Assembly (NCBI RefSeq): GCF_018271995.1
Contig: NZ_JAGUCO010000003.1
Coordinates: forward strand, 1-64,000
Direction: 5' to 3'
DNA from: Carboxylicivirga linearis
GTDB taxonomy: Bacteria; Bacteroidota; Bacteroidia; Bacteroidales; Marinilabiliaceae
DNA length: 64,000 bases
This document shows, piece by piece, positions 1-64,000 of the stretch. Numbering within the stretch: position 1 is the first letter of the stretch; each line of letters begins with the position of its first letter. The notes under the pieces are model-generated. The model did no database searches, was not told the origin of the DNA, and saw nothing but the letters and a program-made list of their open reading frames with translations. The position numbers and the translations under genes are program-made.

Positions 1-7
1 CTTGTAG

Positions 8-80
<73 letters not shown>

Positions 81-120
81 ATATATCTTAAACAAATGTT
101 GTCTTTCGTTATTGCGGCTG

Positions 121-152
121 CAAAAATAGCTTGCTATTCGATAAATTCCAAA
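121..152 (-). promoter_or_regulatory. Promoter of the fMet tRNA gene
   Basis: On the minus strand, TTTG (152-149) is followed after exactly 20 nt by TATTTTTG (128-121). This matches the Bacteroidota primary sigma consensus TTTG / TAnnTTTG. Transcription would start near 114, giving a leader of about 34 nt before the tRNA. Confidence 0.8.
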
Positions 153-246
153 TAAAAATCAATAGTTTCTTTCATGAAACAATAAAAAGTATCTTAAGTA
201 TTAAGTTATCAATAAAATAGGGTTGTCATTATTTTTTTTGATTGTG

Positions 247-330
247 AAATAAAAACAAGAAAACCGGTTCGCTCGTTTGCAAACCGGTTTCTAATAACCT
301 AAACCCAAATCTATGAAAAAAAATCTACGA
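247..330 (-). ncRNA. Candidate small RNA ending in an intrinsic terminator
   Basis: A minus-strand transcript starting near 330, about 12 nt downstream of the sigma-54-like element at 340-355, would run about 80 nt. It would end at a perfect 9-bp hairpin (AAACCGGTT at 261-269 against AACCGGTTT at 282-290) followed on that strand by a U-rich run (260 to about 247). No open reading frame of useful length lies between them. A second, sigma-70-type box TAGATTTG is present at 313-306 without a good -33 element. The RNA itself is inferred; the promoter-like and terminator-like elements are seen directly. Nothing else on this strand explains the terminator, because thiL points the other way. Confidence 0.4.
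261..290 (-). terminator. Orphan intrinsic terminator
   Basis: The arms AAACCGGTT and AACCGGTTT (9 bp, perfect) are followed on the minus strand by TTCTTGTTTTTATTT. No minus-strand gene precedes it, apart from the proposed small RNA. Confidence 0.6.
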
Positions 331-339
331 GATTCTTTT

Positions 340-355
340 TGCAATAATGCTGCCA
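340..355 (-). promoter_or_regulatory. Candidate sigma-54 (RpoN) promoter
   Basis: The minus strand reads TGGCAGCATTATTGCA. The invariant GG and GC are separated by exactly 10 nt, as the -24/-12 class requires. The match to the family consensus TGGCACG-N4-TTGCW is 10 of 12 positions. Two sigma-54 activators are encoded in this window (39891-41234 and 47751-48998), so the organism should have RpoN. Confidence 0.45.
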
Positions 356-480
356 AAAAAATCATTTGTCAAGATAAAAAATGTAAATAATCATGAATAA
401 TTATAAATCTTTTTTGGCTGGTTTTCTGAAGTATAGAAAAACAAACGCCTTTGTAAGATGATAGGGTCAGTGATTATTCT

Positions 481-488
481 TACTTTTG
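481..488 (+). promoter_or_regulatory. Candidate -7 box for thiL
   Basis: TACTTTTG fits TAnnTTTG. No well-spaced TTTG lies upstream. It would place the transcript start near 495 and so favours the thiL start at 509 over an in-frame ATG at 458. Confidence 0.4.
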
Positions 489-508
489 TGGCCAAATTTA
501 TAATTGCG

Positions 509-1552
509 ATGAGTAATAAACAAAATACCCAGATTGGTCAATTAGGAGAATTTGGTTTAATTCAGCACTTGACTAATAATATAAAAATCAAGCAAGAGTC
601 AACAAAGAAGGGAGTTGGAGATGATGCTGCTGTGTTGGATTTGCAAGGAAAGCAAACGGTTGTTACTACCGATCTTTTGTTGGAAGGGATTCATTTTGAT
701 TTGACTTATACCCCTTTAAAACATTTGGGATATAAAGCAGTTGTTGTGAATGTGAGTGATGTATATGCAATGAATGCTATTCCAACGCAAATTACAGTTT
801 CGTTAGGTGTAAGTTCAAAAATGTCGGTTGAGGGGTTGGATGAATTTTATGAAGGAGTTTATGCTGCATGCGATTATTACAATGTAGATTTAGTTGGAGG
901 TGATACTTCATCATCGTTAACAGGTTTAACAATTTCTGTTACAGCAATAGGGCTAGGTGATGCTGATAAAATTGTTTATCGCAGCGGAGCAAAGAAAAAT
1001 GATTTGATTTGCGTTTCAGGAGATTTGGGCGGAGCCTATATGGGCTTGCAGTTGTTGGAACGCGAAAAAAAGGTTTATGCCAATAACCCGGAAGTTCAAC
1101 CTGACCTATCCGGATATGATTATATTTTGCAACGTCAACTAAAACCTGAAGCCCGAAAAGATGTAAGCCAATTTTTAAGTGAATTGGATGTGGTTCCAAC
1201 ATCTATGATTGATATCTCAGATGGTTTATCGAGTGAGATCAAACATATTTGTGAGCAATCAAAAACAGGTTGTCGCCTTTATGAAAATAAGATTCCGGTA
1301 GATCCTACCACTTCAATGCTGGCAGAAGAAATGGGCATAAATCCATTAGTAGCTGCCTTAAATGGCGGTGAAGATTATGAATTGCTTTTCACCATTAGTC
1401 AGGATGATTATGAGAAGTTTGCTGGTAAAGAAGGAGCCAATATTTACATTGTCGGTCATATCACCGACGAAAGTAAAGGCTGTTATCTGGTTACAAATGC
1501 CGATCAGGAAGTGGAGCTTCAGGCACAAGGTTGGAATCCATTAAAGAAATAA
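509..1552 (+). CDS. thiL: Thiamine-monophosphate kinase ThiL
   Basis: Phosphorylates thiamine monophosphate with ATP to give thiamine pyrophosphate, the last step of vitamin B1 cofactor synthesis, in the cytoplasm. Family motifs run through the protein in order: GDDAAVLD near the N-terminus, TTDLLLEGIHFD, a GDTSSS metal/ATP-binding stretch, GDLGGAYMGL, DISDGLSSEI and NGGEDYELLFT near the C-terminus. An in-frame ATG at 458 would add 17 hydrophobic residues. I prefer the ATG at 509, because the family begins close to this point, a TAnnTTTG box lies at 481-488, and the extension resembles no family sequence. No TPP riboswitch is apparent upstream. The 347-residue length is normal for the family. 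An intrinsic terminator follows. Confidence 0.95.
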   Translation: MSNKQNTQIGQLGEFGLIQHLTNNIKIKQESTKKGVGDDAAVLDLQGKQTVVTTDLLLEGIHFDLTYTPLKHLGYKAVVVNVSDVYAMNAIPTQITVSLGVSSKMSVEGLDEFYEGVYAACDYYNVDLVGGDTSSSLTGLTISVTAIGLGDADKIVYRSGAKKNDLICVSGDLGGAYMGLQLLEREKKVYANNPEVQPDLSGYDYILQRQLKPEARKDVSQFLSELDVVPTSMIDISDGLSSEIKHICEQSKTGCRLYENKIPVDPTTSMLAEEMGINPLVAALNGGEDYELLFTISQDDYEKFAGKEGANIYIVGHITDESKGCYLVTNADQEVELQAQGWNPLKK

Positions 1553-1561
1553 ATTAAGATT

Positions 1562-1592
1562 AGCTGTGGAATTAAGTTCTGCAGCTTTTTTT
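1562..1592 (+). terminator. Intrinsic terminator after thiL
   Basis: A 10-bp stem with two G:T pairs (1562-1571 against 1577-1586) is followed by a T tract. Confidence 0.75.
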
Positions 1593-1624
1593 ATGATGTT
1601 CTTTTACATCACTTAATTCCTTTC

Positions 1625-1632
1625 TATATTTA
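1625..1632 (+). promoter_or_regulatory. Candidate -7 box for ruvA-sprA
   Basis: TATATTTA matches TAnnTTTG at seven of eight positions and lies 18 nt before the ruvA start. No clear -33 element is present. Confidence 0.3.
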
Positions 1633-1650
1633 CGCTTTAACCCAAAACAG

Positions 1651-2232
1651 ATGTACGAATACATAAGCGGCAGAATAGCCGAAGCCAGTCCTGCTCATGT
1701 AATTATTGATGTAAATGGCATTGGTTATTTACTTAATATTTCATTAAATACTTTTACCCGGTTAGAGGGTAAAACTGAAGCACAATTATTTGTGCATGAA
1801 AATATCCGCGAAGACGCTTTTCAATTATATGGTTTTGCTGATCCGGCAGAACGTGAATTATTTCGTCACCTTATTTCTGTTTCCGGCATTGGGGCTAATA
1901 CAGCCCGAATGATGCTGTCTTCCCTTACGCCTGATGAACTAAGAGGAGCCATTTTAACCGGTAATGTTAATCAAATTAAGGGAGTAAAAGGGATTGGGGC
2001 CAAGACAGCTCAACGTGTTATTGTTGATTTGAAAGATAAGCTGAGTAAGGAGCCAATTGATCAGAAAATATTTGCTGAGCAAGACAATACTATACGTGAA
2101 GAAGCGTTATCTGCTTTAGTGATGTTAGGCTTTGCAAAGAATAGTGCCCAAAAAGCCATTGACAAAATCCTGAAAGAAAACTCTTCAGCCAAAGTTGAAG
2201 AAGTTATTAAGCAGGCACTTAAAATAATGTAA
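1651..2232 (+). CDS. ruvA: Holliday junction branch migration protein RuvA
   Basis: RuvA is the DNA-binding subunit of the RuvAB complex that migrates Holliday junctions in recombinational repair. The 193 residues follow the usual plan. An N-terminal OB fold (about 1-63, beginning MYEYISGRI) is followed by tandem helix-hairpin-helix motifs (VSGIGANTARMMLS and VKGIGAKTAQRVIVDL, about 72-125). An acidic linker then leads to a C-terminal RuvB-binding helical domain (about 147-193, EEALSALVMLGF). sprA starts 23 nt downstream, an order often seen in Bacteroidota, so the two are probably co-transcribed. Confidence 0.97.
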   Translation: MYEYISGRIAEASPAHVIIDVNGIGYLLNISLNTFTRLEGKTEAQLFVHENIREDAFQLYGFADPAERELFRHLISVSGIGANTARMMLSSLTPDELRGAILTGNVNQIKGVKGIGAKTAQRVIVDLKDKLSKEPIDQKIFAEQDNTIREEALSALVMLGFAKNSAQKAIDKILKENSSAKVEEVIKQALKIM

Positions 2233-2255
2233 GAAAGTAAGGGAAGAAATAACCT

Positions 2256-5200
2256 TTGAAGAATTATCTACGAAATAGCATTGCGGTATTAACTATAATC
2301 GGATTGATTTGGGTAGCGGGAGCTACGCCAACTGATGAAGATTATAAGATTAATCTGCCAGAAGATTGGGTTCAGCAACCCGACTCTGTTGATCTGAAAT
2401 ATAAGATTGTTGAAAAAAGTGGTAATCCATATCTCGAGCAGGAAGAGGATAGAGGAGTTGACCTGGAAGATCCGTCAAATATTGAATACTCCACTGAGTA
2501 TGATTACGAAACAGGCAATGTTACCATTTATAGGAAGATTGGTAATGTAAATGTGAAATTGCCTTACACCATGACGCTGGAAGAGTACATGGATGTTGAC
2601 ACTCGCAGATCTATCATGTCGTACTGGCGAACCAAACAAGCCGAAGATAATCAGAATTATGGTAATAACTCTATCTTCAATAAAATGTGGGACAATGTTG
2701 GAGGAGAAGCTTTTGAAGGAATCTTCGGGAGTAATAATATCAATGTTCGTTTGCAGGGAATGGCTGAGTTAAAGGTTGGTATACAACGAACTAAAATTGA
2801 TAATCCAACACTGCAAGAGAGATTAAGAAAAACTACCACTTTTGATTTTCAGGAAAAAATTCAAATGAACATCTCCGGTAACATCGGGGAAAAACTAAAA
2901 CTAGGTGTAAATTATAATACCGAAGCTACATTTGATTTTGATAATCAGATTAACCTTGAGTACGAAGGAGACGAAGATGATATTATTAAAAAAGTAGAAG
3001 CGGGTAATGTTACCTTGCCTTTGCCCGGAACCTTAATTACCGGTAGCCAGAGTTTATTTGGTGTTAAAACAGAAATGCAGTTTGGTAAATTAACTGTTAC
3101 TAGTATTTTTTCGCAACAACGAGGCGAAACATCAGTGATTAATGTTGAAGGAGGGGCCGAAACTCAAGAGTTTGAAATTGAAGCTATAGACTACGATCGT
3201 AACCGACATTTCTTTTTAAGTAAATACTTTAGAGATAGGTATGATAACGCATTGAAAATGTTACCCAATGTAAATAGTACCTTTAACATTACACGCGTTG
3301 AAGTATGGGTAACTAACCGAAGGAGCGATGTTACCGAATCGAGGAATGTAATAGGTTTTGTTGATTTAGGTGAAAACCGCGCTGCTGCTGCACAACCTGA
3401 TCTGTGGGATGCTCGTTCTAATCTTCCTCCCGATAATGCAGCCAACACTTTGTATGCAGATATGAGTGAAGGAGGATCATACGCAGGAGCCAGAGATATT
3501 AATAATGTTACGGCGGTTCTAAGTGGAGTGGGAAGTGGTTTTTCAAATGCAGTTCATTACGAAAAGCTTGAAAATGCGCGTAAGTTATCCACATCGGAAT
3601 ATACTATTCAATCAAAATTGGGATATATCTCATTGAATACAGCCCTTAATGCCGATGAGGTGCTTTGTGTGGCTTATGAATATACTGATGCCGGAAGAAC
3701 TTTTAAAGTTGGGGAATTTACGGTTGATCAGAATGAAGCAGAAAAAACACTGTATGCCAAACTGTTAAAAGGAACCAACCTTTCACCCAATATGCCTACA
3801 TGGGATTTGATGATGAAGAACATTTACTCATTAAATGCCTACCAGGTTAATCGCGAGGATTTTATTTTGAATGTTACCTATACCAACGATAGTACTGGTA
3901 GCGACATTAACTATTTTCCCGAAGGTGGGGAAGGATTAAATGGGCAGCTATTTATTCGTTTGTTGAATTTGGATAATCTGAATTCAAATAATGATTATCA
4001 GCCAGATGGTCTTTTCGATTTTGTGAATAATCTAACCATTAATGCAGATAACGGACGAATCATCTTTCCTGTGCTGGAGCCATTTGGTAGTCATCTGAGG
4101 AGTAAGATTAATAACAGTACTCTTGAAGATAAATATGTGTTTCAGGCATTATATGATAGTACTCAGATAATTGCTGAACAAAATACGCTGGGAAGCAAGT
4201 ATAAACTAAAAGGTCGATACAAATCCAGCTCCGGATCAGAGATTTCATTAAATGCAATGAACATACCCCAAGGGTCGGTAGTGGTAACAGCCGGTGGGAT
4301 TAAACTAGTTGAGAATGTTGACTATACTGTTGATTATACCTTAGGACGTGTTCGAATTATCAACCAAGGTATTCTTTCTTCCGGAACACCAATTCAGGTC
4401 TCACTGGAAAGTCAGTCGTTGTTTAATCTGCAGACCAAAACCATGCTGGGTACCCATTTAAATTATCAGTTTAACGAAAATTTTAATTTGGGTGGTACTT
4501 TAATGCATTTACGCGAAAGACCTCTGACTCAGAAAGTAAACATTGGAGATGAGCCTATTGCCAATACCATTTGGGGATTAAATACATCGTATTTTACCGA
4601 GTCGATGGCAATAACAGAAGCGTTAGATGCTTTGCCTTTGATTCAAACCAAAGAAAAGTCGAGTGTTACTTTTGAGGGGGAATTCGCTCAGCTTATTCCG
4701 GGGCACCCAAGTGTGATTGATGAAACGGGGACTGCCTTTTTAGATGATTTTGAAGGGACACGTATATCGTACGATATGCGCAACTGGACAGCCTGGCAAT
4801 TGGCCAGTGTACCACAAGGGCAACCAGATCTTTTTCGTGAATCGGAGGAATTATTCGATGACATTCGGGAGGGTGCTAACAGGGCTAAATTTGCCTGGTA
4901 TACCATCGACCCTCTATTTTTAAGAAACGATACACGTACACCACAGCACATCAAAGATGATGAAGATCAGATTAAGAATCATTTTGTTCGTGAGGTTTAC
5001 GAACAGGAATTATTCCCTAACCGACAAACAGCATATGGGCAGCCTACCAATATCTCTGTTCTGAATATTTCGTATTATCCAATGGATCGTGGTCCGTATA
5101 ACTTCGACTATGGTGCAAATGGTGTTGATGGAGGGTATTCTGCCGGTATCAACTATGATGGTACACTAAAGGAACCGGAAACTCGTTGGGGTGGTATGAT

Positions 5201-8200
5201 GCGTCAGATTGATGTGCCCGACTTTGAAGCAGCTAATATCGAGTACATCGAATTCTGGATGATGGATCCATATGTTTATGACGATGGAATTGATGAGAAC
5301 GATGGTAGTATTTATTTCAACCTGGGTAATATATCTGAGGATATCCTTCGCGACTCACGTAAATCGTTTGAGCAGGGTTTGCCTGGACCGAATGAAGAAT
5401 TTGATGTGGATACCACAGCCTGGGGATTTGTGTCTCGCAAACAAAATCTGGTGAATGCCTTTAGTAATGATCCGGCTACCCGTTTGGCGCAAGATGTAGG
5501 ATTAAATGGTATGAACTCGGAGCGAGAGTTGGAATTTTATTCTGCTTTTGTGTCAGAAATTGAAAAGATGAATATCTCAGAAGATGCTAAGCGGGCTATT
5601 TTAGGTGGCCCTGATACCTCACCTGACCCTGCTTCCGATGATTTTCAGTATTTCCGTGGTTCAGCTTTGGATGAAGCCAAAGCAAGTATTTTGGAACGAT
5701 ATAAAAAATTCAATAACCCTGAAGGTAACTCGCGTCCATCAGAATATTCAGGGGAATCGTATTCTACCGCGGCTAAAGCATTACCAGATGCTGAAGATAT
5801 TAATCGTGATAATACACTTAGTGAATATGAAAGCTACTTTCAATATGAAGTGCCTATCTCAAAATCAACCATGGATATTGGGGTTAATAAGTATATTGTT
5901 GATAAGCGCGAAGGTGATGTAAAAGATAAGGGAGGACGAACTGTTAACTGGTATTTGTTCCGTATTCCAATTCAGGAACCGGATGCTAATATTAATGAGT
6001 TGTCTGATTTTAGAAGTATCCGCTTTATGCGTATGTTCATGAGAGGTTTCTCAGATACTACTCATCTCCGACTGGCAACATTAGATTTAATTAAAGGCGA
6101 TTGGCGTAAATACCAGGAAGATCTTACAGAAAGTAGTAGGGTAAATCCTAACTCAACTTTTGAAGTTTCAGCGGTAAATATTGAAGAAAACTCAAGAAAA
6201 GAACCTGTTAACTATGTATTGCCTCCGGGGGTCGATCGTGTTATTGATCCGGCCAATCCACAATTGAGAGAACTGAACGAACAAGCACTTCTTTTTAAGG
6301 TAAATAATTTGGCAGGTGGAGATGCTCGAGCTGTCTACAAAACCATGAATATGGATATGCGGCAGTATAAACGATTAAAAATGTTTACTCATGCCGAAGC
6401 CATCACAGGTGAAGATCTTCAGGATAATGAAATGATGGCCTTCATAAGGTTAGGTACCGACTATGATGATAATTATTACGAATACGCCATACCTTTAAAG
6501 TTAACGGAGCCAGGATCATATGGTGATAGTTATGAAGAAAGAAGAATGGTGTGGCCTGAAGATAATGATTTTGATTTTCCATTGGAACTTTTCCAGTCCG
6601 TTAAGTTAAAACGTAATGATGAAAGAAGACAGGAAGGATCATCTATAACTTTGGCAACTTTGTATACTTCGCCCGACCCAGATAAACCAACTAACTTTGT
6701 TACTGTTAAAGGTAATCCTAATCTGAGCAATGTTCGTACTATTATGATGGGTGTTCGCACCAGAGGCTCTCAGGATAAATCTATTGAGGTTTGGTTTAAC
6801 GAATTGCGGTTGACTGATTTTGATGAAGAAGGCGGATGGGCTGCTAATGCTCGTATGTCTGTTAAACTGGCCGATTTAGGTAATGTATCGCTTGCCGGAA
6901 AAACCAGTACCGTAGGTTGGGGTAGTATTGATCAGAGTGTGCAGGAAAGAAGTCAGGAAGATTTTTATCAGTATGATATAGCAACTAACCTTGAGTTGGG
7001 TAAATTACTTGGACCTGAATCGCGCTTAAGTGTTCCTTTTTATTTTGGATATTCTAAAGCTGTAACAAGTCCTAAATATTATCCGCTTGATCCGGATATT
7101 CCTTTGGATGTAGCGCTCGATAATGCAGATAGTGAAGCTGCACGCGATTCGATAAAGGAGATGTCGCAAAGTGTTGTTAAACGAAAAAGTGTAAACTTCA
7201 CTAATGTGCGTCTGGCTCCTAAAAAAGAAAAAGTACAGTTTTATAGTCCGTCAAATATTTCGGCCACCTATTCGTATAACGAAACCAATCAGCACGATTT
7301 TGAGACGGATCATCTAACGAATAAAACCTATAGAGGTGTTTTAGCATATAATTATAATACTAAGCCAAAGCCTGTAGAGCCTTTTAAAAAGATTAAAAGC
7401 AACAATCTGGATTTAATACGCGATTTTAATTTTTATTATTTACCTACTCAGTTTTCATATCGCTGGGAAATGAATAGAAATTATCGCGAACAATTGCTTC
7501 GAAATAATACCGGTTCGGCATATGCACCTGATTTAACCGTGTCGAAAGATTTTGATTGGAACCGCTATTTCGATATGCGTTATAATATTACCAAGTCGTT
7601 AAAGCTAAACTTTAAAGCAATAACCAATGCGCGTATTGATGAACCTGAAGGAGCTGTTAATAGAGATTACGATCGTGATGCTTATGACGAATGGAAAGAT
7701 CAGGTTTGGAGAAATATTATGAGCATGGGTAGAACAACTACCTATCAGCATAATTTTGATGTGAGCTACACATTGCCTATTAATAAATTACCGTTACTTG
7801 ACTTTACCAATGCCAATGTGCAGTATCGTGCGATGTATCAGTGGCAGGCTCAGCCTTTGTATAGCGATGAACAAGATCTGGATTGGGGTAATACTATTTC
7901 TAACTCCAATACAATTCAAGGAAATGGACAGGTTAACATGACCACTTTATATCGTAAAGTACCTTATTTAAATGAGCTGGATAAAAAGTACAGATCATCA
8001 AGACGAGGTTCTTCAAATAAAGGGGGAAAACGAACCGTTCGTTTTAACGATACCAAAATAGAATTAAAGCAGGGCGAACCTTATGTGATTAATCACAAGT
8101 TAAAAACCGAGAATGTTTCGGTACGTGTTTTTGATAGTAAAGGCCGACCATTAAAAGGTGAAGTAAATGTACTGGGTAAAAACAAAGTGGAGTTTGTGCC

Positions 8201-9560
8201 TGAAAAAGAATCGGAATCATCAAGGGTAATGGTTACCGGTACTATTGAGGATAATAACAATCCGTTTAAGATTGCTTTGGATTATACAACTTTGTTGCTT
8301 ACATCCTTAAAAACGGCTACTATTTCGTATTCAGAGAATAACGGAACCATTTTGCCTGGTTATACCGGTCAATCGGGATTAATGGGAACTGATCAGGGAT
8401 TTACCGCGCCAGGAACGCCATTTATTTTAGGTTGGCAAGATCCAAATTTTGCTGTGCAAGCAGCCAATAACGGATGGCTTACATCTGATACCACCATGAT
8501 AAATCCCTTTGTGATGTCGCATCGCGAAGATTTTTCAATTAAATTCACGTTGGAACCTATTAAAGGCTTACGTATAGATATTAATGCAGACAGGAGCTTC
8601 TCAAAAAACATGAGTGAGTATTACATTGGAGGTTCAGATGCTGCGCAGGGACGAACAGAAAACGGAAGTCTCTCAATGAGTTTTAATGCATGGCGTACCG
8701 CATTTACTGATATTGATAAGACAGGTAACCTTCGCTCTCCTATTTTTGATGAGTTTAAGAGTAACCGTGAGATTGTTGCCCGTAGGTTAGGATATTCAGC
8801 TGATGATGCTAATCTTAACAGGCAAGATGTTTTAATACCATCCTTTCTGGCCGCTTACTCAGGAAAGAGTGCCAGTAACATCTTTACAGAGACATTCCCG
8901 GGTTTGTCAAGAATAAGCCCTAACTGGAGAGTTTCTTATGACGGACTTTCGCGCATTAAACTATTTCAAAAGGTAATTAAATCGTTTGATATCTCGCATG
9001 CCTATCGTTCAACTTATAATATGGGATCGTATGTGTCGCAAACACCGGATAATCCTTTAGGGCCAATTGTTGCCTACGATATTAATACGATAACTATATC
9101 GGAACAATTAAATCCATTAATACAATTTAATGTCACCTGGATTAATTCAATCACAACTCGTGCAGAAATTAAAAAGAACCGAACTTTAAGTTTAAGTATG
9201 GGTAATAACCAGGTAATAGAAACCTATAATGATGAAGTGGTTGTTGGTTTGGGTTATCGTTTTGATAAGATGGATTTGATATTAGGTGGCAAGTCGGTAA
9301 GCAACGACTTAAATATCCGAGCCGATTTATCTTTCCGCGATAATGCCAGTATCATACGTAAGATTGAAGAAAATTACGACCAGTTAACATCCGGACAGAA
9401 AATAACATCGTTGAAAGTAACGGCTGATTATGCCTTGAGCGAGCGTTTTAATATGCAGTTATACTACGATACCAATGTAAATAATCCATATTTGTCCTTA
9501 TCGTATCCTACTACCAATACCAATTTTGGAGTTAGCTTCAGGTTCTCTTTGGCGCAATAG
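2256..9560 (+). CDS. sprA: T9SS outer-membrane translocon protein SprA (Sov)
   Basis: At 2434 residues this is the giant beta-barrel channel through which type IX substrates cross the outer membrane (SprA in Flavobacterium, Sov in Porphyromonas, both of similar size). An N-terminal signal peptide (about 1-23, hydrophobic core IAVLTIIGLIWVAG) precedes a long region rich in alternating aromatic and polar residues typical of outer-membrane strands, ending in a terminal strand FGVSFRFSLAQ. The start must be TTG at 2256: in-frame stops lie just upstream (2238 and 2250), and the first in-frame ATG is more than 90 codons downstream, after the signal peptide. A purine-rich stretch precedes the TTG. 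ruvA lies immediately upstream and gcvH downstream, matching the sprA neighbourhood known in other Bacteroidota. Confidence 0.96.
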   Translation: MKNYLRNSIAVLTIIGLIWVAGATPTDEDYKINLPEDWVQQPDSVDLKYKIVEKSGNPYLEQEEDRGVDLEDPSNIEYSTEYDYETGNVTIYRKIGNVNVKLPYTMTLEEYMDVDTRRSIMSYWRTKQAEDNQNYGNNSIFNKMWDNVGGEAFEGIFGSNNINVRLQGMAELKVGIQRTKIDNPTLQERLRKTTTFDFQEKIQMNISGNIGEKLKLGVNYNTEATFDFDNQINLEYEGDEDDIIKKVEAGNVTLPLPGTLITGSQSLFGVKTEMQFGKLTVTSIFSQQRGETSVINVEGGAETQEFEIEAIDYDRNRHFFLSKYFRDRYDNALKMLPNVNSTFNITRVEVWVTNRRSDVTESRNVIGFVDLGENRAAAAQPDLWDARSNLPPDNAANTLYADMSEGGSYAGARDINNVTAVLSGVGSGFSNAVHYEKLENARKLSTSEYTIQSKLGYISLNTALNADEVLCVAYEYTDAGRTFKVGEFTVDQNEAEKTLYAKLLKGTNLSPNMPTWDLMMKNIYSLNAYQVNREDFILNVTYTNDSTGSDINYFPEGGEGLNGQLFIRLLNLDNLNSNNDYQPDGLFDFVNNLTINADNGRIIFPVLEPFGSHLRSKINNSTLEDKYVFQALYDSTQIIAEQNTLGSKYKLKGRYKSSSGSEISLNAMNIPQGSVVVTAGGIKLVENVDYTVDYTLGRVRIINQGILSSGTPIQVSLESQSLFNLQTKTMLGTHLNYQFNENFNLGGTLMHLRERPLTQKVNIGDEPIANTIWGLNTSYFTESMAITEALDALPLIQTKEKSSVTFEGEFAQLIPGHPSVIDETGTAFLDDFEGTRISYDMRNWTAWQLASVPQGQPDLFRESEELFDDIREGANRAKFAWYTIDPLFLRNDTRTPQHIKDDEDQIKNHFVREVYEQELFPNRQTAYGQPTNISVLNISYYPMDRGPYNFDYGANGVDGGYSAGINYDGTLKEPETRWGGMMRQIDVPDFEAANIEYIEFWMMDPYVYDDGIDENDGSIYFNLGNISEDILRDSRKSFEQGLPGPNEEFDVDTTAWGFVSRKQNLVNAFSNDPATRLAQDVGLNGMNSERELEFYSAFVSEIEKMNISEDAKRAILGGPDTSPDPASDDFQYFRGSALDEAKASILERYKKFNNPEGNSRPSEYSGESYSTAAKALPDAEDINRDNTLSEYESYFQYEVPISKSTMDIGVNKYIVDKREGDVKDKGGRTVNWYLFRIPIQEPDANINELSDFRSIRFMRMFMRGFSDTTHLRLATLDLIKGDWRKYQEDLTESSRVNPNSTFEVSAVNIEENSRKEPVNYVLPPGVDRVIDPANPQLRELNEQALLFKVNNLAGGDARAVYKTMNMDMRQYKRLKMFTHAEAITGEDLQDNEMMAFIRLGTDYDDNYYEYAIPLKLTEPGSYGDSYEERRMVWPEDNDFDFPLELFQSVKLKRNDERRQEGSSITLATLYTSPDPDKPTNFVTVKGNPNLSNVRTIMMGVRTRGSQDKSIEVWFNELRLTDFDEEGGWAANARMSVKLADLGNVSLAGKTSTVGWGSIDQSVQERSQEDFYQYDIATNLELGKLLGPESRLSVPFYFGYSKAVTSPKYYPLDPDIPLDVALDNADSEAARDSIKEMSQSVVKRKSVNFTNVRLAPKKEKVQFYSPSNISATYSYNETNQHDFETDHLTNKTYRGVLAYNYNTKPKPVEPFKKIKSNNLDLIRDFNFYYLPTQFSYRWEMNRNYREQLLRNNTGSAYAPDLTVSKDFDWNRYFDMRYNITKSLKLNFKAITNARIDEPEGAVNRDYDRDAYDEWKDQVWRNIMSMGRTTTYQHNFDVSYTLPINKLPLLDFTNANVQYRAMYQWQAQPLYSDEQDLDWGNTISNSNTIQGNGQVNMTTLYRKVPYLNELDKKYRSSRRGSSNKGGKRTVRFNDTKIELKQGEPYVINHKLKTENVSVRVFDSKGRPLKGEVNVLGKNKVEFVPEKESESSRVMVTGTIEDNNNPFKIALDYTTLLLTSLKTATISYSENNGTILPGYTGQSGLMGTDQGFTAPGTPFILGWQDPNFAVQAANNGWLTSDTTMINPFVMSHREDFSIKFTLEPIKGLRIDINADRSFSKNMSEYYIGGSDAAQGRTENGSLSMSFNAWRTAFTDIDKTGNLRSPIFDEFKSNREIVARRLGYSADDANLNRQDVLIPSFLAAYSGKSASNIFTETFPGLSRISPNWRVSYDGLSRIKLFQKVIKSFDISHAYRSTYNMGSYVSQTPDNPLGPIVAYDINTITISEQLNPLIQFNVTWINSITTRAEIKKNRTLSLSMGNNQVIETYNDEVVVGLGYRFDKMDLILGGKSVSNDLNIRADLSFRDNASIIRKIEENYDQLTSGQKITSLKVTADYALSERFNMQLYYDTNVNNPYLSLSYPTTNTNFGVSFRFSLAQ

Positions 9561-9704
9561 CAATAAAAAAATATGATTTTTATTAGCCTTTTAGCTTTAG
9601 GTTAATGGTTAAGTAGTCTGTTTTCCAGTGGGTACTGCTAAATTTTCTTTTATCCTAAAAGAAATTGTGTGACGAGCTGCATAGAATTTGTTTAATAAAT
9701 TATT

Positions 9705-9712
9705 TACATTTG
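9705..9712 (+). promoter_or_regulatory. Candidate promoter box for gcvH
   Basis: TACATTTG fits TAnnTTTG and lies 31 nt before the gcvH start. A TTTG is present at 9687-9690, but its spacing of 14 nt is shorter than usual. The 9561-9742 gap otherwise shows only AT-rich sequence. Confidence 0.45.
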
Positions 9713-9742
9713 AGAAATAGTAAATTTAAAACAAGTACTATA

Positions 9743-10120
9743 ATGAATGTTCCTGAAAATCTAAAGTATACAAAGGATCACGAATGGATCCTTGTTGATG
9801 GTGATATAGCTACTGTAGGTATCACTGAGTTTGCCCAAGGTGAGCTTGGCGACATTGTTTTTGTTGAGATTGAGACTGAAGACGAAGAATTGGATAAAGA
9901 AGAGGTTTTTGGTACCATTGAAGCTGTTAAAACAGTATCAGACTTGTATATGCCTATTACAGGTAAAGTATTAGAAGTCAATCCTAATTTGGAAGATCAG
10001 CCTGATTTGGTAAACAAAGAGCCTTTTGATGGAGGTTGGATGATTAAGATCCAGGTAGCTGACGCATCTGAAATTGATGGTTTGCTTAGTGCCGACCAGT
10101 ATAAAGAGTTGATAGGTTAA
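9743..10120 (+). CDS. gcvH: Glycine cleavage system H protein
   Basis: GcvH is the lipoyl-carrying shuttle of the glycine cleavage system, moving the aminomethyl group between the P, T and L proteins. With the start at 9743 (MNVPENLKYTKDHEW) the protein has 125 residues, the usual length. The lipoylated lysine is K63, in VFGTIEAVKTVSDLY. An upstream in-frame ATG at 9665 would add 26 residues unlike the family and would start before the TAnnTTTG box, so I reject it. The other cleavage-system genes are not in this window. Its place behind sprA is conserved in Bacteroidota, although no functional link is known to me. Confidence 0.95.
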   Translation: MNVPENLKYTKDHEWILVDGDIATVGITEFAQGELGDIVFVEIETEDEELDKEEVFGTIEAVKTVSDLYMPITGKVLEVNPNLEDQPDLVNKEPFDGGWMIKIQVADASEIDGLLSADQYKELIG

Positions 10121-10140
10121 TTGTAACAGCAACATAAAAA

Positions 10141-10165
10141 AAGCGGCTATTAGCCGCTTTTTTTA
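10141..10165. terminator. Bidirectional terminator between gcvH and lpxA
   Basis: A perfect 9-bp inverted repeat (10141-10149 against 10151-10159) is followed by a T tract on the plus strand. It lies between convergent genes. Confidence 0.8.
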
Positions 10166-10181
10166 TTTATATACTTTTTTC

Positions 10182-10970
10182 TTAGTCTCTTTCAGGATAA
10201 TATCCTTTGATGATTCCTCTTTGCGAATTTCGTACAAATAGGATGATTTCATCGCGTTCTTTCGAAGTTGGAAGTTCAGCCTCTATACGTTCAATAGCTT
10301 CAGTGTTATTCAATCCCATTTGGAATAAATAACGATAAATATTCTGAATATCTCTGATCTGATCATTCGTATAACTACGACGGCGAAGACCAATAGAATT
10401 AACTCCGGCATATGAAATTCTTTCACGACCAGCTTTTACGTATGGAGGAACATCTTTACCGATTAAAGTACCACCAGCAACCATTACATGAGCTCCAATG
10501 TGTACAAATTGATGAATGGCTGAAGTACCTCCAATAATCGCATAATCATCAATCACTACTTCTCCAGCTACCTGCACTGAATTTGCCAGAATAACATGGT
10601 CTCCCAAAATAGCATCATGAGCAATATGAGTATAAGCCATCAGCAAACAGTTGCTACCTACAACCGTTTTACCTTTAGCTTTGGTGCCACGGTTAACGGT
10701 AACGCACTCTCTGATAGTTGTGTTGTCCCCAATCTCAGCTGTTGTTTCTTCTCCGGCAAACTTTAAATCCTGCGGAACAGCACCAATTACAGCACCTGGG
10801 AAAATATTACAGTTTTTACCAATTCTTGATCCTTCAAGAATAGTTACGTTTGAACCAATGGTTGTACCTTCTTCAATAACCACATTTTTATCAATGGTTA
10901 CAAACGGCTCAATTACCACGTTCTTAGCAATTTTTGCTTCCGGGTGGATATATGCTAACGGTTGTTTCAT
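10182..10970 (-). CDS. lpxA: Acyl-ACP--UDP-N-acetylglucosamine O-acyltransferase LpxA
   Basis: Catalyses the first step of lipid A synthesis, moving a hydroxyacyl chain from ACP to the 3-OH of UDP-GlcNAc. The N-terminal two thirds of the 262 residues are left-handed beta-helix hexapeptide repeats (for example IAKNVV, IGSNVT, IGKNCN). The catalytic histidine corresponds to H118 in the HIAHD motif. The C-terminal helical domain (about 190-262) contains the usual SIGLRRR stretch. It is the last gene of an lpxD, lpxC-fabZ, lpxA cluster on the minus strand, 54 nt after the fusion gene. Confidence 0.97.
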   Translation of the reverse strand: MKQPLAYIHPEAKIAKNVVIEPFVTIDKNVVIEEGTTIGSNVTILEGSRIGKNCNIFPGAVIGAVPQDLKFAGEETTAEIGDNTTIRECVTVNRGTKAKGKTVVGSNCLLMAYTHIAHDAILGDHVILANSVQVAGEVVIDDYAIIGGTSAIHQFVHIGAHVMVAGGTLIGKDVPPYVKAGRERISYAGVNSIGLRRRSYTNDQIRDIQNIYRYLFQMGLNNTEAIERIEAELPTSKERDEIILFVRNSQRGIIKGYYPERD

Positions 10971-11024
10971 TTCTTACTTCTTTATTGCGTCAGTTCTAAA
11001 ACTAACAAAGATAATAGTTGCTGA

Positions 11025-12431
11025 TTATTTAATATCCTTATTTTTTACTACCTGGGCTACAAATTCGCCTTCCGATACAATGGTGTTGCCAACAAAAGCA
11101 GTTCCTTTCATATTTGCCATGCCTCTTCTAAATTCGCTTAAAAGCTCTAATTTAAATATGAGGGTGTCGCCAGGAATTACTTTTCTTCGCAATTTAACAT
11201 TGTCTATTTTAACAAAGTAGGTGCTGTAGGCGCTGGGTTCGTCTAGTTTACTTAATACAAAAATTCCTCCTGTTTGAGCCATTGCTTCAATCTGTAGTAC
11301 AGCCGGCATTACCGGTTCATCTGGAAAGTGGCCAACAAAGAATGGTTCATTCATTGTCACATTCTTAATTCCTACGATTGATTTCTCGTTTAGTTCAATA
11401 ATCTTGTCAACCAACAAAAATGGAGGTCGGTGAGGTAGCATTTTTTTGATATCATTGATATCGTAAATTGCTTCTTTGCATGTATCATAACACGGTACCT
11501 CCGGACGTAAAGATCGTTTTTTAATTTCCTTACGAATTATTTTAGCAAACTCAACATTGGCCATATGTCCAGGACGAGTTGCCATAATACGTCCTTTAAT
11601 AGGCATTCCACAAAGAGCTAAATCGCCAATTACATCTAATAATTTATGACGAGCCGGTTCATTGGAATAAACCAAATCTACATTATTGAGTATGCCTGTA
11701 GGTTGAACTTCAACTCTAGGCTTATTAAATAAATCAGCCAGCTTATCCAGTTCTTCCTGCGAAATTTCTTTATCAATAATGATGATAGCATTATCGAGGT
11801 CACCACCTTTAATAAGGTTGTTTTTTAACAAGGGCTCTAGCTCATGTAGAAAAACAAAAGTACGACAGGCGCTGATTTCTTTTTCATAATCGTCCAACGA
11901 ATCCAAGGTGGCATATTGGTTAGAGAGAGTCAATGATTTATCAAACGAAATTTTTACATCAGCGCTGAATTCATCATCCGGAAGGGCTACAATTTTAATA
12001 CCCAGCTCTTCATTCTCGTATACCATCTTCTCTTTTACAACGAAGTATTTTTTCTCTTCGCCTTGCTCTTCGGTTCCGACCTCTTTAATTGCTTCTATAA
12101 AGAATTTGGCACTACCGTCGAGGATAGGTGCTTCAGGACCATCAACTTCAATCAGACAGTTGTCTATTTTAGAAGCCGAAAGTGCAGATAAGCAGTGTTC
12201 TATGGTGCTTATTGTTGCATCACCTTTAGCTAAAACAGTCCCTCTTTGAGTCATAGTCACATTATCTGCCAAGGCATCAATAATGGGCTGATCCTCTAAA
12301 TCAATTCTCTTAAATTTATATCCGTGATTAACGGGTGCAGGATGAATAGTAAGATTTACTTTTGCACCAGTATGTAAGCCGGTTCCGCTTAGGGTTATCG
12401 CTTTTTTGAGTGTTATTTGCTTTTCAACCAT
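11025..12431 (-). CDS. lpxC: Bifunctional LpxC deacetylase / FabZ dehydratase
   Basis: A two-enzyme fusion of 468 residues. Residues 1 to about 305 are UDP-3-O-acyl-N-acetylglucosamine deacetylase (LpxC), the committed step of lipid A synthesis. The zinc ligands are visible as H79 (STIEHC) and H262/D266 (RHKLLDVIGD). Residues about 320-468 are beta-hydroxyacyl-ACP dehydratase (FabZ), with catalytic H368 in GHFP and E382 in IEAMAQTGG. The fusion is known and widespread in Bacteroidota. It links the lipid A and fatty acid pathways, which compete for the same hydroxyacyl-ACP. It lies 45 nt downstream of lpxD. Confidence 0.97.
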   Translation of the reverse strand: MVEKQITLKKAITLSGTGLHTGAKVNLTIHPAPVNHGYKFKRIDLEDQPIIDALADNVTMTQRGTVLAKGDATISTIEHCLSALSASKIDNCLIEVDGPEAPILDGSAKFFIEAIKEVGTEEQGEEKKYFVVKEKMVYENEELGIKIVALPDDEFSADVKISFDKSLTLSNQYATLDSLDDYEKEISACRTFVFLHELEPLLKNNLIKGGDLDNAIIIIDKEISQEELDKLADLFNKPRVEVQPTGILNNVDLVYSNEPARHKLLDVIGDLALCGMPIKGRIMATRPGHMANVEFAKIIRKEIKKRSLRPEVPCYDTCKEAIYDINDIKKMLPHRPPFLLVDKIIELNEKSIVGIKNVTMNEPFFVGHFPDEPVMPAVLQIEAMAQTGGIFVLSKLDEPSAYSTYFVKIDNVKLRRKVIPGDTLIFKLELLSEFRRGMANMKGTAFVGNTIVSEGEFVAQVVKNKDIK

Positions 12432-12476
12432 ATATTTTCAATCTACTCTTACTGAGGTCAAATAACCTTATTAATC

Positions 12477-13490
12477 TTATTTTGATAATTCGTCTACTGC
12501 TTTTTTCAATTCAGGCAAACGCCTAAATACAACGTAGGCTTTATTGAAATCCATTATATTCATAGATGGAGAACCCAAATGTACAGTGTCTTCTTTCTTA
12601 ATTGACTTTGTGACACCCGTTTGAGCACCTAATTTGGTTTTGTTAGCTATTTGAATATGACCGGCAATGCCCGTTTGGCCACCAAACATACAATCAGCAC
12701 CAATTTTGGTTGAACCAGCAATGCCTGATAAAGCAGCTATAACTGTGTTTTCGCCAACTTCAACATTATGAGCTATCTGAACTAAGTTATCCAGCTTAAC
12801 ACCTTTTTGAATAACTGTGGCTCCCATTGTAGCGCGATCAACAGTTGTGTTGGCTCCAATCTCAACATGATCCTTCAGAATAACATTTCCAATCTGTGGA
12901 ACCTTTTTGTATTCGTTACTGGCTGATGGAGCAAATCCAAAACCGTCGCTGCCAATAACCGAACCAGCATGCAGGGTACAGTTATTTCCGATGACACAGT
13001 TTTTGTAGATTTTCACTCCCGGAAATAAGATGGTGTTATCACCTATTTTTACGTTATTTCCAATATATACCTGAGGATGAATTTGAACATTGTCACCAAT
13101 CTGCACATTCTCACCAATGTAACTAAAGGCTCCTACATATGCAAAATCACCTATTTTAGCTGTCTCATCAATGAATGAAGGTTGTTCAATTCCTGTTTTT
13201 TTAGGCTGACTTTGCTCATACATCTCAAGCAATTGTGCCAATGCTTGATAAGCGTCTGGTACCCTTATTAAGGTAGCTGCAATATTTTTCTCAGCTGTAA
13301 ACGAATCGTTAACGATTACAACATCAGCTTTTGTCTCGTATATAAAGTGGGTGTATTTAGGGTTGGCCAAAAAAGTTAAAGTTTCAGGTTTTCCATCTTC
13401 AATTTTTGAAACATTTTTAACAATGGCTTCTGTGTTTCCTTCAACTTTGCCATTGAGCAATTCGGCAATCTGACCTGCTGTAAATTTCAT
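12477..13490 (-). CDS. lpxD: UDP-3-O-acylglucosamine N-acyltransferase LpxD
   Basis: Adds the second hydroxyacyl chain, N-linked, to the UDP-glucosamine intermediate of lipid A. The 337 residues comprise an N-terminal uridine-binding domain (about 1-100, containing [14 protein letters not shown]) and a hexapeptide-repeat beta helix (about 105-290). The catalytic histidine lies in [12 protein letters not shown]. The C-terminal helix ends in [13 protein letters not shown]. It is the first gene of the lpx cluster, behind candidate promoter boxes at 13545-13595. Confidence 0.96.
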
Positions 13491-13544
13491 TTAATCATTT
13501 AATTTATGATGACTTGCTTACTTGCTAAGCGAGTTTTCAACGCG

Positions 13545-13595
13545 TAAAGATACGCTATTTTTTAGCTATACCTTAAAAAATTTGATGCAAAGCTA
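13545..13595 (-). promoter_or_regulatory. Candidate promoter region of the lpx operon
   Basis: Two minus-strand -7 boxes are present: TAGCTTTG (13595-13588, full match to TAnnTTTG) and TATCTTTA (13552-13545, seven of eight). The second lies inside a small inverted repeat, GCGTA-AAGA-TACGC (13542-13555). Neither has a clear TTTG at the right distance. Confidence 0.4.
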
Positions 13596-13640
13596 GTAAA
13601 TATATTGAGTTTTAAAAATGTAAACTTTTGACTGATCTGT

Positions 13641-14879
13641 CTATGAATGAACGGATTTTGGATGACACAGGTAGTGTTTTTTTACGGTTTTACCTAATAC
13701 CGAAAGATTAAGCATATCAGAAGCTGCTGCAATATCTTTAATAGATCCATCGCTAAAAAGGATGTTTATCTGATCATCGCTTTTGCTATAGGCATTATTA
13801 GAAATATGATCTGTTATAATAAAATAGTTAACATCAGCCATGTCGTCCAGTTTCATCTGTTCGGCAATTTGCTTTTTTATTTCGTTAATGTGACTGTTTT
13901 TAAATGCACTATTCGAAAAGCTGACTCTAAATAGTTTCCGATTTATAAAGTCGTTTGCCAGGTTTGATAAGATGGCATCCGGATGTAAAGTCCAGCTTTT
14001 AATTGAACTCATAATATCATCATCATCAAGCAGGGCAAAGTTTTTGAATATCTCGGGTTGGTTATGAAAATCGTCGATGGTAGGTTTTTGTTTCATAAAA
14101 AACAGCAGGTGCGGAGGAGCAAATAATTCTTCTCCTTCAGAAACTAATTGTCGGGCACGTTTTAAGATATTAATTAACATCTGCTCGGCAGCTAGTGCAG
14201 TTTTGTGAAGGTAAACCTGCCAATACATTAAGCGGCGGGCCACTAAAAACTTCTCAATGGAATAGATTCCTTTTGACTCAATCACCAATGAGTCGTTATG
14301 TATATTCAACATCTTAATGATGCGGTCCGACCCAATTACACCTTCCGAAACACCTGTAAAGAAACTATCACGTTTCAAATAATCCAAACGATCCATATCG
14401 AGCTGACTCGAAACCAGTTGATGTAAGAATTTTTTATGATAGGTGTTATTAAATATGCTGAGGGTCATATCTAGCTGGCCATTAAACTCTCTATTGAGTT
14501 CTTGCATCATCAGCTTTGAAATGTCTTCATGATCTACTTCCAGAAGAGTGTTTTCCAAAACGTGACTAAAAGGGCCATGGCCAATATCATGCAATAAAAT
14601 AGCAGCGTGAACAGCAATAGATTCTTCCTTGGTTATTTCATGCCCTTTCGATTGTAGGATGGCAACTGCAGAGCTCATTAAATGCATGGCACCCATTGCA
14701 TGCTGAAAGCGTGTGTGCATAGCTCCGGGGTATACAAAATGAGTTAATCCTAATTGCCTGATTCGGCGAAGGCGTTGAAAAAAAGGATGCTCCATTAAGT
14801 CATAAATGATGTCGAAAGGCACCTTAATAAATCCATATACCGGATCGTTAATTATCTTCTTTTTGTTTCCTGTTGACAT
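13641..14879 (-). CDS. HD-domain phosphohydrolase
   Basis: A 412-residue HD-superfamily metal-dependent phosphohydrolase of the dGTPase-like / SAMHD1-like kind. The metal-binding set is visible: H60 (RFQHAMG), H97-D98 (LLHDIGH) and a conserved aspartate in LDMDRLDYLKRD. The sequence RIRQLGLTHFVYPGAMHTRFQH is typical of the group. The substrate is not evident; known relatives act on nucleotides. It lies upstream of lpxD on the same strand with a 150-nt gap that contains promoter-like boxes, so it may be separately transcribed. Confidence 0.85.
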   Translation of the reverse strand: MSTGNKKKIINDPVYGFIKVPFDIIYDLMEHPFFQRLRRIRQLGLTHFVYPGAMHTRFQHAMGAMHLMSSAVAILQSKGHEITKEESIAVHAAILLHDIGHGPFSHVLENTLLEVDHEDISKLMMQELNREFNGQLDMTLSIFNNTYHKKFLHQLVSSQLDMDRLDYLKRDSFFTGVSEGVIGSDRIIKMLNIHNDSLVIESKGIYSIEKFLVARRLMYWQVYLHKTALAAEQMLINILKRARQLVSEGEELFAPPHLLFFMKQKPTIDDFHNQPEIFKNFALLDDDDIMSSIKSWTLHPDAILSNLANDFINRKLFRVSFSNSAFKNSHINEIKKQIAEQMKLDDMADVNYFIITDHISNNAYSKSDDQINILFSDGSIKDIAAASDMLNLSVLGKTVKKHYLCHPKSVHS

Positions 14880-15023
14880 TTCTTAATCAATAATTATGAG
14901 CGAGAATAATTTATTTAGGCCGACAATATACAAAATAGAGATTTTAATAAAGGAAAACATGTATTAAACCTGCTTTTTAAACCATTGAACAAATAAAATA
15001 CTGTATGAGCTAATTGTTAATAT

Positions 15024-15042
15024 TTATTAGGGCTTCTAATAA
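15024..15042. promoter_or_regulatory. Possible operator upstream of rimP promoter
   Basis: A perfect 7-bp inverted repeat, TTATTAG-GGCTT-CTAATAA, ends 2 nt before the -33 TTTG of the rimP promoter. Its position suits an activator or repressor site, but it is AT-rich and could be chance. Confidence 0.35.
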
Positions 15043-15043
15043 G

Positions 15044-15075
15044 TTTGGAATAATACTGATTAATAGTTATCTTTG
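15044..15075 (+). promoter_or_regulatory. Promoter of rimP-nusA-infB
   Basis: TTTG (15044-15047), exactly 20 nt, then TATCTTTG (15068-15075). This is a full match to the Bacteroidota promoter consensus. The predicted start near 15082 gives a leader of about 57 nt. Confidence 0.85.
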
Positions 15076-15098
15076 CGGAGATTTACCGAAAAAAGGTA

Positions 15099-15130
15099 TA
15101 GGGGACGATTGTAGTCCCCTATTTTATTAC
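15099..15130 (+). promoter_or_regulatory. Leader hairpin of rimP operon (possible attenuator)
   Basis: TAGGGGAC (15099-15106) pairs perfectly with GTCCCCTA (15114-15121) across a 7-nt loop and is followed by TTTTATTAC. It lies inside the predicted leader, ending 17 nt before the rimP start codon. The shape is that of a weak intrinsic terminator or a translation-control element. Confidence 0.5.
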
Positions 15131-15138
15131 ATTAAAGA

Positions 15139-15603
15139 ATGATTGATCCGACGTTAATAGAAAATATTGTTGCAGCTAAGTTTGAAGACGATGAGGTATT
15201 TATCGTTGAATTAGCAGTGCGTCCAGGCAATAAAATTGCTTTGACAATTGATAGCTACAATGGTATTCCTATCAGTTATTGCATCGAAGTTAGCAAATTG
15301 ATAGAAGCGAATTTAGATCGTGATCAGGAAGACTTTGAGTTAGAAGTGGCTTCAGCAGGTATTGGTCAGCCTTTTAAGGTTTTAAAGCAATATCATAAGA
15401 ATTTGAATAATGAAGTTGAAATTCTTACCGCTGATGGCAAAAAAATTAAAGGTAAATTAACTGCAGTTGCAGAAGACGGCTTTAGCGTTGAAATTGAAGA
15501 AATGGTTAAAGTAGAAGGAAAGAAGCGTAAGGAATTGCAGGTGCAGGTAGTTGATTTTAAATTTGATGAGGTTAAACAGATAAAAGACATTATATCTTTT
15601 TAA
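15139..15603 (+). CDS. rimP: Ribosome maturation factor RimP
   Basis: RimP assists late assembly of the 30S ribosomal subunit. The 154 residues show the two expected domains: an N-terminal alpha/beta domain (about 1-80, containing ELEVASAGIGQPF) and a C-terminal SH3-like domain (about 85-150). It heads the conserved rimP-nusA-infB operon; nusA starts 12 nt later. Confidence 0.95.
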   Translation: MIDPTLIENIVAAKFEDDEVFIVELAVRPGNKIALTIDSYNGIPISYCIEVSKLIEANLDRDQEDFELEVASAGIGQPFKVLKQYHKNLNNEVEILTADGKKIKGKLTAVAEDGFSVEIEEMVKVEGKKRKELQVQVVDFKFDEVKQIKDIISF

Positions 15604-15615
15604 ATATTCCGAGAT

Positions 15616-16851
15616 ATGGAAAATATTAATCTGATAGATACGTTTTCAGAGTTCAAAGAATTAAAAAATATTGATCGTGCAACAATGATCAGTGTTTTAG
15701 AGGATTCATTTCGTAGTGTTTTAATTAAACGATTTGGTACGGATGAGAATTTCGACGTAATTATCAACGATGATAAGGGTGACTTTGAAATATGGCGTAA
15801 CCGCGAGGTGGTGAAAGATGAAGACTTGGAAGATCCAAACCTTCAGATTTCTTTAACTGAGGCTAAAAAAATTGATGAAGATTATGAGTTGGGCGAGGAA
15901 GTAACTGATGAAGTTAAATTCCTTGATTTTGGACGTCGTGCTATTTTGAGCCTAAGACAAAATCTGTCAGCTCGTATTTTGGAGTTAGAAAAAGATAATA
16001 TTTATCACAAGTATAAAGACCGTATCGGTGAAGTTGTTACCGGTGAGGTTTACCAGATTTGGAAAAGAGAAATTCTGATTATTGATGACGAAGGAAATGA
16101 ATTAATTTTGCCTAAAGCAGAACAAATTCCTTCCGATTTCTTCCGTAAAGGCGATAATGTTAGAGCGGTCGTAATTAAGGTTGAGATCAGAAACAATAAT
16201 CCATTGATTATTTTATCTCGTACATCTCCTGTGTTCCTTGAGCGTCTTTTCGAATTGGAAGTACCTGAAATTTTTGATGGCCTGATTACCATTAAGAAGA
16301 TTGTACGTGTTCCGGGCGAAAGAGCAAAAGTAGCAGTTGAATCGTATGATGAAAGAATTGATCCGGTAGGTGCTTGTGTAGGAATGAAAGGATCTAGAAT
16401 TCACGGAATTGTTCGTGAATTACGTAACGAAAATATTGACGTAATCAATTACACCGCCAATACACAATTATTCATTCAGAGAGCATTAAATCCAGCCAAA
16501 ATTGTTAATATCAAAATTTTGGAAGACGAAGGTCGTGCTGAAGTTTATTTGCGTCCTGAAGAAGTATCTTTAGCTATTGGTAAAGGTGGATTGAACATTC
16601 GATTAGCTGGTCAGTTAACCGGTTATGAGTTGGATGTATATCGTGAAGTAGACGAGGATGATGAAGACGTTAAGTTGGATGAATTCTCTGATGAAATTGA
16701 AGCTTGGGTTTTGGACGAATTGAAGGCCATAGGATGCGACACAGCAAAATCAGTACTGGATCTGTCATTGGAAGATTTAGTGAAACGTACTGATTTGGAA
16801 GAAGAAACCATTCGTGAGATTAGAAGCATATTAAGCGCTGAATTTGAATAA
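15616..16851 (+). CDS. nusA: Transcription termination/antitermination factor NusA
   Basis: NusA binds RNA polymerase and controls pausing, termination and antitermination. The 411 residues contain an N-terminal polymerase-binding domain (about 1-130), an S1 RNA-binding domain (about 135-200, IGEVVTGEVYQIW) and two KH domains (GACVGMKGSRIHGI and SLAIGKGGLNIRLAGQLTG). A short acidic tail ends in a helix-hairpin-helix-like segment (about 355-411). The long repeat-containing C-terminus of the E. coli protein is absent, as is usual in this phylum. Confidence 0.96.
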   Translation: MENINLIDTFSEFKELKNIDRATMISVLEDSFRSVLIKRFGTDENFDVIINDDKGDFEIWRNREVVKDEDLEDPNLQISLTEAKKIDEDYELGEEVTDEVKFLDFGRRAILSLRQNLSARILELEKDNIYHKYKDRIGEVVTGEVYQIWKREILIIDDEGNELILPKAEQIPSDFFRKGDNVRAVVIKVEIRNNNPLIILSRTSPVFLERLFELEVPEIFDGLITIKKIVRVPGERAKVAVESYDERIDPVGACVGMKGSRIHGIVRELRNENIDVINYTANTQLFIQRALNPAKIVNIKILEDEGRAEVYLRPEEVSLAIGKGGLNIRLAGQLTGYELDVYREVDEDDEDVKLDEFSDEIEAWVLDELKAIGCDTAKSVLDLSLEDLVKRTDLEEETIREIRSILSAEFE

Positions 16852-16917
16852 TTCGCTATATTTGCCTCGCAAAGCATTGTCCAAACAAAATTAACTTGTA
16901 AAGAATAGTCCTGTTAT

Positions 16918-19905
16918 ATGGCAGTTGGAAAAAGACTTAGTAAAGTAGCTCGTGAATTCAATGTTGGAATTAGCACCATTGTGGAATTCTTGCATAAAAA
17001 AGGGTATAAGGTTGAAGGTAACCCTAATACAAAGGTATCTGAAGAAATGTATTCAGTACTGGCTCAAGAATACCGTAGTGATTCTAATGTAAAAAAAGAA
17101 TCAGAAAAGCTAACCAAATTGAAAGATAAATCAAGAAAAGAATCGATTTCGATCGAAGATGTTCGTGATGATCTTGACTCAGGTAGTGAAAAAGAAGAGG
17201 AAGCTCCTGCTGCCGAAGAGCGAAAAGTTGAATCAAAAGGACCCAAAGTGGTGGGCAAAATTGATTTGAATCCACCTAAAAAGGCAGAACCGAAAAAAGA
17301 GGCTCCTAAAGCTGAGGCACCGAAGGAAGAGGCTCCTAAAAAGGAAGCAGCTCCTAAGCCTGTTGAAGCGAAGAAGGAAGAACCGAAAGCAGAAAAACCT
17401 GTTGAGGAAAAGCCTAAGGTTGCCAAAAAACCTGAACACATTCCAACGAAGGTTGATCCGGTTGCTGAAACTAAGGTGGTTGGTAAGATTGATTTGAATC
17501 CGCCTAAAAAAGAGACTCCAAAAGCTGAGACTCCAAAAGCTGAGACTCCAAAAGCTGAGGCACCGAAGGAAGAGGCTCCTAAAAAGGAACAGCCAAAGCA
17601 AGAAGCACCTAAGAAGGAGGTGGTGAAGAAGGAAACTCCAAAAGTTGAGAAAAAGCCTAAAGTTGTGAAAAAGGAAGAGCAACCTAAAGAGGCCAAAGCA
17701 GAAGGAGAAAAGAAAGAGGGTGATGAAAGTGCTTTCCGTCCAACACAGGTTAAAAAATTATCTGGTCCTACAGTAGTTGGTAAAATTGATTTACCTACAA
17801 CACCAACTAAATCTGAAGGAAACAAAGAGAACGTTAAGAAGCGCAAGCGTAAGCGCATCAAAAAAGATAAAGAAAAGGTTGATATCAACCAAAAGCAACA
17901 GCAACCGCAAGGTGGCGGAGGCGATAATAAAAAGCCTCAAGGCGAAAGAAAAGATCGTCCAAAACGTAATCTGAAAGTTAAGAAACGTCCGCAAAAGGCC
18001 GAGATTAACGAAGAAGATGTACAAAAGCAAATTAAAGATACTCTTGCTCGTTTGACATCAAAAGGTAAGAGTAAGGGTGCAAAACACCGTCGTGAAAAAC
18101 GTGAGGCCCAATCGCAGCGTCAGCAAGCCGATTTGGAACAAATCGAAAAAGAAAAGTCAATATTGAAAGTAACCGAGTTTGTTACTGCCAATGAATTGGC
18201 TAACATGATGGATGTACAGGTGAATCAAATTATCTCTACTTGTATGAGTTTAGGTATGTTTGTTTCTATCAACCAACGTTTGGATGCTGAAACTCTTTCA
18301 TTAGTAGCGGAAGAATTCGGTTATACCATTGAGTTTGTGAGTGCCGATGTTGCTGAATCAATCATCGAAGAGGAGGATAAAGAGGAAGATATGATTTCTC
18401 GTCCACCGATCGTTACAGTGATGGGACACGTTGACCACGGTAAAACATCGTTGCTTGACCATATCCGTAAAGCCAACGTAATTGCCGGTGAGGCAGGGGG
18501 GATTACCCAGCACATTGGAGCTTATAGTGTAAAAATAGAAAGTGGTCGTCAGATTACCTTCTTAGATACACCGGGTCACGAGGCGTTTACTGCGATGCGT
18601 GCCCGTGGTGCTCAAATTACCGATATTGCAATTATTATTGTAGCGGCAGATGACAATGTGATGCCACAGACTGTTGAAGCAATCAATCACGCTTCTGCAG
18701 CAGGGGTGCCAATTGTATTTGCTATTAACAAAATTGATAAGCCAGGTGCTAATCCGGATAGAATTCGTGAAGAACTGGCTAATATGAATTACCTGGTTGA
18801 AGACTGGGGTGGAAAATATCAGTGTCAGGAGATATCTGCCAAGAATGGTGTGAATATTGAAGACTTGCTTGAAAAAGTATTGCTGGAAGCTGATCTTTTA
18901 GAATTGAAAGCCGATCCGAAGAAACGTGCCGTGGGTAGTGTTATTGAATCATCATTGGATAAAGGGCGTGGTTTCGTAACAACATTGTTGGTACAAGGTG
19001 GTACTTTACGTGTGGGTGATATGATGCTTTCAGGTTCGCACATTGGTCACGTTAAGGCCATGTTTAATGAGCGTAATCAAAAAGTAGAGGCTGTTGGACC
19101 ATCAGAGCCAGCTTTGGTTCTTGGATTGAATGGTGCACCACAAGCTGGTGAGCGTATCAATGTAATGGAAGATGAGCGTGAAGCGAAGGATATTGCTACC
19201 AAACGTGAACAGTTACAGCGTGAGCAAGGTATGCGTACTAAGAAACATATTACGCTGGATGAAATTGGTCGTCGTATTGCAATTGGAAACTTCCAGGAAT
19301 TAAACGTGATTGTAAAAGGTGATGTGGATGGTTCTATTGAAGCACTTTCTGACTCATTAATCAAGCTTTCTACAGAAGAAATTCAGGTTAATGTAATTCA
19401 CAAGGCGGTAGGTCAGATTTCTGAATCGGATATTATGTTGGCTGCAGCATCTAATGCGATCGTTGTAGGTTTCCAGGTACGTCCATCATTAACTGCTCGC
19501 CGAATTGCCGAGAAGGAAGAAATCGATATCCGTCTGTATTCAATTATTTACGATGCTATCGAAGAATTGAAATCAGCAATGGAAGGAATGCTTTCGCCTG
19601 AGATTAAAGAGCAAATTACCGCAACTGTTGAAATACGTGAGGTATTTAAAATCTCGAAAGTAGGTACAATTGCCGGTTGTATGGTGAAAGAAGGAAAAAT
19701 CAAGCGTACAAATAAGATACGTGTGATTCGCGAAGGTATTGTGGTTTACACAGGCGAACTTGGTTCACTGAAACGCTTTAAGGATGATGTGAAAGAGGTT
19801 GCTACTGGTTACGAATGTGGTTTGAATATCGAGAAATTCAACGATATTAAGGTAGGTGATGTAGTCGAAGCCTACGAAGAAGTAGAAGTAAGCAGAAAGT
19901 TGTAA
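16918..19905 (+). CDS. infB: Translation initiation factor IF-2
   Basis: IF-2 is the GTPase that places initiator fMet-tRNA on the 30S subunit and promotes subunit joining. The 995 residues comprise an IF2-N-like fold (about 1-55) and a long charged Lys/Pro/Glu/Ala region (about 75-400) with internal duplications. A second IF2-N-like segment (about 415-475) precedes the G domain: G1 GHVDHGKT at 503-510, DTPGHEAF near 550, NKID near 603. Beta-barrel and C-terminal tRNA-binding domains follow. The VVGKIDL motif recurs three times in the low-complexity arm. Upstream of the gene, TATATTTG at 16857-16864 could be an internal promoter box, but no -33 element accompanies it. A strong terminator follows. 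Confidence 0.97.
17308..17589 (+). repeat. Internal DNA repeats in infB
   Basis: A 39-nt sequence (17308-17346) recurs exactly at 17551-17589. Three perfect tandem copies of a 15-nt unit, gagactccaaaagct, lie at 17512-17556 and encode ETPKA repeats. The repeats stay in frame and sit in the disordered arm, so copy number could change by slippage without breaking the protein. Confidence 0.9.
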
Positions 19906-19926
19906 ATCAACTTTAAGATATATCAG

Positions 19927-19954
19927 AGCCCGGCTAAATTAGTCGGGCTTTTTT
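19927..19954 (+). terminator. Intrinsic terminator after infB
   Basis: A 9-bp stem with one G:T pair (19927-19935 against 19941-19949) and a 5-nt loop is followed by a T tract. Confidence 0.85.
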
Positions 19955-19977
19955 ATTGTTCAAGAAATTGAATAAAT

Positions 19978-20007
19978 AAAAAAGCAGCCAAATAATTAGC
20001 TGCTTTT
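19978..20007 (-). terminator. Intrinsic terminator after pdxA
   Basis: On the minus strand GCAGC and GCTGC arms (outer A:T pairs extend the stem) are followed by TTTTTT, 21 nt after the pdxA stop. Confidence 0.75.
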
Positions 20008-20028
20008 AAAAAATTGAAAATTATCTTT

Positions 20029-21093
20029 TTATTCGTTCCCTTCTAACTCGCTTAAATCATGAGTTTTCAATGGGTTTTTATGAAGTTCTTTGTTTTCGGC
20101 CCTGTTATGGCAAACATCAATAGCTAAATAAACAGCCTGACGGAATGATTCAAAATTAGCCTTATCCTGACCGGCAATTTCAAAAGCAGTTCCATGGTCT
20201 GGTGAAGTGCGAATAAAAGGCAATCCAGCAGTGTAATTTACTCCTTTTGAAAAGGTCAATGCTTTAAACGGAGCCAATCCCTGATCGTGATACATTGCCA
20301 GGATAGCATCAAAATTTTTGAATTGTTCGCTTCCAAATAATCCATCAGCAGGATATGGACCTAAAGCCATAATTCCTTCTTTTTTGGCTTCATCTAATGC
20401 CGGAATGATAATATCCTGCTCTTCTGTTCCCAACACTCCCTGATCGCCAGCATGGGGATTCAACCCTAATACTGCAATTCTGGGTTTACGTATAGAAAAA
20501 TCCATTACCAGGGTTTCATTAAGTGTACGTAACTTGGTTAGAATCGATTCTTTAGTGATTTTAGAAGGAACATCTTTAAGAGCAACATGTCCGGCTACTA
20601 CACCTACCTTCATGTTTTCAGAAACCATAAGCATTAAGGCCTTGCCATCTCCAGCTTGTTGTTCTAGGTACTCAGTATGTCCCGGAAAATTAAAAGACTC
20701 TGATTGGATATTCTTTTTGTTGATAGGAGCTGTTACCAAAACATCAATCTTACCTTCTTTAAGGTCTGTTACAGCCAACTCCAGCGCTTTAAAAGCAGCA
20801 TCACCACCAATGGTAGTTGTCTTGCCTAATTCAACCCTGATGTTATCATCCAAACAGTTGATAATATTGATACGCTTATTATGAGCATCATCAACATTAC
20901 GAATGCTGTTTAAGCTAAAATTAGGAATGTTTAAAGCTTTCCGATGATAAGCAGCTACTTTAGATGAGCCGTAAATAACAGGGATGAAAGACTCGAATAT
21001 ACGGTTGTCGGCAAGTGTTTTAAAAATAACTTCATAACCAATGCCATTAATATCGCCATGGGTTATACCGACTTTTATTTTGTTTTCACTCAT
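20029..21093 (-). CDS. pdxA: 4-hydroxythreonine-4-phosphate dehydrogenase PdxA
   Basis: Oxidises 4-phosphohydroxy-L-threonine with NAD in the deoxyxylulose 5-phosphate-dependent route to pyridoxal phosphate (vitamin B6). The 354 residues carry the family signatures GDINGIGYEV near the N-terminus, TAPINKKNI, the metal-binding FPGHTEYLEQ and AMYHDQGLAPFK, and a C-terminal RTSPDHGTAFEIAG. The Dxr enzyme encoded at 27074-28234 consumes deoxyxylulose 5-phosphate, the precursor shared with this pathway. It has its own downstream terminator. Confidence 0.96.
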   Translation of the reverse strand: MSENKIKVGITHGDINGIGYEVIFKTLADNRIFESFIPVIYGSSKVAAYHRKALNIPNFSLNSIRNVDDAHNKRINIINCLDDNIRVELGKTTTIGGDAAFKALELAVTDLKEGKIDVLVTAPINKKNIQSESFNFPGHTEYLEQQAGDGKALMLMVSENMKVGVVAGHVALKDVPSKITKESILTKLRTLNETLVMDFSIRKPRIAVLGLNPHAGDQGVLGTEEQDIIIPALDEAKKEGIMALGPYPADGLFGSEQFKNFDAILAMYHDQGLAPFKALTFSKGVNYTAGLPFIRTSPDHGTAFEIAGQDKANFESFRQAVYLAIDVCHNRAENKELHKNPLKTHDLSELEGNE

Positions 21094-21205
21094 ATTTATG
21101 CTGTTGTGCCTCTAGTAGACGATTTATCAGACTAAAGTAATAAAAATGACTCATTAGCCCGAATAAAACCAGAGCGATTGTATTATTTACCTAAATCCTT
21201 TGTGT

Positions 21206-22639
21206 TTACGATCTGCTTTTAAGAAAATCATAAAGCAAACGGACTCCAACACCAGATGCGCCAAATCCTCTATAACTATCTTCCTTTCTTACGAATGCTG
21301 GTCCGGCAATATCAAGGTGAATCCAGGGTGCCTCAACAAAATGACTTAAGAATTTACCTGCTGTGATAGAACCTCCTTCGCGTCCACCAATATTTTTGAT
21401 GTCTGCCACTTCTGATTTAATTAAATCATCATAATCATCCCAGAATGGAAATTGTACAACACGTTCGTTCACTCTATAGCCACTCTTGGTTAATTCATCA
21501 AAAATAGTACTATCCGCTGTACCCATTCCTACCGTCGCATAATGTCCAATGGCCATAACAGCACTTCCGGTAAGCGTTGCCAGATCAATAACCAATTCCG
21601 GGTCGTACTTTTTAGAGTAACTTAAAGCGTCAGCTAAAATCAAACGACCTTCGGCATCAGTGTTTAGTATTTCAACAGTTGTACCGTTATGCATCGAGAG
21701 AATATCGCCTGGAACAATTGCATTGCCTCCAGGTCGGTTATCAGTTGCCGGAATTAATCCAATAACATGAACCGGTAATTTATTGGCTGAAACAGCTGTA
21801 AGTGCACCAACAACAGATGCAGCACCACCCATATCCGATTTCATGTCGTCTAAACTTCCCGGAGGAGTTTTTAGGTTAATGCCACCTGTATCAAAAACAA
21901 CTCCTTTACCAACCAAAACAACTGGTTTAGTATTGGTAGCATTTTGGGGTTTCCATTCCAAAATATGAAAAGCCGGAGGGTCAATGCTACCTTTGTTTAC
22001 TCCAAGTAATCCACCAAACTTAAGCGACTCAAGTTTAGTTTTATTAAATATTTCAACGGTGAAGCCATGTTTTTCACCAAGCTGCTCAATCGTTTTTGAT
22101 AATTCTGCCACATCCATGGTAGAAACAGGCTCATTAACTAAATCGCGCGTTGCAAATACACTTTCACAAAGCAATTGTAGTTCATTTAAATCTTCTTGAT
22201 TAACTACAGGTGTAGCCACCCAGATGTTGAACTCACCAAAGCTTTTATCCTTCTTACTAAGATATTTATCGAATTGATATGTTGAGAGAGCCAATCCTTC
22301 AGTCAATGCCAGAACAGCTTCTTTGTTGCCAGTTGAATCATAGACGCAGATTGCTTCTTCTTTATCTTTACGCATGCCTGAAGTGATGGTGTGACCATTT
22401 TTGCGCAGTACTTCAAGTGATTTATCGTTTAATTCACCTTTATCAACAATTACAACATAGTAAGTTATGTTGTATGCCTTGATGGTGATTAACTTTTCTT
22501 TGGCTTCTTCTTTAAGCTTTACATATGCTAAAGCATCAGCATTAAAGCCAAAATCTTTTAAAGATGAAGTGTCATTTACTAAAAACAGGTTTCTAACACC
22601 GCTTGGTTTTTCGCTGGTGTGTTTTATTTTAAGTATCAT
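21206..22639 (-). CDS. M17 leucyl aminopeptidase
   Basis: A cytoplasmic two-metal aminopeptidase of the M17 (PepA) family, 477 residues. The C-terminal catalytic domain has the metal and active-site motifs VGKGVVFDTGGINLK, KSDMGGAASV and the signature NTDAEGRLILADAL. The N-terminal domain (about 1-165) is variable, as usual. It lies 20 nt after an unrecognised 134-residue gene in a long minus-strand run and probably serves general peptide turnover. Confidence 0.92.
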   Translation of the reverse strand: MILKIKHTSEKPSGVRNLFLVNDTSSLKDFGFNADALAYVKLKEEAKEKLITIKAYNITYYVVIVDKGELNDKSLEVLRKNGHTITSGMRKDKEEAICVYDSTGNKEAVLALTEGLALSTYQFDKYLSKKDKSFGEFNIWVATPVVNQEDLNELQLLCESVFATRDLVNEPVSTMDVAELSKTIEQLGEKHGFTVEIFNKTKLESLKFGGLLGVNKGSIDPPAFHILEWKPQNATNTKPVVLVGKGVVFDTGGINLKTPPGSLDDMKSDMGGAASVVGALTAVSANKLPVHVIGLIPATDNRPGGNAIVPGDILSMHNGTTVEILNTDAEGRLILADALSYSKKYDPELVIDLATLTGSAVMAIGHYATVGMGTADSTIFDELTKSGYRVNERVVQFPFWDDYDDLIKSEVADIKNIGGREGGSITAGKFLSHFVEAPWIHLDIAGPAFVRKEDSYRGFGASGVGVRLLYDFLKSRS

Positions 22640-22659
22640 GTTATTTTAAATTACAGTTA

Positions 22660-23064
22660 TTAGATATCCAACAAATTAGAATCACTTTCGGTTGATGAAT
22701 TTTGTGCTTTAAAGTACTCACGAATCATTACCTTTTTTAATTCGCGATGTATTATAAGTTCAGTTAAAGCATCTTCGTAACTGGCATCAATCATTTCTTG
22801 CTGATATTGTGCTACCTGATTTTCGGTTACATCAATACGATACAAGAAGCTTAGAAAACGGGTATAATGCTCACCTAAAATGGCATTAATATGTGTTTTC
22901 ATCTGCCCGAAAAGTTCATCATAAAAGTTCTCTACACTACCTGAAAAAGTCACTTCAAGTCCAAATTCAGCAAAGTCTTTTATAATCTGAGCTGCCGTTT
23001 TTCTAATTAAATCTTCGCGGGAGCATGCTTGCAGCAGAGCTTGTCGATTGAGTTCGGGAAGCAT
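22660..23064 (-). CDS. Unrecognised small protein (134 residues)
   Basis: I do not recognise the family. It looks mostly helical (no signal peptide, no membrane segment, no cysteine cluster) with an acidic, serine-rich tail, NSSTESDSNLLDI. Its start codon overlaps the stop of the preceding DUF4837 gene in a TAATG arrangement, which suggests coupled translation. The M17 aminopeptidase follows after 20 nt. The tight packing and ordinary composition support a real gene. Function cannot be assigned from sequence. Confidence 0.75.
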   Translation of the reverse strand: MLPELNRQALLQACSREDLIRKTAAQIIKDFAEFGLEVTFSGSVENFYDELFGQMKTHINAILGEHYTRFLSFLYRIDVTENQVAQYQQEMIDASYEDALTELIIHRELKKVMIREYFKAQNSSTESDSNLLDI

Positions 23065-24059
23065 TATTTAAGAAAGTTAAAGGTGTACATTAATGCTTCA
23101 AGTTGTCTTATCTTATCTCTTTTATCTGGTTTTTCAGGAGAGTAAACAAATCCATCGGTAACAACCACTCTATTGTTGGCTACATCATGGTGTGCATGCA
23201 ATATAAAAGCCCCACCCATCATGTCGTTCTGAACTTTCCATAAACCTCTTAACTCCACCACTGGTATATCGTTAATGGTAGTCTTTTTGTATACTGGAGG
23301 GTATTTATGTTCTGTGGTCATATACGATCCGGCACTAGGGCCCGGAATATTTTTATGGAGGATTGAATCTCTTTTATTAAGTAAATATTCTCTTGAGAAA
23401 GTTCCTTCACCAATATACGGGAATTCATAAACCATAAAGCCTTGACTTCCCCATTCCGTATCTTCTCCCAGCCATGTAATTCCAGGTTTGGTATTACGTT
23501 TCTTAAAATTAGCAGGAATGTTTAGTTTCACGTTCCATACTTTCTTAATAGTATCAATTAATTCAGAATTAGGAGTTGCTTTAAAGTATTGAATGTTGCG
23601 CTCTCTTTCAGCACGGTTGAAGAAACTTAACATTTTCATGGTGTGCCTTTCAACTATTTGGCGCATGGCAACAGTGTCTTTAGCCGAAATACGAACCATT
23701 GACTGAGGTCGAGCCCAATAGTCGCGATAATACTTAATGGTATCGGTTTTGATATTGGGAGAAACGTCTGTTACAATAAGGTTCCTGAATGTTTTAAAAT
23801 ACGATGAGAAACCTCGGTGAGGAGTTATGAGCATATCAAAATGCGGTTCTTCTTGAGGAAGCCCCAGGTACAATTCAAGTACAGCTCTTTGAAGCTCTTT
23901 TCCTGCTTCTGATTGTTTTATTTTATCATCCATCACAATAAGAAGTTCTCCAGCTTTACCGGCAACATTAGGTTTTGCATTGCTTTTTTTATCCTTACAG
24001 GAAAAAAGCAGTAAGCTCACTAAAAGGAGCAGTCCGTATTGTTTGATGTATTTACTCAT
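23064..24059 (-). CDS. DUF4837 family lipoprotein
   Basis: A 331-residue predicted lipoprotein. A hydrophobic N-terminus (YGLLLLVSLLLFSC) ends at lipobox cysteine C21, followed by CKDKKS. The body resembles the Bacteroidota family DUF4837, with its VELRGLW segment followed by the MGGAFILHA stretch. No enzymatic motif is visible and the role is unknown. It overlaps the next gene by one base and lies 21 nt after a lytic transglycosylase, which suggests an envelope role. Confidence 0.82.
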   Translation of the reverse strand: MSKYIKQYGLLLLVSLLLFSCKDKKSNAKPNVAGKAGELLIVMDDKIKQSEAGKELQRAVLELYLGLPQEEPHFDMLITPHRGFSSYFKTFRNLIVTDVSPNIKTDTIKYYRDYWARPQSMVRISAKDTVAMRQIVERHTMKMLSFFNRAERERNIQYFKATPNSELIDTIKKVWNVKLNIPANFKKRNTKPGITWLGEDTEWGSQGFMVYEFPYIGEGTFSREYLLNKRDSILHKNIPGPSAGSYMTTEHKYPPVYKKTTINDIPVVELRGLWKVQNDMMGGAFILHAHHDVANNRVVVTDGFVYSPEKPDKRDKIRQLEALMYTFNFLK

Positions 24060-24080
24060 AATAAATTGATTTTATATCTG

Positions 24081-25277
24081 TTATTCAGTTGCCAAAAGGC
24101 TTTCTTTCCAATTTAGTTTTTCAGGATGCAATATCTCACCAACAACAAAAAAATATCGATCATCTTTCAGGGGGTGCCATACAATTAATTGCTGCCCCAC
24201 ATACAAATCTCTATTCTTCATTTTGTTCCATTGCATAATGTCACTAATGCGACAATAATGGTCAATGGCTATTTTATGGAAATATTCTCCTTTACTAACT
24301 ATATGTTTTACTTTTTTACGGCCTGAGATATCTCCAATCGGTCTGATATTCACAACAGGTCCGCCTGCTTCTTCCAAACTTTTTTCTGACTTGACAAAAT
24401 TGACAATGTTAGATTTGGGTAGAAAAATACGAGTGGGTTCATCATTAGCCGGAATAAAATCTTTGGTGAAAGAAGGATTTAGCCAGCGCAGAATATCAAG
24501 AGATGTACCTGATGCTTTACTTACTTGTTGAAAAGTCAGAGGTTTTGATACATAAACGGTATCAACGTCATTAAATGCGAGTAACGGAGGATTGGCTGAT
24601 ACTTCATGACGGTTGTAATTATTCATTACATAATTTACAGCAATAAAGGCAGGTACGTAACTTTTTACAGCTGCTGGCAAGTACGGTTGTAACTCCCAAA
24701 AATCAGTTTTACCACCCGATCGTTCAATGGCTTTTTGTACCACGCCAATACCTCCATTATAGGCAGCCAGTGCCAATTGCCAGTCGTTTAAATTGTGATA
24801 TAAATATTGAAGGTATTTACATGCGGCTTCGGTGCTTTTTACCGGATCACAGCGTTCATCAACATAAGTATCAACCTTTAGTTCAAACATTTTAGAGGCA
24901 TGATACAGAAACTGCCATAGCCCCATTGCTCCAGATTTTGATTTGGCTTTTGGATCCAATGCTGATTCAACAATTGCCAGATACTTTAATTCAATTGGTA
25001 AATCATATTTTGCCAGATACTCTTCGAACAGAGGGAAGTACATTTCGGAACGGCCAATTATATTGGACAAATGTTCGCGACGTTTTACGGTGTATACTTC
25101 AATAAAGGCTTGAACCTGTGAATTATAATCGAGATGAATAGGCGTTTTTTGATCCAGTTCCTGGAGTCTGTTTTTATACATCCAATCCGGATAATGAGGT
25201 AAAAGTGCTTCGGCACTTTTTTGAGCTAAAACATGCTGAAAAGCCAGTAAACTCAGTAATAAAACAACAATCCTCAT
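24081..25277 (-). CDS. Membrane-bound lytic transglycosylase (MltD-like, LysM)
   Basis: Cleaves peptidoglycan glycan strands with formation of anhydromuramic ends. The 398-residue protein has a signal peptide (about 1-18, cleaved near VLA-Q). A family 1 lytic transglycosylase (SLT) domain (about 85-215) follows, with catalytic Glu in AIVESALDPKAKSKSGAMG, then GLWQF and AYNGG. The C-terminus carries a LysM-type peptidoglycan-binding module (about 325-375, VSKGEYFHKIAIDHYCRISD). This matches MltD-like proteins. It follows tatA on the same strand but is separated from it by a terminator. Confidence 0.92.
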   Translation of the reverse strand: MRIVVLLLSLLAFQHVLAQKSAEALLPHYPDWMYKNRLQELDQKTPIHLDYNSQVQAFIEVYTVKRREHLSNIIGRSEMYFPLFEEYLAKYDLPIELKYLAIVESALDPKAKSKSGAMGLWQFLYHASKMFELKVDTYVDERCDPVKSTEAACKYLQYLYHNLNDWQLALAAYNGGIGVVQKAIERSGGKTDFWELQPYLPAAVKSYVPAFIAVNYVMNNYNRHEVSANPPLLAFNDVDTVYVSKPLTFQQVSKASGTSLDILRWLNPSFTKDFIPANDEPTRIFLPKSNIVNFVKSEKSLEEAGGPVVNIRPIGDISGRKKVKHIVSKGEYFHKIAIDHYCRISDIMQWNKMKNRDLYVGQQLIVWHPLKDDRYFFVVGEILHPEKLNWKESLLATE

Positions 25278-25316
25278 CTCGCATCCTGTTTTAGAAAGGG
25301 TATAGTATTAATATAC

Positions 25317-25349
25317 AAAAAGGCCAAACCTCTAGGTTAGAGGCGGCCT
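25317..25349 (-). terminator. Intrinsic terminator after tatA
   Basis: Minus-strand AGGCC/GGCCT outer arms enclose a perfect CCTCTA/TAGAGG inner stem and are followed by TTTT. It separates tatA from the transglycosylase gene. Confidence 0.75.
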
Positions 25350-25371
25350 GAATATGTTTGTAAAACCACCT

Positions 25372-25590
25372 TTACTCGGCAGTTTTATTTTCTTTTTTGT
25401 CTTTGTCGTCAGAAGATTTATCAGCGCCCTCTTCATTACGGGCTTTTTTAAACTCCTTCATTCCTTGGCCCAGGCCTTTCATCAACTCAGGAATTTTACG
25501 ACCTCCAAATAATAATAATAAAGCCAATATTATTAATATCCATTCTGGTCCACCTGGTAGGGCCCAAAGCATAACGTAAGCTAGATTCAT
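25372..25590 (-). CDS. tatA: Twin-arginine translocase subunit TatA
   Basis: TatA forms the pore of the Tat system, which exports folded proteins. The 72 residues have the canonical layout. A single membrane helix (about 13-28, [16 protein letters not shown]) is followed by the [23 protein letters not shown] amphipathic helix and a highly charged tail rich in Lys, Asp and Glu. TatB would look similar, but the tail is short. A TAAATTTG box lies upstream (25620-25613). Confidence 0.92.
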
Positions 25591-25612
25591 CGTAAATTGG
25601 TTTTTGTTACTA

Positions 25613-25620
25613 CAAATTTA
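25613..25620 (-). promoter_or_regulatory. Candidate -7 box for tatA
   Basis: Minus-strand TAAATTTG fits TAnnTTTG, 23 nt before the tatA start. No clear -33 element is present. Confidence 0.35.
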
Positions 25621-25631
25621 ATTAATTGCCC

Positions 25632-26951
25632 TTATTTAAAGAAGGCTTTAAAGATATCATTTCCGTTGGCAAAAAGAAGCAATCCAAGTAATAATATCAT
25701 ACCTGTAATCTGAGCATATTCCATAAATTTATCACCCGGTTTACGTCCTGTAACTATTTCGTAAAGTAAGAATAATACGTGTCCACCGTCAAGAGCCGGA
25801 ATAGGCAAGATATTCATAAATGCCAGGATTAGTGAAATTAGCCCCGTGTTAAACCAAAAGGTTGACCAGTCCCAGCTAGAAGGGAAAAGTTTTCCCATTG
25901 CGCCAAAACCACCAACTTGTTTAGCACCTTCTTTGGTAAATATCAAGCGCATTTGTTTTACGTAGTTGATAAGGATTTCGAATCCCATCTTAAAACCTTT
26001 AGGAAAGGCTTCCCATAATCCATATTGGTGTCTTTTTATAGCAGCATAACCAGTAGCGCCACTAGCATCAAAACCCAATGTTGCATTTTCTGATACCTGC
26101 GCAAGCAATGTCATCGGTTGGCCTTCGCGATATATTCCTAAATCAATGTCTTTCCCTTTCTGGTTTTGCATCTCATTTGTAAAATCATTGAAAAAGGCTG
26201 TTGATTTATTATTGATGCTTACTATGCTATCACCTGCTAAAAGACCCGCTTTTGCGGCGTTCGTGTTTTTCATCACTTCGGCAACAACAACAGGAGTTCT
26301 TATTCCAGCAAAATCCTTTACCTCGTTTTTTAAATAGGTTTGATCATATTCTTCAGGGATGTTAATGGTAATGATTTCATCACCACGTTTAACTGTTAAT
26401 TGTTTACCATCTTCAAAAAGAATAAGACGGGCAATATCACCGCTCGATTCAACATTGAAATCATCCACCTTTAGTACGATGTCTCCGTCTTGTAAACCAA
26501 TTTGATGACCAACCTCGTGGTAATACAAACCGTATTTAGCTGTTTCAACCGGCATGTAAGATTCGCCCCAGGTGTAAAGCATCATCCAGAAAATAAATAA
26601 TGCTGTGATGAAGTTAACAACTACACCACCTACCATCACTAACAGTCTTTGCCAAGCTGGTTTTGATCTGAATTCCCAAGGTTGAGCCGGCTGTTCCATG
26701 GCTTCTTTATCCATCGACTCGTCTATCATACCGGCAATTTTTACATAACCACCTAAAGGCAACCATCCAACACCGTATTCAGTTTCTCCCTTTTTAAATT
26801 TAAATAATGAGAACCATGGATTGAAAAATAAATAAAATTTCTCAACCCTGATTTTAAAAAGTCGGGCAAAGAAGAAATGTCCAAACTCATGTAAAATAAC
26901 AAGGATGGAAAGGCTCAGAATTAATTGAACGGCTTTTATAAAAATATCCAT
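25632..26951 (-). CDS. rseP: RIP metalloprotease RseP (M50)
   Basis: A site-2 protease of the inner membrane that cuts membrane-anchored regulators such as anti-sigma factors. The 439 residues begin with a membrane helix bearing the zinc motif HEFGH (H21, E22, H25). A second membrane region and a PDZ pair (about 125-290, including NTNAAKAGLLAGDSI) follow. The C-terminal helices carry NILPIPALDGGHV, which supplies the third zinc ligand. It lies downstream of dxr, a very common pairing. Confidence 0.95.
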   Translation of the reverse strand: MDIFIKAVQLILSLSILVILHEFGHFFFARLFKIRVEKFYLFFNPWFSLFKFKKGETEYGVGWLPLGGYVKIAGMIDESMDKEAMEQPAQPWEFRSKPAWQRLLVMVGGVVVNFITALFIFWMMLYTWGESYMPVETAKYGLYYHEVGHQIGLQDGDIVLKVDDFNVESSGDIARLILFEDGKQLTVKRGDEIITINIPEEYDQTYLKNEVKDFAGIRTPVVVAEVMKNTNAAKAGLLAGDSIVSINNKSTAFFNDFTNEMQNQKGKDIDLGIYREGQPMTLLAQVSENATLGFDASGATGYAAIKRHQYGLWEAFPKGFKMGFEILINYVKQMRLIFTKEGAKQVGGFGAMGKLFPSSWDWSTFWFNTGLISLILAFMNILPIPALDGGHVLFLLYEIVTGRKPGDKFMEYAQITGMILLLGLLLFANGNDIFKAFFK

Positions 26952-26977
26952 TAATTTCAGTTTTCGTAATTAAGCAA

Positions 26978-26985
26978 CAAATATA
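26978..26985 (-). promoter_or_regulatory. Candidate -7 box for rseP
   Basis: Minus-strand TATATTTG fits TAnnTTTG, 26 nt before the rseP start, in the 122-nt gap after dxr. The nearest TTTG is only 12 nt upstream. Confidence 0.4.
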
Positions 26986-27073
26986 TCTTTTTCTATTCAA
27001 ATGGGTTTAAATAAAAGTGAGATTGGACACCTAACGGTTGTTTCCAGAATAAAACTTTAATAAAACCGGTAAT

Positions 27074-28234
27074 TTATTTTTTATTCATAATGATTTGAGT
27101 AGCCAGTTCCCGTGCTTCAGTATTCGAGTTTAGGTAATCATCAAACGTAGGAGTGTCGATAAAAGTTGACCGCTCCATTGTTTTTTCTATGATTTCTGAC
27201 ATTTCAACAAACCCAATGTTCTTGTTTAAAAAATGGTCAACGGCAATTTCGTTGGCTGCATTTAATATACAAGGCATGTTTCCGCCCTTTTTCATGGCTT
27301 CAAATGCCAGGTAGAGATTACGAAAAACATTAATGTCGGCCTTTTCAAATGTGAGAGATGGATAATCAAGGAAATTGAATCGTTCAAAATTTACTTTTAA
27401 TCTCTCGGGAAAAGATAAAGCGTACTGAATGGGTAATCGCATATCAGGTAATCCCATCTGAGCCTTCATTGAACCATCTTCGAATTGAACCAATGAATGT
27501 ACAATGGATTGAGGGTGAACGACAATATCAATCTGGTCGGGGCGCAAACCAAATAACCAGCGAGCTTCAATAGCTTCTAAGCCTTTGTTCATCAACGAGG
27601 CACTATCGATGGTTATTTTATCTCCCATGCTCCAGTTGGGGTGATTCAGTGCCTGACATCGGGTAACTTTTCTAAGGAATTCAACATCTTTTCCTCGGAA
27701 TGGTCCACCAGAAGCTGTTAAGTATATTTTTTCAACCGGATTGTGGTATTCGCCTACCAGGCATTGAAAAATAGCTGAGTGTTCTGAATCAACAGGCAGA
27801 ATACTTACTTTATGCTCCAGCGATAGTTTAGTGATAATGTCACCGGCTACCACCATGGTTTCTTTGTTGGCTAAAGCAATTGTTTTGCCTGCTTTAATAG
27901 CATTAACAGTGGGCAGTAATCCTGAAAAACCTACCATAGCCGTTAGTACTATATCAATGCTGTTCATTTGTACAACCTGAGCAATAGACTCTTCTCCTGC
28001 ATAAACCTTTATGTCATGCTCTGATAAGGCATCGCTTACCTGCTTGTATTTCTCTTTGTTAGCAATAACAACCGTGTTGGGTTGGAATTTTGTAGCTTGC
28101 TCAATTAAGAGTTCAACACTATTATTAGCTGTTAGTACTTCAACTGAAAAGTTTTCAGGATGTTGTTCAATTACCTCCAGTGTTTGCTTACCAATGGATC
28201 CTGTTGATCCAAGAATCGCTATCTTTTTTAACAT
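27074..28234 (-). CDS. dxr: 1-deoxy-D-xylulose-5-phosphate reductoisomerase
   Basis: Converts deoxyxylulose 5-phosphate to methylerythritol 4-phosphate with NADPH, the committed step of the MEP isoprenoid pathway. The 386 residues have the NADPH-binding GSTGSIGKQTLEVI at the N-terminus, PVDSEHSAIFQ with the metal-binding Asp/Glu, the flexible-loop ASGGPFR, and HPNWSMGDKITIDSASLMNKGLE. The length is typical. It follows the M23 peptidase gene by 29 nt and probably shares its transcript. Confidence 0.97.
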   Translation of the reverse strand: MLKKIAILGSTGSIGKQTLEVIEQHPENFSVEVLTANNSVELLIEQATKFQPNTVVIANKEKYKQVSDALSEHDIKVYAGEESIAQVVQMNSIDIVLTAMVGFSGLLPTVNAIKAGKTIALANKETMVVAGDIITKLSLEHKVSILPVDSEHSAIFQCLVGEYHNPVEKIYLTASGGPFRGKDVEFLRKVTRCQALNHPNWSMGDKITIDSASLMNKGLEAIEARWLFGLRPDQIDIVVHPQSIVHSLVQFEDGSMKAQMGLPDMRLPIQYALSFPERLKVNFERFNFLDYPSLTFEKADINVFRNLYLAFEAMKKGGNMPCILNAANEIAVDHFLNKNIGFVEMSEIIEKTMERSTFIDTPTFDDYLNSNTEARELATQIIMNKK

Positions 28235-28263
28235 GAATCTACCCTTGTCTATCTATTTTGTCT

Positions 28264-29142
28264 TTATTCAAACGACATGTATTGTTCTGCATCAATGGCA
28301 ACACCGTTGTACCATAGCTCAAAATGCAGGTGTGGGCCGGTGGTAAATTCTCCTGAATTACCTACGTGAGCAATGGCTTCGCCAGCCTGAACTTTATCGC
28401 CCATGCTTTTTAAAAGTCGTTCGTTATGCTTGTAAAGTGAAATGAGGTTATGGCTATGTTGCACCTGGATTACGTATCCTGTTTCAACTGTCCAACCGGT
28501 AAATATTACGGTTCCTTCTAGTACAGAACTAACCCTGGCACCTTCTTTTGCTACAATGTCAACTCCATAATGGCCTTCTGATTCACCAAATTTATTAACA
28601 ACAACGCCTTTTAGCGGAGTAAACAGAAAGCGATGTTCAAGCTCCAGCTTGTTGCTTGTGGTCTCAAAAGCTGATAGGTTGAATTTCTCTTCTCGCTCTA
28701 TCTGCTCTCTGAAAATAGAGTCTTCTTCGGATTTTTTGAATGATATTTTACTATTGTTGTATTCATTCAGGCTATCGATGTCCTCAGCAGTAGCTCCTTC
28801 AGGTAATTCGCCTGACATAATGGCTCTAATGTCACGAAAAAATTTATCACGACGTTCAATTTCCCATATTAAACTGTCTACCCTTTGAGTGTTTTGAATA
28901 ATTAATCGACGTTCGTGCCCAGATGGATAACCTGGAATATATTCACGTAAGCCTGTAAAAGCAATGAGATAAATGACAAATACAATTAATACAATAGAAG
29001 TAATACCTATGGTAATGAAAACATTTAGCCTCGAAAGCCTCATTCCAAATACTTCTTCAAATGTTTGTTCATTAAAAACTGCCAGACGATATTTGTGTCT
29101 CAGCTTGTCAACGAGTGATTTGCTTTTCTCTACTTTTGCCAT
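28264..29142 (-). CDS. M23 family metallopeptidase
   Basis: A membrane-anchored peptidoglycan endopeptidase or a regulator of one. The 292 residues have a cytoplasmic N-terminus, one membrane helix (about 40-62) and a helical periplasmic stalk (about 80-165). A C-terminal LytM/M23 domain (about 180-292) follows. The zinc set is intact: H191 and D195 (HYGVDI) and the HLH motif at 271-273. Intact ligands argue for an active enzyme rather than an EnvC-like activator. Confidence 0.92.
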   Translation of the reverse strand: MAKVEKSKSLVDKLRHKYRLAVFNEQTFEEVFGMRLSRLNVFITIGITSIVLIVFVIYLIAFTGLREYIPGYPSGHERRLIIQNTQRVDSLIWEIERRDKFFRDIRAIMSGELPEGATAEDIDSLNEYNNSKISFKKSEEDSIFREQIEREEKFNLSAFETTSNKLELEHRFLFTPLKGVVVNKFGESEGHYGVDIVAKEGARVSSVLEGTVIFTGWTVETGYVIQVQHSHNLISLYKHNERLLKSMGDKVQAGEAIAHVGNSGEFTTGPHLHFELWYNGVAIDAEQYMSFE

Positions 29143-29169
29143 TTATTGATGAAGATTTTTCAACGCAAG

Positions 29170-29177
29170 CAAAGGTA
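29170..29177 (-). promoter_or_regulatory. Candidate promoter box for the M23 peptidase-dxr run
   Basis: Minus-strand TACCTTTG fits TAnnTTTG, 28 nt before the peptidase start codon. No good -33 element is seen. Confidence 0.45.
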
Positions 29178-29406
29178 AAAAATCTGATTAATTATGCAGT
29201 TGATTTCATCATTTACTTTTGGGTATCAACCTCTCAAAAATAGATCTGTCCAAAAGAAAGTGATCATTGTTTTCGATGAGAATTGCAAAATTTTATTCGT
29301 TAACCACTAAAAAAGCAGTGTTCATCTACTAGCCATTTCATTCATCCTGTATAAACCGGTAGTTTGTCGATTGGAATTCTGTTCTGATGGAAAAGCTTTT
29401 CAATCC

Positions 29407-29438
29407 TTTGGCAGAGTGCTATGTGCCATCTATTTTTA
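29407..29438 (+). promoter_or_regulatory. Promoter of the 70-residue gene
   Basis: TTTG (29407-29410), exactly 20 nt, then TATTTTTA (29431-29438), which matches TAnnTTTG at seven of eight positions. It lies about 55 nt before the start codon. Confidence 0.55.
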
Positions 29439-29492
29439 CACTTGGAAAACAGAAGATGGCGGACGGCAAACTAAACGCTAAAAGGAAAGAAA

Positions 29493-29705
29493 ATGGTTAA
29501 TTTAATTACAGCATTAGGAGAAATTAGAACTCATACAAAAGTTGTTGGTATTGATTTTCCTAAAAGAAACGAATTGCAAATTTCATTTGTAGATACATTT
29601 GCAGATTTGCTTATTCCAATAAGTCCCGAAATGGACAATAATCTACTGATTGGTATCTTTTATAATTATTTAAACAGGCCAGAAAGTAGGTTGGCGAGAG
29701 CATAA
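29493..29705 (+). CDS. Small protein of unknown function (70 residues)
   Basis: I do not recognise this protein. It has no signal peptide or cysteines. Its mixed composition (LGEIRTHTKVVGIDFP, then a hydrophobic stretch LIPISPEMDNNLLIGIFYNYL and a basic end, RPESRLARA) suggests a small folded cytoplasmic protein. Support for a real gene: a well-spaced promoter upstream, a purine-rich AAAGGAAAGAAA directly before the ATG, and a strong terminator starting 24 nt after the stop. It stands alone as its own transcription unit. Confidence 0.65.
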   Translation: MVNLITALGEIRTHTKVVGIDFPKRNELQISFVDTFADLLIPISPEMDNNLLIGIFYNYLNRPESRLARA

Positions 29706-29728
29706 GTTTATTCAATAATAAGTTTTTG

Positions 29729-29772
29729 AACAGCGAAAGAGTCTAGTAAATAGAGTCTTTCGCTGTTTTTTT
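29729..29772 (+). terminator. Strong intrinsic terminator
   Basis: A perfect 12-bp stem (29729-29740 against 29756-29767) with a 15-nt loop is followed by a T tract. It closes the small-gene transcript before ggt. Confidence 0.9.
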
Positions 29773-29808
29773 ATACATTTAATAAATGTAACATAGATAA
29801 TTGCAGTT

Positions 29809-31494
29809 ATGAATTTAAAAATCATCCTTTTATTATTAGTTCTTATTCCATTTTTTTGTCATGCTCAGGATAGAATAACCGGGCGAAATTTTGCTTCGCG
29901 CAGTGAGGTTATTGCAAAAAATGGCATGGTATGTACAAGTCAGCCTTTAGCAACACAAATTGGTTTAGATATTCTTAAAAAAGGAGGTTCAGCAATTGAT
30001 GCTGCCATTGCTGCCAATGCTGCATTGGGGTTAATGGAGCCAACCGGTTCTGGTATTGGTGGAGATTTATTTGCCATAGTATGGGATGCTAAAACTCAAA
30101 AGCTATACGGGTTAAATGGTAGCGGACGTTCTCCAAAGAATCTTACTCTTGATTATTTTAAAAAGCAAGGTTTAGATAAAATACCAGCTTATGGACCATT
30201 ACCTGTAACTGTTTCCGGATGTGTAGATGCCTGGTTTGAGTTGCACTCCAAATTCGGAAAATTGAGCATGAAAGAGGTTCTGCAACCTGCTATTTCTTAT
30301 GCAGAGGATGGATTTCCATTGTCAGAGTTGATTGCTTTTTATTGGAATTTGTCAGTAGATCGTTTTAAAGTATATCCCAATGTCACCAACACCTATACCA
30401 TCAATGGTAAGGCTCCTGATAAAGGTCAGATTTTTAAAAATCCTTATTTAGCAAATACATATAAAGTGTTAGCAGACAAAGGGAGGGATGGTTTTTATAA
30501 AGGAAAAATAGCCAAAACAATAGCTGATTTTATTCAAAGTGAGGGAGGTTTTTTATCTGAGAATGATTTGGCAGCGCATAAAAGTGAATGGGTTGATCCG
30601 GTATCGGTTAATTACAGAGGTTATGATGTTTGGGAGCTTCCTCCCAATGGGCAGGGAATTACTGCTCTTCAAATGTTGTCAATTTTAAAAGGTTATAATT
30701 TTAGGAAAGAAGAGTATGGTACAGCACGTCATTTACATTTGGTGACAGAAGCTAAAAAGTTAGCTTTTGAAGATAGAGCAAAGTACTATGCTGATATGCA
30801 TCAAGTGGATGTTCCGGTGGAAGAATTAATTTCAGATGAATATGGTAACAGAAGACGTGCGCTAGTAGATGAGAATACAGCCGGGAAATACAATGCCGGC
30901 AAAGTAAGTGCCGGTGAAACCGTTTACCATACGGTTGCCGATCAATGGGGGAATATGATTTCGTTAATACAAAGTAATTATCGGGGTATGGGATCAGGAA
31001 TGGTACCACCTGAACTGGGGTTTATGTTGCAGGATAGAGGTGAGCTGTTTTCATTGCAGCCAACCCAGGCAAATGTTTTTGAGCCTGGGAAAAGACCTTT
31101 TCATACTATTATACCGGCCTTTGTAACAAAGGATGGAATGCCTGTTATGAGCTTTGGGGTTATGGGAGGTGATTTTCAACCTCAGGGCCATGTCCAAATA
31201 CTAATGAATCTGATTGATTTTGGAATGAATTTGCAGGAAGCAGGCGATGCACCACGTTTTAGTCATCATGGCTCATCTACTCCTACAGGTCAATCATCAG
31301 AAGGAAGAGGAGAAGTTCATGTGGAAACTGGTTTTGATGCTGAACAAATTTTAGAATTAACAAAAATGAGACATAGGGTTGCTTATTCTCCGGGTGAATA
31401 TGGTGGATATCAGGCAATATGGTATGATGCCGAACAAAAAGTATACAAAGGAGCATCAGAATCGCGTAAAGATGGTCAGGCAGCAGGATATTGA
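29809..31494 (+). CDS. ggt: Gamma-glutamyltransferase
   Basis: An exported Ntn-hydrolase that removes or transfers gamma-glutamyl groups, for example from glutathione. The 561 residues start with a signal peptide (about 1-19, ending CHA-Q) and then the typical large-subunit opening GGSAIDAAIAANAALGLMEPTGSGIGGD. Autocleavage is expected before T371 (in GETVYHTVAD), which would be the catalytic nucleophile of the small subunit. The usual TTH motif is altered here to TVY, but the nucleophile Thr is kept. GNMISLIQS and the FHTIIPAFV region follow. It probably acts in the periplasm. Confidence 0.92.
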   Translation: MNLKIILLLLVLIPFFCHAQDRITGRNFASRSEVIAKNGMVCTSQPLATQIGLDILKKGGSAIDAAIAANAALGLMEPTGSGIGGDLFAIVWDAKTQKLYGLNGSGRSPKNLTLDYFKKQGLDKIPAYGPLPVTVSGCVDAWFELHSKFGKLSMKEVLQPAISYAEDGFPLSELIAFYWNLSVDRFKVYPNVTNTYTINGKAPDKGQIFKNPYLANTYKVLADKGRDGFYKGKIAKTIADFIQSEGGFLSENDLAAHKSEWVDPVSVNYRGYDVWELPPNGQGITALQMLSILKGYNFRKEEYGTARHLHLVTEAKKLAFEDRAKYYADMHQVDVPVEELISDEYGNRRRALVDENTAGKYNAGKVSAGETVYHTVADQWGNMISLIQSNYRGMGSGMVPPELGFMLQDRGELFSLQPTQANVFEPGKRPFHTIIPAFVTKDGMPVMSFGVMGGDFQPQGHVQILMNLIDFGMNLQEAGDAPRFSHHGSSTPTGQSSEGRGEVHVETGFDAEQILELTKMRHRVAYSPGEYGGYQAIWYDAEQKVYKGASESRKDGQAAGY

Positions 31495-31618
31495 TGCAGT
31501 TGGTGCAATTCTATTTGTTGATATAAAGTCGCAGTCAAACGACAAATTCATGTAACTAATCAAAATAACTTATTATGAAAGGTTATTTTATCTATTTTGG
31601 TTGAGTTAAGTAATTTAC

Positions 31619-33031
31619 ATGGATTGGACAAAGTTATTCTTCAGAAATAGAAAACATAATAATTTGCTTCGGTCTTTCAAAAAGATTGAACCAATCATTC
31701 ATGAGATATTTGCTCCAGGCAACAGATTCGTAGGAAAAGATTTTTTTCAGTTTATTGGACAAAAGTCTTGCGAGATTGCAGGTGCTGACCTTTTAATGAT
31801 TGGTAAATTTGATGCAAAGGAGCAGTTAATTAAATCATTAGTATATTGTTCAAAAGATGAGGTGTTCAACAATATTTCATATCATTTGAATGAATCTCCA
31901 TGTAAGCAGGTTTTTGGTAATGAAATATACAGTATTAAAGAAGGAGCCTGGGAACAATTTAGTAGCGATGCTCCTTTTGCAGATTCAGTAGTGGAAGGGT
32001 ATATCGGTATTCCGCTTTTTAATTCCTCAAATGAACCAATTGGAATTATTGTTGCCCTATTTAAAAATCCAATTCGCAAACACCTTAAGACTATAGAGTC
32101 GTTATTGTTTCTTTTTACATCTCGATTAAGTACTGAGATTGAGCATCTTCAAGCTAAAGAAGATATTAAGAAAAGGAATGTTGAGCTGGAGTTAATGCAT
32201 CGTGCGTTGAAAGATAAAAACAAAAAGCTCGATTATTCGGTGGCCGAGATGCGAAAGGCTCAATTGAAATCAAAAGAATATGATCAATTAAAATCTACTT
32301 TTCTAGCCAATTTAAGTCATGAGATCCGTACTCCGATGAACGTAATATTGGGTTTTATGGAACTTCTTAAGTCCGACTCGTTAACAGTGGAAGAAAGAGA
32401 GGAGTATGTAGAAATAATCAATTTTAATGGTTTGCAATTGCTGAAAGTGATGGATGACCTGATTGATATCTCTAAGTTACAAACTCGCTTATTGCAAGAG
32501 GAATTTAGTAGGTTGATTTTAAATAATCTGATGTATAAAGTTCATGTACATTTTACCAAACAGGCAGCTTTGTTGAAAAAGGATTTGTCAATCAATTTTT
32601 ACAATGGTCTGGAAGATGGTAAAGATATTATTGTAACTGATGAGGATGGTTTAACAAAGGTATTGAAGCATTTGTTGGATAATGCTTTGAAATTTACCAG
32701 AGATGGAGGGGAAATTACTTTTGGTTATGAGCTACATGGTGAGGAACTTATATTTTCAGTTAAAGATAATGGTGTTGGAGTTCAGCCAGGTAAGGAAGAT
32801 GTGATTTTTGATATGTTCCGTCAGGGGCAAGATGATATGAAGAGAGAATTTGGAGGTAATGGACTGGGACTAGCCATTTCAAAAAAATACATTGAAACTC
32901 TTGGTGGTAAGATATGGCTTGACAAGGAATATATGGACGGAGCACGTTTTTGTTTTAGTATCCCTTTTGAACCTTCAATGGCAAGAAAAGCTACTACTAA
33001 AAAGCAGCCATTAACAAACCAATATCTTTAA
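31619..33031 (+). CDS. GAF-domain sensor histidine kinase
   Basis: A soluble hybrid-less histidine kinase of 470 residues with no membrane helix. It has a GAF-like sensor (about 30-175), a coiled coil (about 175-222) and a HisKA domain with phospho-accepting H234 in FLANLSHEIRTPMN. A HATPase domain (about 335-450) follows, with N box HLLDNALKF, G1 DNGVG and G2 GGNGLGLAIS. No receiver domain and no adjacent response regulator are present, so it is an orphan. The signal it senses is unknown. Its last 35 nt overlap the end of the convergent downstream gene. Confidence 0.9.
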   Translation: MDWTKLFFRNRKHNNLLRSFKKIEPIIHEIFAPGNRFVGKDFFQFIGQKSCEIAGADLLMIGKFDAKEQLIKSLVYCSKDEVFNNISYHLNESPCKQVFGNEIYSIKEGAWEQFSSDAPFADSVVEGYIGIPLFNSSNEPIGIIVALFKNPIRKHLKTIESLLFLFTSRLSTEIEHLQAKEDIKKRNVELELMHRALKDKNKKLDYSVAEMRKAQLKSKEYDQLKSTFLANLSHEIRTPMNVILGFMELLKSDSLTVEEREEYVEIINFNGLQLLKVMDDLIDISKLQTRLLQEEFSRLILNNLMYKVHVHFTKQAALLKKDLSINFYNGLEDGKDIIVTDEDGLTKVLKHLLDNALKFTRDGGEITFGYELHGEELIFSVKDNGVGVQPGKEDVIFDMFRQGQDDMKREFGGNGLGLAISKKYIETLGGKIWLDKEYMDGARFCFSIPFEPSMARKATTKKQPLTNQYL

Positions 33032-34208
33032 AAGGTAGGTTGAATCTATTGGCAATAAGGTTGTTAGTGAGTATTCCCTTGTATAAGTAAACTCCATGGC
33101 TTAGACCTATATCTTCTTTTATTAAATTCTGAATGCCACCAGACTCTCCTAAATTCAATAAAATAGGTGCAAATATATTACTAAGTGCAATCGATGAGGT
33201 TCTGGATACTCTGGAAGCAATGTTTGGAACACAATAGTGGATCACTCCATGCTTATGAAAGATAGGTCTATCAAAATTTGTACATTTACTGGTTTCAATG
33301 CAACCGCCCTGATCCATACTTAAATCAATAATTATGGAACCTGGTTTCATTTGCGAAACCTGATCTTCGGTGACCATAAAGGTTGGTCCGGCTTGCAAAT
33401 AACGAAGACTACCAATTAAAGCATCGGCACTTAACATGGCTTTTGTAACCGCTGGCGGATGCAGAACAGAGGTAAATATCCGTTGTCCAATGTTGTGTTC
33501 CAGTGTGCGTAAACGATGAAACGAATTATCAAATACTTTAACAGACGCACCTAAACCTAATGCAGCTCTTGCAGCAAATTCGCCTGCAGTTCCAGCACCA
33601 AGTATAACTACTTCGGCAGGAGAAATTCCGGTAATGCCTCCTAATAAAACACCTTTGCCATTATGTGCCTTGCTCAGGTATTCACTTGCAATCATTACCG
33701 ATGCAGCTCCTTCTATCTCACTCATGCTTCTTAAGATAGGGTAGCAATCGTTATCATCTTTGAGTAATTCATAGCCAACAGCAATAATTTTCTTTTCCAT
33801 CATTTTTTGGATGGTTTCTCTGCTGTGGTTATATAAATAAATTAGTGAAAAAACTACCTGATTGGGTTTAAGAAGTTCAATTTCATCTTTGTTGGGTGCT
33901 GATATTTTAAGGATGATGTCGGCAGAAAACACTTCTTCTTTCTTGACAATTTTAGCACCACACTCTGAAAAATCATGATCGAAATAATGAGCTCTATCTC
34001 CGGCTCCGGCTTCAAAAAGAATGGTATGACCATTTTCAACAAGCAGTTCAACTCCTTGTGGTGTTAAGGGGACTCTGTTTTCGTATTGAGAATAATCTTT
34101 AGGAATGCCAATCGTAACCCTTTTCTTTCTCTTACCCGTTTCCAGCATTTCTTCCCGGGGTAACAGATGTGTCTGTCCCATCAAGGAATAAGGTTTATTT
34201 TCGCCCAT
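32997..34208 (-). CDS. Alanine dehydrogenase / transhydrogenase-alpha family protein with altered active site
   Basis: The 403 residues belong to the AlaDH/PNT family. An N-terminal catalytic-type domain (YENRVPLTPQGVELLVENGH) is followed by a Rossmann NAD domain (VVILGAGTAGEFAARAALGLGASV) and IIIDLSMDQGGCIET. About 37 extra residues precede the usual start. Aligned from memory with Bacillus subtilis Ald, the substrate arginine is kept (ENR). The catalytic Lys74 (VKEP) aligns with Ser (ISAP) and His95 (YLHLA) with Tyr (IYLYN). It may therefore not make or use alanine in the classical way. It follows tsaE by 81 nt in the sprE-porX-tsaE run. Confidence 0.8.
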   Translation of the reverse strand: MGENKPYSLMGQTHLLPREEMLETGKRKKRVTIGIPKDYSQYENRVPLTPQGVELLVENGHTILFEAGAGDRAHYFDHDFSECGAKIVKKEEVFSADIILKISAPNKDEIELLKPNQVVFSLIYLYNHSRETIQKMMEKKIIAVGYELLKDDNDCYPILRSMSEIEGAASVMIASEYLSKAHNGKGVLLGGITGISPAEVVILGAGTAGEFAARAALGLGASVKVFDNSFHRLRTLEHNIGQRIFTSVLHPPAVTKAMLSADALIGSLRYLQAGPTFMVTEDQVSQMKPGSIIIDLSMDQGGCIETSKCTNFDRPIFHKHGVIHYCVPNIASRVSRTSSIALSNIFAPILLNLGESGGIQNLIKEDIGLSHGVYLYKGILTNNLIANRFNLPFKDIGLLMAAF

Positions 34209-34289
34209 GATTATATTTTTGCTACCAGTTATTCTGAACTACTTCCAATGTGCATCAAGATAGCAAAAAAGATTAATTTTTAGAAACAG

Positions 34290-34712
34290 TTATTGCTTTT
34301 CAACGGTAAGTTTGCGTCTGCCGTCAGATTCTTCGGTAATGTGCAAGTCAAGTCTACCATCAGGCAAAAGAGACGCAATTTTTTCGGGCCATTCAATCAT
34401 GCAATAATTGCCTGAATATAAATAGTCTTCATAACCCATGTCGTAGGCTTCTTCTTCTTCTTTTAGTCGATAAAAATCGAAGTGGTAAACGATGTCATTA
34501 TCAATATTATGATATTCGTTTACAATAGCAAAGCTGGGACTGTTTACCGTATCGTTTATTTGTAAGGCTTTGCAAATAGCTTTAATAAAGGTAGTTTTTC
34601 CAACACCCATTTCGCCATAAAAAGCAATCACACGCTCGTTAGTGTACTGAGCTAGAAATGCTTTTGCTACATCGTCGATCTGTTCTAATGAATCAATATA
34701 AAATGTATTCAT
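34290..34712 (-). CDS. tsaE: tRNA threonylcarbamoyladenosine biosynthesis ATPase TsaE
   Basis: TsaE is the P-loop ATPase partner of TsaB/TsaD that supports formation of the t6A modification in tRNAs reading ANN codons. The 140 residues are the standard length, with Walker A GEMGVGKTT at 33-41, a switch region SPSFAIVNEY and HFDFYRL, and IEWPEKI near the C-terminus. The start codon lies within a perfect inverted repeat (34708-34746) that also contains a -7 box. porX is 51 nt upstream on the same strand. Confidence 0.95.
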   Translation of the reverse strand: MNTFYIDSLEQIDDVAKAFLAQYTNERVIAFYGEMGVGKTTFIKAICKALQINDTVNSPSFAIVNEYHNIDNDIVYHFDFYRLKEEEEAYDMGYEDYLYSGNYCMIEWPEKIASLLPDGRLDLHITEESDGRRKLTVEKQ

Positions 34713-34746
34713 ATCTTATTATTACACTGCAAAAATAAGATATGAA
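34708..34746 (-). promoter_or_regulatory. Inverted repeat burying the tsaE start, with internal promoter box
   Basis: Arms of 13 nt (34708-34720 and 34734-34746) are perfectly complementary around a 13-nt loop. The tsaE ATG (34712-34710) is inside one arm. The other arm and loop contain TATTTTTG (34737-34730), a full TAnnTTTG match, with ATTG about 23 nt upstream (34764-34761). Confidence 0.7.
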
Positions 34747-34763
34747 AATGAATCTTCCATCAA

Positions 34764-36320
34764 TTATTTTCGTCCTTTTATTTGAGCGCAGGGAATAATC
34801 ATTTCTTCGAGCGAAATTCCTCCATGCTGAAATGTATCGCGGTAATAACTAACATAGTGATTGTAGTTATTGGGATAGGCAAAAAAATCGTTTTGGCAGG
34901 CAAAAATATAGGTAGATGAAACATTCAGTTTTGGTAAAAATGCTTTCTCCGGTTGTTTTATTTCAAACACCTCTTTTGCTTTGTATGCCAGGTTTTTACC
35001 TTGTTTGTATCTAAGATTGGTATTGACATTTCTATCACCAATAACTTTCACCGGATTTTGGGCACGTGTTGTGCCATGGTCGGTGGTAAGAACAATAGTT
35101 ACATCTTCCTCTTTAAGCCTTTGCAATAGTTCTTTCAATGCCGAATGATTAAACCACGAAAGTGTGAGAGAGCGATAAGCGGCTTCATCTCTTGCCAGTT
35201 CTTTAATCATTTTAACTTCTGTTCGGGCATGAGAAAGCATATCTACAAAATTGAATACGATGGCGTTTAAGTCATTCTTCAATAGGGTGTGAAGATTATC
35301 TAACAGGTTCTTTCCGGCATCATTATCTGATATTTTATGATAGCTGTAACTAGCTTTTTTTCTAAACCGTTCGAAAAGGGTTCCTAATAACTCTCCTTCG
35401 TATTGATTTTTACCTTCCTCCACATCTTCGTCAACCCAATATTGCGGATACATCTTTTTTATTTGAGTTGGTAAAAGACCCGAAAATATGGAGTTGCGTG
35501 CATATTGTGTTGCAGTAGGCAGAATACTGTAAAACGGAGCTTCATCTTCAATAAGGTAATCGGATGATATGACTCTTTTCAAAACTTCCCACTGATCGTA
35601 TCTAAAATTATCAATTACAATAAAAAAAACTTTCTTCCCTTGATCAAGAAGGGGGAGGACCTTATTTTTTACCAATTGATGCGACATTAAAGGTGCCTCT
35701 TCTTTCTCGTTCAACCAATCGAGGTATTCTTTTTTAATGAATTTAGTAAAGGCCTGGTTCGCTTCATTTTTTTGCATGCGAAGCACTTCATCCATAGCTC
35801 CATCTCCTTGTTCAAGTTCCAGCTCCCAATAGATAATTCGTTTGTAAACTTCAACCCAATCTCTGAAGGTAAATGAATCGTTGATCTTTAAAGCAATTTG
35901 TCCAAACTGTGATTGATAACCCGAAGTAGTGGTTTTGGTGACCAACTCTTTTGTATTCAGATTCTTTTTGATGGAAAGAAGTATTTGTCGTGGATTAACC
36001 GGCTTAATCAGGTAGTCGGAAATTTTATTTCCAATGGCTTGATCCATAATATCTTCTTCCTCGCTTTTAGTGATCATTATCACCGGAATTTCAGAGCGTA
36101 ACTCCTTAAGATGATTCAGTGTTTCGAGACCTGATAAACCAGGCATATTTTCATCAAGAAAAATGAGGTCATAAAAATTCTCTTCTACCATTGAGAGCGC
36201 ATCCTGACCATTGGTGGCCGTTTCAACCCAATAGCCCTTTTCTTTTAAGAACATAATATGTGCTCTTAAGTGCTCAATCTCGTCATCTACCCATAGAATT
36301 TTTATGTTGCTGTCGCTCAT
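34764..36320 (-). CDS. porX: T9SS response regulator PorX (receiver plus PglZ domain)
   Basis: PorX controls type IX secretion and, in Porphyromonas gingivalis, works with the kinase PorY and sigma factor SigP. The 518 residues have an N-terminal CheY-like receiver (about 1-125) with acidic pocket VDDE and phospho-acceptor D56 in LIFLDENMPG. The C-terminal domain is PglZ/alkaline-phosphatase-like (about 170-518), with metal-site motifs FFIVIDNFRYDQW and VLTTDHGTTRAQNP. There is no DNA-binding domain. It lies 18 nt downstream of sprE, so the two T9SS genes are probably co-transcribed. PorY is not in this window. Confidence 0.94.
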   Translation of the reverse strand: MSDSNIKILWVDDEIEHLRAHIMFLKEKGYWVETATNGQDALSMVEENFYDLIFLDENMPGLSGLETLNHLKELRSEIPVIMITKSEEEDIMDQAIGNKISDYLIKPVNPRQILLSIKKNLNTKELVTKTTTSGYQSQFGQIALKINDSFTFRDWVEVYKRIIYWELELEQGDGAMDEVLRMQKNEANQAFTKFIKKEYLDWLNEKEEAPLMSHQLVKNKVLPLLDQGKKVFFIVIDNFRYDQWEVLKRVISSDYLIEDEAPFYSILPTATQYARNSIFSGLLPTQIKKMYPQYWVDEDVEEGKNQYEGELLGTLFERFRKKASYSYHKISDNDAGKNLLDNLHTLLKNDLNAIVFNFVDMLSHARTEVKMIKELARDEAAYRSLTLSWFNHSALKELLQRLKEEDVTIVLTTDHGTTRAQNPVKVIGDRNVNTNLRYKQGKNLAYKAKEVFEIKQPEKAFLPKLNVSSTYIFACQNDFFAYPNNYNHYVSYYRDTFQHGGISLEEMIIPCAQIKGRK

Positions 36321-36338
36321 AATCGTTACTTTCTAAAC

Positions 36339-39300
36339 TTAATAATAATCTTCGTAGAATCTTTCATATGATCTGAGACTAGGTCTTTTTAGAAAAAGCT
36401 CAAAGTTGGAAGGCGTAATTGTATAAAAATAGTGTTCTTTGCGAATAATGTCACGAGTTAAGAATGCATTTTTATGAACTTCTTCAATAAAACCTTTTGC
36501 TAATTCTGCATTTCCAAACTCTTCAATTTTCAATGCCCGATGATTATCGCCTATTTCTATCAAATCAACCTTCATAGTTGCCCCATATTTATTACGAGAA
36601 AAATTGGTGTAAATGGTTTTAAAACGATTGTAATCCATCCGTGTTTTCTCAATTATAATCAACACGTAATGTGTTGTATCGGCATTGTATGAATATATTG
36701 ACCGTCGTTTACGCGGTTCAACAGGGGCTTCCACTTTTGTTGAGTCCTCAGCAGGAATAGCCACTGCAGCTTCTGTTGGTATTTCAGTTTCAGTAGCTAC
36801 AGATTCTTTTTCCTGTTCCGTTGTAGTTTGTTGTTCTTCTTCAGTGGGTTCAGTATTTTCTTTAGCTTCACTGCTATCCTCGGCAACCAATTCGGCCTCA
36901 TTATTTTCTGGTACCTCTTCTTCTTTGATTCTTACTTTGTCAAGTTCTTTTTTGGCAACAGGAGTTAAATAATAGGTATTGAAAAACTCTATGTACTCAT
37001 TTATTAAACCTGATAGATAGAATTTACCAGCATTGGTTTCTGATAGAACGGTGATGTTGTCTTTAAAGAAATCAAATTTGAAAAACTCAGGACGTTCGCG
37101 CAATGAATAGAAGTAATCCATTGCTTCATTTTTATTTTTGAATCCACTAACAATAATGGCATTAGATCCATTAATAAGTGTTTGTTCTTTTAATTCAAAA
37201 TCATGTAATAAGTAACGCGAAAAGTTGTAGTCGGCAACATTATAAATCGCCCTATTTACATTTTCTGGCTCAATATTCATAACCACCAGCTCATAGGGTT
37301 CGTTCTCGGTATAAATAAATTGCAATTGATCTTCTGGTGATTCTCCATCTCCGGTCAGGCTATCTGCCGTAGCAAATGCAGAACCTTGTGGTGTAGCAGC
37401 AAATAGAGTTCCTTGCACCGGTGTTTTACCTTCTTTCAGATGCTTGAGTAATTGTTTTGCTAAAGCCGATTCTTCGCTGTCGGGAGCTTTTGCTACCAAG
37501 CTGTCCAGATCATTTTTAAATAGCTCAACATTACCCAGTTTACCTTCAGATAAAGCTCTTAATAGATAATATTTGGGTACTAACGGATTTTCATCATCTG
37601 ATGCAATAGCTATACTACTAGCACTAACCACTTCGTTAAAGCGACCAAATAAAAAGTCTTCATACGTTTTTTGGTAGGCCTGATCTTGCTCTTTCTTGAC
37701 TTTATCCAGTTTGTCAAAGAATTCAGGATCATTGAGGTAAGTAACAAAACGGCTGTCAGGAAATTCGGTTTCCAATCTACGTCGTGTTGAAGCCATACCT
37801 GCCTGATCATTATTTAGTCGATAGGCATTGTAGAGTGCTACCAGAGCTTGATCTCTCATGTCACCTTGAGGATAACGACTTAGTAAATCTTCCAGCGATT
37901 CAATTGATTTTGGATAATTCTCCAATCGATCCATAAAAAGTAATCCCATTTCCATCAGCGATGTTTCTATCTTATCATCCGAAGCGGCTCTTGCTTCTCC
38001 AGAAACTGGGATGTCGGCTAACAGCTGTTCGCGAGTTGGGATATTTCCAGAACTGGCTTCAGAAGCTTGTGTTTCATGTTTACCTTCCGATTCATCGGTA
38101 GTTTGACCTTCTGATCCATCAGCAAACGGATCGTCTGGCATGTCAAACGGATCATCAGGCATTACTTCTTCATCCATGTTCTTGCTTTTGTCACTTCTTC
38201 TCCAGTTGTCCTCCAGCTTTCTCTTTCCCCAGCGTTTCTGGAATTCTGATTTGCCTGATGCCTTTGAGGCCTGATTATAGAAATACCATTTTCCACCATT
38301 GGCATTTGATGATACAGAGCTTTGTGTATTCTGAGAAAAGAAAGGATCGTAATCACTTTCCTGTTCACGCCTTTCTTGTTCAAGACGTACTTCTTCCTCT
38401 TTCCTTTTAGTTTCAATAATTCCATCAAGATAGGCGTATAAGACCGGTTCACTCATATCGGCCAGACGCTGCAGACTATCTTCATGCTGCACAATTAATA
38501 TGTTTTCTGTCAGTTCTTTCAAGCCAACCTGACGTTCCATTAATATATCGTAGTTTTCAAAGTCCTCGTCGAGAACAACAAGGGCACTGTCGTAATGATA
38601 ATAGGCATTAGGGTAATCAAAACGATTGTAATAAATTTCAGCGGCATCATAATACGACTGTCCTTTCTGCATATTATTATCAATGCTACTGTTTACCGAT
38701 AACCTGTAATATTGTAATGCTTCACTATCGTTATCTTCTTGTTCTGCCACCTGACCAAATGCCCAATAAATCTGATCGAGATAGTCTTTGTTTTTCTTAT
38801 CCTTCTTAAGTTTGTTAAGTTCTTTTTTTATGGTTGCTATATCAGCGTTTTCATGCAGAATAGATGCCTTTCTTACTTTTGCATTAAAAGTCATTTCATA
38901 ATCGGGACTGGCCTTTGCAACATAGGCAAATGATTCAGCGGCTTCTTTTCGTTGGTTGGTTTCGAGATACAATTGGCCCAATATATAACTGAAGCGAATC
39001 CTTTGATTGCGATCTTTGTTATCTGCAATGTTGTTTTTTAAATATGGAATAGCTTCAGCATATTTATTCTGTTTTAAAAGCAAATTGGCATAAGCTGCCA
39101 TAAAGTCGCCGTATAATTCAATAGGAGCATTACCACCTAAATCGTAGCTCTCCAATGCCGATAAGGCACCAATATAATCCTGATATTCGGTGTAGGCTCT
39201 GGCTAGCCAAATTAATCCCTCGTACTGAGCCGGAGTGTTATTGTATTCGCGAACTACATATTGGAAGGTTCGGATAGCCGTTAAAAAGTCGTGTTGGTAA

Positions 39301-39743
39301 AATTGTGCTTTACCTATTAACAGATAGGCATCATCCACCCAGTTATTATATTCTTTTTTTGAATAAAAATCTGACGAACGTCCTTTTGAACCCGACCTTT
39401 TTTTAGGTTTAGCCTTTATTGAATGCTTTTTAATCAGTTTACCTCCCTTTTCAATGGCTCTTTCCATGTTACCGGTTGCCACTCCAATAGCATCTTTGTC
39501 TGATGATTCAAACATGGGAAGTATCTGAGAGTAGTCATTCTTGTAACCATCTCTAATGGATTTTACGCCTGTATTTAAGGCCTCTTTACCATTGAAATAG
39601 ACATTATAATAGGCTGTTAGGTTGTGGTAGTTCCGGCTGAGCCACGTATTCTTTTTAGTGCTGCACCCCATCAGCACCAATAAAATTGTAAGTATAAAAC
39701 CGGTTTTTCTATATATCATGTAATGCGACGTCTTCTTAATCAA
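36339..39743 (-). CDS. porW: T9SS lipoprotein SprE (PorW)
   Basis: A large TPR lipoprotein needed for type IX secretion and gliding (SprE in Flavobacterium, PorW in Porphyromonas). The 1134 residues begin with a lipoprotein signal ending at C27 (LVLMGC). Tetratricopeptide repeats occupy about 40-430 and again about 600-800. Between and after them are charged low-complexity segments, including a Glu/Thr/Ala-rich stretch near 970-1040. The C-terminus resembles the conserved end of the family (HKNAFLTRDIIRKEHYF, FELFLKRPSL). An alternative start is Met9. It heads the sprE-porX run. Confidence 0.92.
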   Translation of the reverse strand: MIKKTSHYMIYRKTGFILTILLVLMGCSTKKNTWLSRNYHNLTAYYNVYFNGKEALNTGVKSIRDGYKNDYSQILPMFESSDKDAIGVATGNMERAIEKGGKLIKKHSIKAKPKKRSGSKGRSSDFYSKKEYNNWVDDAYLLIGKAQFYQHDFLTAIRTFQYVVREYNNTPAQYEGLIWLARAYTEYQDYIGALSALESYDLGGNAPIELYGDFMAAYANLLLKQNKYAEAIPYLKNNIADNKDRNQRIRFSYILGQLYLETNQRKEAAESFAYVAKASPDYEMTFNAKVRKASILHENADIATIKKELNKLKKDKKNKDYLDQIYWAFGQVAEQEDNDSEALQYYRLSVNSSIDNNMQKGQSYYDAAEIYYNRFDYPNAYYHYDSALVVLDEDFENYDILMERQVGLKELTENILIVQHEDSLQRLADMSEPVLYAYLDGIIETKRKEEEVRLEQERREQESDYDPFFSQNTQSSVSSNANGGKWYFYNQASKASGKSEFQKRWGKRKLEDNWRRSDKSKNMDEEVMPDDPFDMPDDPFADGSEGQTTDESEGKHETQASEASSGNIPTREQLLADIPVSGEARAASDDKIETSLMEMGLLFMDRLENYPKSIESLEDLLSRYPQGDMRDQALVALYNAYRLNNDQAGMASTRRRLETEFPDSRFVTYLNDPEFFDKLDKVKKEQDQAYQKTYEDFLFGRFNEVVSASSIAIASDDENPLVPKYYLLRALSEGKLGNVELFKNDLDSLVAKAPDSEESALAKQLLKHLKEGKTPVQGTLFAATPQGSAFATADSLTGDGESPEDQLQFIYTENEPYELVVMNIEPENVNRAIYNVADYNFSRYLLHDFELKEQTLINGSNAIIVSGFKNKNEAMDYFYSLRERPEFFKFDFFKDNITVLSETNAGKFYLSGLINEYIEFFNTYYLTPVAKKELDKVRIKEEEVPENNEAELVAEDSSEAKENTEPTEEEQQTTTEQEKESVATETEIPTEAAVAIPAEDSTKVEAPVEPRKRRSIYSYNADTTHYVLIIIEKTRMDYNRFKTIYTNFSRNKYGATMKVDLIEIGDNHRALKIEEFGNAELAKGFIEEVHKNAFLTRDIIRKEHYFYTITPSNFELFLKRPSLRSYERFYEDYY

Positions 39744-39744
39744 G

Positions 39745-39786
39745 ATTAAAACTCAATTTGAGCAAAAATATTTCATTAAAACTCAA
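39745..39786 (-). promoter_or_regulatory. Promoter region of sprE-porX with flanking direct repeats
   Basis: The 12-nt sequence ATTAAAACTCAA occurs twice (39745-39756 and 39775-39786), start-to-start spacing 30 nt. Between the copies lies minus-strand TATTTTTG (39770-39763), a full TAnnTTTG match. The copies therefore bracket the promoter box of sprE. Confidence 0.55.
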
Positions 39787-39890
39787 AAATTACCATGTAG
39801 AGTAAAAACAATTTCTAAATTTACCAATTATCACTGAATTGCAAACCATTCATTGGGGTAGGTTGTAGAACACACCAAAGTTTATGAAGC

Positions 39891-41234
39891 ATGAGAATTA
39901 ATGTTATTGAGGATGATAAGGTGTTTAATAAGCTGATTGAGCATACTTTGAAACTCAATCCTGATTATGAAGTACAGTCCTATTTTAACGGGAAAGATTT
40001 TATACGAAATTTAAGCGATAACCCGGATGTTGTAACCTTGGATTTGGGCTTGCCTGATTATACGGGTAATGAAATTTTGAAAAAAATTAAGCGTTTTAAC
40101 CCTGAAATCGATGTTATAGTTATTTCTGGTCAGGATGACATTTCAACAGCTGTTCAGCTCTTAAAAGAGGGGGCCTACGATTATATCACCAAAGATGAGA
40201 ATATTAAGGAACGTTTGCTTCATAGTATTCAGAATATTAAGAAAAATAAGAACCTTAAAAACGAGATTAGCCAGCTAAAGACGGAGATAGGGAATAAATA
40301 TGAATACCGTAATGCAATTATTGGTGATAGCCCTGCCATAAAAGCGGTTTTTGCTTTAATTGACAAAGCGATAAAAGTACCCAATATTAATGTTTCGGTA
40401 TATGGCGAAACGGGTACAGGTAAGGAGTTAATAGCCAAAACTATTCATTATAATTCACCACGTAAAGACAGTCCGTTTATTGCGGTTAATATGGGAGCTA
40501 TTCCCAAGGAATTGATCGAAAGCGAATTGTTTGGGCATGAGAAAGGTGCTTTTACAGGCGCTATTACAGCAAAGAAAGGTAAGTTTGAAGAGGCTGATGG
40601 CGGTACCATCTTTTTAGATGAGATAGGGGAGATGGACTTGAACCTTCAGGTGAAGCTGCTTCGTGTTTTACAGGAAAGAGAAATAACCCGGGTTGGAGGC
40701 AATGCTGTTATAAAAATTAATACACGAATAATAACAGCAACCAACAGAGATTTGGCAGAAGAAGTAAGGGAAGGAAACTTCCGCGAAGATTTGTACTATC
40801 GCTTACTTGGCTTACCCATTCACCTTCCACCATTAAAAGATAGAAGAAATGATACGATTATGCTTACTCAACATTTCTTAAATACCTTTTGTAAAGATAA
40901 TGGATTGGATAAGTTGGAGCTTACTTCTGCAGCTAAAAAGAAGATATTGAGTCATCGTTTCCCAGGAAATGTTCGCGAGTTAAAAGCGGTAGTTGAATTA
41001 GGTGCCGTAATGACTAATTCAAATATTATTGATGAAGAACATATTATGTTTAACTCCACTCAATCGGAGGAAGATATTTTCAATGAAGAGATGACCTTAA
41101 AAGAATACACCGAACGTATTATACGTCATTACCTCAAAAAGTATAATAACAATGTACTACAAGTGGCAGATAAATTGGATATGGGTAAGTCTACCATCTA
41201 TAATTTGCTGAAAAAAGATAAAGAAACTAAGTGA
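39891..41234 (+). CDS. NtrC-family response regulator (sigma-54 activator)
   Basis: A 447-residue enhancer-binding protein. The receiver domain (about 1-118) has acidic residues ED8-9, phospho-acceptor D51 and K101. The AAA+ domain (about 140-370) has Walker A GETGTGKE at 172-179 and the sigma-54-contacting GAFTGA at 219-224. The C-terminus is a Fis-type helix-turn-helix (about 410-447, VLQVADKLDMGKSTIYNLL). No kinase gene is adjacent, so its partner is unknown. A small lipoprotein gene follows after 67 nt. Confidence 0.93.
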   Translation: MRINVIEDDKVFNKLIEHTLKLNPDYEVQSYFNGKDFIRNLSDNPDVVTLDLGLPDYTGNEILKKIKRFNPEIDVIVISGQDDISTAVQLLKEGAYDYITKDENIKERLLHSIQNIKKNKNLKNEISQLKTEIGNKYEYRNAIIGDSPAIKAVFALIDKAIKVPNINVSVYGETGTGKELIAKTIHYNSPRKDSPFIAVNMGAIPKELIESELFGHEKGAFTGAITAKKGKFEEADGGTIFLDEIGEMDLNLQVKLLRVLQEREITRVGGNAVIKINTRIITATNRDLAEEVREGNFREDLYYRLLGLPIHLPPLKDRRNDTIMLTQHFLNTFCKDNGLDKLELTSAAKKKILSHRFPGNVRELKAVVELGAVMTNSNIIDEEHIMFNSTQSEEDIFNEEMTLKEYTERIIRHYLKKYNNNVLQVADKLDMGKSTIYNLLKKDKETK

Positions 41235-41301
41235 AAGAAGGTCATTTGATTGATCTGTTAAGAACCATTAAAAGGATGTTTTTAACCCTAAATAGAATAT
41301 T

Positions 41302-41664
41302 ATGAGGAGATTATGTTTGTTATTATTGCTTACGCTTCCTTTTTTATTTGCAGGATGCGACAAAGATAAAGATGTAATTGAACCAAAAACAGCCGGTGAA
41401 TTAACGGGGGAAGCCATAGAAAGTCTGGCAGAAGAATTACATATTAGTAAAGCTACTACCTATATGATGAAGAACTATTCAGGCGACATTTATTTAAGAA
41501 GCGATGAGTCTAATGAGAGTTTTTCAGTTGAAGGGCAGATTATTAAAGTGGGTAATACATATTATAATCTCGATAAGCTGGTTAAATATGAAGCTGTAGA
41601 ATTAGAGGCTCCAGCCAATGGTTATATTTTAGAAATGTATTTTGAAGGAATGGAGTCATTTTAA
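41302..41664 (+). CDS. Small lipoprotein of unknown function
   Basis: A 120-residue protein with a clear lipoprotein signal (MRRLCLLLLLTLPFLFAGC, C19). The residues after the cysteine, DKDKD, are acidic/lysine-rich and resemble surface-export signals seen on some Bacteroidota lipoproteins; that reading is inference. The remainder has a helix-like segment and then a strand-rich part (VEGQIIKVGNTYYNLDKL). No family is recognised. It lies behind the NtrC-type regulator on the same strand and ends at a terminator. Confidence 0.75.
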   Translation: MRRLCLLLLLTLPFLFAGCDKDKDVIEPKTAGELTGEAIESLAEELHISKATTYMMKNYSGDIYLRSDESNESFSVEGQIIKVGNTYYNLDKLVKYEAVELEAPANGYILEMYFEGMESF

Positions 41665-41675
41665 TAAACTATACA

Positions 41676-41710
41676 AAAAAGCGCAAAGAATCACTTCCTT
41701 GCGCTTTTTA
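41676..41710. terminator. Bidirectional terminator between lipoprotein gene and lepA
   Basis: The arms AAAAAGCGCAA (41676-41686) and TTGCGCTTTTT (41699-41709) are perfect, with T runs on both strands, between convergent genes. Confidence 0.85.
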
Positions 41711-41753
41711 ATATATAATATTTGTCTAGTCTTGAGTTCGTTTAATGGGCTTT

Positions 41754-43541
41754 TTAGTCTAGTTTTAATACTGCCAGAAAGGCTTTTTGTGGAACTTCCA
41801 CATTACCCACCTGTTTCATTCGTTTTTTACCTTTCTTCTGTTTTTCCAACAGTTTACGTTTACGCGAGATATCACCACCATAACATTTTGCAGTCACATC
41901 CTTACGAACAGCTTTAACCGTTTCACGAGCTACAATTTTAGCTCCGATAGCAGCCTGTATAGCAATGTCAAATTGCTGACGTGGTATTAATTCTTTCAGT
42001 TTCTCGCACATGCGACGACCAAAAGTCTGCGCATTATCAAAGTGAATTAATGAAGAAAGGGCATCCACACTTTCGCTATTCAACAAGATGTCTAAACGAA
42101 CCAGTTTAGCAGGTCTGAATCCGATTGGATGATAATCAAACGAAGCATATCCTTTAGAAATACTCTTTAGCTTATCGTAAAAGTCGAATACAATTTCTGC
42201 TAATGGCATATCAAATTCCAAATCCACACGGTCGGAAGTCAGATAGTGCTGTTTCATCAATTCGCCACGTTTACCCAAGCAAAGCGACATGATACTTCCG
42301 ATGTATTCCGATTTGGTAATAACCGAAGCTTTGATGTAAGGTTCTTCCACGTGATCCAAAAGTGTTGGTTCTGGCAATTCCGATGGAGTATGAATATTGA
42401 TTACTTCGCTCTTTTTAGTATGAGCAATATAGGGTACGTTAGGTACAGTAGTAATTACCGCCATGTCGAACTCACGATCCAAGCGTTCCTGAATAATTTC
42501 CATATGAAGCAGTCCTAAGAAACCACAACGGAAACCAAATCCTAAAGCAGCAGACGACTCAGGTTCATAGGTTAACGAAGCATCGTTCAGTTGCAACTTC
42601 TCCATAGCTGCACGTAGGTCTTCGTAATCTTCAGAATCGATAGGATAGACACCTGCAAATACCATTGGTTTTACTTCTTCAAAACCACCGATGGCCTTTG
42701 CACATCCACCTTTTACATGAGTGATGGTATCACCCACTTTTACCTCTTTACTGGTTTTGATACCTGAAATGATGTAACCTACATCACCCGTTCTAAGCTC
42801 TTTGCGTGGCTCCATATTCAAGCGAAGTACACCAATTTCGTCAGCGTCGTATTCTTTACCTGTGTTGAAGAACTTCACCATGTCTCCTTTTTTGATACTA
42901 CCATTAACTACTTTAAAGTAAGCAATGATACCACGGAAAGAGTTGAACACCGAATCAAAAATCAAACATTGAAGCGGGGCTTCAGGATCTCCAACAGGAG
43001 CTGGTACACGGTGTATTAAGGCTGATAAGATATCTTCAACTCCTTCACCGGTTTTACCACTGGCGCGGATAATATCTTCGCGATCACAACCAATCAGATC
43101 GATGATTTGGTCTTCCACTTCCTCAGGCATGGCATTAGGTAAGTCCATTTTGTTGAGGATAGGAATAATCTCTAAATCGTGTTCGATAGCCTGATAAAGG
43201 TTTGAAATAGTTTGCGCTTGAATTCCCTGGGTAGCATCTACAATTAAAAGCGCACCTTCGCAGGCAGCAATGGAACGTGATACCTCGTATGAGAAGTCGA
43301 CGTGTCCCGGGGTGTCAATTAGGTTAAGAACGTATTTTTCATTCTCAAACTCATAGTCCATTTGAATGGCATGACTTTTAATAGTAATGCCTCGTTCGCG
43401 TTCCAGATCCATATCATCCAGCACCTGTGCCTGAAGATCTTTTTCTGAAACGGTTTTGGTAAATTCCAATAAACGGTCGGCCAGGGTACTTTTACCATGG
43501 TCGATATGGGCTATAATGCAAAAATTACGTATGTTCTTCAT
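41754..43541 (-). CDS. lepA: Elongation factor 4 (LepA)
   Basis: A ribosome-associated translational GTPase of 595 residues, the usual length. G1 is AHIDHGKST near the N-terminus, G3 is DTPGHVDF and G4 is NKMD. It has EF-G-like domains II, III and V plus the LepA-specific C-terminal domain ending in [17 protein letters not shown]. It follows groEL but is separated from it by a terminator, so it probably has its own promoter. Confidence 0.97.
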
Positions 43542-43644
43542 CTAAAAACTATTATACTGATCGTTCAACCTCTTTTTGTCAACTCCACAATTCAGGTGTG
43601 CAAAGATACTTATTTCCTTGAATTATTAGAAGGTTGTGTTTGTA

Positions 43645-43676
43645 AAACAAAAGAGGCTGCCTTAAAAGACAGCCTC
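43645..43676 (-). terminator. Intrinsic terminator after groEL
   Basis: Minus-strand GAGGCTG/CAGCCTC arms (43676-43670 and 43659-43653) are followed by a T-rich run. Confidence 0.85.
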
Positions 43677-43701
43677 CTAAATATGTTGTGATTGTAATTT
43701 C

Positions 43702-45650
<1,949 letters not shown>

Positions 45651-45751
45651 ATCTATAAATTTTAAATTTAAACAATTTGATGCAGGCAAATTCTCACAAA
45701 GTATGCCAAATGCAATTTACGGGTATTTTTAATCAAAAGTCTGCCTTTTTT

Positions 45752-45780
45752 TCAGTTAACTGACAGAAACTTGTGACAAG
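45752..45780. promoter_or_regulatory. Two palindromes upstream of groES-groEL
   Basis: A perfect 12-bp palindrome, TCAGTTAACTGA (45752-45763), and CTTGT-G-ACAAG (45770-45780) lie 100-130 nt before groES. They could be binding sites for a heat-shock or other regulator. No CIRCE element (TTAGCACTC-N9-GAGTGCTAA) is present. Confidence 0.4.
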
Positions 45781-45842
45781 GAAAGTCAAAATTGCAGCAG
45801 TGCGGTGGATTGCCTGATATGAGATTACAAAATGTCAGGCAC

Positions 45843-45875
45843 AAAAAAGCCGGTTTATCAATGACAAACCGGCTT
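45843..45875 (-). terminator. Intrinsic terminator after secG
   Basis: A perfect 10-bp stem (45847-45856 against 45866-45875) with a 9-nt loop is followed on the minus strand by TTTT. Confidence 0.88.
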
Positions 45876-45899
45876 ACTCTTAATATCGTAGTTTAATGC

Positions 45900-46256
45900 T
45901 TATTCAGCGTCTTGTGTAGCTGCTGACTCCTGAGTCTGATCTCCTTCTGCTGGAGTAGGGAATGCAGGTACCTCTTGCTGTTGTTGCGGAAGAGCATTAA
46001 TTTTTTCATCCACTTCGGCACCTCCTGGCATTGATTTAGGTAAAACCATTACGGCAACAAAAGCTAAAACTAAAACGGCAGTAGCTAAAGTCCATGTTGC
46101 TTTCTCAAGAAAATCGGTGGTTTTACGAACTCCCATCACCTGGTTAGAAGCCGAAAAGTTAGAAGCTAAACCTCCACCTTTTGAGTCTTGAACTAAAACG
46201 ATCAGGATAAGAAGGATGCTCACTATAATAACTAGTATCGAAATAAACGAATACAT
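45900..46256 (-). CDS. secG: Preprotein translocase subunit SecG
   Basis: An accessory membrane subunit of the SecYEG channel. The 118 residues have two membrane helices (about 3-23 and 57-76) flanking the conserved loop VQDSKGGGLASNFSASNQVMG. A longer-than-usual hydrophilic C-terminal tail, rich in Gln, Glu and Pro, follows. It is the last gene of the sigma-54-activator, lptE, TPR, secG run and is followed by a terminator. Confidence 0.95.
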   Translation of the reverse strand: MYSFISILVIIVSILLILIVLVQDSKGGGLASNFSASNQVMGVRKTTDFLEKATWTLATAVLVLAFVAVMVLPKSMPGGAEVDEKINALPQQQQEVPAFPTPAEGDQTQESAATQDAE

Positions 46257-46266
46257 ATTTCTCTAT

Positions 46267-47211
46267 TTATTGATTATTAATACTTTTTTTTAGGTCACTA
46301 ATTTGCTCGGCAAAGTAAACACTTTTTTCGGGATATTTCAAACGCAACTTTTCATAAATGCTAATAGCTTTTTCGAAATGTTTTTGTTTGATGTATATGC
46401 TTGCTAATGTTTCAGATAGTAGGTCGTCAGATTCGCTGATGCTTTTTTCATGACGTACATTTCCGTTATTATTATCAGGAATATCCTTTCTTCCAATCAC
46501 TTTTGGTGCATCAAAACTTAAGAAATTATCAATGAGTTGTTGCGATTTCTTTTTGGGTTTTGGAGTTTCTTCTTGTGCTTGATTTACGGGAGCATGACGC
46601 AGAGCATTAAGCCAACCAGAGAAAGAGCGATTTTCTTCTTCGTTTATATTGTTGGCATCGTGTAATTGGTACCCGGTATAATCAGATGATTCGTATTCAA
46701 GAAAATCAGCACTGGGTAACACCATTGGAGCTTCGTCTTCGTCTTCCGTATTGTTTTTGCCAATATCGGAAAAGTCAAGTGTTTTACCATCTTTGGTTTC
46801 GTAAACGTCATCGGCTTGAAAATAATCACTAACCGAGCTGATATTGGTTGACATGCCAATAGATGACCTCTCTGACGTTGACGATTCTTGGTTCTCTGAT
46901 TTTTCAATTACTTCAACAGGTACTTTTTCTTGCGGAGTAATCTGAGTTTCGTTTTCCTCAATGGATTCATCTTTTACCTGATGACTATGAACCAAATCAA
47001 AAAGTCTTTGTCGATCGGCTATAAAGGCAGCTGATGTTTTTAGCTCACTATTGAACTTGACATGATCAATCAGATGTAGGTTTTTGACCAATAACAAACG
47101 GGCTGTTTGAAACCAAGGGTATTCATCAATTATTTCATTTAATGATGAGACCGTATCCTTGTTTAAACGATCGGGATTGTTTACGAAATCAAAAAACTCT
47201 GACTTATTCAT
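46267..47211 (-). CDS. Tetratricopeptide-repeat protein of unknown function
   Basis: A 314-residue soluble protein conserved in this position in Bacteroidota, as far as I recall. The N-terminal helical region (about 1-75, NKSEFFDFVNNPDRLNKDTV and YPWFQTARLLLVKNLH) is followed by a long acidic, probably disordered linker (about 80-240). A C-terminal TPR-like pair (about 262-310, LASIYIKQKHFEKAISIYEKLRLKYPE) completes it. It has no signal peptide. It is packed between lptE and secG with gaps of about 10 nt, which hints at an envelope-biogenesis link. Confidence 0.8.
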   Translation of the reverse strand: MNKSEFFDFVNNPDRLNKDTVSSLNEIIDEYPWFQTARLLLVKNLHLIDHVKFNSELKTSAAFIADRQRLFDLVHSHQVKDESIEENETQITPQEKVPVEVIEKSENQESSTSERSSIGMSTNISSVSDYFQADDVYETKDGKTLDFSDIGKNNTEDEDEAPMVLPSADFLEYESSDYTGYQLHDANNINEEENRSFSGWLNALRHAPVNQAQEETPKPKKKSQQLIDNFLSFDAPKVIGRKDIPDNNNGNVRHEKSISESDDLLSETLASIYIKQKHFEKAISIYEKLRLKYPEKSVYFAEQISDLKKSINNQ

Positions 47212-47220
47212 GTTTAGTTT

Positions 47221-47733
47221 CTACCAGTCGGCAAATGCCTTATTGAAAATATTTTCAGTAATCTCTTCAACCATTTCTCTGGTAAGATCCGCTTCAACAG
47301 CATTTATATTCTGATTGGAATCAAAATCGCGAAATGCTGAAAAGGAAGATTCCCAGTTGCTTTTAGGATCTTTATAGTTTTTGTATGTTACTTTAACTGT
47401 CATTGAAAGACGCGTTTGGGCAGCAACAGCATCAGCCTGAATATCCATTGGGCGAACGTCATAACCCGTAATGTTTCCTGAAAAATCTATATCTCCGTTG
47501 TCTGAGACTAATCTCAACCTCGACTCATTGGTGATTCGGTCTTTCAAGCCTTCTGTAAATTCCTGGCTAAGTGTTGGGTTTATCAATGGAGCACGGTTGT
47601 TGAAATACTGTACCGAGAATGAGTTGATATTCTCCGGGATAGATGCACCACTCATTGTCATGTTAATTGAGCAAGCGGTAAATCCACTAACTATTATTGC
47701 TAAAGCAGCAAATATTTTTATTTGTCTTATCAT
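47221..47733 (-). CDS. lptE: LPS assembly lipoprotein LptE
   Basis: LptE is the outer-membrane lipoprotein that plugs and supports the LptD channel for lipopolysaccharide insertion. The 170 residues have a lipoprotein signal ending at C21 (SGFTAC), then the family pattern with SIPENINSFSVQYFNN, LSQEFTEGLKDRI, IDFSGNITGYDVRP and a strand-rich end. It is divergent from the proteobacterial form but typical of Bacteroidota. It lies 17 nt after the sigma-54 activator gene. Confidence 0.9.
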   Translation of the reverse strand: MIRQIKIFAALAIIVSGFTACSINMTMSGASIPENINSFSVQYFNNRAPLINPTLSQEFTEGLKDRITNESRLRLVSDNGDIDFSGNITGYDVRPMDIQADAVAAQTRLSMTVKVTYKNYKDPKSNWESSFSAFRDFDSNQNINAVEADLTREMVEEITENIFNKAFADW

Positions 47734-47750
47734 TATATACTTACTAAAGT

Positions 47751-48998
47751 TTACCCTTCTATCTTATATTCTTTAATTTTCCGGTACAAAGTTCGTTCCG
47801 AAATACCCAATTCGCGAGCTGCTTGCTTACGTTTCCCATTGTACTTATCCAATGCTTTTTTTATCAATTCAATTTCTTTTTCAGCTAAAGACAATGATTC
47901 TTCAACAAATTCTTCGGTATCTTCAATGCCTGAATGCTGTTCGTTTTGTTGATTATTGTACGTTGGAACGTTGTTAGGTATATTGTCCGGTACAAAGCTG
48001 CCTTCTTCAGTTTGATATAGTTTTTGAACGATATTAGCATGTTCAGCCTGAGCAACCACCGGACCATCTTCCAGTAAGCCGTGTACCAGTGTTTTTAAAT
48101 CGTTCATATCGCGTTTCATATCAAATAAAACCTTATATAATATTTCACGCTCTGTATTGAAATCAGCTCCACCAGGCATGTTTTTCTGATCGATTAAAGC
48201 CGGCAGGTTATCTCCGCTATGATAAGGTAAATAACGAGTCATTGATTCACCGTCAATTTCTCTTTCTTGCTCAATTACAGATATTTGTTCGGTAATGTTT
48301 TTTAATTGTCGGATGTTTCCCGGCCATCGATATCCCAAAAGAAGCTTCTTGGCATCATCGGTTAATTTAATTGCCGGCATGCGGTAACGATTGGCAAAGT
48401 CGCTTGAAAATTTGCGGAATAATAAATAAATATCTTCAGCTCTGTCGCGCAACGGTGGTATTTTTATAGGAACGCTGTTAAGGCGATAATACAAATCTTC
48501 ACGAAATTTACCTTCTTTAATGGCTTTCTCCATTTCAACATTGGTGGCAGCTACCACCCGAACATCCGTCTTTAAAACTTTGGAAGAACCTACCTTCATA
48601 AATTCTCCGGTTTCTAAAACTCTCAGTAATCGCACTTGTGTTGCTAAAGGAAGCTCTCCAATTTCATCTAAAAAAATAGTTCCTTTATTAGCTTCTTCAA
48701 AATAACCTTTACGATCCGACAAGGCTCCGGTGAAGGCTCCTTTTTCGTGACCAAATAATTCTGAATCAATGGTTCCCTCAGGAATAGCCCCGCAGTTAAC
48801 CGCAACATAAGGCCCATGTTTTCGAGCGCTGTTCTGATGAATAATTTGTGGAAAAGACTCTTTACCAGTACCACTCTCACCCGTGATCAGAACAGAAAGA
48901 TCGGTGGGAGCAACTTGTACGGCAACATCAATGGCCCTATTTAGACCAAATGAATTACCTATGATGCCAAACCTTTGTTTGATTTGCTGTAGATCCAT
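47751..48998 (-). CDS. Sigma-54-interacting transcriptional activator without receiver
   Basis: A 415-residue AAA+ enhancer-binding protein that lacks an N-terminal sensor or receiver. The AAA+ domain has Walker A GESGTGKE, the GAFTGA loop (EKGAFTGALSDRKG) and LYYRLNSVPIKIPPLRDR. A middle linker and a C-terminal Fis-type HTH (KRKQAARELGISERTLYRKI) follow. I start it at 48998 (MDLQQIKQRFGIIG): the in-frame ATG at 49070 lies upstream of the promoter box TAACTTTG (49060-49053) and adds unrelated residues. It heads the lptE-TPR-secG run. With no sensory domain, its activity is probably set by its level or by a partner. Confidence 0.9.
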   Translation of the reverse strand: MDLQQIKQRFGIIGNSFGLNRAIDVAVQVAPTDLSVLITGESGTGKESFPQIIHQNSARKHGPYVAVNCGAIPEGTIDSELFGHEKGAFTGALSDRKGYFEEANKGTIFLDEIGELPLATQVRLLRVLETGEFMKVGSSKVLKTDVRVVAATNVEMEKAIKEGKFREDLYYRLNSVPIKIPPLRDRAEDIYLLFRKFSSDFANRYRMPAIKLTDDAKKLLLGYRWPGNIRQLKNITEQISVIEQEREIDGESMTRYLPYHSGDNLPALIDQKNMPGGADFNTEREILYKVLFDMKRDMNDLKTLVHGLLEDGPVVAQAEHANIVQKLYQTEEGSFVPDNIPNNVPTYNNQQNEQHSGIEDTEEFVEESLSLAEKEIELIKKALDKYNGKRKQAARELGISERTLYRKIKEYKIEG

Positions 48999-49052
48999 GG
49001 ATACTAATTTTTTGACTAGAAAATGAGACTGCAATTTTAGCAGTTTGACTGA

Positions 49053-49060
49053 CAAAGTTA
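49053..49060 (-). promoter_or_regulatory. Candidate promoter box of the activator-lptE-secG operon
   Basis: Minus-strand TAACTTTG fits TAnnTTTG fully, giving a predicted leader of about 48 nt to the start at 48998. The -33 region has TTTTC rather than TTTG. Confidence 0.5.
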
Positions 49061-49166
49061 CAATTCTCAATGTTTTTTCGAGGAAAAGCTGAAAACAATT
49101 TTCACCAATTGTAAGCCGTTGAAAAATATCATTAAATTTACCGATAAACAGATGAGATAATAAAAT

Positions 49167-49928
49167 ATGTTAGAAAAAAATATTTTGGGTTTGATACCGG
49201 CCCGTTTTGGATCAACACGTTTCCCTGGTAAGCCTTTGGCTGATATTGGTGGTAAACCTATGATTCAAAGGGTTTATGAGCAGGCTCAGAAAGAATTGAA
49301 ATATGTTTATGTAGCCACAGATGACGAGCGAATTGAACACGCTGTTTCGAAATTTGGAGGTAAAGTAGTTATGACTTCTGAAGATCATCAGAGTGGTACA
49401 GACAGATGTGCGGAAGCTTTGCTGAAAGTAAAGCAATTGGAAGAAACAGATTTTTATGCAGTGCTGAATATTCAGGGTGATGAACCTTTTATCAGTCCTG
49501 AGCAAATTGGTTTAGTTGCAAAGTGCTTTAATCAAGCAGAAACAGAATTGGCCACCTTGGTTAAGCCAATTAAACATACCGAAGACCTTTTCAATCCGAA
49601 TAAACCTAAGGTGGTTGTAAGTAAGGATAAAAAAGCACTCTATTTCAGCCGTTCACCCATACCTTATCTTCGTTCAGAGCAGGAAAAGGATTGGGTAGAT
49701 AAACATCAATATTATAATCATATTGGATTGTACGGTTATCGTTCTGATGTATTGATGGAAATAACAAGATTGCCTTTGGGGCAGCTGGAACTGGCAGAAT
49801 CTTTGGAGCAACTACGTTGGCTTGAGAACGGTTACTCTATTAGGGTAGAAGAAACCAACGAACAGGCGGTAGCTATTGATACTCCACAAGATCTTGAAAA
49901 ATTATTGAAATCCGGATTAATAAGATAA
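49167..49928 (+). CDS. kdsB: 3-deoxy-manno-octulosonate cytidylyltransferase
   Basis: Activates Kdo with CTP to CMP-Kdo for the LPS inner core. The 253 residues are the family length. Nucleotide-binding IPARFGSTRFPGKPLADI is at the N-terminus, with ATDDERI, MTSEDHQSGTDR, NIQGDEPFI and the sugar-site HIGLYGYR further on. It is the only Kdo gene here. The glycogen branching enzyme gene starts 3 nt after its stop, so the two are translated from one message although their pathways differ. Confidence 0.96.
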   Translation: MLEKNILGLIPARFGSTRFPGKPLADIGGKPMIQRVYEQAQKELKYVYVATDDERIEHAVSKFGGKVVMTSEDHQSGTDRCAEALLKVKQLEETDFYAVLNIQGDEPFISPEQIGLVAKCFNQAETELATLVKPIKHTEDLFNPNKPKVVVSKDKKALYFSRSPIPYLRSEQEKDWVDKHQYYNHIGLYGYRSDVLMEITRLPLGQLELAESLEQLRWLENGYSIRVEETNEQAVAIDTPQDLEKLLKSGLIR

Positions 49929-49931
49929 TTT

Positions 49932-51935
49932 ATGATGAACCTCAACCTTATCAAAACAGACCCATGGCTTGAACCTCATGCGGCTGAAATCAGCAGACGG
50001 CATGATAAGTACTTAAGAAAGCTGGATGAGATAAACGAAATGCATGGAGGATTAAAACATTTTGCATCTCAGTATCAATGGATGGGTCTGCATGCCGAGA
50101 ATGGTGAATGGGTGATAAGGGAGTGGGCGCCTAATGCCACAGCTATTTATTTGATTGGCGATTTTTCTAACTGGGAACCAAGAGTTGCCTTTCAGTTTAT
50201 AAGAAAAGACAGAGGAATTTGGGAATTGTTTATCCCTTTTGAATTTCTAAAGCATAAAGATCATTTTAAATTACATGTGTTTTGGGATGGAGGGAATGCG
50301 CATCGCATACCTTCTTATGCCAGAAGAGTGGTTCAGGATGAAACAACCAAAGTATTTGATGCCCAGGTTTGGAGTCCGGATCAACCATTTGAGTGGACAG
50401 ACTCACCTTTTAAGTTAGGTTCAGACGATTTCCATCCTTTAATTTATGAAGCTCATGTTGGAATGGCTTCCGAAGAAGAGAAGGTGGCATCTTATACTGA
50501 GTTTATTGAGAATGTTCTGCCACACATTCAATCATTAGGCTACAATACCATTCAATTGATGGCTGTGCAAGAACATCCGTATTATGGAAGCTTTGGCTAT
50601 CATGTATCTAACTTTTTTGCAGTGAGTTCGCGCATGGGAACCCCGGAAGAGTTAAAACAGCTTATTAATACAGCTCATAATATGGGCATTGCTGTGATAA
50701 TGGATATTGTGCATTCTCATTCCGTTAAAAATGAGTTGGAAGGATTAAGTAATTTCGATGGTGATCGAACACAATATTTCGATCAGTACGATCATCCGGC
50801 CTGGGACTCCAGATGTTTTAATTATAATAAGGATGAAGTACTGGGCTTTTTACTTTCTAATTGCAGGTACTGGATAGAAGAATTTCATTTTGATGGATTT
50901 CGTTTTGATGGAGTCACCAGTATGATTTATCACGACCATGGACTGGAAAAAGATTTTACCGGTTACGATGACTATTTTCATGGTGTTTGTAATGAAGAAG
51001 CTCTATGCTACCTTACATTGGCTAATAAACTCATTCATGAAGTTAAACCTAATGCCATCAGTATCGCAGAAGAGATGAGTGGTTATCCTGGATTAGCCGG
51101 AAGCATAGAAGGTGGAGGTATTGGTTTTGATTACCGTTTATCGATGGGAGTTCCTGACTTTTGGATAAAGCTCATTAAAGAACATGCGGATGAAAACTGG
51201 AATGTAGGTCAGATATATCACGAGTTAAGTCAGCATAGGGTTGAGGAGCGTACAATCAGCTATGCCGAGTCGCATGATCAGGCTTTGGTGGGTGATAAAA
51301 CCATCATTTTCAGGTTGGCTGATAAAGAGATGTATGATCATATGTCCACTGGTTGGAGGCATTTGGTGATAGACAGGGCCATGGCATTACATAAAATGAT
51401 TCGCTTAGTTACTATTGCTACGGCATCGGGTGGATACCTTAATTTTATGGGAAATGAATTTGGTCATCCTGAGTGGATTGATTTTCCGAGGGAAGGGAAC
51501 GGGTTTTCATTTAAATATGCTCGCCGTCAATGGTCGCTGGTTAAAAATCCTGATCTCCGATTTAAAGAATTAAATGAGTTCGATAAGTCTATTGTCAATT
51601 TGTTTTCGGATGAAAGACTTTTAACCAAACACTTACAGCATCGTTTTGATAACGGACCTGATCAGGTGTTAGCATTCTCCAGAGGCGATTATTTGTTCGT
51701 TTTTAATTTTAATCCCGTTCAGTCTTTTACAGGTTATGGTATTCCGGTTAATGCAGGTAAATATAAAGTGGCCTTTACTTCAGACGATGAAGAGTTTGGC
51801 GGTTTTAATCGCATTGAAAAAGGACAGATGTATTACACTCAGGCAATTGAAAGTGGTCAGCATCAATTACTGTTATATCTTCCGGCACGTATGGTGCTGG
51901 TAATTAAAAAGCAGGAAATCAAACGTGTTTATTAG
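49932..51935 (+). CDS. glgB: 1,4-alpha-glucan branching enzyme (eukaryotic-type, GH13_8-like)
   Basis: Introduces alpha-1,6 branches into glycogen. The 667 residues have an N-terminal CBM48 (about 60-155, WAPNATAIYLIGDFSNWE) and a GH13 catalytic barrel. Nucleophile D326 lies in GFRFDGVTSM, acid/base E380 in SIAEEMSG, and the third-acid region is YAESHDQALVGDKT. A C-terminal beta domain completes it. The TSMIYHDHG and ESHDQALVGDKT wording is like eukaryotic GBE1 rather than E. coli GlgB. Two start codons in tandem (49932, 49935) are possible. Confidence 0.93.
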   Translation: MMNLNLIKTDPWLEPHAAEISRRHDKYLRKLDEINEMHGGLKHFASQYQWMGLHAENGEWVIREWAPNATAIYLIGDFSNWEPRVAFQFIRKDRGIWELFIPFEFLKHKDHFKLHVFWDGGNAHRIPSYARRVVQDETTKVFDAQVWSPDQPFEWTDSPFKLGSDDFHPLIYEAHVGMASEEEKVASYTEFIENVLPHIQSLGYNTIQLMAVQEHPYYGSFGYHVSNFFAVSSRMGTPEELKQLINTAHNMGIAVIMDIVHSHSVKNELEGLSNFDGDRTQYFDQYDHPAWDSRCFNYNKDEVLGFLLSNCRYWIEEFHFDGFRFDGVTSMIYHDHGLEKDFTGYDDYFHGVCNEEALCYLTLANKLIHEVKPNAISIAEEMSGYPGLAGSIEGGGIGFDYRLSMGVPDFWIKLIKEHADENWNVGQIYHELSQHRVEERTISYAESHDQALVGDKTIIFRLADKEMYDHMSTGWRHLVIDRAMALHKMIRLVTIATASGGYLNFMGNEFGHPEWIDFPREGNGFSFKYARRQWSLVKNPDLRFKELNEFDKSIVNLFSDERLLTKHLQHRFDNGPDQVLAFSRGDYLFVFNFNPVQSFTGYGIPVNAGKYKVAFTSDDEEFGGFNRIEKGQMYYTQAIESGQHQLLLYLPARMVLVIKKQEIKRVY

Positions 51936-52007
51936 CTGATTGATAGAAGGGGTTTCATTACATTCGCATAATTTTAAGAATTTAGTGAAGCATCAATTAT
52001 TTATCAA

Positions 52008-52475
52008 ATGAAGAAAACCAATGCCATTCGTTTGCTTGATAAGCAAAAAATAAATTACGAAACCGTTGAATATAAAGTTGACGAATCGGATTTAGGTGCC
52101 GCTACTGTTGCTGCTAAATTGGGCCAGAATGTGGAACAGGTTTTTAAAACGTTGGTACTGCGTGGTGATAAGAATGGAATATTTGTATGTGTAGTTCCGG
52201 GTGATGAGGAAGTGGATCTTAAAAAAGCTGCAAAAATATCTGGGAATAAGAAAGCCGATATGATTCAAATGAAAGAGCTGTTGCCGCTAACCGGATACAT
52301 CCGGGGCGGATGTACACCCATTGGCATGAAGAAACCTTATCCTAATTATATTCATTCAACTTGTCAACTTTTTGATTTTATATACATCAGTGCTGGGCAG
52401 CGCGGTATGCAAATAAAGTTAAATCCGCAAGATTTAATTGAGTTTGCTAATATGACAGTTGGAGAATTGGTTTAA
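52008..52475 (+). CDS. ybaK: Cys-tRNA(Pro)/Cys-tRNA deacylase YbaK
   Basis: A trans-editing enzyme that hydrolyses Cys mischarged on tRNA-Pro. The 155 residues match the YbaK/EbsC family, with the conserved lysine in QVFKTLVLRG, CVVPGDEEVDLKKAA and the signature GYIRGGCTPIGMKK. The last four nucleotides overlap the end of the convergent DUF2809 gene. Confidence 0.93.
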   Translation: MKKTNAIRLLDKQKINYETVEYKVDESDLGAATVAAKLGQNVEQVFKTLVLRGDKNGIFVCVVPGDEEVDLKKAAKISGNKKADMIQMKELLPLTGYIRGGCTPIGMKKPYPNYIHSTCQLFDFIYISAGQRGMQIKLNPQDLIEFANMTVGELV

Positions 52476-52864
52476 TTCCTGTTTTTTATCTTTTTCCGAA
52501 TAAAATAGGCAATACCAATTCCAATGGTATAGCAAATTAGGTCGCTGGTTGAATAGTCGTATCCAATAACCAAGGCTATTATTTTATAGCTTCGTAAAAA
52601 CTCGATCCAATCATATTTTAATAGTTGCGAAAATTCAATTAGAAAAGAAAAGCTTATTGCAAAAAGCATCCTAAGTAAAAGAGGTGTTTTAGCTAAAATG
52701 ATTCCGAAAAAGAAGAAAACCATCGCTCCCCAAATTACATCACCAATGTATGGTTCCAAAATTTCGGGCACAGAAATATATTCTGAGCGAACAAAGAGTC
52801 CCAGAATGATTAATAAAAGAGTCCCCCAAAAGTCTGTTTTTCTGGCTTGAAGTGATAAGTTCAT
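52472..52864 (-). CDS. DUF2809/VanZ-like membrane protein
   Basis: A 130-residue protein with four or five predicted membrane helices. The spacing of IGDVIWGAMVFFF, SFLIEFSQLLKYDWIEFLR and TSDLICYTIGI matches the DUF2809 family, which is related to VanZ-like proteins. Function is unknown. It lies downstream of the large synthase-phosphorylase gene but beyond its terminator. Confidence 0.7.
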   Translation of the reverse strand: MNLSLQARKTDFWGTLLLIILGLFVRSEYISVPEILEPYIGDVIWGAMVFFFFGIILAKTPLLLRMLFAISFSFLIEFSQLLKYDWIEFLRSYKIIALVIGYDYSTSDLICYTIGIGIAYFIRKKIKNRN

Positions 52865-52871
52865 AGTAACA

Positions 52872-52902
52872 TTAAAAAAAGAAACGGGACCGAAGCCCCG
52901 TT
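52872..52902 (-). terminator. Intrinsic terminator after the glycogen cluster
   Basis: Minus-strand AACGGG/CCCGTT arms (52902-52897 and 52888-52883) are followed by TCTTTTTTT. Confidence 0.85.
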
Positions 52903-52911
52903 AAAATCTAT

Positions 52912-55900
52912 TTAAATCCATCTCATAATACCAAAATCTTGTCGGTGAGGTAAATGTTTGTGATAAGGAAACATTCTGATACCAAACTTAAATACACCTG
53001 GTAGGTTAAGAGTATGTTTTAAGAGGTAATATACTTTTGTTCCTTCCTCTTTTATAATTTCAAAACCATGTGTGTGAACTGTTTTGGGTTTAGCTTCATC
53101 GTTTCCATCAACAACAACCATTTCCATGCCTACATCAGTTCCATATAATTGTTTAAGATCAACTGTTACATGAATTTCATACTCTTCTCCAATTCCCAAT
53201 TCTTGTTGGCCTATATCCGGAAGATCCACTTCCAGAACCTCTATATGATCCCATCCCTGCCATATTTTTCGTTTCCAGGTGGCAAGTTCTCTGGTGATAC
53301 TATAATCATTTTCTGTAATTGTTTTCAGGCGTTTACCCATTGGATCATAGAAACGACTTCTATAATCATCCATCATGCGCTTGGTTGTATAGTCTGGAGC
53401 AATGGTAGAAATAGAATTCTTCACATATTGCAACCATTTGGCTGAGATGCCATTATCATCCTGTTCGTAATACGTTGGAATTAACTCGTTTTCCAAAATA
53501 CTGTAAATAATGGCGGCATCTAATTCATCCTGATAATCCTGATTGTCGTAGGTACGTTTGTCGGTTAGAGCCCAACCGGCATTCTCGCGATAGCCTTCGT
53601 ACCACCAACCATCTAACACACTAAAATTGAGTACTCCATTCATTTCTGCTTTTTGACCTGAAGTTCCGGAAGCTTCCAATGGACGCGTAGGAGTATTTAG
53701 CCAAACATCAACGCCACTTACCAGTCGTTTGGCCATATCCATATCGTAGTTTTCAAGGAAAATTATTTTTCCTATAAACTCAGGGCGACGAGATATTTCT
53801 ACAATATGTTTAATTAAAGACTGACCACCACCATCAGCAGGATGAGCCTTACCGGAAAAGATAAACTGAACGGGTTTATCAGGATTGTTAACTATCTGCG
53901 CTAAGCGTTCTGTGTCGGTAAACAAAAGGTGAGCTCTTTTGTAGGTTGCAAAACGTCGGGCAAAACCAATGGTTAATGCATTCTCGTCTAACCTCTCCAT
54001 TACTTCATAAATGGTAGAAGGATCTGAATGTGTTGTGGATAAATTTTCGTATGTACGATCTTTTATATAATCAATTAATTTTTTCTTTAAACCTTTACGG
54101 ATCTCCCAAATCTTATTGTTTGAGATGTTTTGAATATGTTCCCAATAATCTTTATTAGCTAAATCAGACATGAAGTCGTCATCAAACTGAGTTTCATAGA
54201 ACACTCTGATATCTTTAGCCGTCCATGTGCTGTAATGAACTCCGTTAGTTACGTATCCAATATGAAGTTCCTGAGGATAAAATCCTTTCCATAAACTTTG
54301 GAACATATCTTTCGATACTTCGCCATGTAGCCAGCTTACACCATTCATCTCCTGTGATGTTTTAGCAGCCAGATTACTCATGCTGAATTTCTCAGTTTTA
54401 TCGCCTGGATTTTCCCTTCCCAAGTCCATGAATTCGTCCCATGAGATATTGAGTTTATCCGGAATATGGCGCATGTACACACGCAGCATGTCTTCTTCAA
54501 ACTTATCATGACCAGCAGGCACAGGTGTATGGGTCGTAAATAAAGATGATGCTCTTACCAACTCCATTGCTTCGTTGTAGGTGAATTTATTATCTACCAA
54601 ATCAACCAAACGTTGTATGTTAATTAAGGCGGCATGACCTTCATTGCAATGATAAACATCATTGTTGATTCCAAGCTCTTTAAGCATCCTCATTCCACCC
54701 ATTCCTAATAGAATCTCCTGTTTGAGGCGATTCTCCCAGTCTCCACCATACAAACTATGGGTAATGTTTTTATCGAGATGATTATTTTTAGGAACATCCG
54801 TATCCAGTAGATAAAGAGGTATGCGCCCAATCATAGCCTTCCATATCTTGGCATATACGGTACGCCCGGGCAAATTAAGCATTACTTCAACCAAAGTACC
54901 ATCCTCATTGCGCACTTCATCCAATGGTAAATTGGAAAACTCCTGCGCATCGTAAATAGCCATCTGTTCTCCACTTAAGGATAAAGACTGTTTGAAGTAA
55001 CCATATCTGTATAGCAATCCCACGGCCACCATATTAACAGCACAATCGCTGGCTTCCTTCAGATAATCGCCGGCTAATACACCTAAGCCACCCGAATAAA
55101 TTTTTAAAATATCATTAATACCGTATTCCATACTGAAATACGACACCGAAGGACTATGACAGAAAGGTTTTTCCATGTACTTTTTAAACATGGCATATAC
55201 CTTATTTACTTTTTTTAAGTATTCGGTATCATTCGCCAATGCGTTCAGTCTATCGTATGGTACTTTTTCCAATAAGAGCATTGGATTTTTCTTTACTTCT
55301 ACCCAGAGATCTCCGTCAATTTCTTCGTAAAGTTCGGTAGCCTGATAGTTCCACGACCACCATAAATTATGGCTTAGCTCCTGTAGCGGTTCTAATGGCT
55401 CAGGAAGTTTAGACTTAACAATTATTTTTTTCCACCTTGGTTGAGATGAAGGTTGAGGTCTGGTTCTGATGCGAGCATCTTTTTGTACCGGACTTAACTT
55501 GTCTTTTCTGTTTTCAACTGCTTTTAAAGCAATGTCAAAAGCTCGGTAATAATGTTTAATTAACGAATCCCATGCAATCGAATTAGCTATTTCAAGAGCC
55601 TTAGCTCTGCTGCTTTCAATAGCTTCTTTACTCATTTTTGAGTAGTGTTGAATTACATCGGCTGTGGCATCCACTATTTCCTGATGATTAGAATCGTTGC
55701 GATGTAAAACCGCGACTCCCTCATCAATGCTTTTTGATAATTGAGTGGCATATAATCCAAAACCAGCCAGATCGGTGGTGATGGTAGGAATTTGGAATGC
55801 AAGACTCTCCACTGGAGTATAGCCCCAAGGTTCGTAATACGACGGAAAAACGGTTAAGTCCATGCCAATTAACAAGTCGTAATACGGCATGTTAAAGATG

Positions 55901-57147
55901 CCATCATCACCATTCAGATAGGAGGGAACGAAAATTAGTTTTACTTTATCATCCTGCTCATTGTTGAGGTGAGTGTCCTGAATTTTATTGATAATAGGAT
56001 CGTAACCCAAATCGTTGAGTCCATGGGTTAGGAATGGATTATCAAGAATGATGTTTTTGTCTCCACTGTTAAGTTTCTCAATTAAATCTTTTCTGGGGCC
56101 AAAGGTATTGGCAGGTATAAGCACAAAAGCCACCACTTCTTTTTCTAAGCCATTGGGTGCATTAAGTTTTTGCAGAGCATCCATAAAAACATCTATGCCT
56201 TTGTTTTTATATTCGTAACGCCCACTGTTAGCTATAAACATAGCATTAGGGGATAACTCATATCCTAAGAGAGCTTCAGCAACATCTTTTAGTTTGTTTC
56301 GAGCAATATTTCTTTTATTATCGAATTCCTCTCCCTGCGGAACAAAATCTTCTTCGAAACCATTCGGAGTCACAACATCCACATCTCTGGTAAGAAATTG
56401 TTTACATTCCCGTGCTGTAATATCTGATACAGTTGTAAAACAATCCACATTGATGGCTGTTTTTTTCTCCATCGAATGTTTTGCAACTATGTTTAGCTCC
56501 TGAGCTTTGTTTTCGCCATCATATTCGGTTAAGCTGTCGTAAAATGCATATCCGTTGCCGGCTAATGATCGTCCTACTACAGTAGCATGTGTTGTAAAAA
56601 GTGTTCCTACTTGAGGAAGAGCCTTATTCAGATATAAGGCTCCTGAACCGGTCATCCATTCGTGGTAATGAGCTATTACTTTGTCATTTAAATTCAGGAA
56701 ATAACGATAAAAGCTTTCAATCACCTTTCCAGAGGCATATCCAAAAAGTGCTGATTCTATATAATCCCATTGCCCACTAATACTATCAACGGCAAACCAT
56801 TCCCAGTATTTAGCCAGAATATCATCTTTAACTTGCATAAAAGAAGTGAAATCGACTAATACTACTATAGGTCTTCCAACAATATTCCATCTTCCTATTC
56901 TAACTGAGATTCCTTCCTGCTGTAGCTCATCCTTCCAATCCGGAAAAAGGCTGTTTTCCTCTAAAAATTCTGGGTTTGTAGGAGTTCCTCTCCAAACATC
57001 AGGACCAATATATATCACTTTGTCCTGAAACTCCTGTACCAAAGTCTGTGCTTTGGTGGCCAATACGGTATGTATGCCACCCATTTTATTACATACTTCC
57101 CAACTACATTCGAAAATATAGTCAGGCTTTATAAAGCTACTAATCAT
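52912..57147 (-). CDS. Fused GT3-like glycogen synthase and GT35 glucan phosphorylase
   Basis: A single polypeptide of 1411 residues joins two glycogen enzymes. Residues 1 to about 550 resemble eukaryotic-type glycogen synthase (GT3): ECSWEVCNKMGGIHTVL, FTTVSDITARECKQFL, VTPNGFEEDF, and SYYEPWGYTPVES near the active site. A linker rich in Arg, Pro and Ser (about 550-585) leads to a DUF3417 domain (LSHNLWWSWNYQATELY). A short-form alpha-glucan phosphorylase (GT35) then extends to the end, with the pyridoxal-phosphate lysine K1166 in EASGTSGQKAEMNG. Such fusions exist in other Bacteroidota. It is the last gene of the glycogen run, after the CBM48 protein. Confidence 0.92.
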   Translation of the reverse strand: MISSFIKPDYIFECSWEVCNKMGGIHTVLATKAQTLVQEFQDKVIYIGPDVWRGTPTNPEFLEENSLFPDWKDELQQEGISVRIGRWNIVGRPIVVLVDFTSFMQVKDDILAKYWEWFAVDSISGQWDYIESALFGYASGKVIESFYRYFLNLNDKVIAHYHEWMTGSGALYLNKALPQVGTLFTTHATVVGRSLAGNGYAFYDSLTEYDGENKAQELNIVAKHSMEKKTAINVDCFTTVSDITARECKQFLTRDVDVVTPNGFEEDFVPQGEEFDNKRNIARNKLKDVAEALLGYELSPNAMFIANSGRYEYKNKGIDVFMDALQKLNAPNGLEKEVVAFVLIPANTFGPRKDLIEKLNSGDKNIILDNPFLTHGLNDLGYDPIINKIQDTHLNNEQDDKVKLIFVPSYLNGDDGIFNMPYYDLLIGMDLTVFPSYYEPWGYTPVESLAFQIPTITTDLAGFGLYATQLSKSIDEGVAVLHRNDSNHQEIVDATADVIQHYSKMSKEAIESSRAKALEIANSIAWDSLIKHYYRAFDIALKAVENRKDKLSPVQKDARIRTRPQPSSQPRWKKIIVKSKLPEPLEPLQELSHNLWWSWNYQATELYEEIDGDLWVEVKKNPMLLLEKVPYDRLNALANDTEYLKKVNKVYAMFKKYMEKPFCHSPSVSYFSMEYGINDILKIYSGGLGVLAGDYLKEASDCAVNMVAVGLLYRYGYFKQSLSLSGEQMAIYDAQEFSNLPLDEVRNEDGTLVEVMLNLPGRTVYAKIWKAMIGRIPLYLLDTDVPKNNHLDKNITHSLYGGDWENRLKQEILLGMGGMRMLKELGINNDVYHCNEGHAALINIQRLVDLVDNKFTYNEAMELVRASSLFTTHTPVPAGHDKFEEDMLRVYMRHIPDKLNISWDEFMDLGRENPGDKTEKFSMSNLAAKTSQEMNGVSWLHGEVSKDMFQSLWKGFYPQELHIGYVTNGVHYSTWTAKDIRVFYETQFDDDFMSDLANKDYWEHIQNISNNKIWEIRKGLKKKLIDYIKDRTYENLSTTHSDPSTIYEVMERLDENALTIGFARRFATYKRAHLLFTDTERLAQIVNNPDKPVQFIFSGKAHPADGGGQSLIKHIVEISRRPEFIGKIIFLENYDMDMAKRLVSGVDVWLNTPTRPLEASGTSGQKAEMNGVLNFSVLDGWWYEGYRENAGWALTDKRTYDNQDYQDELDAAIIYSILENELIPTYYEQDDNGISAKWLQYVKNSISTIAPDYTTKRMMDDYRSRFYDPMGKRLKTITENDYSITRELATWKRKIWQGWDHIEVLEVDLPDIGQQELGIGEEYEIHVTVDLKQLYGTDVGMEMVVVDGNDEAKPKTVHTHGFEIIKEEGTKVYYLLKHTLNLPGVFKFGIRMFPYHKHLPHRQDFGIMRWI

Positions 57148-57193
57148 ACCTCTCTATTTTTGTTTTCCGACCTTAGATCTCTCTTTTTTCCGA

Positions 57194-57499
57194 TTACAGT
57201 TTTAGAACTGCATTTACTTGGTTGTCGCCCATTCCGGTATCAACAAAGTCATCTGCTTCTTCCTCTGTTATCCATGTGTGGTTATTAACCAAATACCGAA
57301 ATTGGATTTCTTTCCCTGTTTCAAGATAGCATGTCTGTGTAAAAGATCCGTTTTTAAGTTTATCCATGCTGGTTTCAGATAAATTCCAGTTGTTGAAACT
57401 ACCTACAATGTTTACGGATTCTGCATCTTCGAATTTGCCTAACTTAAATGTTACTTTACATTCAGGCCGACTTTTTAGGTATTGTTTTTTAATACTCAT
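57194..57499 (-). CDS. Stand-alone CBM48 / glycogen-binding-domain protein
   Basis: A 101-residue protein consisting of little more than one carbohydrate-binding module 48, like the glycogen-binding domain of AMPK beta. The SVNIVGSFNNWN motif with its sugar-stacking tryptophan is present, followed by GKEIQFRYLVNNHTWI. It has no signal peptide and no catalytic part. It lies 46 nt upstream of the synthase-phosphorylase gene. I infer that it helps place that enzyme on glycogen. Confidence 0.85.
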   Translation of the reverse strand: MSIKKQYLKSRPECKVTFKLGKFEDAESVNIVGSFNNWNLSETSMDKLKNGSFTQTCYLETGKEIQFRYLVNNHTWITEEEADDFVDTGMGDNQVNAVLKL

Positions 57500-57567
57500 A
57501 ATATAAAAAGTTAAAGGTTAATAAGTCTTTTTGCCTGTGTGTTACTATAATTGAGTTGGGTTGTTTG

Positions 57568-58863
57568 TTACTTATTTGCTGATGTCTTTAATTGCTTTTC
57601 AAGCTTCTTAATTTTCTTTTCTTTCTTCTCTATAATGCGGGATAAATTTGCCAGTTCCTGCTCAAGGTTCGATTCCGGAACAGCAGAATTAAGTCGTAGT
57701 GTGAAGTCGCTCAATACATTCATGTAATTGATGAATGCTTCATATGGAGTTTCGTAAGGATTGAAATAGGCATGTACTTCACCATCGGAGAAGAATTTAG
57801 TACTCATATAATAGAAATGATCACTAACCTGCAGATATCTCCAATCCTTCAATAATTTTTCATCTTCGCATTGGCGTATTTTGGGTAATAGTGAATACAG
57901 TTTTTCAAATGCTTCGTTTTGCATTTCATTGCCCAGCCAGGCGGTTAAGTCACGTTCTTCATCAGCCCAACTGATTGGGTTAGGAACATGAACTGCAGAA
58001 ACGGGCTGTAGCTCTTTAATGGCTTCTGATGGAGTAACAAATTGAAGTGCTTTGTTCTTAATTATTTTATCCGGAAGATCTTCCAAAAATTCAAAAATTC
58101 CGGTTTCTTTCCACTGATGTTCTCCAAAGGTTTCGTAATCCATAAACAGGTTAACAATTTCTTCCTTTCTCTCAAGATTCACTAACCAGTCGACATATTT
58201 TTGTGTGGTTAATGGCCATTCGCACCATCCTTTGTTGCCAAAGCGGAAGGCAATATCATCACTTAAAGTAAAGTTTTTGAGTAAAACTTTCAGTTTAGGA
58301 TCAATGGCGTTACAGTATAAAAAGTCGGGGCTCTTCCATCCAAGTATGTGTTTGGCACCTTCGGTAAGCATTCCTTCATAGCCCATTGATTTAACCATCC
58401 GACCAATTTCATCGGAATAGATCAGTTCTGTGTTTCTGAATACTTTGGGTTTAACACCAAAAATTTCTTTTACCGTTTCGGCATGCTGTTTTACCTGATT
58501 TTTAAATTCTTTTTCATCTTTTAAAGCTACCAAAGAGTGCGAATAGGTTTCAGCCAATAGTTCAACATTACCTGTGTCAACCAACTCTTTAAAGCTATCA
58601 ATTACTTCGGGGGCATATAATTTAAATTGATCCAATGCCACACCAGAAATAGAAAAAGCTATTTTAAATTTATCCTTGTGCTTTTTTAAAAGCTTTAATA
58701 ATAGTTGGTTGGTAGGTAAATAACATTTTGTTTTTACCTTATCTAATACCGATTCGTTGGTGTAATCGTCGTAGTAATAATGGTCCTGTCCAATATCGAA
58801 AAAGCGATATCTTCTGAATCTGAACGGCTGATGTACCTGAAAATAAAAGCAAATATTTCTCAT
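57568..58863 (-). CDS. GH57 family alpha-glucan-active glycoside hydrolase
   Basis: A 431-residue intracellular enzyme of glycoside hydrolase family 57 (alpha-amylase, glucanotransferase or branching activities occur in the family). The opening FYFQVHQPFR is family-typical. The nucleophile is E146 (VFRNTELIYS) and the acid/base D242 (LFMDYETFGEH). A C-terminal coiled coil (about 398-430, LANLSRIIEKKEKKIKKLEKQL) is an unusual addition that suggests oligomerisation or partner binding. It lies 15 nt after the GT4 gene. Confidence 0.9.
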   Translation of the reverse strand: MRNICFYFQVHQPFRFRRYRFFDIGQDHYYYDDYTNESVLDKVKTKCYLPTNQLLLKLLKKHKDKFKIAFSISGVALDQFKLYAPEVIDSFKELVDTGNVELLAETYSHSLVALKDEKEFKNQVKQHAETVKEIFGVKPKVFRNTELIYSDEIGRMVKSMGYEGMLTEGAKHILGWKSPDFLYCNAIDPKLKVLLKNFTLSDDIAFRFGNKGWCEWPLTTQKYVDWLVNLERKEEIVNLFMDYETFGEHQWKETGIFEFLEDLPDKIIKNKALQFVTPSEAIKELQPVSAVHVPNPISWADEERDLTAWLGNEMQNEAFEKLYSLLPKIRQCEDEKLLKDWRYLQVSDHFYYMSTKFFSDGEVHAYFNPYETPYEAFINYMNVLSDFTLRLNSAVPESNLEQELANLSRIIEKKEKKIKKLEKQLKTSANK

Positions 58864-58878
58864 AGTCTGTCGGTTTCA

Positions 58879-60165
58879 TTAAGGTAATACACTGTCGTAA
58901 ACTAATTTTACTTTTCGGGCTGAGTTTTCCCATTTCAACGAGTCCACTTCTTCTTTACCATGTTTTATAAACATTTGCGATAGTGCCGGATAACTTACAA
59001 TGCCGTGAATTGCATCCGCCATTGCTTCAATATCCCAGAAGTTGGTCTTTATTGCATAAGTCAGTATTTCAGCTACTCCTGATTGATTGGAAATCAAAAC
59101 CGGAACTGAACTTTGCATAGCTTCCAAAGGAGAAATACCAAAGGGCTCAGATACAGATGGCATCACATAAAGGTCACTCATTCTTAGCATCTGAAATACA
59201 TCATCTCCTTTGAGGAAGCCCGTGAAATGAAATTTATCAGTAATATTTAAACTGGCTGCTCTGCGAATCATCTTTTCCATCATGTCGCCACTTCCAGCCA
59301 TCACAAAACGAACGTTATCAACTCTTTTTAAAACAGCATTGGCAACCTCAATAAAGTATTCGGGACCTTTCTGCATGGTGATTCTACCTAAAAAGGTCAC
59401 GATTTTTTCGCCCACTTTTTTCTTAAAAGGGGTGGGTGTTTCCTTTATATTTGGTTCAACCGCATTGTAAACGGTTACTACTTTTTCTTCTGCAATTCCG
59501 TACTTTTCGATTACAATATTTCGAGTGAGGTTACTTACGGTTATCACCTTATCAGCAGCTTCCATGCCGCGTTTTTCTATTTCATATACTGTTGGATTTA
59601 CACTTCCGCCACTGCGATCGAAATCAGTAGCATGTACATGTACTACCAACGGTTTTCCGGTAGCTTCTTTGGCCGCAATGCCTGCAGGATAGGTAAGCCA
59701 GTCGTGAGCATGTATTATATCAAAATCATGATCTTGTGCAATTACATTGGCAACAATGGCATAATCAGCTATTTCTTTTAACAGGTTAGGCCCGTATTTA
59801 CCTGTAAATTGAACAAGTCCAGATTCGTCGGTTTGAACAAATTTATGGGTTGAACTCACTTCGTAACTTTGCATTTTCCAAAATTCTTCCGGATCAACAT
59901 AAGGGACCAGTTTAGAATCAACCTCAATATAATCAAGTGTCTGTGAGAATTTATTTACGTTTAATTTTCTATGCTTGATAGGGGTTTTATTGGCACCCAC
60001 CAATTGCATGGTTGATTGATCTTCATCACCAAATGCTTTGGGTACAACAAATATCACATCCAGGTCGGGGATGTGAGCAATCCCTTTTGTAAGCCCGTAG
60101 CAGGCTGTACCTAATCCTCCTGAAATATGGGGAGGAAATTCCCATCCAAACATAAGTACTCTCAT
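58879..60165 (-). CDS. GT4 family glycosyltransferase
   Basis: A 428-residue GT-B fold glycosyltransferase of family 4. The N-terminal MFGWEFPPHISGGLG is a donor-loop type seen also in starch/glycogen synthases. HAHDWLTYPAGI and VHATDFDRSGG follow. The C-terminal nucleotide-sugar domain has FLGRITMQKGPEYFIE and the catalytic-type EPFGISPLEAMQSSVPVL. The context (between the debranching enzyme and GH57) suggests glycogen or a short alpha-glucan as acceptor; donor and product are not evident. Confidence 0.88.
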   Translation of the reverse strand: MRVLMFGWEFPPHISGGLGTACYGLTKGIAHIPDLDVIFVVPKAFGDEDQSTMQLVGANKTPIKHRKLNVNKFSQTLDYIEVDSKLVPYVDPEEFWKMQSYEVSSTHKFVQTDESGLVQFTGKYGPNLLKEIADYAIVANVIAQDHDFDIIHAHDWLTYPAGIAAKEATGKPLVVHVHATDFDRSGGSVNPTVYEIEKRGMEAADKVITVSNLTRNIVIEKYGIAEEKVVTVYNAVEPNIKETPTPFKKKVGEKIVTFLGRITMQKGPEYFIEVANAVLKRVDNVRFVMAGSGDMMEKMIRRAASLNITDKFHFTGFLKGDDVFQMLRMSDLYVMPSVSEPFGISPLEAMQSSVPVLISNQSGVAEILTYAIKTNFWDIEAMADAIHGIVSYPALSQMFIKHGKEEVDSLKWENSARKVKLVYDSVLP

Positions 60166-60175
60166 AGACCTAGGT

Positions 60176-62107
60176 TTAATAATTTGAGTATGGTTCTATC
60201 GATTTTATGACTCTTAAAATTCCGGCAACATTCCATGCCATTGAAACAGCTCCCTTAGCTGTATGTGGCGGGTTACCATTGTACGCTTCTGAGATGGTGC
60301 CAAGGCAATGTTCACCCAATTCTTTATCGTAATCTTCGAGTAAACGTTTTATGTAATTGACTCCGCCTTGTTTATGAAGCGATAAATAAGCATCGGCAAA
60401 GAAAGAAACAAGCCATGGAAAGGCGGTTCCCTGATGCAATGCTAAATCTCGTTGGTCGACAGTGCCTTCCATTACACCCTTGTATTTGGGATCTTGTGGC
60501 GAAAGACTGCGAATACCTTTTTGCGTAACCAACTCTTTTTTTATGATGTCAACAACCGATTTTTTCTGATCCATACTTAAAGGAGAGTAAGGAAGAGCGG
60601 CAGCGATTAATTGATTAGGGCGAATGGAAGTATCCATTTGCGAGTCATCGTTACAATCGGCTAAATATTCCAACTCTTCTATCCAATAGTATTTTATAAA
60701 CGATTCTTTCAATTGATCGGCAAACGGTTTCCACTCCGATACAAATTCAGTTTCGTTATGTTTTTTTGCCAGTTCAATGGCAAACATGATGGCATTATAC
60801 CAAAGTGCATTTACTTCAACAGGCATTCCATAACGCGGTGTTACAGGACTGTTCTCAACAATTGCATCCATCCATGTTAGAGGTATATTCTCAACCTTGG
60901 CATAAATTAATCCATCAACTATTTTAAACTGATCATTATTTCTGTTTCTGTAGGTCTTTAATATTGATTTTAAAACGTCTCCAAATTGTTCCCAGATATC
61001 ATCCACCTGGCAATAATCTATACATTTCTGAAGTGTCCAGAACAACCAGAGGGGAGCATCTATATCTTTAACAACAAAATGTTTTTCAGTTAAATAATTT
61101 TTTTTGATTTGATTAACAGCCGACTTCAGAATTAACGAAAAGTCCGTCTTATCTTGTTGAAAAACAGTTAATCCCGGCAAAGCTATCAAGGTGTCACGAA
61201 GCCTTGTGTCATACCAATGATATCCGGCTAAAAGCTTTGTTTCTTTTTTGTTTCGAACAATAAATTGTTGAGCAGCATTTAATAAATTATGCTGTAAACT
61301 TATACGAGGAACTCTCTTTTTTACTTCACGAGTAAATTTTCCTTTTAGTGCATTTGATTTTGCTTCTATGGTTCCGCCTGCAAAAACAATGCTTTCGCCT
61401 TTGTTTATTTCTACTTCAAAATAGCCGGGTACATATAAATCTTCAGAGTAGCTATATCCTCTGTGTTGCTCTTTTATATATTCTATTTGCCTGAACCAAT
61501 CTGGATTTGGTACATAGTCATTTTCTTTATTTAGTTGCATGTATAATGGTGAAAATCCATCATACAAACATATGCTAATACCATTTTCAACCGAAGCATA
61601 TTTAGTGTTGGCATACATATTTTCAGAGGTTAAATCATGAATATGTCTGAATGCTAAAAATGGTGTTAAACGCAATTTAGTTGGAGAGTGTGCTTCTTCT
61701 AATGTGTAGCGAAGTAAAACTTGCGACTCTTTTTCGGATAGAACAATCTCTTGTGATAAAATAACGCCTCCTATACGATAGGTTGTTTTTGGAGTTGGAA
61801 TTGTTGTGAAGTCAAGTATATACTTATGACCTTTAGGCTCGTAATGGCTGCCCTGATATTTATGAATACCTAGGTTAAATACTTTTTCTCTTTGAATAAC
61901 ACTTACATCTAACGATGACAAAAGAACATGACGTTCGTTGTCCAGCTGTTCAATTGGAGCAACAAGCAAACCATGATATTTGCGAGTGTTACAACCAATA
62001 ATAGAACTGCTCGAATAAGCACCTGCTCTATTGGTTCGAAGAATCTCTTTAAATAAAGAGTATTCCAGATTAACCAATTGGTTTTTATCCAAATGTTCGA
62101 TACTCAT
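60176..62107 (-). CDS. Glycogen debranching enzyme (amylo-alpha-1,6-glucosidase)
   Basis: A 643-residue GH133-type debranching enzyme, removing alpha-1,6-linked glucose stubs from glycogen. The N-terminal beta domain (about 1-260, YHGLLVAPI, VLLSSLDVSV) is followed by the alpha/alpha-barrel catalytic domain (about 290-640, GYHWYDTRLRDTLIALPGL, WMDAIVENSPVTPRYGMPVEVNALWYNA, SEAYNGNPPHTAKGAVSMAW). It is the first gene of the glycogen run, 10 nt upstream of the GT4 gene. A 193-nt gap precedes it. Confidence 0.92.
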   Translation of the reverse strand: MSIEHLDKNQLVNLEYSLFKEILRTNRAGAYSSSSIIGCNTRKYHGLLVAPIEQLDNERHVLLSSLDVSVIQREKVFNLGIHKYQGSHYEPKGHKYILDFTTIPTPKTTYRIGGVILSQEIVLSEKESQVLLRYTLEEAHSPTKLRLTPFLAFRHIHDLTSENMYANTKYASVENGISICLYDGFSPLYMQLNKENDYVPNPDWFRQIEYIKEQHRGYSYSEDLYVPGYFEVEINKGESIVFAGGTIEAKSNALKGKFTREVKKRVPRISLQHNLLNAAQQFIVRNKKETKLLAGYHWYDTRLRDTLIALPGLTVFQQDKTDFSLILKSAVNQIKKNYLTEKHFVVKDIDAPLWLFWTLQKCIDYCQVDDIWEQFGDVLKSILKTYRNRNNDQFKIVDGLIYAKVENIPLTWMDAIVENSPVTPRYGMPVEVNALWYNAIMFAIELAKKHNETEFVSEWKPFADQLKESFIKYYWIEELEYLADCNDDSQMDTSIRPNQLIAAALPYSPLSMDQKKSVVDIIKKELVTQKGIRSLSPQDPKYKGVMEGTVDQRDLALHQGTAFPWLVSFFADAYLSLHKQGGVNYIKRLLEDYDKELGEHCLGTISEAYNGNPPHTAKGAVSMAWNVAGILRVIKSIEPYSNY

Positions 62108-62300
62108 AAGCCTAGAAATTAAGAATAAAGCCTATCACCAAATCTGATGAGGTAATTCAAATGGAAATAGGAACAATTTAAGGGTTTTTCATAAAGAGGA
62201 TACACATAGTTAAACTCTCCTATTGCAATTTTGTAAAAAAAAATCAATTCATCAATACATCCAGATATATTTATTTCATCGATATATACTATTTGACGGT

Positions 62301-63293
62301 TTACAATAATTGCTTGTTGAATTGATCTTGAAACGTAGATAAACTAACTTTATTGAATCTTTTTTGTATTTGTTCGAGTTTTGAGATGCTCTTTCTTATG
62401 AATTTTTGATGTTGATCTGAATGTTTGTTAAATGGGCGATGATTGATATTTCTTTTAATGGATTCCATTTGAGTAATAAATTCTTGAGCTAACTCATCTA
62501 ACCAGGATAAAATAAATTGGGCTCTGATGTACTTAACTGCTTCTGCAGAGGGGTGAAGCATGTCGGTATCAAAGAATCGGTAATCTCGCAAGTCGTCAAG
62601 TAAAATTTCATAGGCAGGAAAGTAATCAACCTGCTCGAATTGTGTGCAAAGTTCATCAACTGCCAACAAAAGTATAGCTTTACTAATTTGATTTCCATGT
62701 GCACCATCTTTCCAATGGCGAACTGGGCTAATGGTTAAAATGATTTTTAAGGATGGGTTTAACTTTAATAAGTTCTTAAACAGATCTTGATAGGTTTCAA
62801 TGATTGATTCTTTTGTTATTAATTCACGATTGAAATGTGATGAAGGAATCTTATGACAGTTAGATACAATTTCTCCTGACTCTTTTAATTTATATACCCA
62901 TGATGTACCAAAGGTGATAAAAAGGTAATCTGTGTTAGCTAAAAAATCAGCACCTGTTTTTAAGGTTTCATTAATATTAGATAAACACGATGCCTTATCT
63001 GTATTGTTGAACGAACTATGATGATCAAAACTCTGCCATATCTCATTGTGATAAATAAGGTCTGTATCCTGATAGGCTGAGTTTCTAATAAGCTGGCGAA
63101 TGGCTTTTGCTATAGAAAAGGGATTGTATAATACACCAAATGGATTCACCATGGCATTAAATCCGGTTTCTTCGAAATAAGAACCAATATTGCCAGCAAA
63201 GCAACTACCCATGAATAATAGCTGAGAATTATAGTTAATTGTTTTTTTTTGCGACTCTACTTCTACAATGGTTCTGAAGGTATCCATGATCAA
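62301..63293 (-). CDS. GSCFA domain protein
   Basis: A 330-residue protein of the GSCFA family, named after the motif seen here near residues 29-33 (FMGSCFAGNIG). The family is thought to be SGNH-hydrolase-like, and the conserved Ser and HPSAEAVKYI His support that. A second motif, LFITFGTSWVYK, is typical. It has no signal peptide. The substrate is unknown. Its start could also be Met3. It lies between the rprY terminator and the glycogen run and has no obvious functional link to either. Confidence 0.88.
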   Translation of the reverse strand: MIMDTFRTIVEVESQKKTINYNSQLLFMGSCFAGNIGSYFEETGFNAMVNPFGVLYNPFSIAKAIRQLIRNSAYQDTDLIYHNEIWQSFDHHSSFNNTDKASCLSNINETLKTGADFLANTDYLFITFGTSWVYKLKESGEIVSNCHKIPSSHFNRELITKESIIETYQDLFKNLLKLNPSLKIILTISPVRHWKDGAHGNQISKAILLLAVDELCTQFEQVDYFPAYEILLDDLRDYRFFDTDMLHPSAEAVKYIRAQFILSWLDELAQEFITQMESIKRNINHRPFNKHSDQHQKFIRKSISKLEQIQKRFNKVSLSTFQDQFNKQLL

Positions 63294-63331
63294 TTATTTT
63301 AAGTGAAAATACAATTAAAATAGGGTATGAA

Positions 63332-63364
63332 ACAAAAAAAGCCGCTTCGATTTCGAAGCGGCTT
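63332..63364 (-). terminator. Intrinsic terminator after rprY
   Basis: A 12-bp perfect stem (63339-63350 against 63353-63364) with a 2-nt loop is followed on the minus strand by TTTTTGTTT. Confidence 0.9.
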
Positions 63365-63383
63365 ATATATCTAATAGGTTTAA

Positions 63384-64000
63384 TTACATAACCAGTTTAT
63401 AACCTTTACCGTGTACATTAATTATTTCAACACTTGGTTCGTCTTTCAGGTGTTTACGTAATTTGGTAATGTAAACGTCCATACTACGAGCGTTAAAGTA
63501 ATTGTCATCAACCCAAATGGTTTTTAATGCAAAATTACGTTCCAGTACCTTATTGGCATTGGTACAAAGCAACTTTAACAATTCTGATTCTTTGGTAGTA
63601 AGTTTGATAATGTTCTCATCATTAATCAGCTGTTGCTTTTGAGTGTCAAACTTAAATTTACCTAACTGATAAAATTCCTGTGCAACATTACCACCTTTGG
63701 TACGTCGTAGTATTGCTTCAATACGGAAAAGCAACTCTTCCATACTAAAAGGTTTTGTAAGGTAGTCGTCGGCACCAATTTTAAATCCTTGAAAAATATC
63801 TTCTTTCAACGATTTAGCTGTAAGGAAGACAATAGGAATATCAGCATTTACCATTCGAATATCTTTTGCCAATGAGAAGCCATCTTTCTTAGGCATCATT
63901 ACGTCAAGTATACAGCAATCATATTTTTTAGACATGAAAGCCTTGTAGCCTTCTTCACCGTCTGGTAATAGATCTGTTTCAAAGCCTTTTGCTTCAAGAT
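63384..64000 (-). CDS. rprY: OmpR-family response regulator RprY (5' end outside window)
   Basis: A DNA-binding response regulator, partial. The reading frame is open from a Met at 63935 back to the window edge and encodes LEAKGFETDLLPDGEEGYKAF. That is normal receiver sequence, so the true start lies beyond 64000. The phospho-acceptor Asp is in CCILDVMMPKKDG and the switch Lys in DDYLTKPFSMEEL. The C-terminal winged helix ends in ARSMDVYITKLRKHLKDEP and NVHGKGYKLV. The sequence is close to RprY of Bacteroides and Porphyromonas as I remember it. Its kinase RprX is presumably beyond the edge. Confidence 0.88.
   Translation of the reverse strand, partial: LEAKGFETDLLPDGEEGYKAFMSKKYDCCILDVMMPKKDGFSLAKDIRMVNADIPIVFLTAKSLKEDIFQGFKIGADDYLTKPFSMEELLFRIEAILRRTKGGNVAQEFYQLGKFKFDTQKQQLINDENIIKLTTKESELLKLLCTNANKVLERNFALKTIWVDDNYFNARSMDVYITKLRKHLKDEPSVEIINVHGKGYKLVM

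Follow-up and report, generated by a model that had tools for sequence, protein, structure and literature searches.

A predicted FopS-like small RNA family behind sigma-54-type promoters in Carboxylicivirga linearis and its relatives

Introduction

In gut Bacteroides, the recently described FopS sRNAs hold back the use of glycans. According to one study, the FopS genes of B. thetaiotaomicron are transcribed from housekeeping sigma-ABfr promoters, and FopS-10 binds susC starts and blocks their translation, an effect that is counteracted by RbpB; the same text reports a response to bile salts, gives its regulator as unknown, describes FopS also from a phage, and mentions only in general terms that sigma factors may vary within an sRNA family (PMC11697453). 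The R1 seed of FopS is shared, according to the same source, with a second Bacteroides sRNA, GibS (PMC11697453). GibS is about 145 nt long and is described as preceded by the near-palindromic promoter motif PM2, which has boxes at -10 and -30 and not at -24/-12; PM2 was therefore discarded as a hidden sigma-54 site (PMC7366714).

In the open-access papers searched, nothing was found that joins RpoN with small RNAs of Bacteroidota, or Carboxylicivirga with an sRNA. By term search, the main text of a 2025 survey of sigma-54 regulons contains no mention of sRNA, small RNA or non-coding RNA (PMC12316311), and three B. thetaiotaomicron papers do not mention RpoN. A sister family of FopS located behind sigma-54 promoters would provide a testable handle on what switches such sRNAs on, with sigma-factor classes sorted within one sRNA family, and it would count as a candidate for a major share of what sigma-54 controls in Bacteroidota.

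The locus and its promoter

The window is the whole 64-kb stretch of C. linearis DNA that was analyzed. In the gap between thiL and tRNA-Met, its minus strand carries, in this order, a promoter, a predicted start at about 329, a conserved core, a stem-loop and a U-rich tail. The features discussed here are the following:

355-340, minus strand: sigma-54-type -24/-12 promoter TGGCAGCATTATTGCA, with GG-N10-GC spacing
~329-250, minus strand: predicted sRNA of about 80 nt; the 5′ end is set 12 nt past the -12 C, the 3′ end lies in the U tract
328-292, minus strand: conserved 5′ core, or seed, GUAGAUUUUUUUUCAUAGAUUUGGGUUUAGGUUAUUA; 37 nt, AU-rich, antisense to AUG-containing translation starts
291-260, minus strand: intrinsic terminator stem-loop of 13 pairs, G-U included, with the 6-nt loop AAACGA
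259-250, minus strand: U-rich tail of the terminator
387-373, minus strand: degenerate TTTAC-N5-TTATC, a weak form, by eye, of the upstream 10-bp direct repeat TTAAC-N5-RTAAC
509-1552, plus strand: thiL, divergent neighbor (name taken from an earlier sequence-only reading; homologues flank the sRNA in relatives)
80-7, minus strand: tRNA-Met (cat), downstream of the terminator
39891-41234, plus strand: response-regulator-type sigma-54 activator, a candidate activator only
47751-48998, minus strand: AAA+/Fis-type sigma-54 activator, a candidate activator only

An earlier note on this DNA had proposed that a sigma-54-type promoter leads here to an orphan terminator, with a regulated RNA of about 80 nt as the simplest explanation. 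Such an RNA, running from the sigma-54-type promoter to the intrinsic terminator, is still the best reading and is supported by the analyses that follow; the word orphan has to be dropped, as many paralogues of the element exist and together form a family akin to FopS. The spacing of the 16-mer was confirmed, as was the orientation of thiL away from the sRNA, and TGGCAGCATTATTGCA is the sole exact TGGCAN6TTGCA of the window. With one mismatch allowed, the window contains nine matches where 5.5 are expected, a number that 12 of 100 shuffles also reach; the match in the window alone is thus weak, and it is lifted above chance because it is conserved across copies.

The segment 331-245 folds with -23.2 kcal/mol (z -4.1), and only one of 200 shuffles was as stable. 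The hairpin begins about 38 nt past the predicted start at 329, not about 50 nt as had been estimated. The perfect 9-bp arms and the U-rich tail noted before are present, but the arms are part of the longer 13-pair stem, G-U pairs being allowed. The claim that no protein gene lies between promoter and terminator holds for the minus strand, where no frame of at least 25 codons occurs in the transcribed stretch; on the plus strand, a 25-codon frame (313-390) overlaps it.

Copies and conservation

The genome of C. linearis holds seven copies with a sigma-54-type promoter: a 19-base core pattern located six places, all six with the sigma-54 pattern, and the seventh copy combines a variant core with an exact box (L043; C115:434588). 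Two further copies, of type B (see below), lie on contig C94. Fifteen exact TGGCAN6TTGCA sites are found in the genome, five of which precede an sRNA copy; the reversed control gave three sites. In the bacterial family, the 19-base core pattern with one mismatch occurs in 52 of 71 genomes (one match overall for the reversed pattern), and a pattern search for copies with this promoter type retrieved 86 in 26 of the 71 (reversed control, one). Blastn of the gap against 60 relatives matched at least 46 genomes; the core accounted for most of the matches, and many genomes were hit more than once.

The thiL/sRNA/tRNA-Met arrangement is kept in related genomes: thiL homologues with 79-89% identity lie beside the sRNA in nine of the 29 relatives' loci searched, and tRNA-Met is present in eight of these nine. 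Other copies sit at other loci and have other neighbors. The earlier note had named conservation in close relatives as a check of its reading, and indeed both the -24/-12 element and the hairpin are kept in the thiL gap. The alignment comprised 15 copies, taken from the thiL gaps of 11 genomes and from the two copies of a tenth relative (L014), whose short contig shows tRNA-Met and not thiL; in it the core is nearly invariant, the -12 TTG is invariant, the -24 GG is present in 13 of the 15 and the spacers are variable. The RNAalifold consensus contains 24 pairs, some of them outside the terminator; in the terminator both partners differ in seven pairs, whereas certain rows lose individual pairs, in part as an effect of the alignment. 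Five other sigma-54-type copies of the C. linearis genome were folded, four of which have an AACG terminator loop. Promoter, core, terminator, paralogy and synteny are shown at the level of sequence.

In Saccharicrinis/Labilibacter-type genomes (L152-L154, L158, L199 and L229), the sigma-54 box is followed at several places by two tandem core-hairpin units, and in one genus (G073, G074, G034 and G076) the box can likewise precede a double unit with two cores and two hairpins; this suggests a double sRNA or a processed precursor. In G001, a match to Acido-Lenti-1 RNA (L131:98-142, minus strand; 35.9 bits, cut-off 37) lies beside type-B copies.

A wider search with the sigma-54 pattern gave 80 loci among the matches listed, of 86 stretches. 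A crude sRNA filter was passed by 55 of the 80, and the 25 that failed it look like chance matches; a Paenibacillus record (L170) passed the filter and was judged false. Three records titled Bacteroidales (L171, L224 and L227), one from water buffalo colon, hold sigma-54-type copies, and therefore this type may extend beyond the bacterial family. A plasmid collection gave no match.

Relationship to FopS

At the Rfam gathering thresholds only the tRNA was found. In a relaxed search the best model for the window copy was JA04, an unrelated Aggregatibacter sRNA (28.5 bits, cut-off 81), followed by the FopS model RF04319, which aligned over its full length with 22.7 bits (cut-off 56); the best RF04319 score in the genome is 27.7 bits. 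At E <= 1 the FopS model matches 67 of the 71 family genomes, a level at which a B. subtilis control also matches, below the cut-off; a single genome of the 71 exceeds the cut-off (L364, 76.8 bits), and by eye this copy has an apparent sigma-ABfr promoter. Among the best 60 RF04319 hits in the bacterial family, 24 coincide with places found independently by the core pattern. We therefore place the family beside RF04319, as a homologue or a sister, and outside that Rfam entry in its present definition; the RNA of the window is a diverged relative of Bacteroides FopS.

The likeness concerns architecture and predicted action. As for FopS, there are several paralogues in the genome, and a 5′ seed, mostly open with a weak predicted helix inside the core, is followed by an intrinsic, Rho-independent terminator; a related seed, UUUUUCAU..AGAUUU..AGGUUA, is found in the FopS alignment. 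Pairing at SusC translation starts is predicted from thermodynamic enrichment, and one RRM_1 (RbpB-like) protein is encoded in the genome. Unlike FopS, the window copy has no canonical sigma-ABfr promoter but a sigma-54-type one, and its score is far under the cut-off; it further differs in the seed variant GGGUUUAGGUUA and in the upstream TTAAC repeat, and other copies of the genome differ in the AACG loop.

Promoter classes and seed variants

Promoter usage was counted on 141 distinct copies collected by the core alone, with the exclusion of loci selected by the sigma-54 pattern; a broader set of 204 places includes such loci and does not enter the promoter counts. Each copy was scored, out of 10, for the best TGGCAN6TTGCA match 12-29 nt before the core. 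The distribution is two-peaked: 78 copies score 8-10 and 63 score 4-7. A score of at least 8 was reached by none of the 141 at 50 nt upstream, by none with the reversed consensus, and by eight with a spacer one base shorter.

The seed variants sort with the promoter class, namely sigma-54, sigma-ABfr and a third one. Among the 99 copies with GGGTT seeds, 78 have the sigma-54 promoter and 21 score below 8. The 29 copies with GGATTT(A/G)GTTA seeds (subfamily B) comprise 28 with a match to the TTTG-type -7 element and none with a sigma-54 promoter. The GGATTTTGAG-type seeds have neither (8/8), and seven of these eight upstreams share AACC/T...GTGTT, which is ECF-like by eye; the remaining five copies carry other seeds and no sigma-54 promoter. 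The third subfamily, with its own seed, is represented by L065, L098, L102, L106, L110, L112, L118 and L121, one copy in each of eight congeneric genomes, the motif being indistinct in L121. The relation to FopS, the subfamilies with other promoter classes and the 5′ end antisense to translation starts are points that go beyond the earlier reading.

Upstream repeat, RpoN and candidate activators

A 10-bp TTAAC direct repeat lies upstream in both main classes. A first count used 93 sigma-54-type upstreams, some of them from loci chosen by the sigma-54 pattern: TAAC precedes the box by 31/30 nt in 36 of these and by 21/20 nt in 38. In the 78 unselected copies TAAC lies near one of the two places in 47 and near both in 25, and the control word CAAT in none; in subfamily B (29 copies), with the -7 element as reference, 26 copies have TTAAC at -50 and 25 have it at -40. 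Relative to the predicted starts, we estimate positions of about -58 and -48 for both classes, so that one regulator site seems to have been kept across sigma classes. The repeat pair is not specific to these sRNAs, since a 1.39-Mb sample contains 53 occurrences, compared with 28 after one shuffle.

In form, the upstream repeat is similar to the PhoP box of B. subtilis. A triple direct repeat (L320:5341-5367, minus strand) is located 100 nt before a PHO4-family phosphate transporter gene. A reading as a Pho box was rejected: the PHO4-family gene has the three repeats, but none is found before a pstS-like gene, named by eye and from a neighboring PstB-like match that is itself below its curated cut-off, and phosphate control is therefore not claimed.

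Sigma-54 promoters need an activator driven by ATP. RpoN, which had been expected, was found once in the genome; it is present in 68 of the 71 family genomes, and because it is nearly universal in the bacterial family, its co-occurrence cannot test dependence. One genome that is 72% complete (G026) has an RF04319 match (L366) with a -24/-12-like sequence by eye, and no RpoN was found in it. The genome of C. linearis encodes 16 matches to sigma-54 activators, ten of them strong, and the two announced for the window are both real; as activators of the sRNA, all are candidates only. One sRNA copy (L087:8568-8669) lies about 1.4 kb from a GAF-AAA-Fis activator (10050-11606), near a frame that is NifH-like by eye. 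NifA as the regulator was discarded, as no activator frame was seen by eye next to the other copies of the genome inspected.

Predicted targets

The core is the antisense of ...CCUAAACCCAAAUCUAUGAAAAAAAA. Pairing with SusC starts was computed for the best 30 of the 34 loci over the cut-off (54 hits in all): 13 of the 30 pair at -20 kcal/mol or better, whereas shuffling the 3′ part of the seed 200 times gave a mean of 2.3 and a maximum of 9, with no shuffle reaching 13. Among genes that start with Met-Lys/Arg, SusC exceeds the others, with 11 of 22 against 31 of 385.

Across all 973 gene starts contained in 1.39 Mb of the genome, there is a modest predicted excess of pairing. With a limit of -22 kcal/mol, 22 starts pair, whereas 30 shuffles of the full seed gave a mean of 4.4 and a maximum of 9; 25 part-shuffles that kept the AUG-facing part gave a mean of 10.7 and a maximum of 18, so that about half of the count reflects a generic AUG-AAA match. 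Of all genes, one for a GH127 glycosidase gives the strongest pairing (-35.0 kcal/mol, taking the second Met of its frame, L091:9141, as the assumed start); its start pairs across almost the entire core; the start of the adjoining GH42 gene pairs with -22.2 kcal/mol. GH42 and GH127 stand in a row (L091:5155-11254, minus strand; G000:C33 ~76154-82253), and both starts are complementary to the core. This place on C33 was first matched by blastn as a copy, and it is the GH127 gene start, not an sRNA copy. An exact search with the target pattern, allowing up to three mismatches, returned eight places, which were sRNA copies and not gene starts. Seeds A, B and C pair with overlapping sets of SusC genes, and the predicted pairing therefore does not separate the seed variants by their targets.

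Alternative explanations

The family could be real and the -24/-12 match incidental, transcription being driven by a housekeeping-type promoter. Subfamily B carries the TTTG-type -7 element in 28 of its 29 copies, FopS of B. thetaiotaomicron is described with sigma-ABfr promoters (PMC11697453), and a TTGACA-N17-CATTAT match lies at 372-344. This match loses weight when the whole gap is considered, as sigma-70-like matches are no more frequent there than in shuffles (3 vs 2.6); moreover, a TTTG-type match around -7 is present in only five of the 78 copies of sigma-54 type, and the GGG-seed copies retain the -24/-12 bases while the spacers vary, the scores falling into two peaks. We regard a housekeeping-type promoter as improbable.

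The position of the hairpin between thiL and tRNA-Met, as the only terminator-like site in the gap, on the minus strand, could also indicate a mere transcription barrier protecting either gene, or a tRNA leader, with no trans-acting RNA; since other copies of the unit occur at other loci with other neighbors, and conservation is stronger in the 5′ core than in the stem, a pattern for which a mere barrier gives no reason, this is very improbable. A similarly slight chance is given to the unit being mobile DNA, a DNA repeat or cargo of a phage, in place of a regulated gene: copies are several per genome, some in tandem, and FopS is reported from a phage (PMC11697453), but promoter and core are conserved while the stems diverge with compensation. 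Viral carriage was rejected, as the six core matches on IMG/VR viral contigs lack the -24/-12 pattern, and inspection by eye revealed no terminator hairpin in them. That the conserved stretch encodes a short peptide is hardly credible: a TTG-start frame of five codons can be read in the window copy, but copies with GGGTTTAGG and with GGGTTAGG differ by one base, and the frame is therefore not kept.

Proposed function and comparison with known systems

The window segment 355-250 on the minus strand is thus probably the gene of a trans-acting sRNA of about 80 nt that belongs to a FopS-like paralogous family, is transcribed by RpoN polymerase from the -24/-12 promoter and ends at the intrinsic terminator; its core UUUUUUUUCAUAGAUUUGGGUUUAGGUUA would pair across start codons and block translation. 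Transcription, pairing, repression and the existence of a signal are here what we infer from sequence features. Given the sigma-54-type promoter, the copies should stay silent until an ATP-driven activator senses a signal; the resulting RNA would then pair across the start codons of its targets, chief among them certain outer-membrane glycan transporters of the SusC type and certain glycoside hydrolases. By analogy with FopS-10, blocking of the translation start would be the simplest mode of action. Since the 5′ core matches the starts of sugar-uptake genes, glycan uptake would probably be shut down, the copies acting jointly to lower it.

In Vibrio, the Qrr RNAs (sigma-54/LuxO) are, as here, paralogous trans-acting sRNAs behind sigma-54 promoters, with unrelated sequence. 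Qrr are Hfq-dependent and serve quorum sensing. CrcZ, CrcY and CrcX of Pseudomonas and Azotobacter (sigma-54/CbrB) are several sigma-54-dependent sRNAs that set carbon-source preference. They act by sequestering Hfq/Crc and not by antisense pairing. More tentatively, and with rather more doubt than belief, we propose that evolution has placed one sRNA module, antisense to start codons, under three or more promoter classes (sigma-54, sigma-ABfr and ECF-like), each with its own seed extension. The first two would share the regulator site formed by the TTAAC repeat, at a similar distance from the start, and the sigma-54 branch would act as a global glycan-uptake switch of the Qrr/CrcZ kind in Marinilabiliaceae, perhaps also in other Bacteroidales. 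In short, the sRNA family may be described as FopS wired like Qrr of Vibrio or CrcZ of Pseudomonas.
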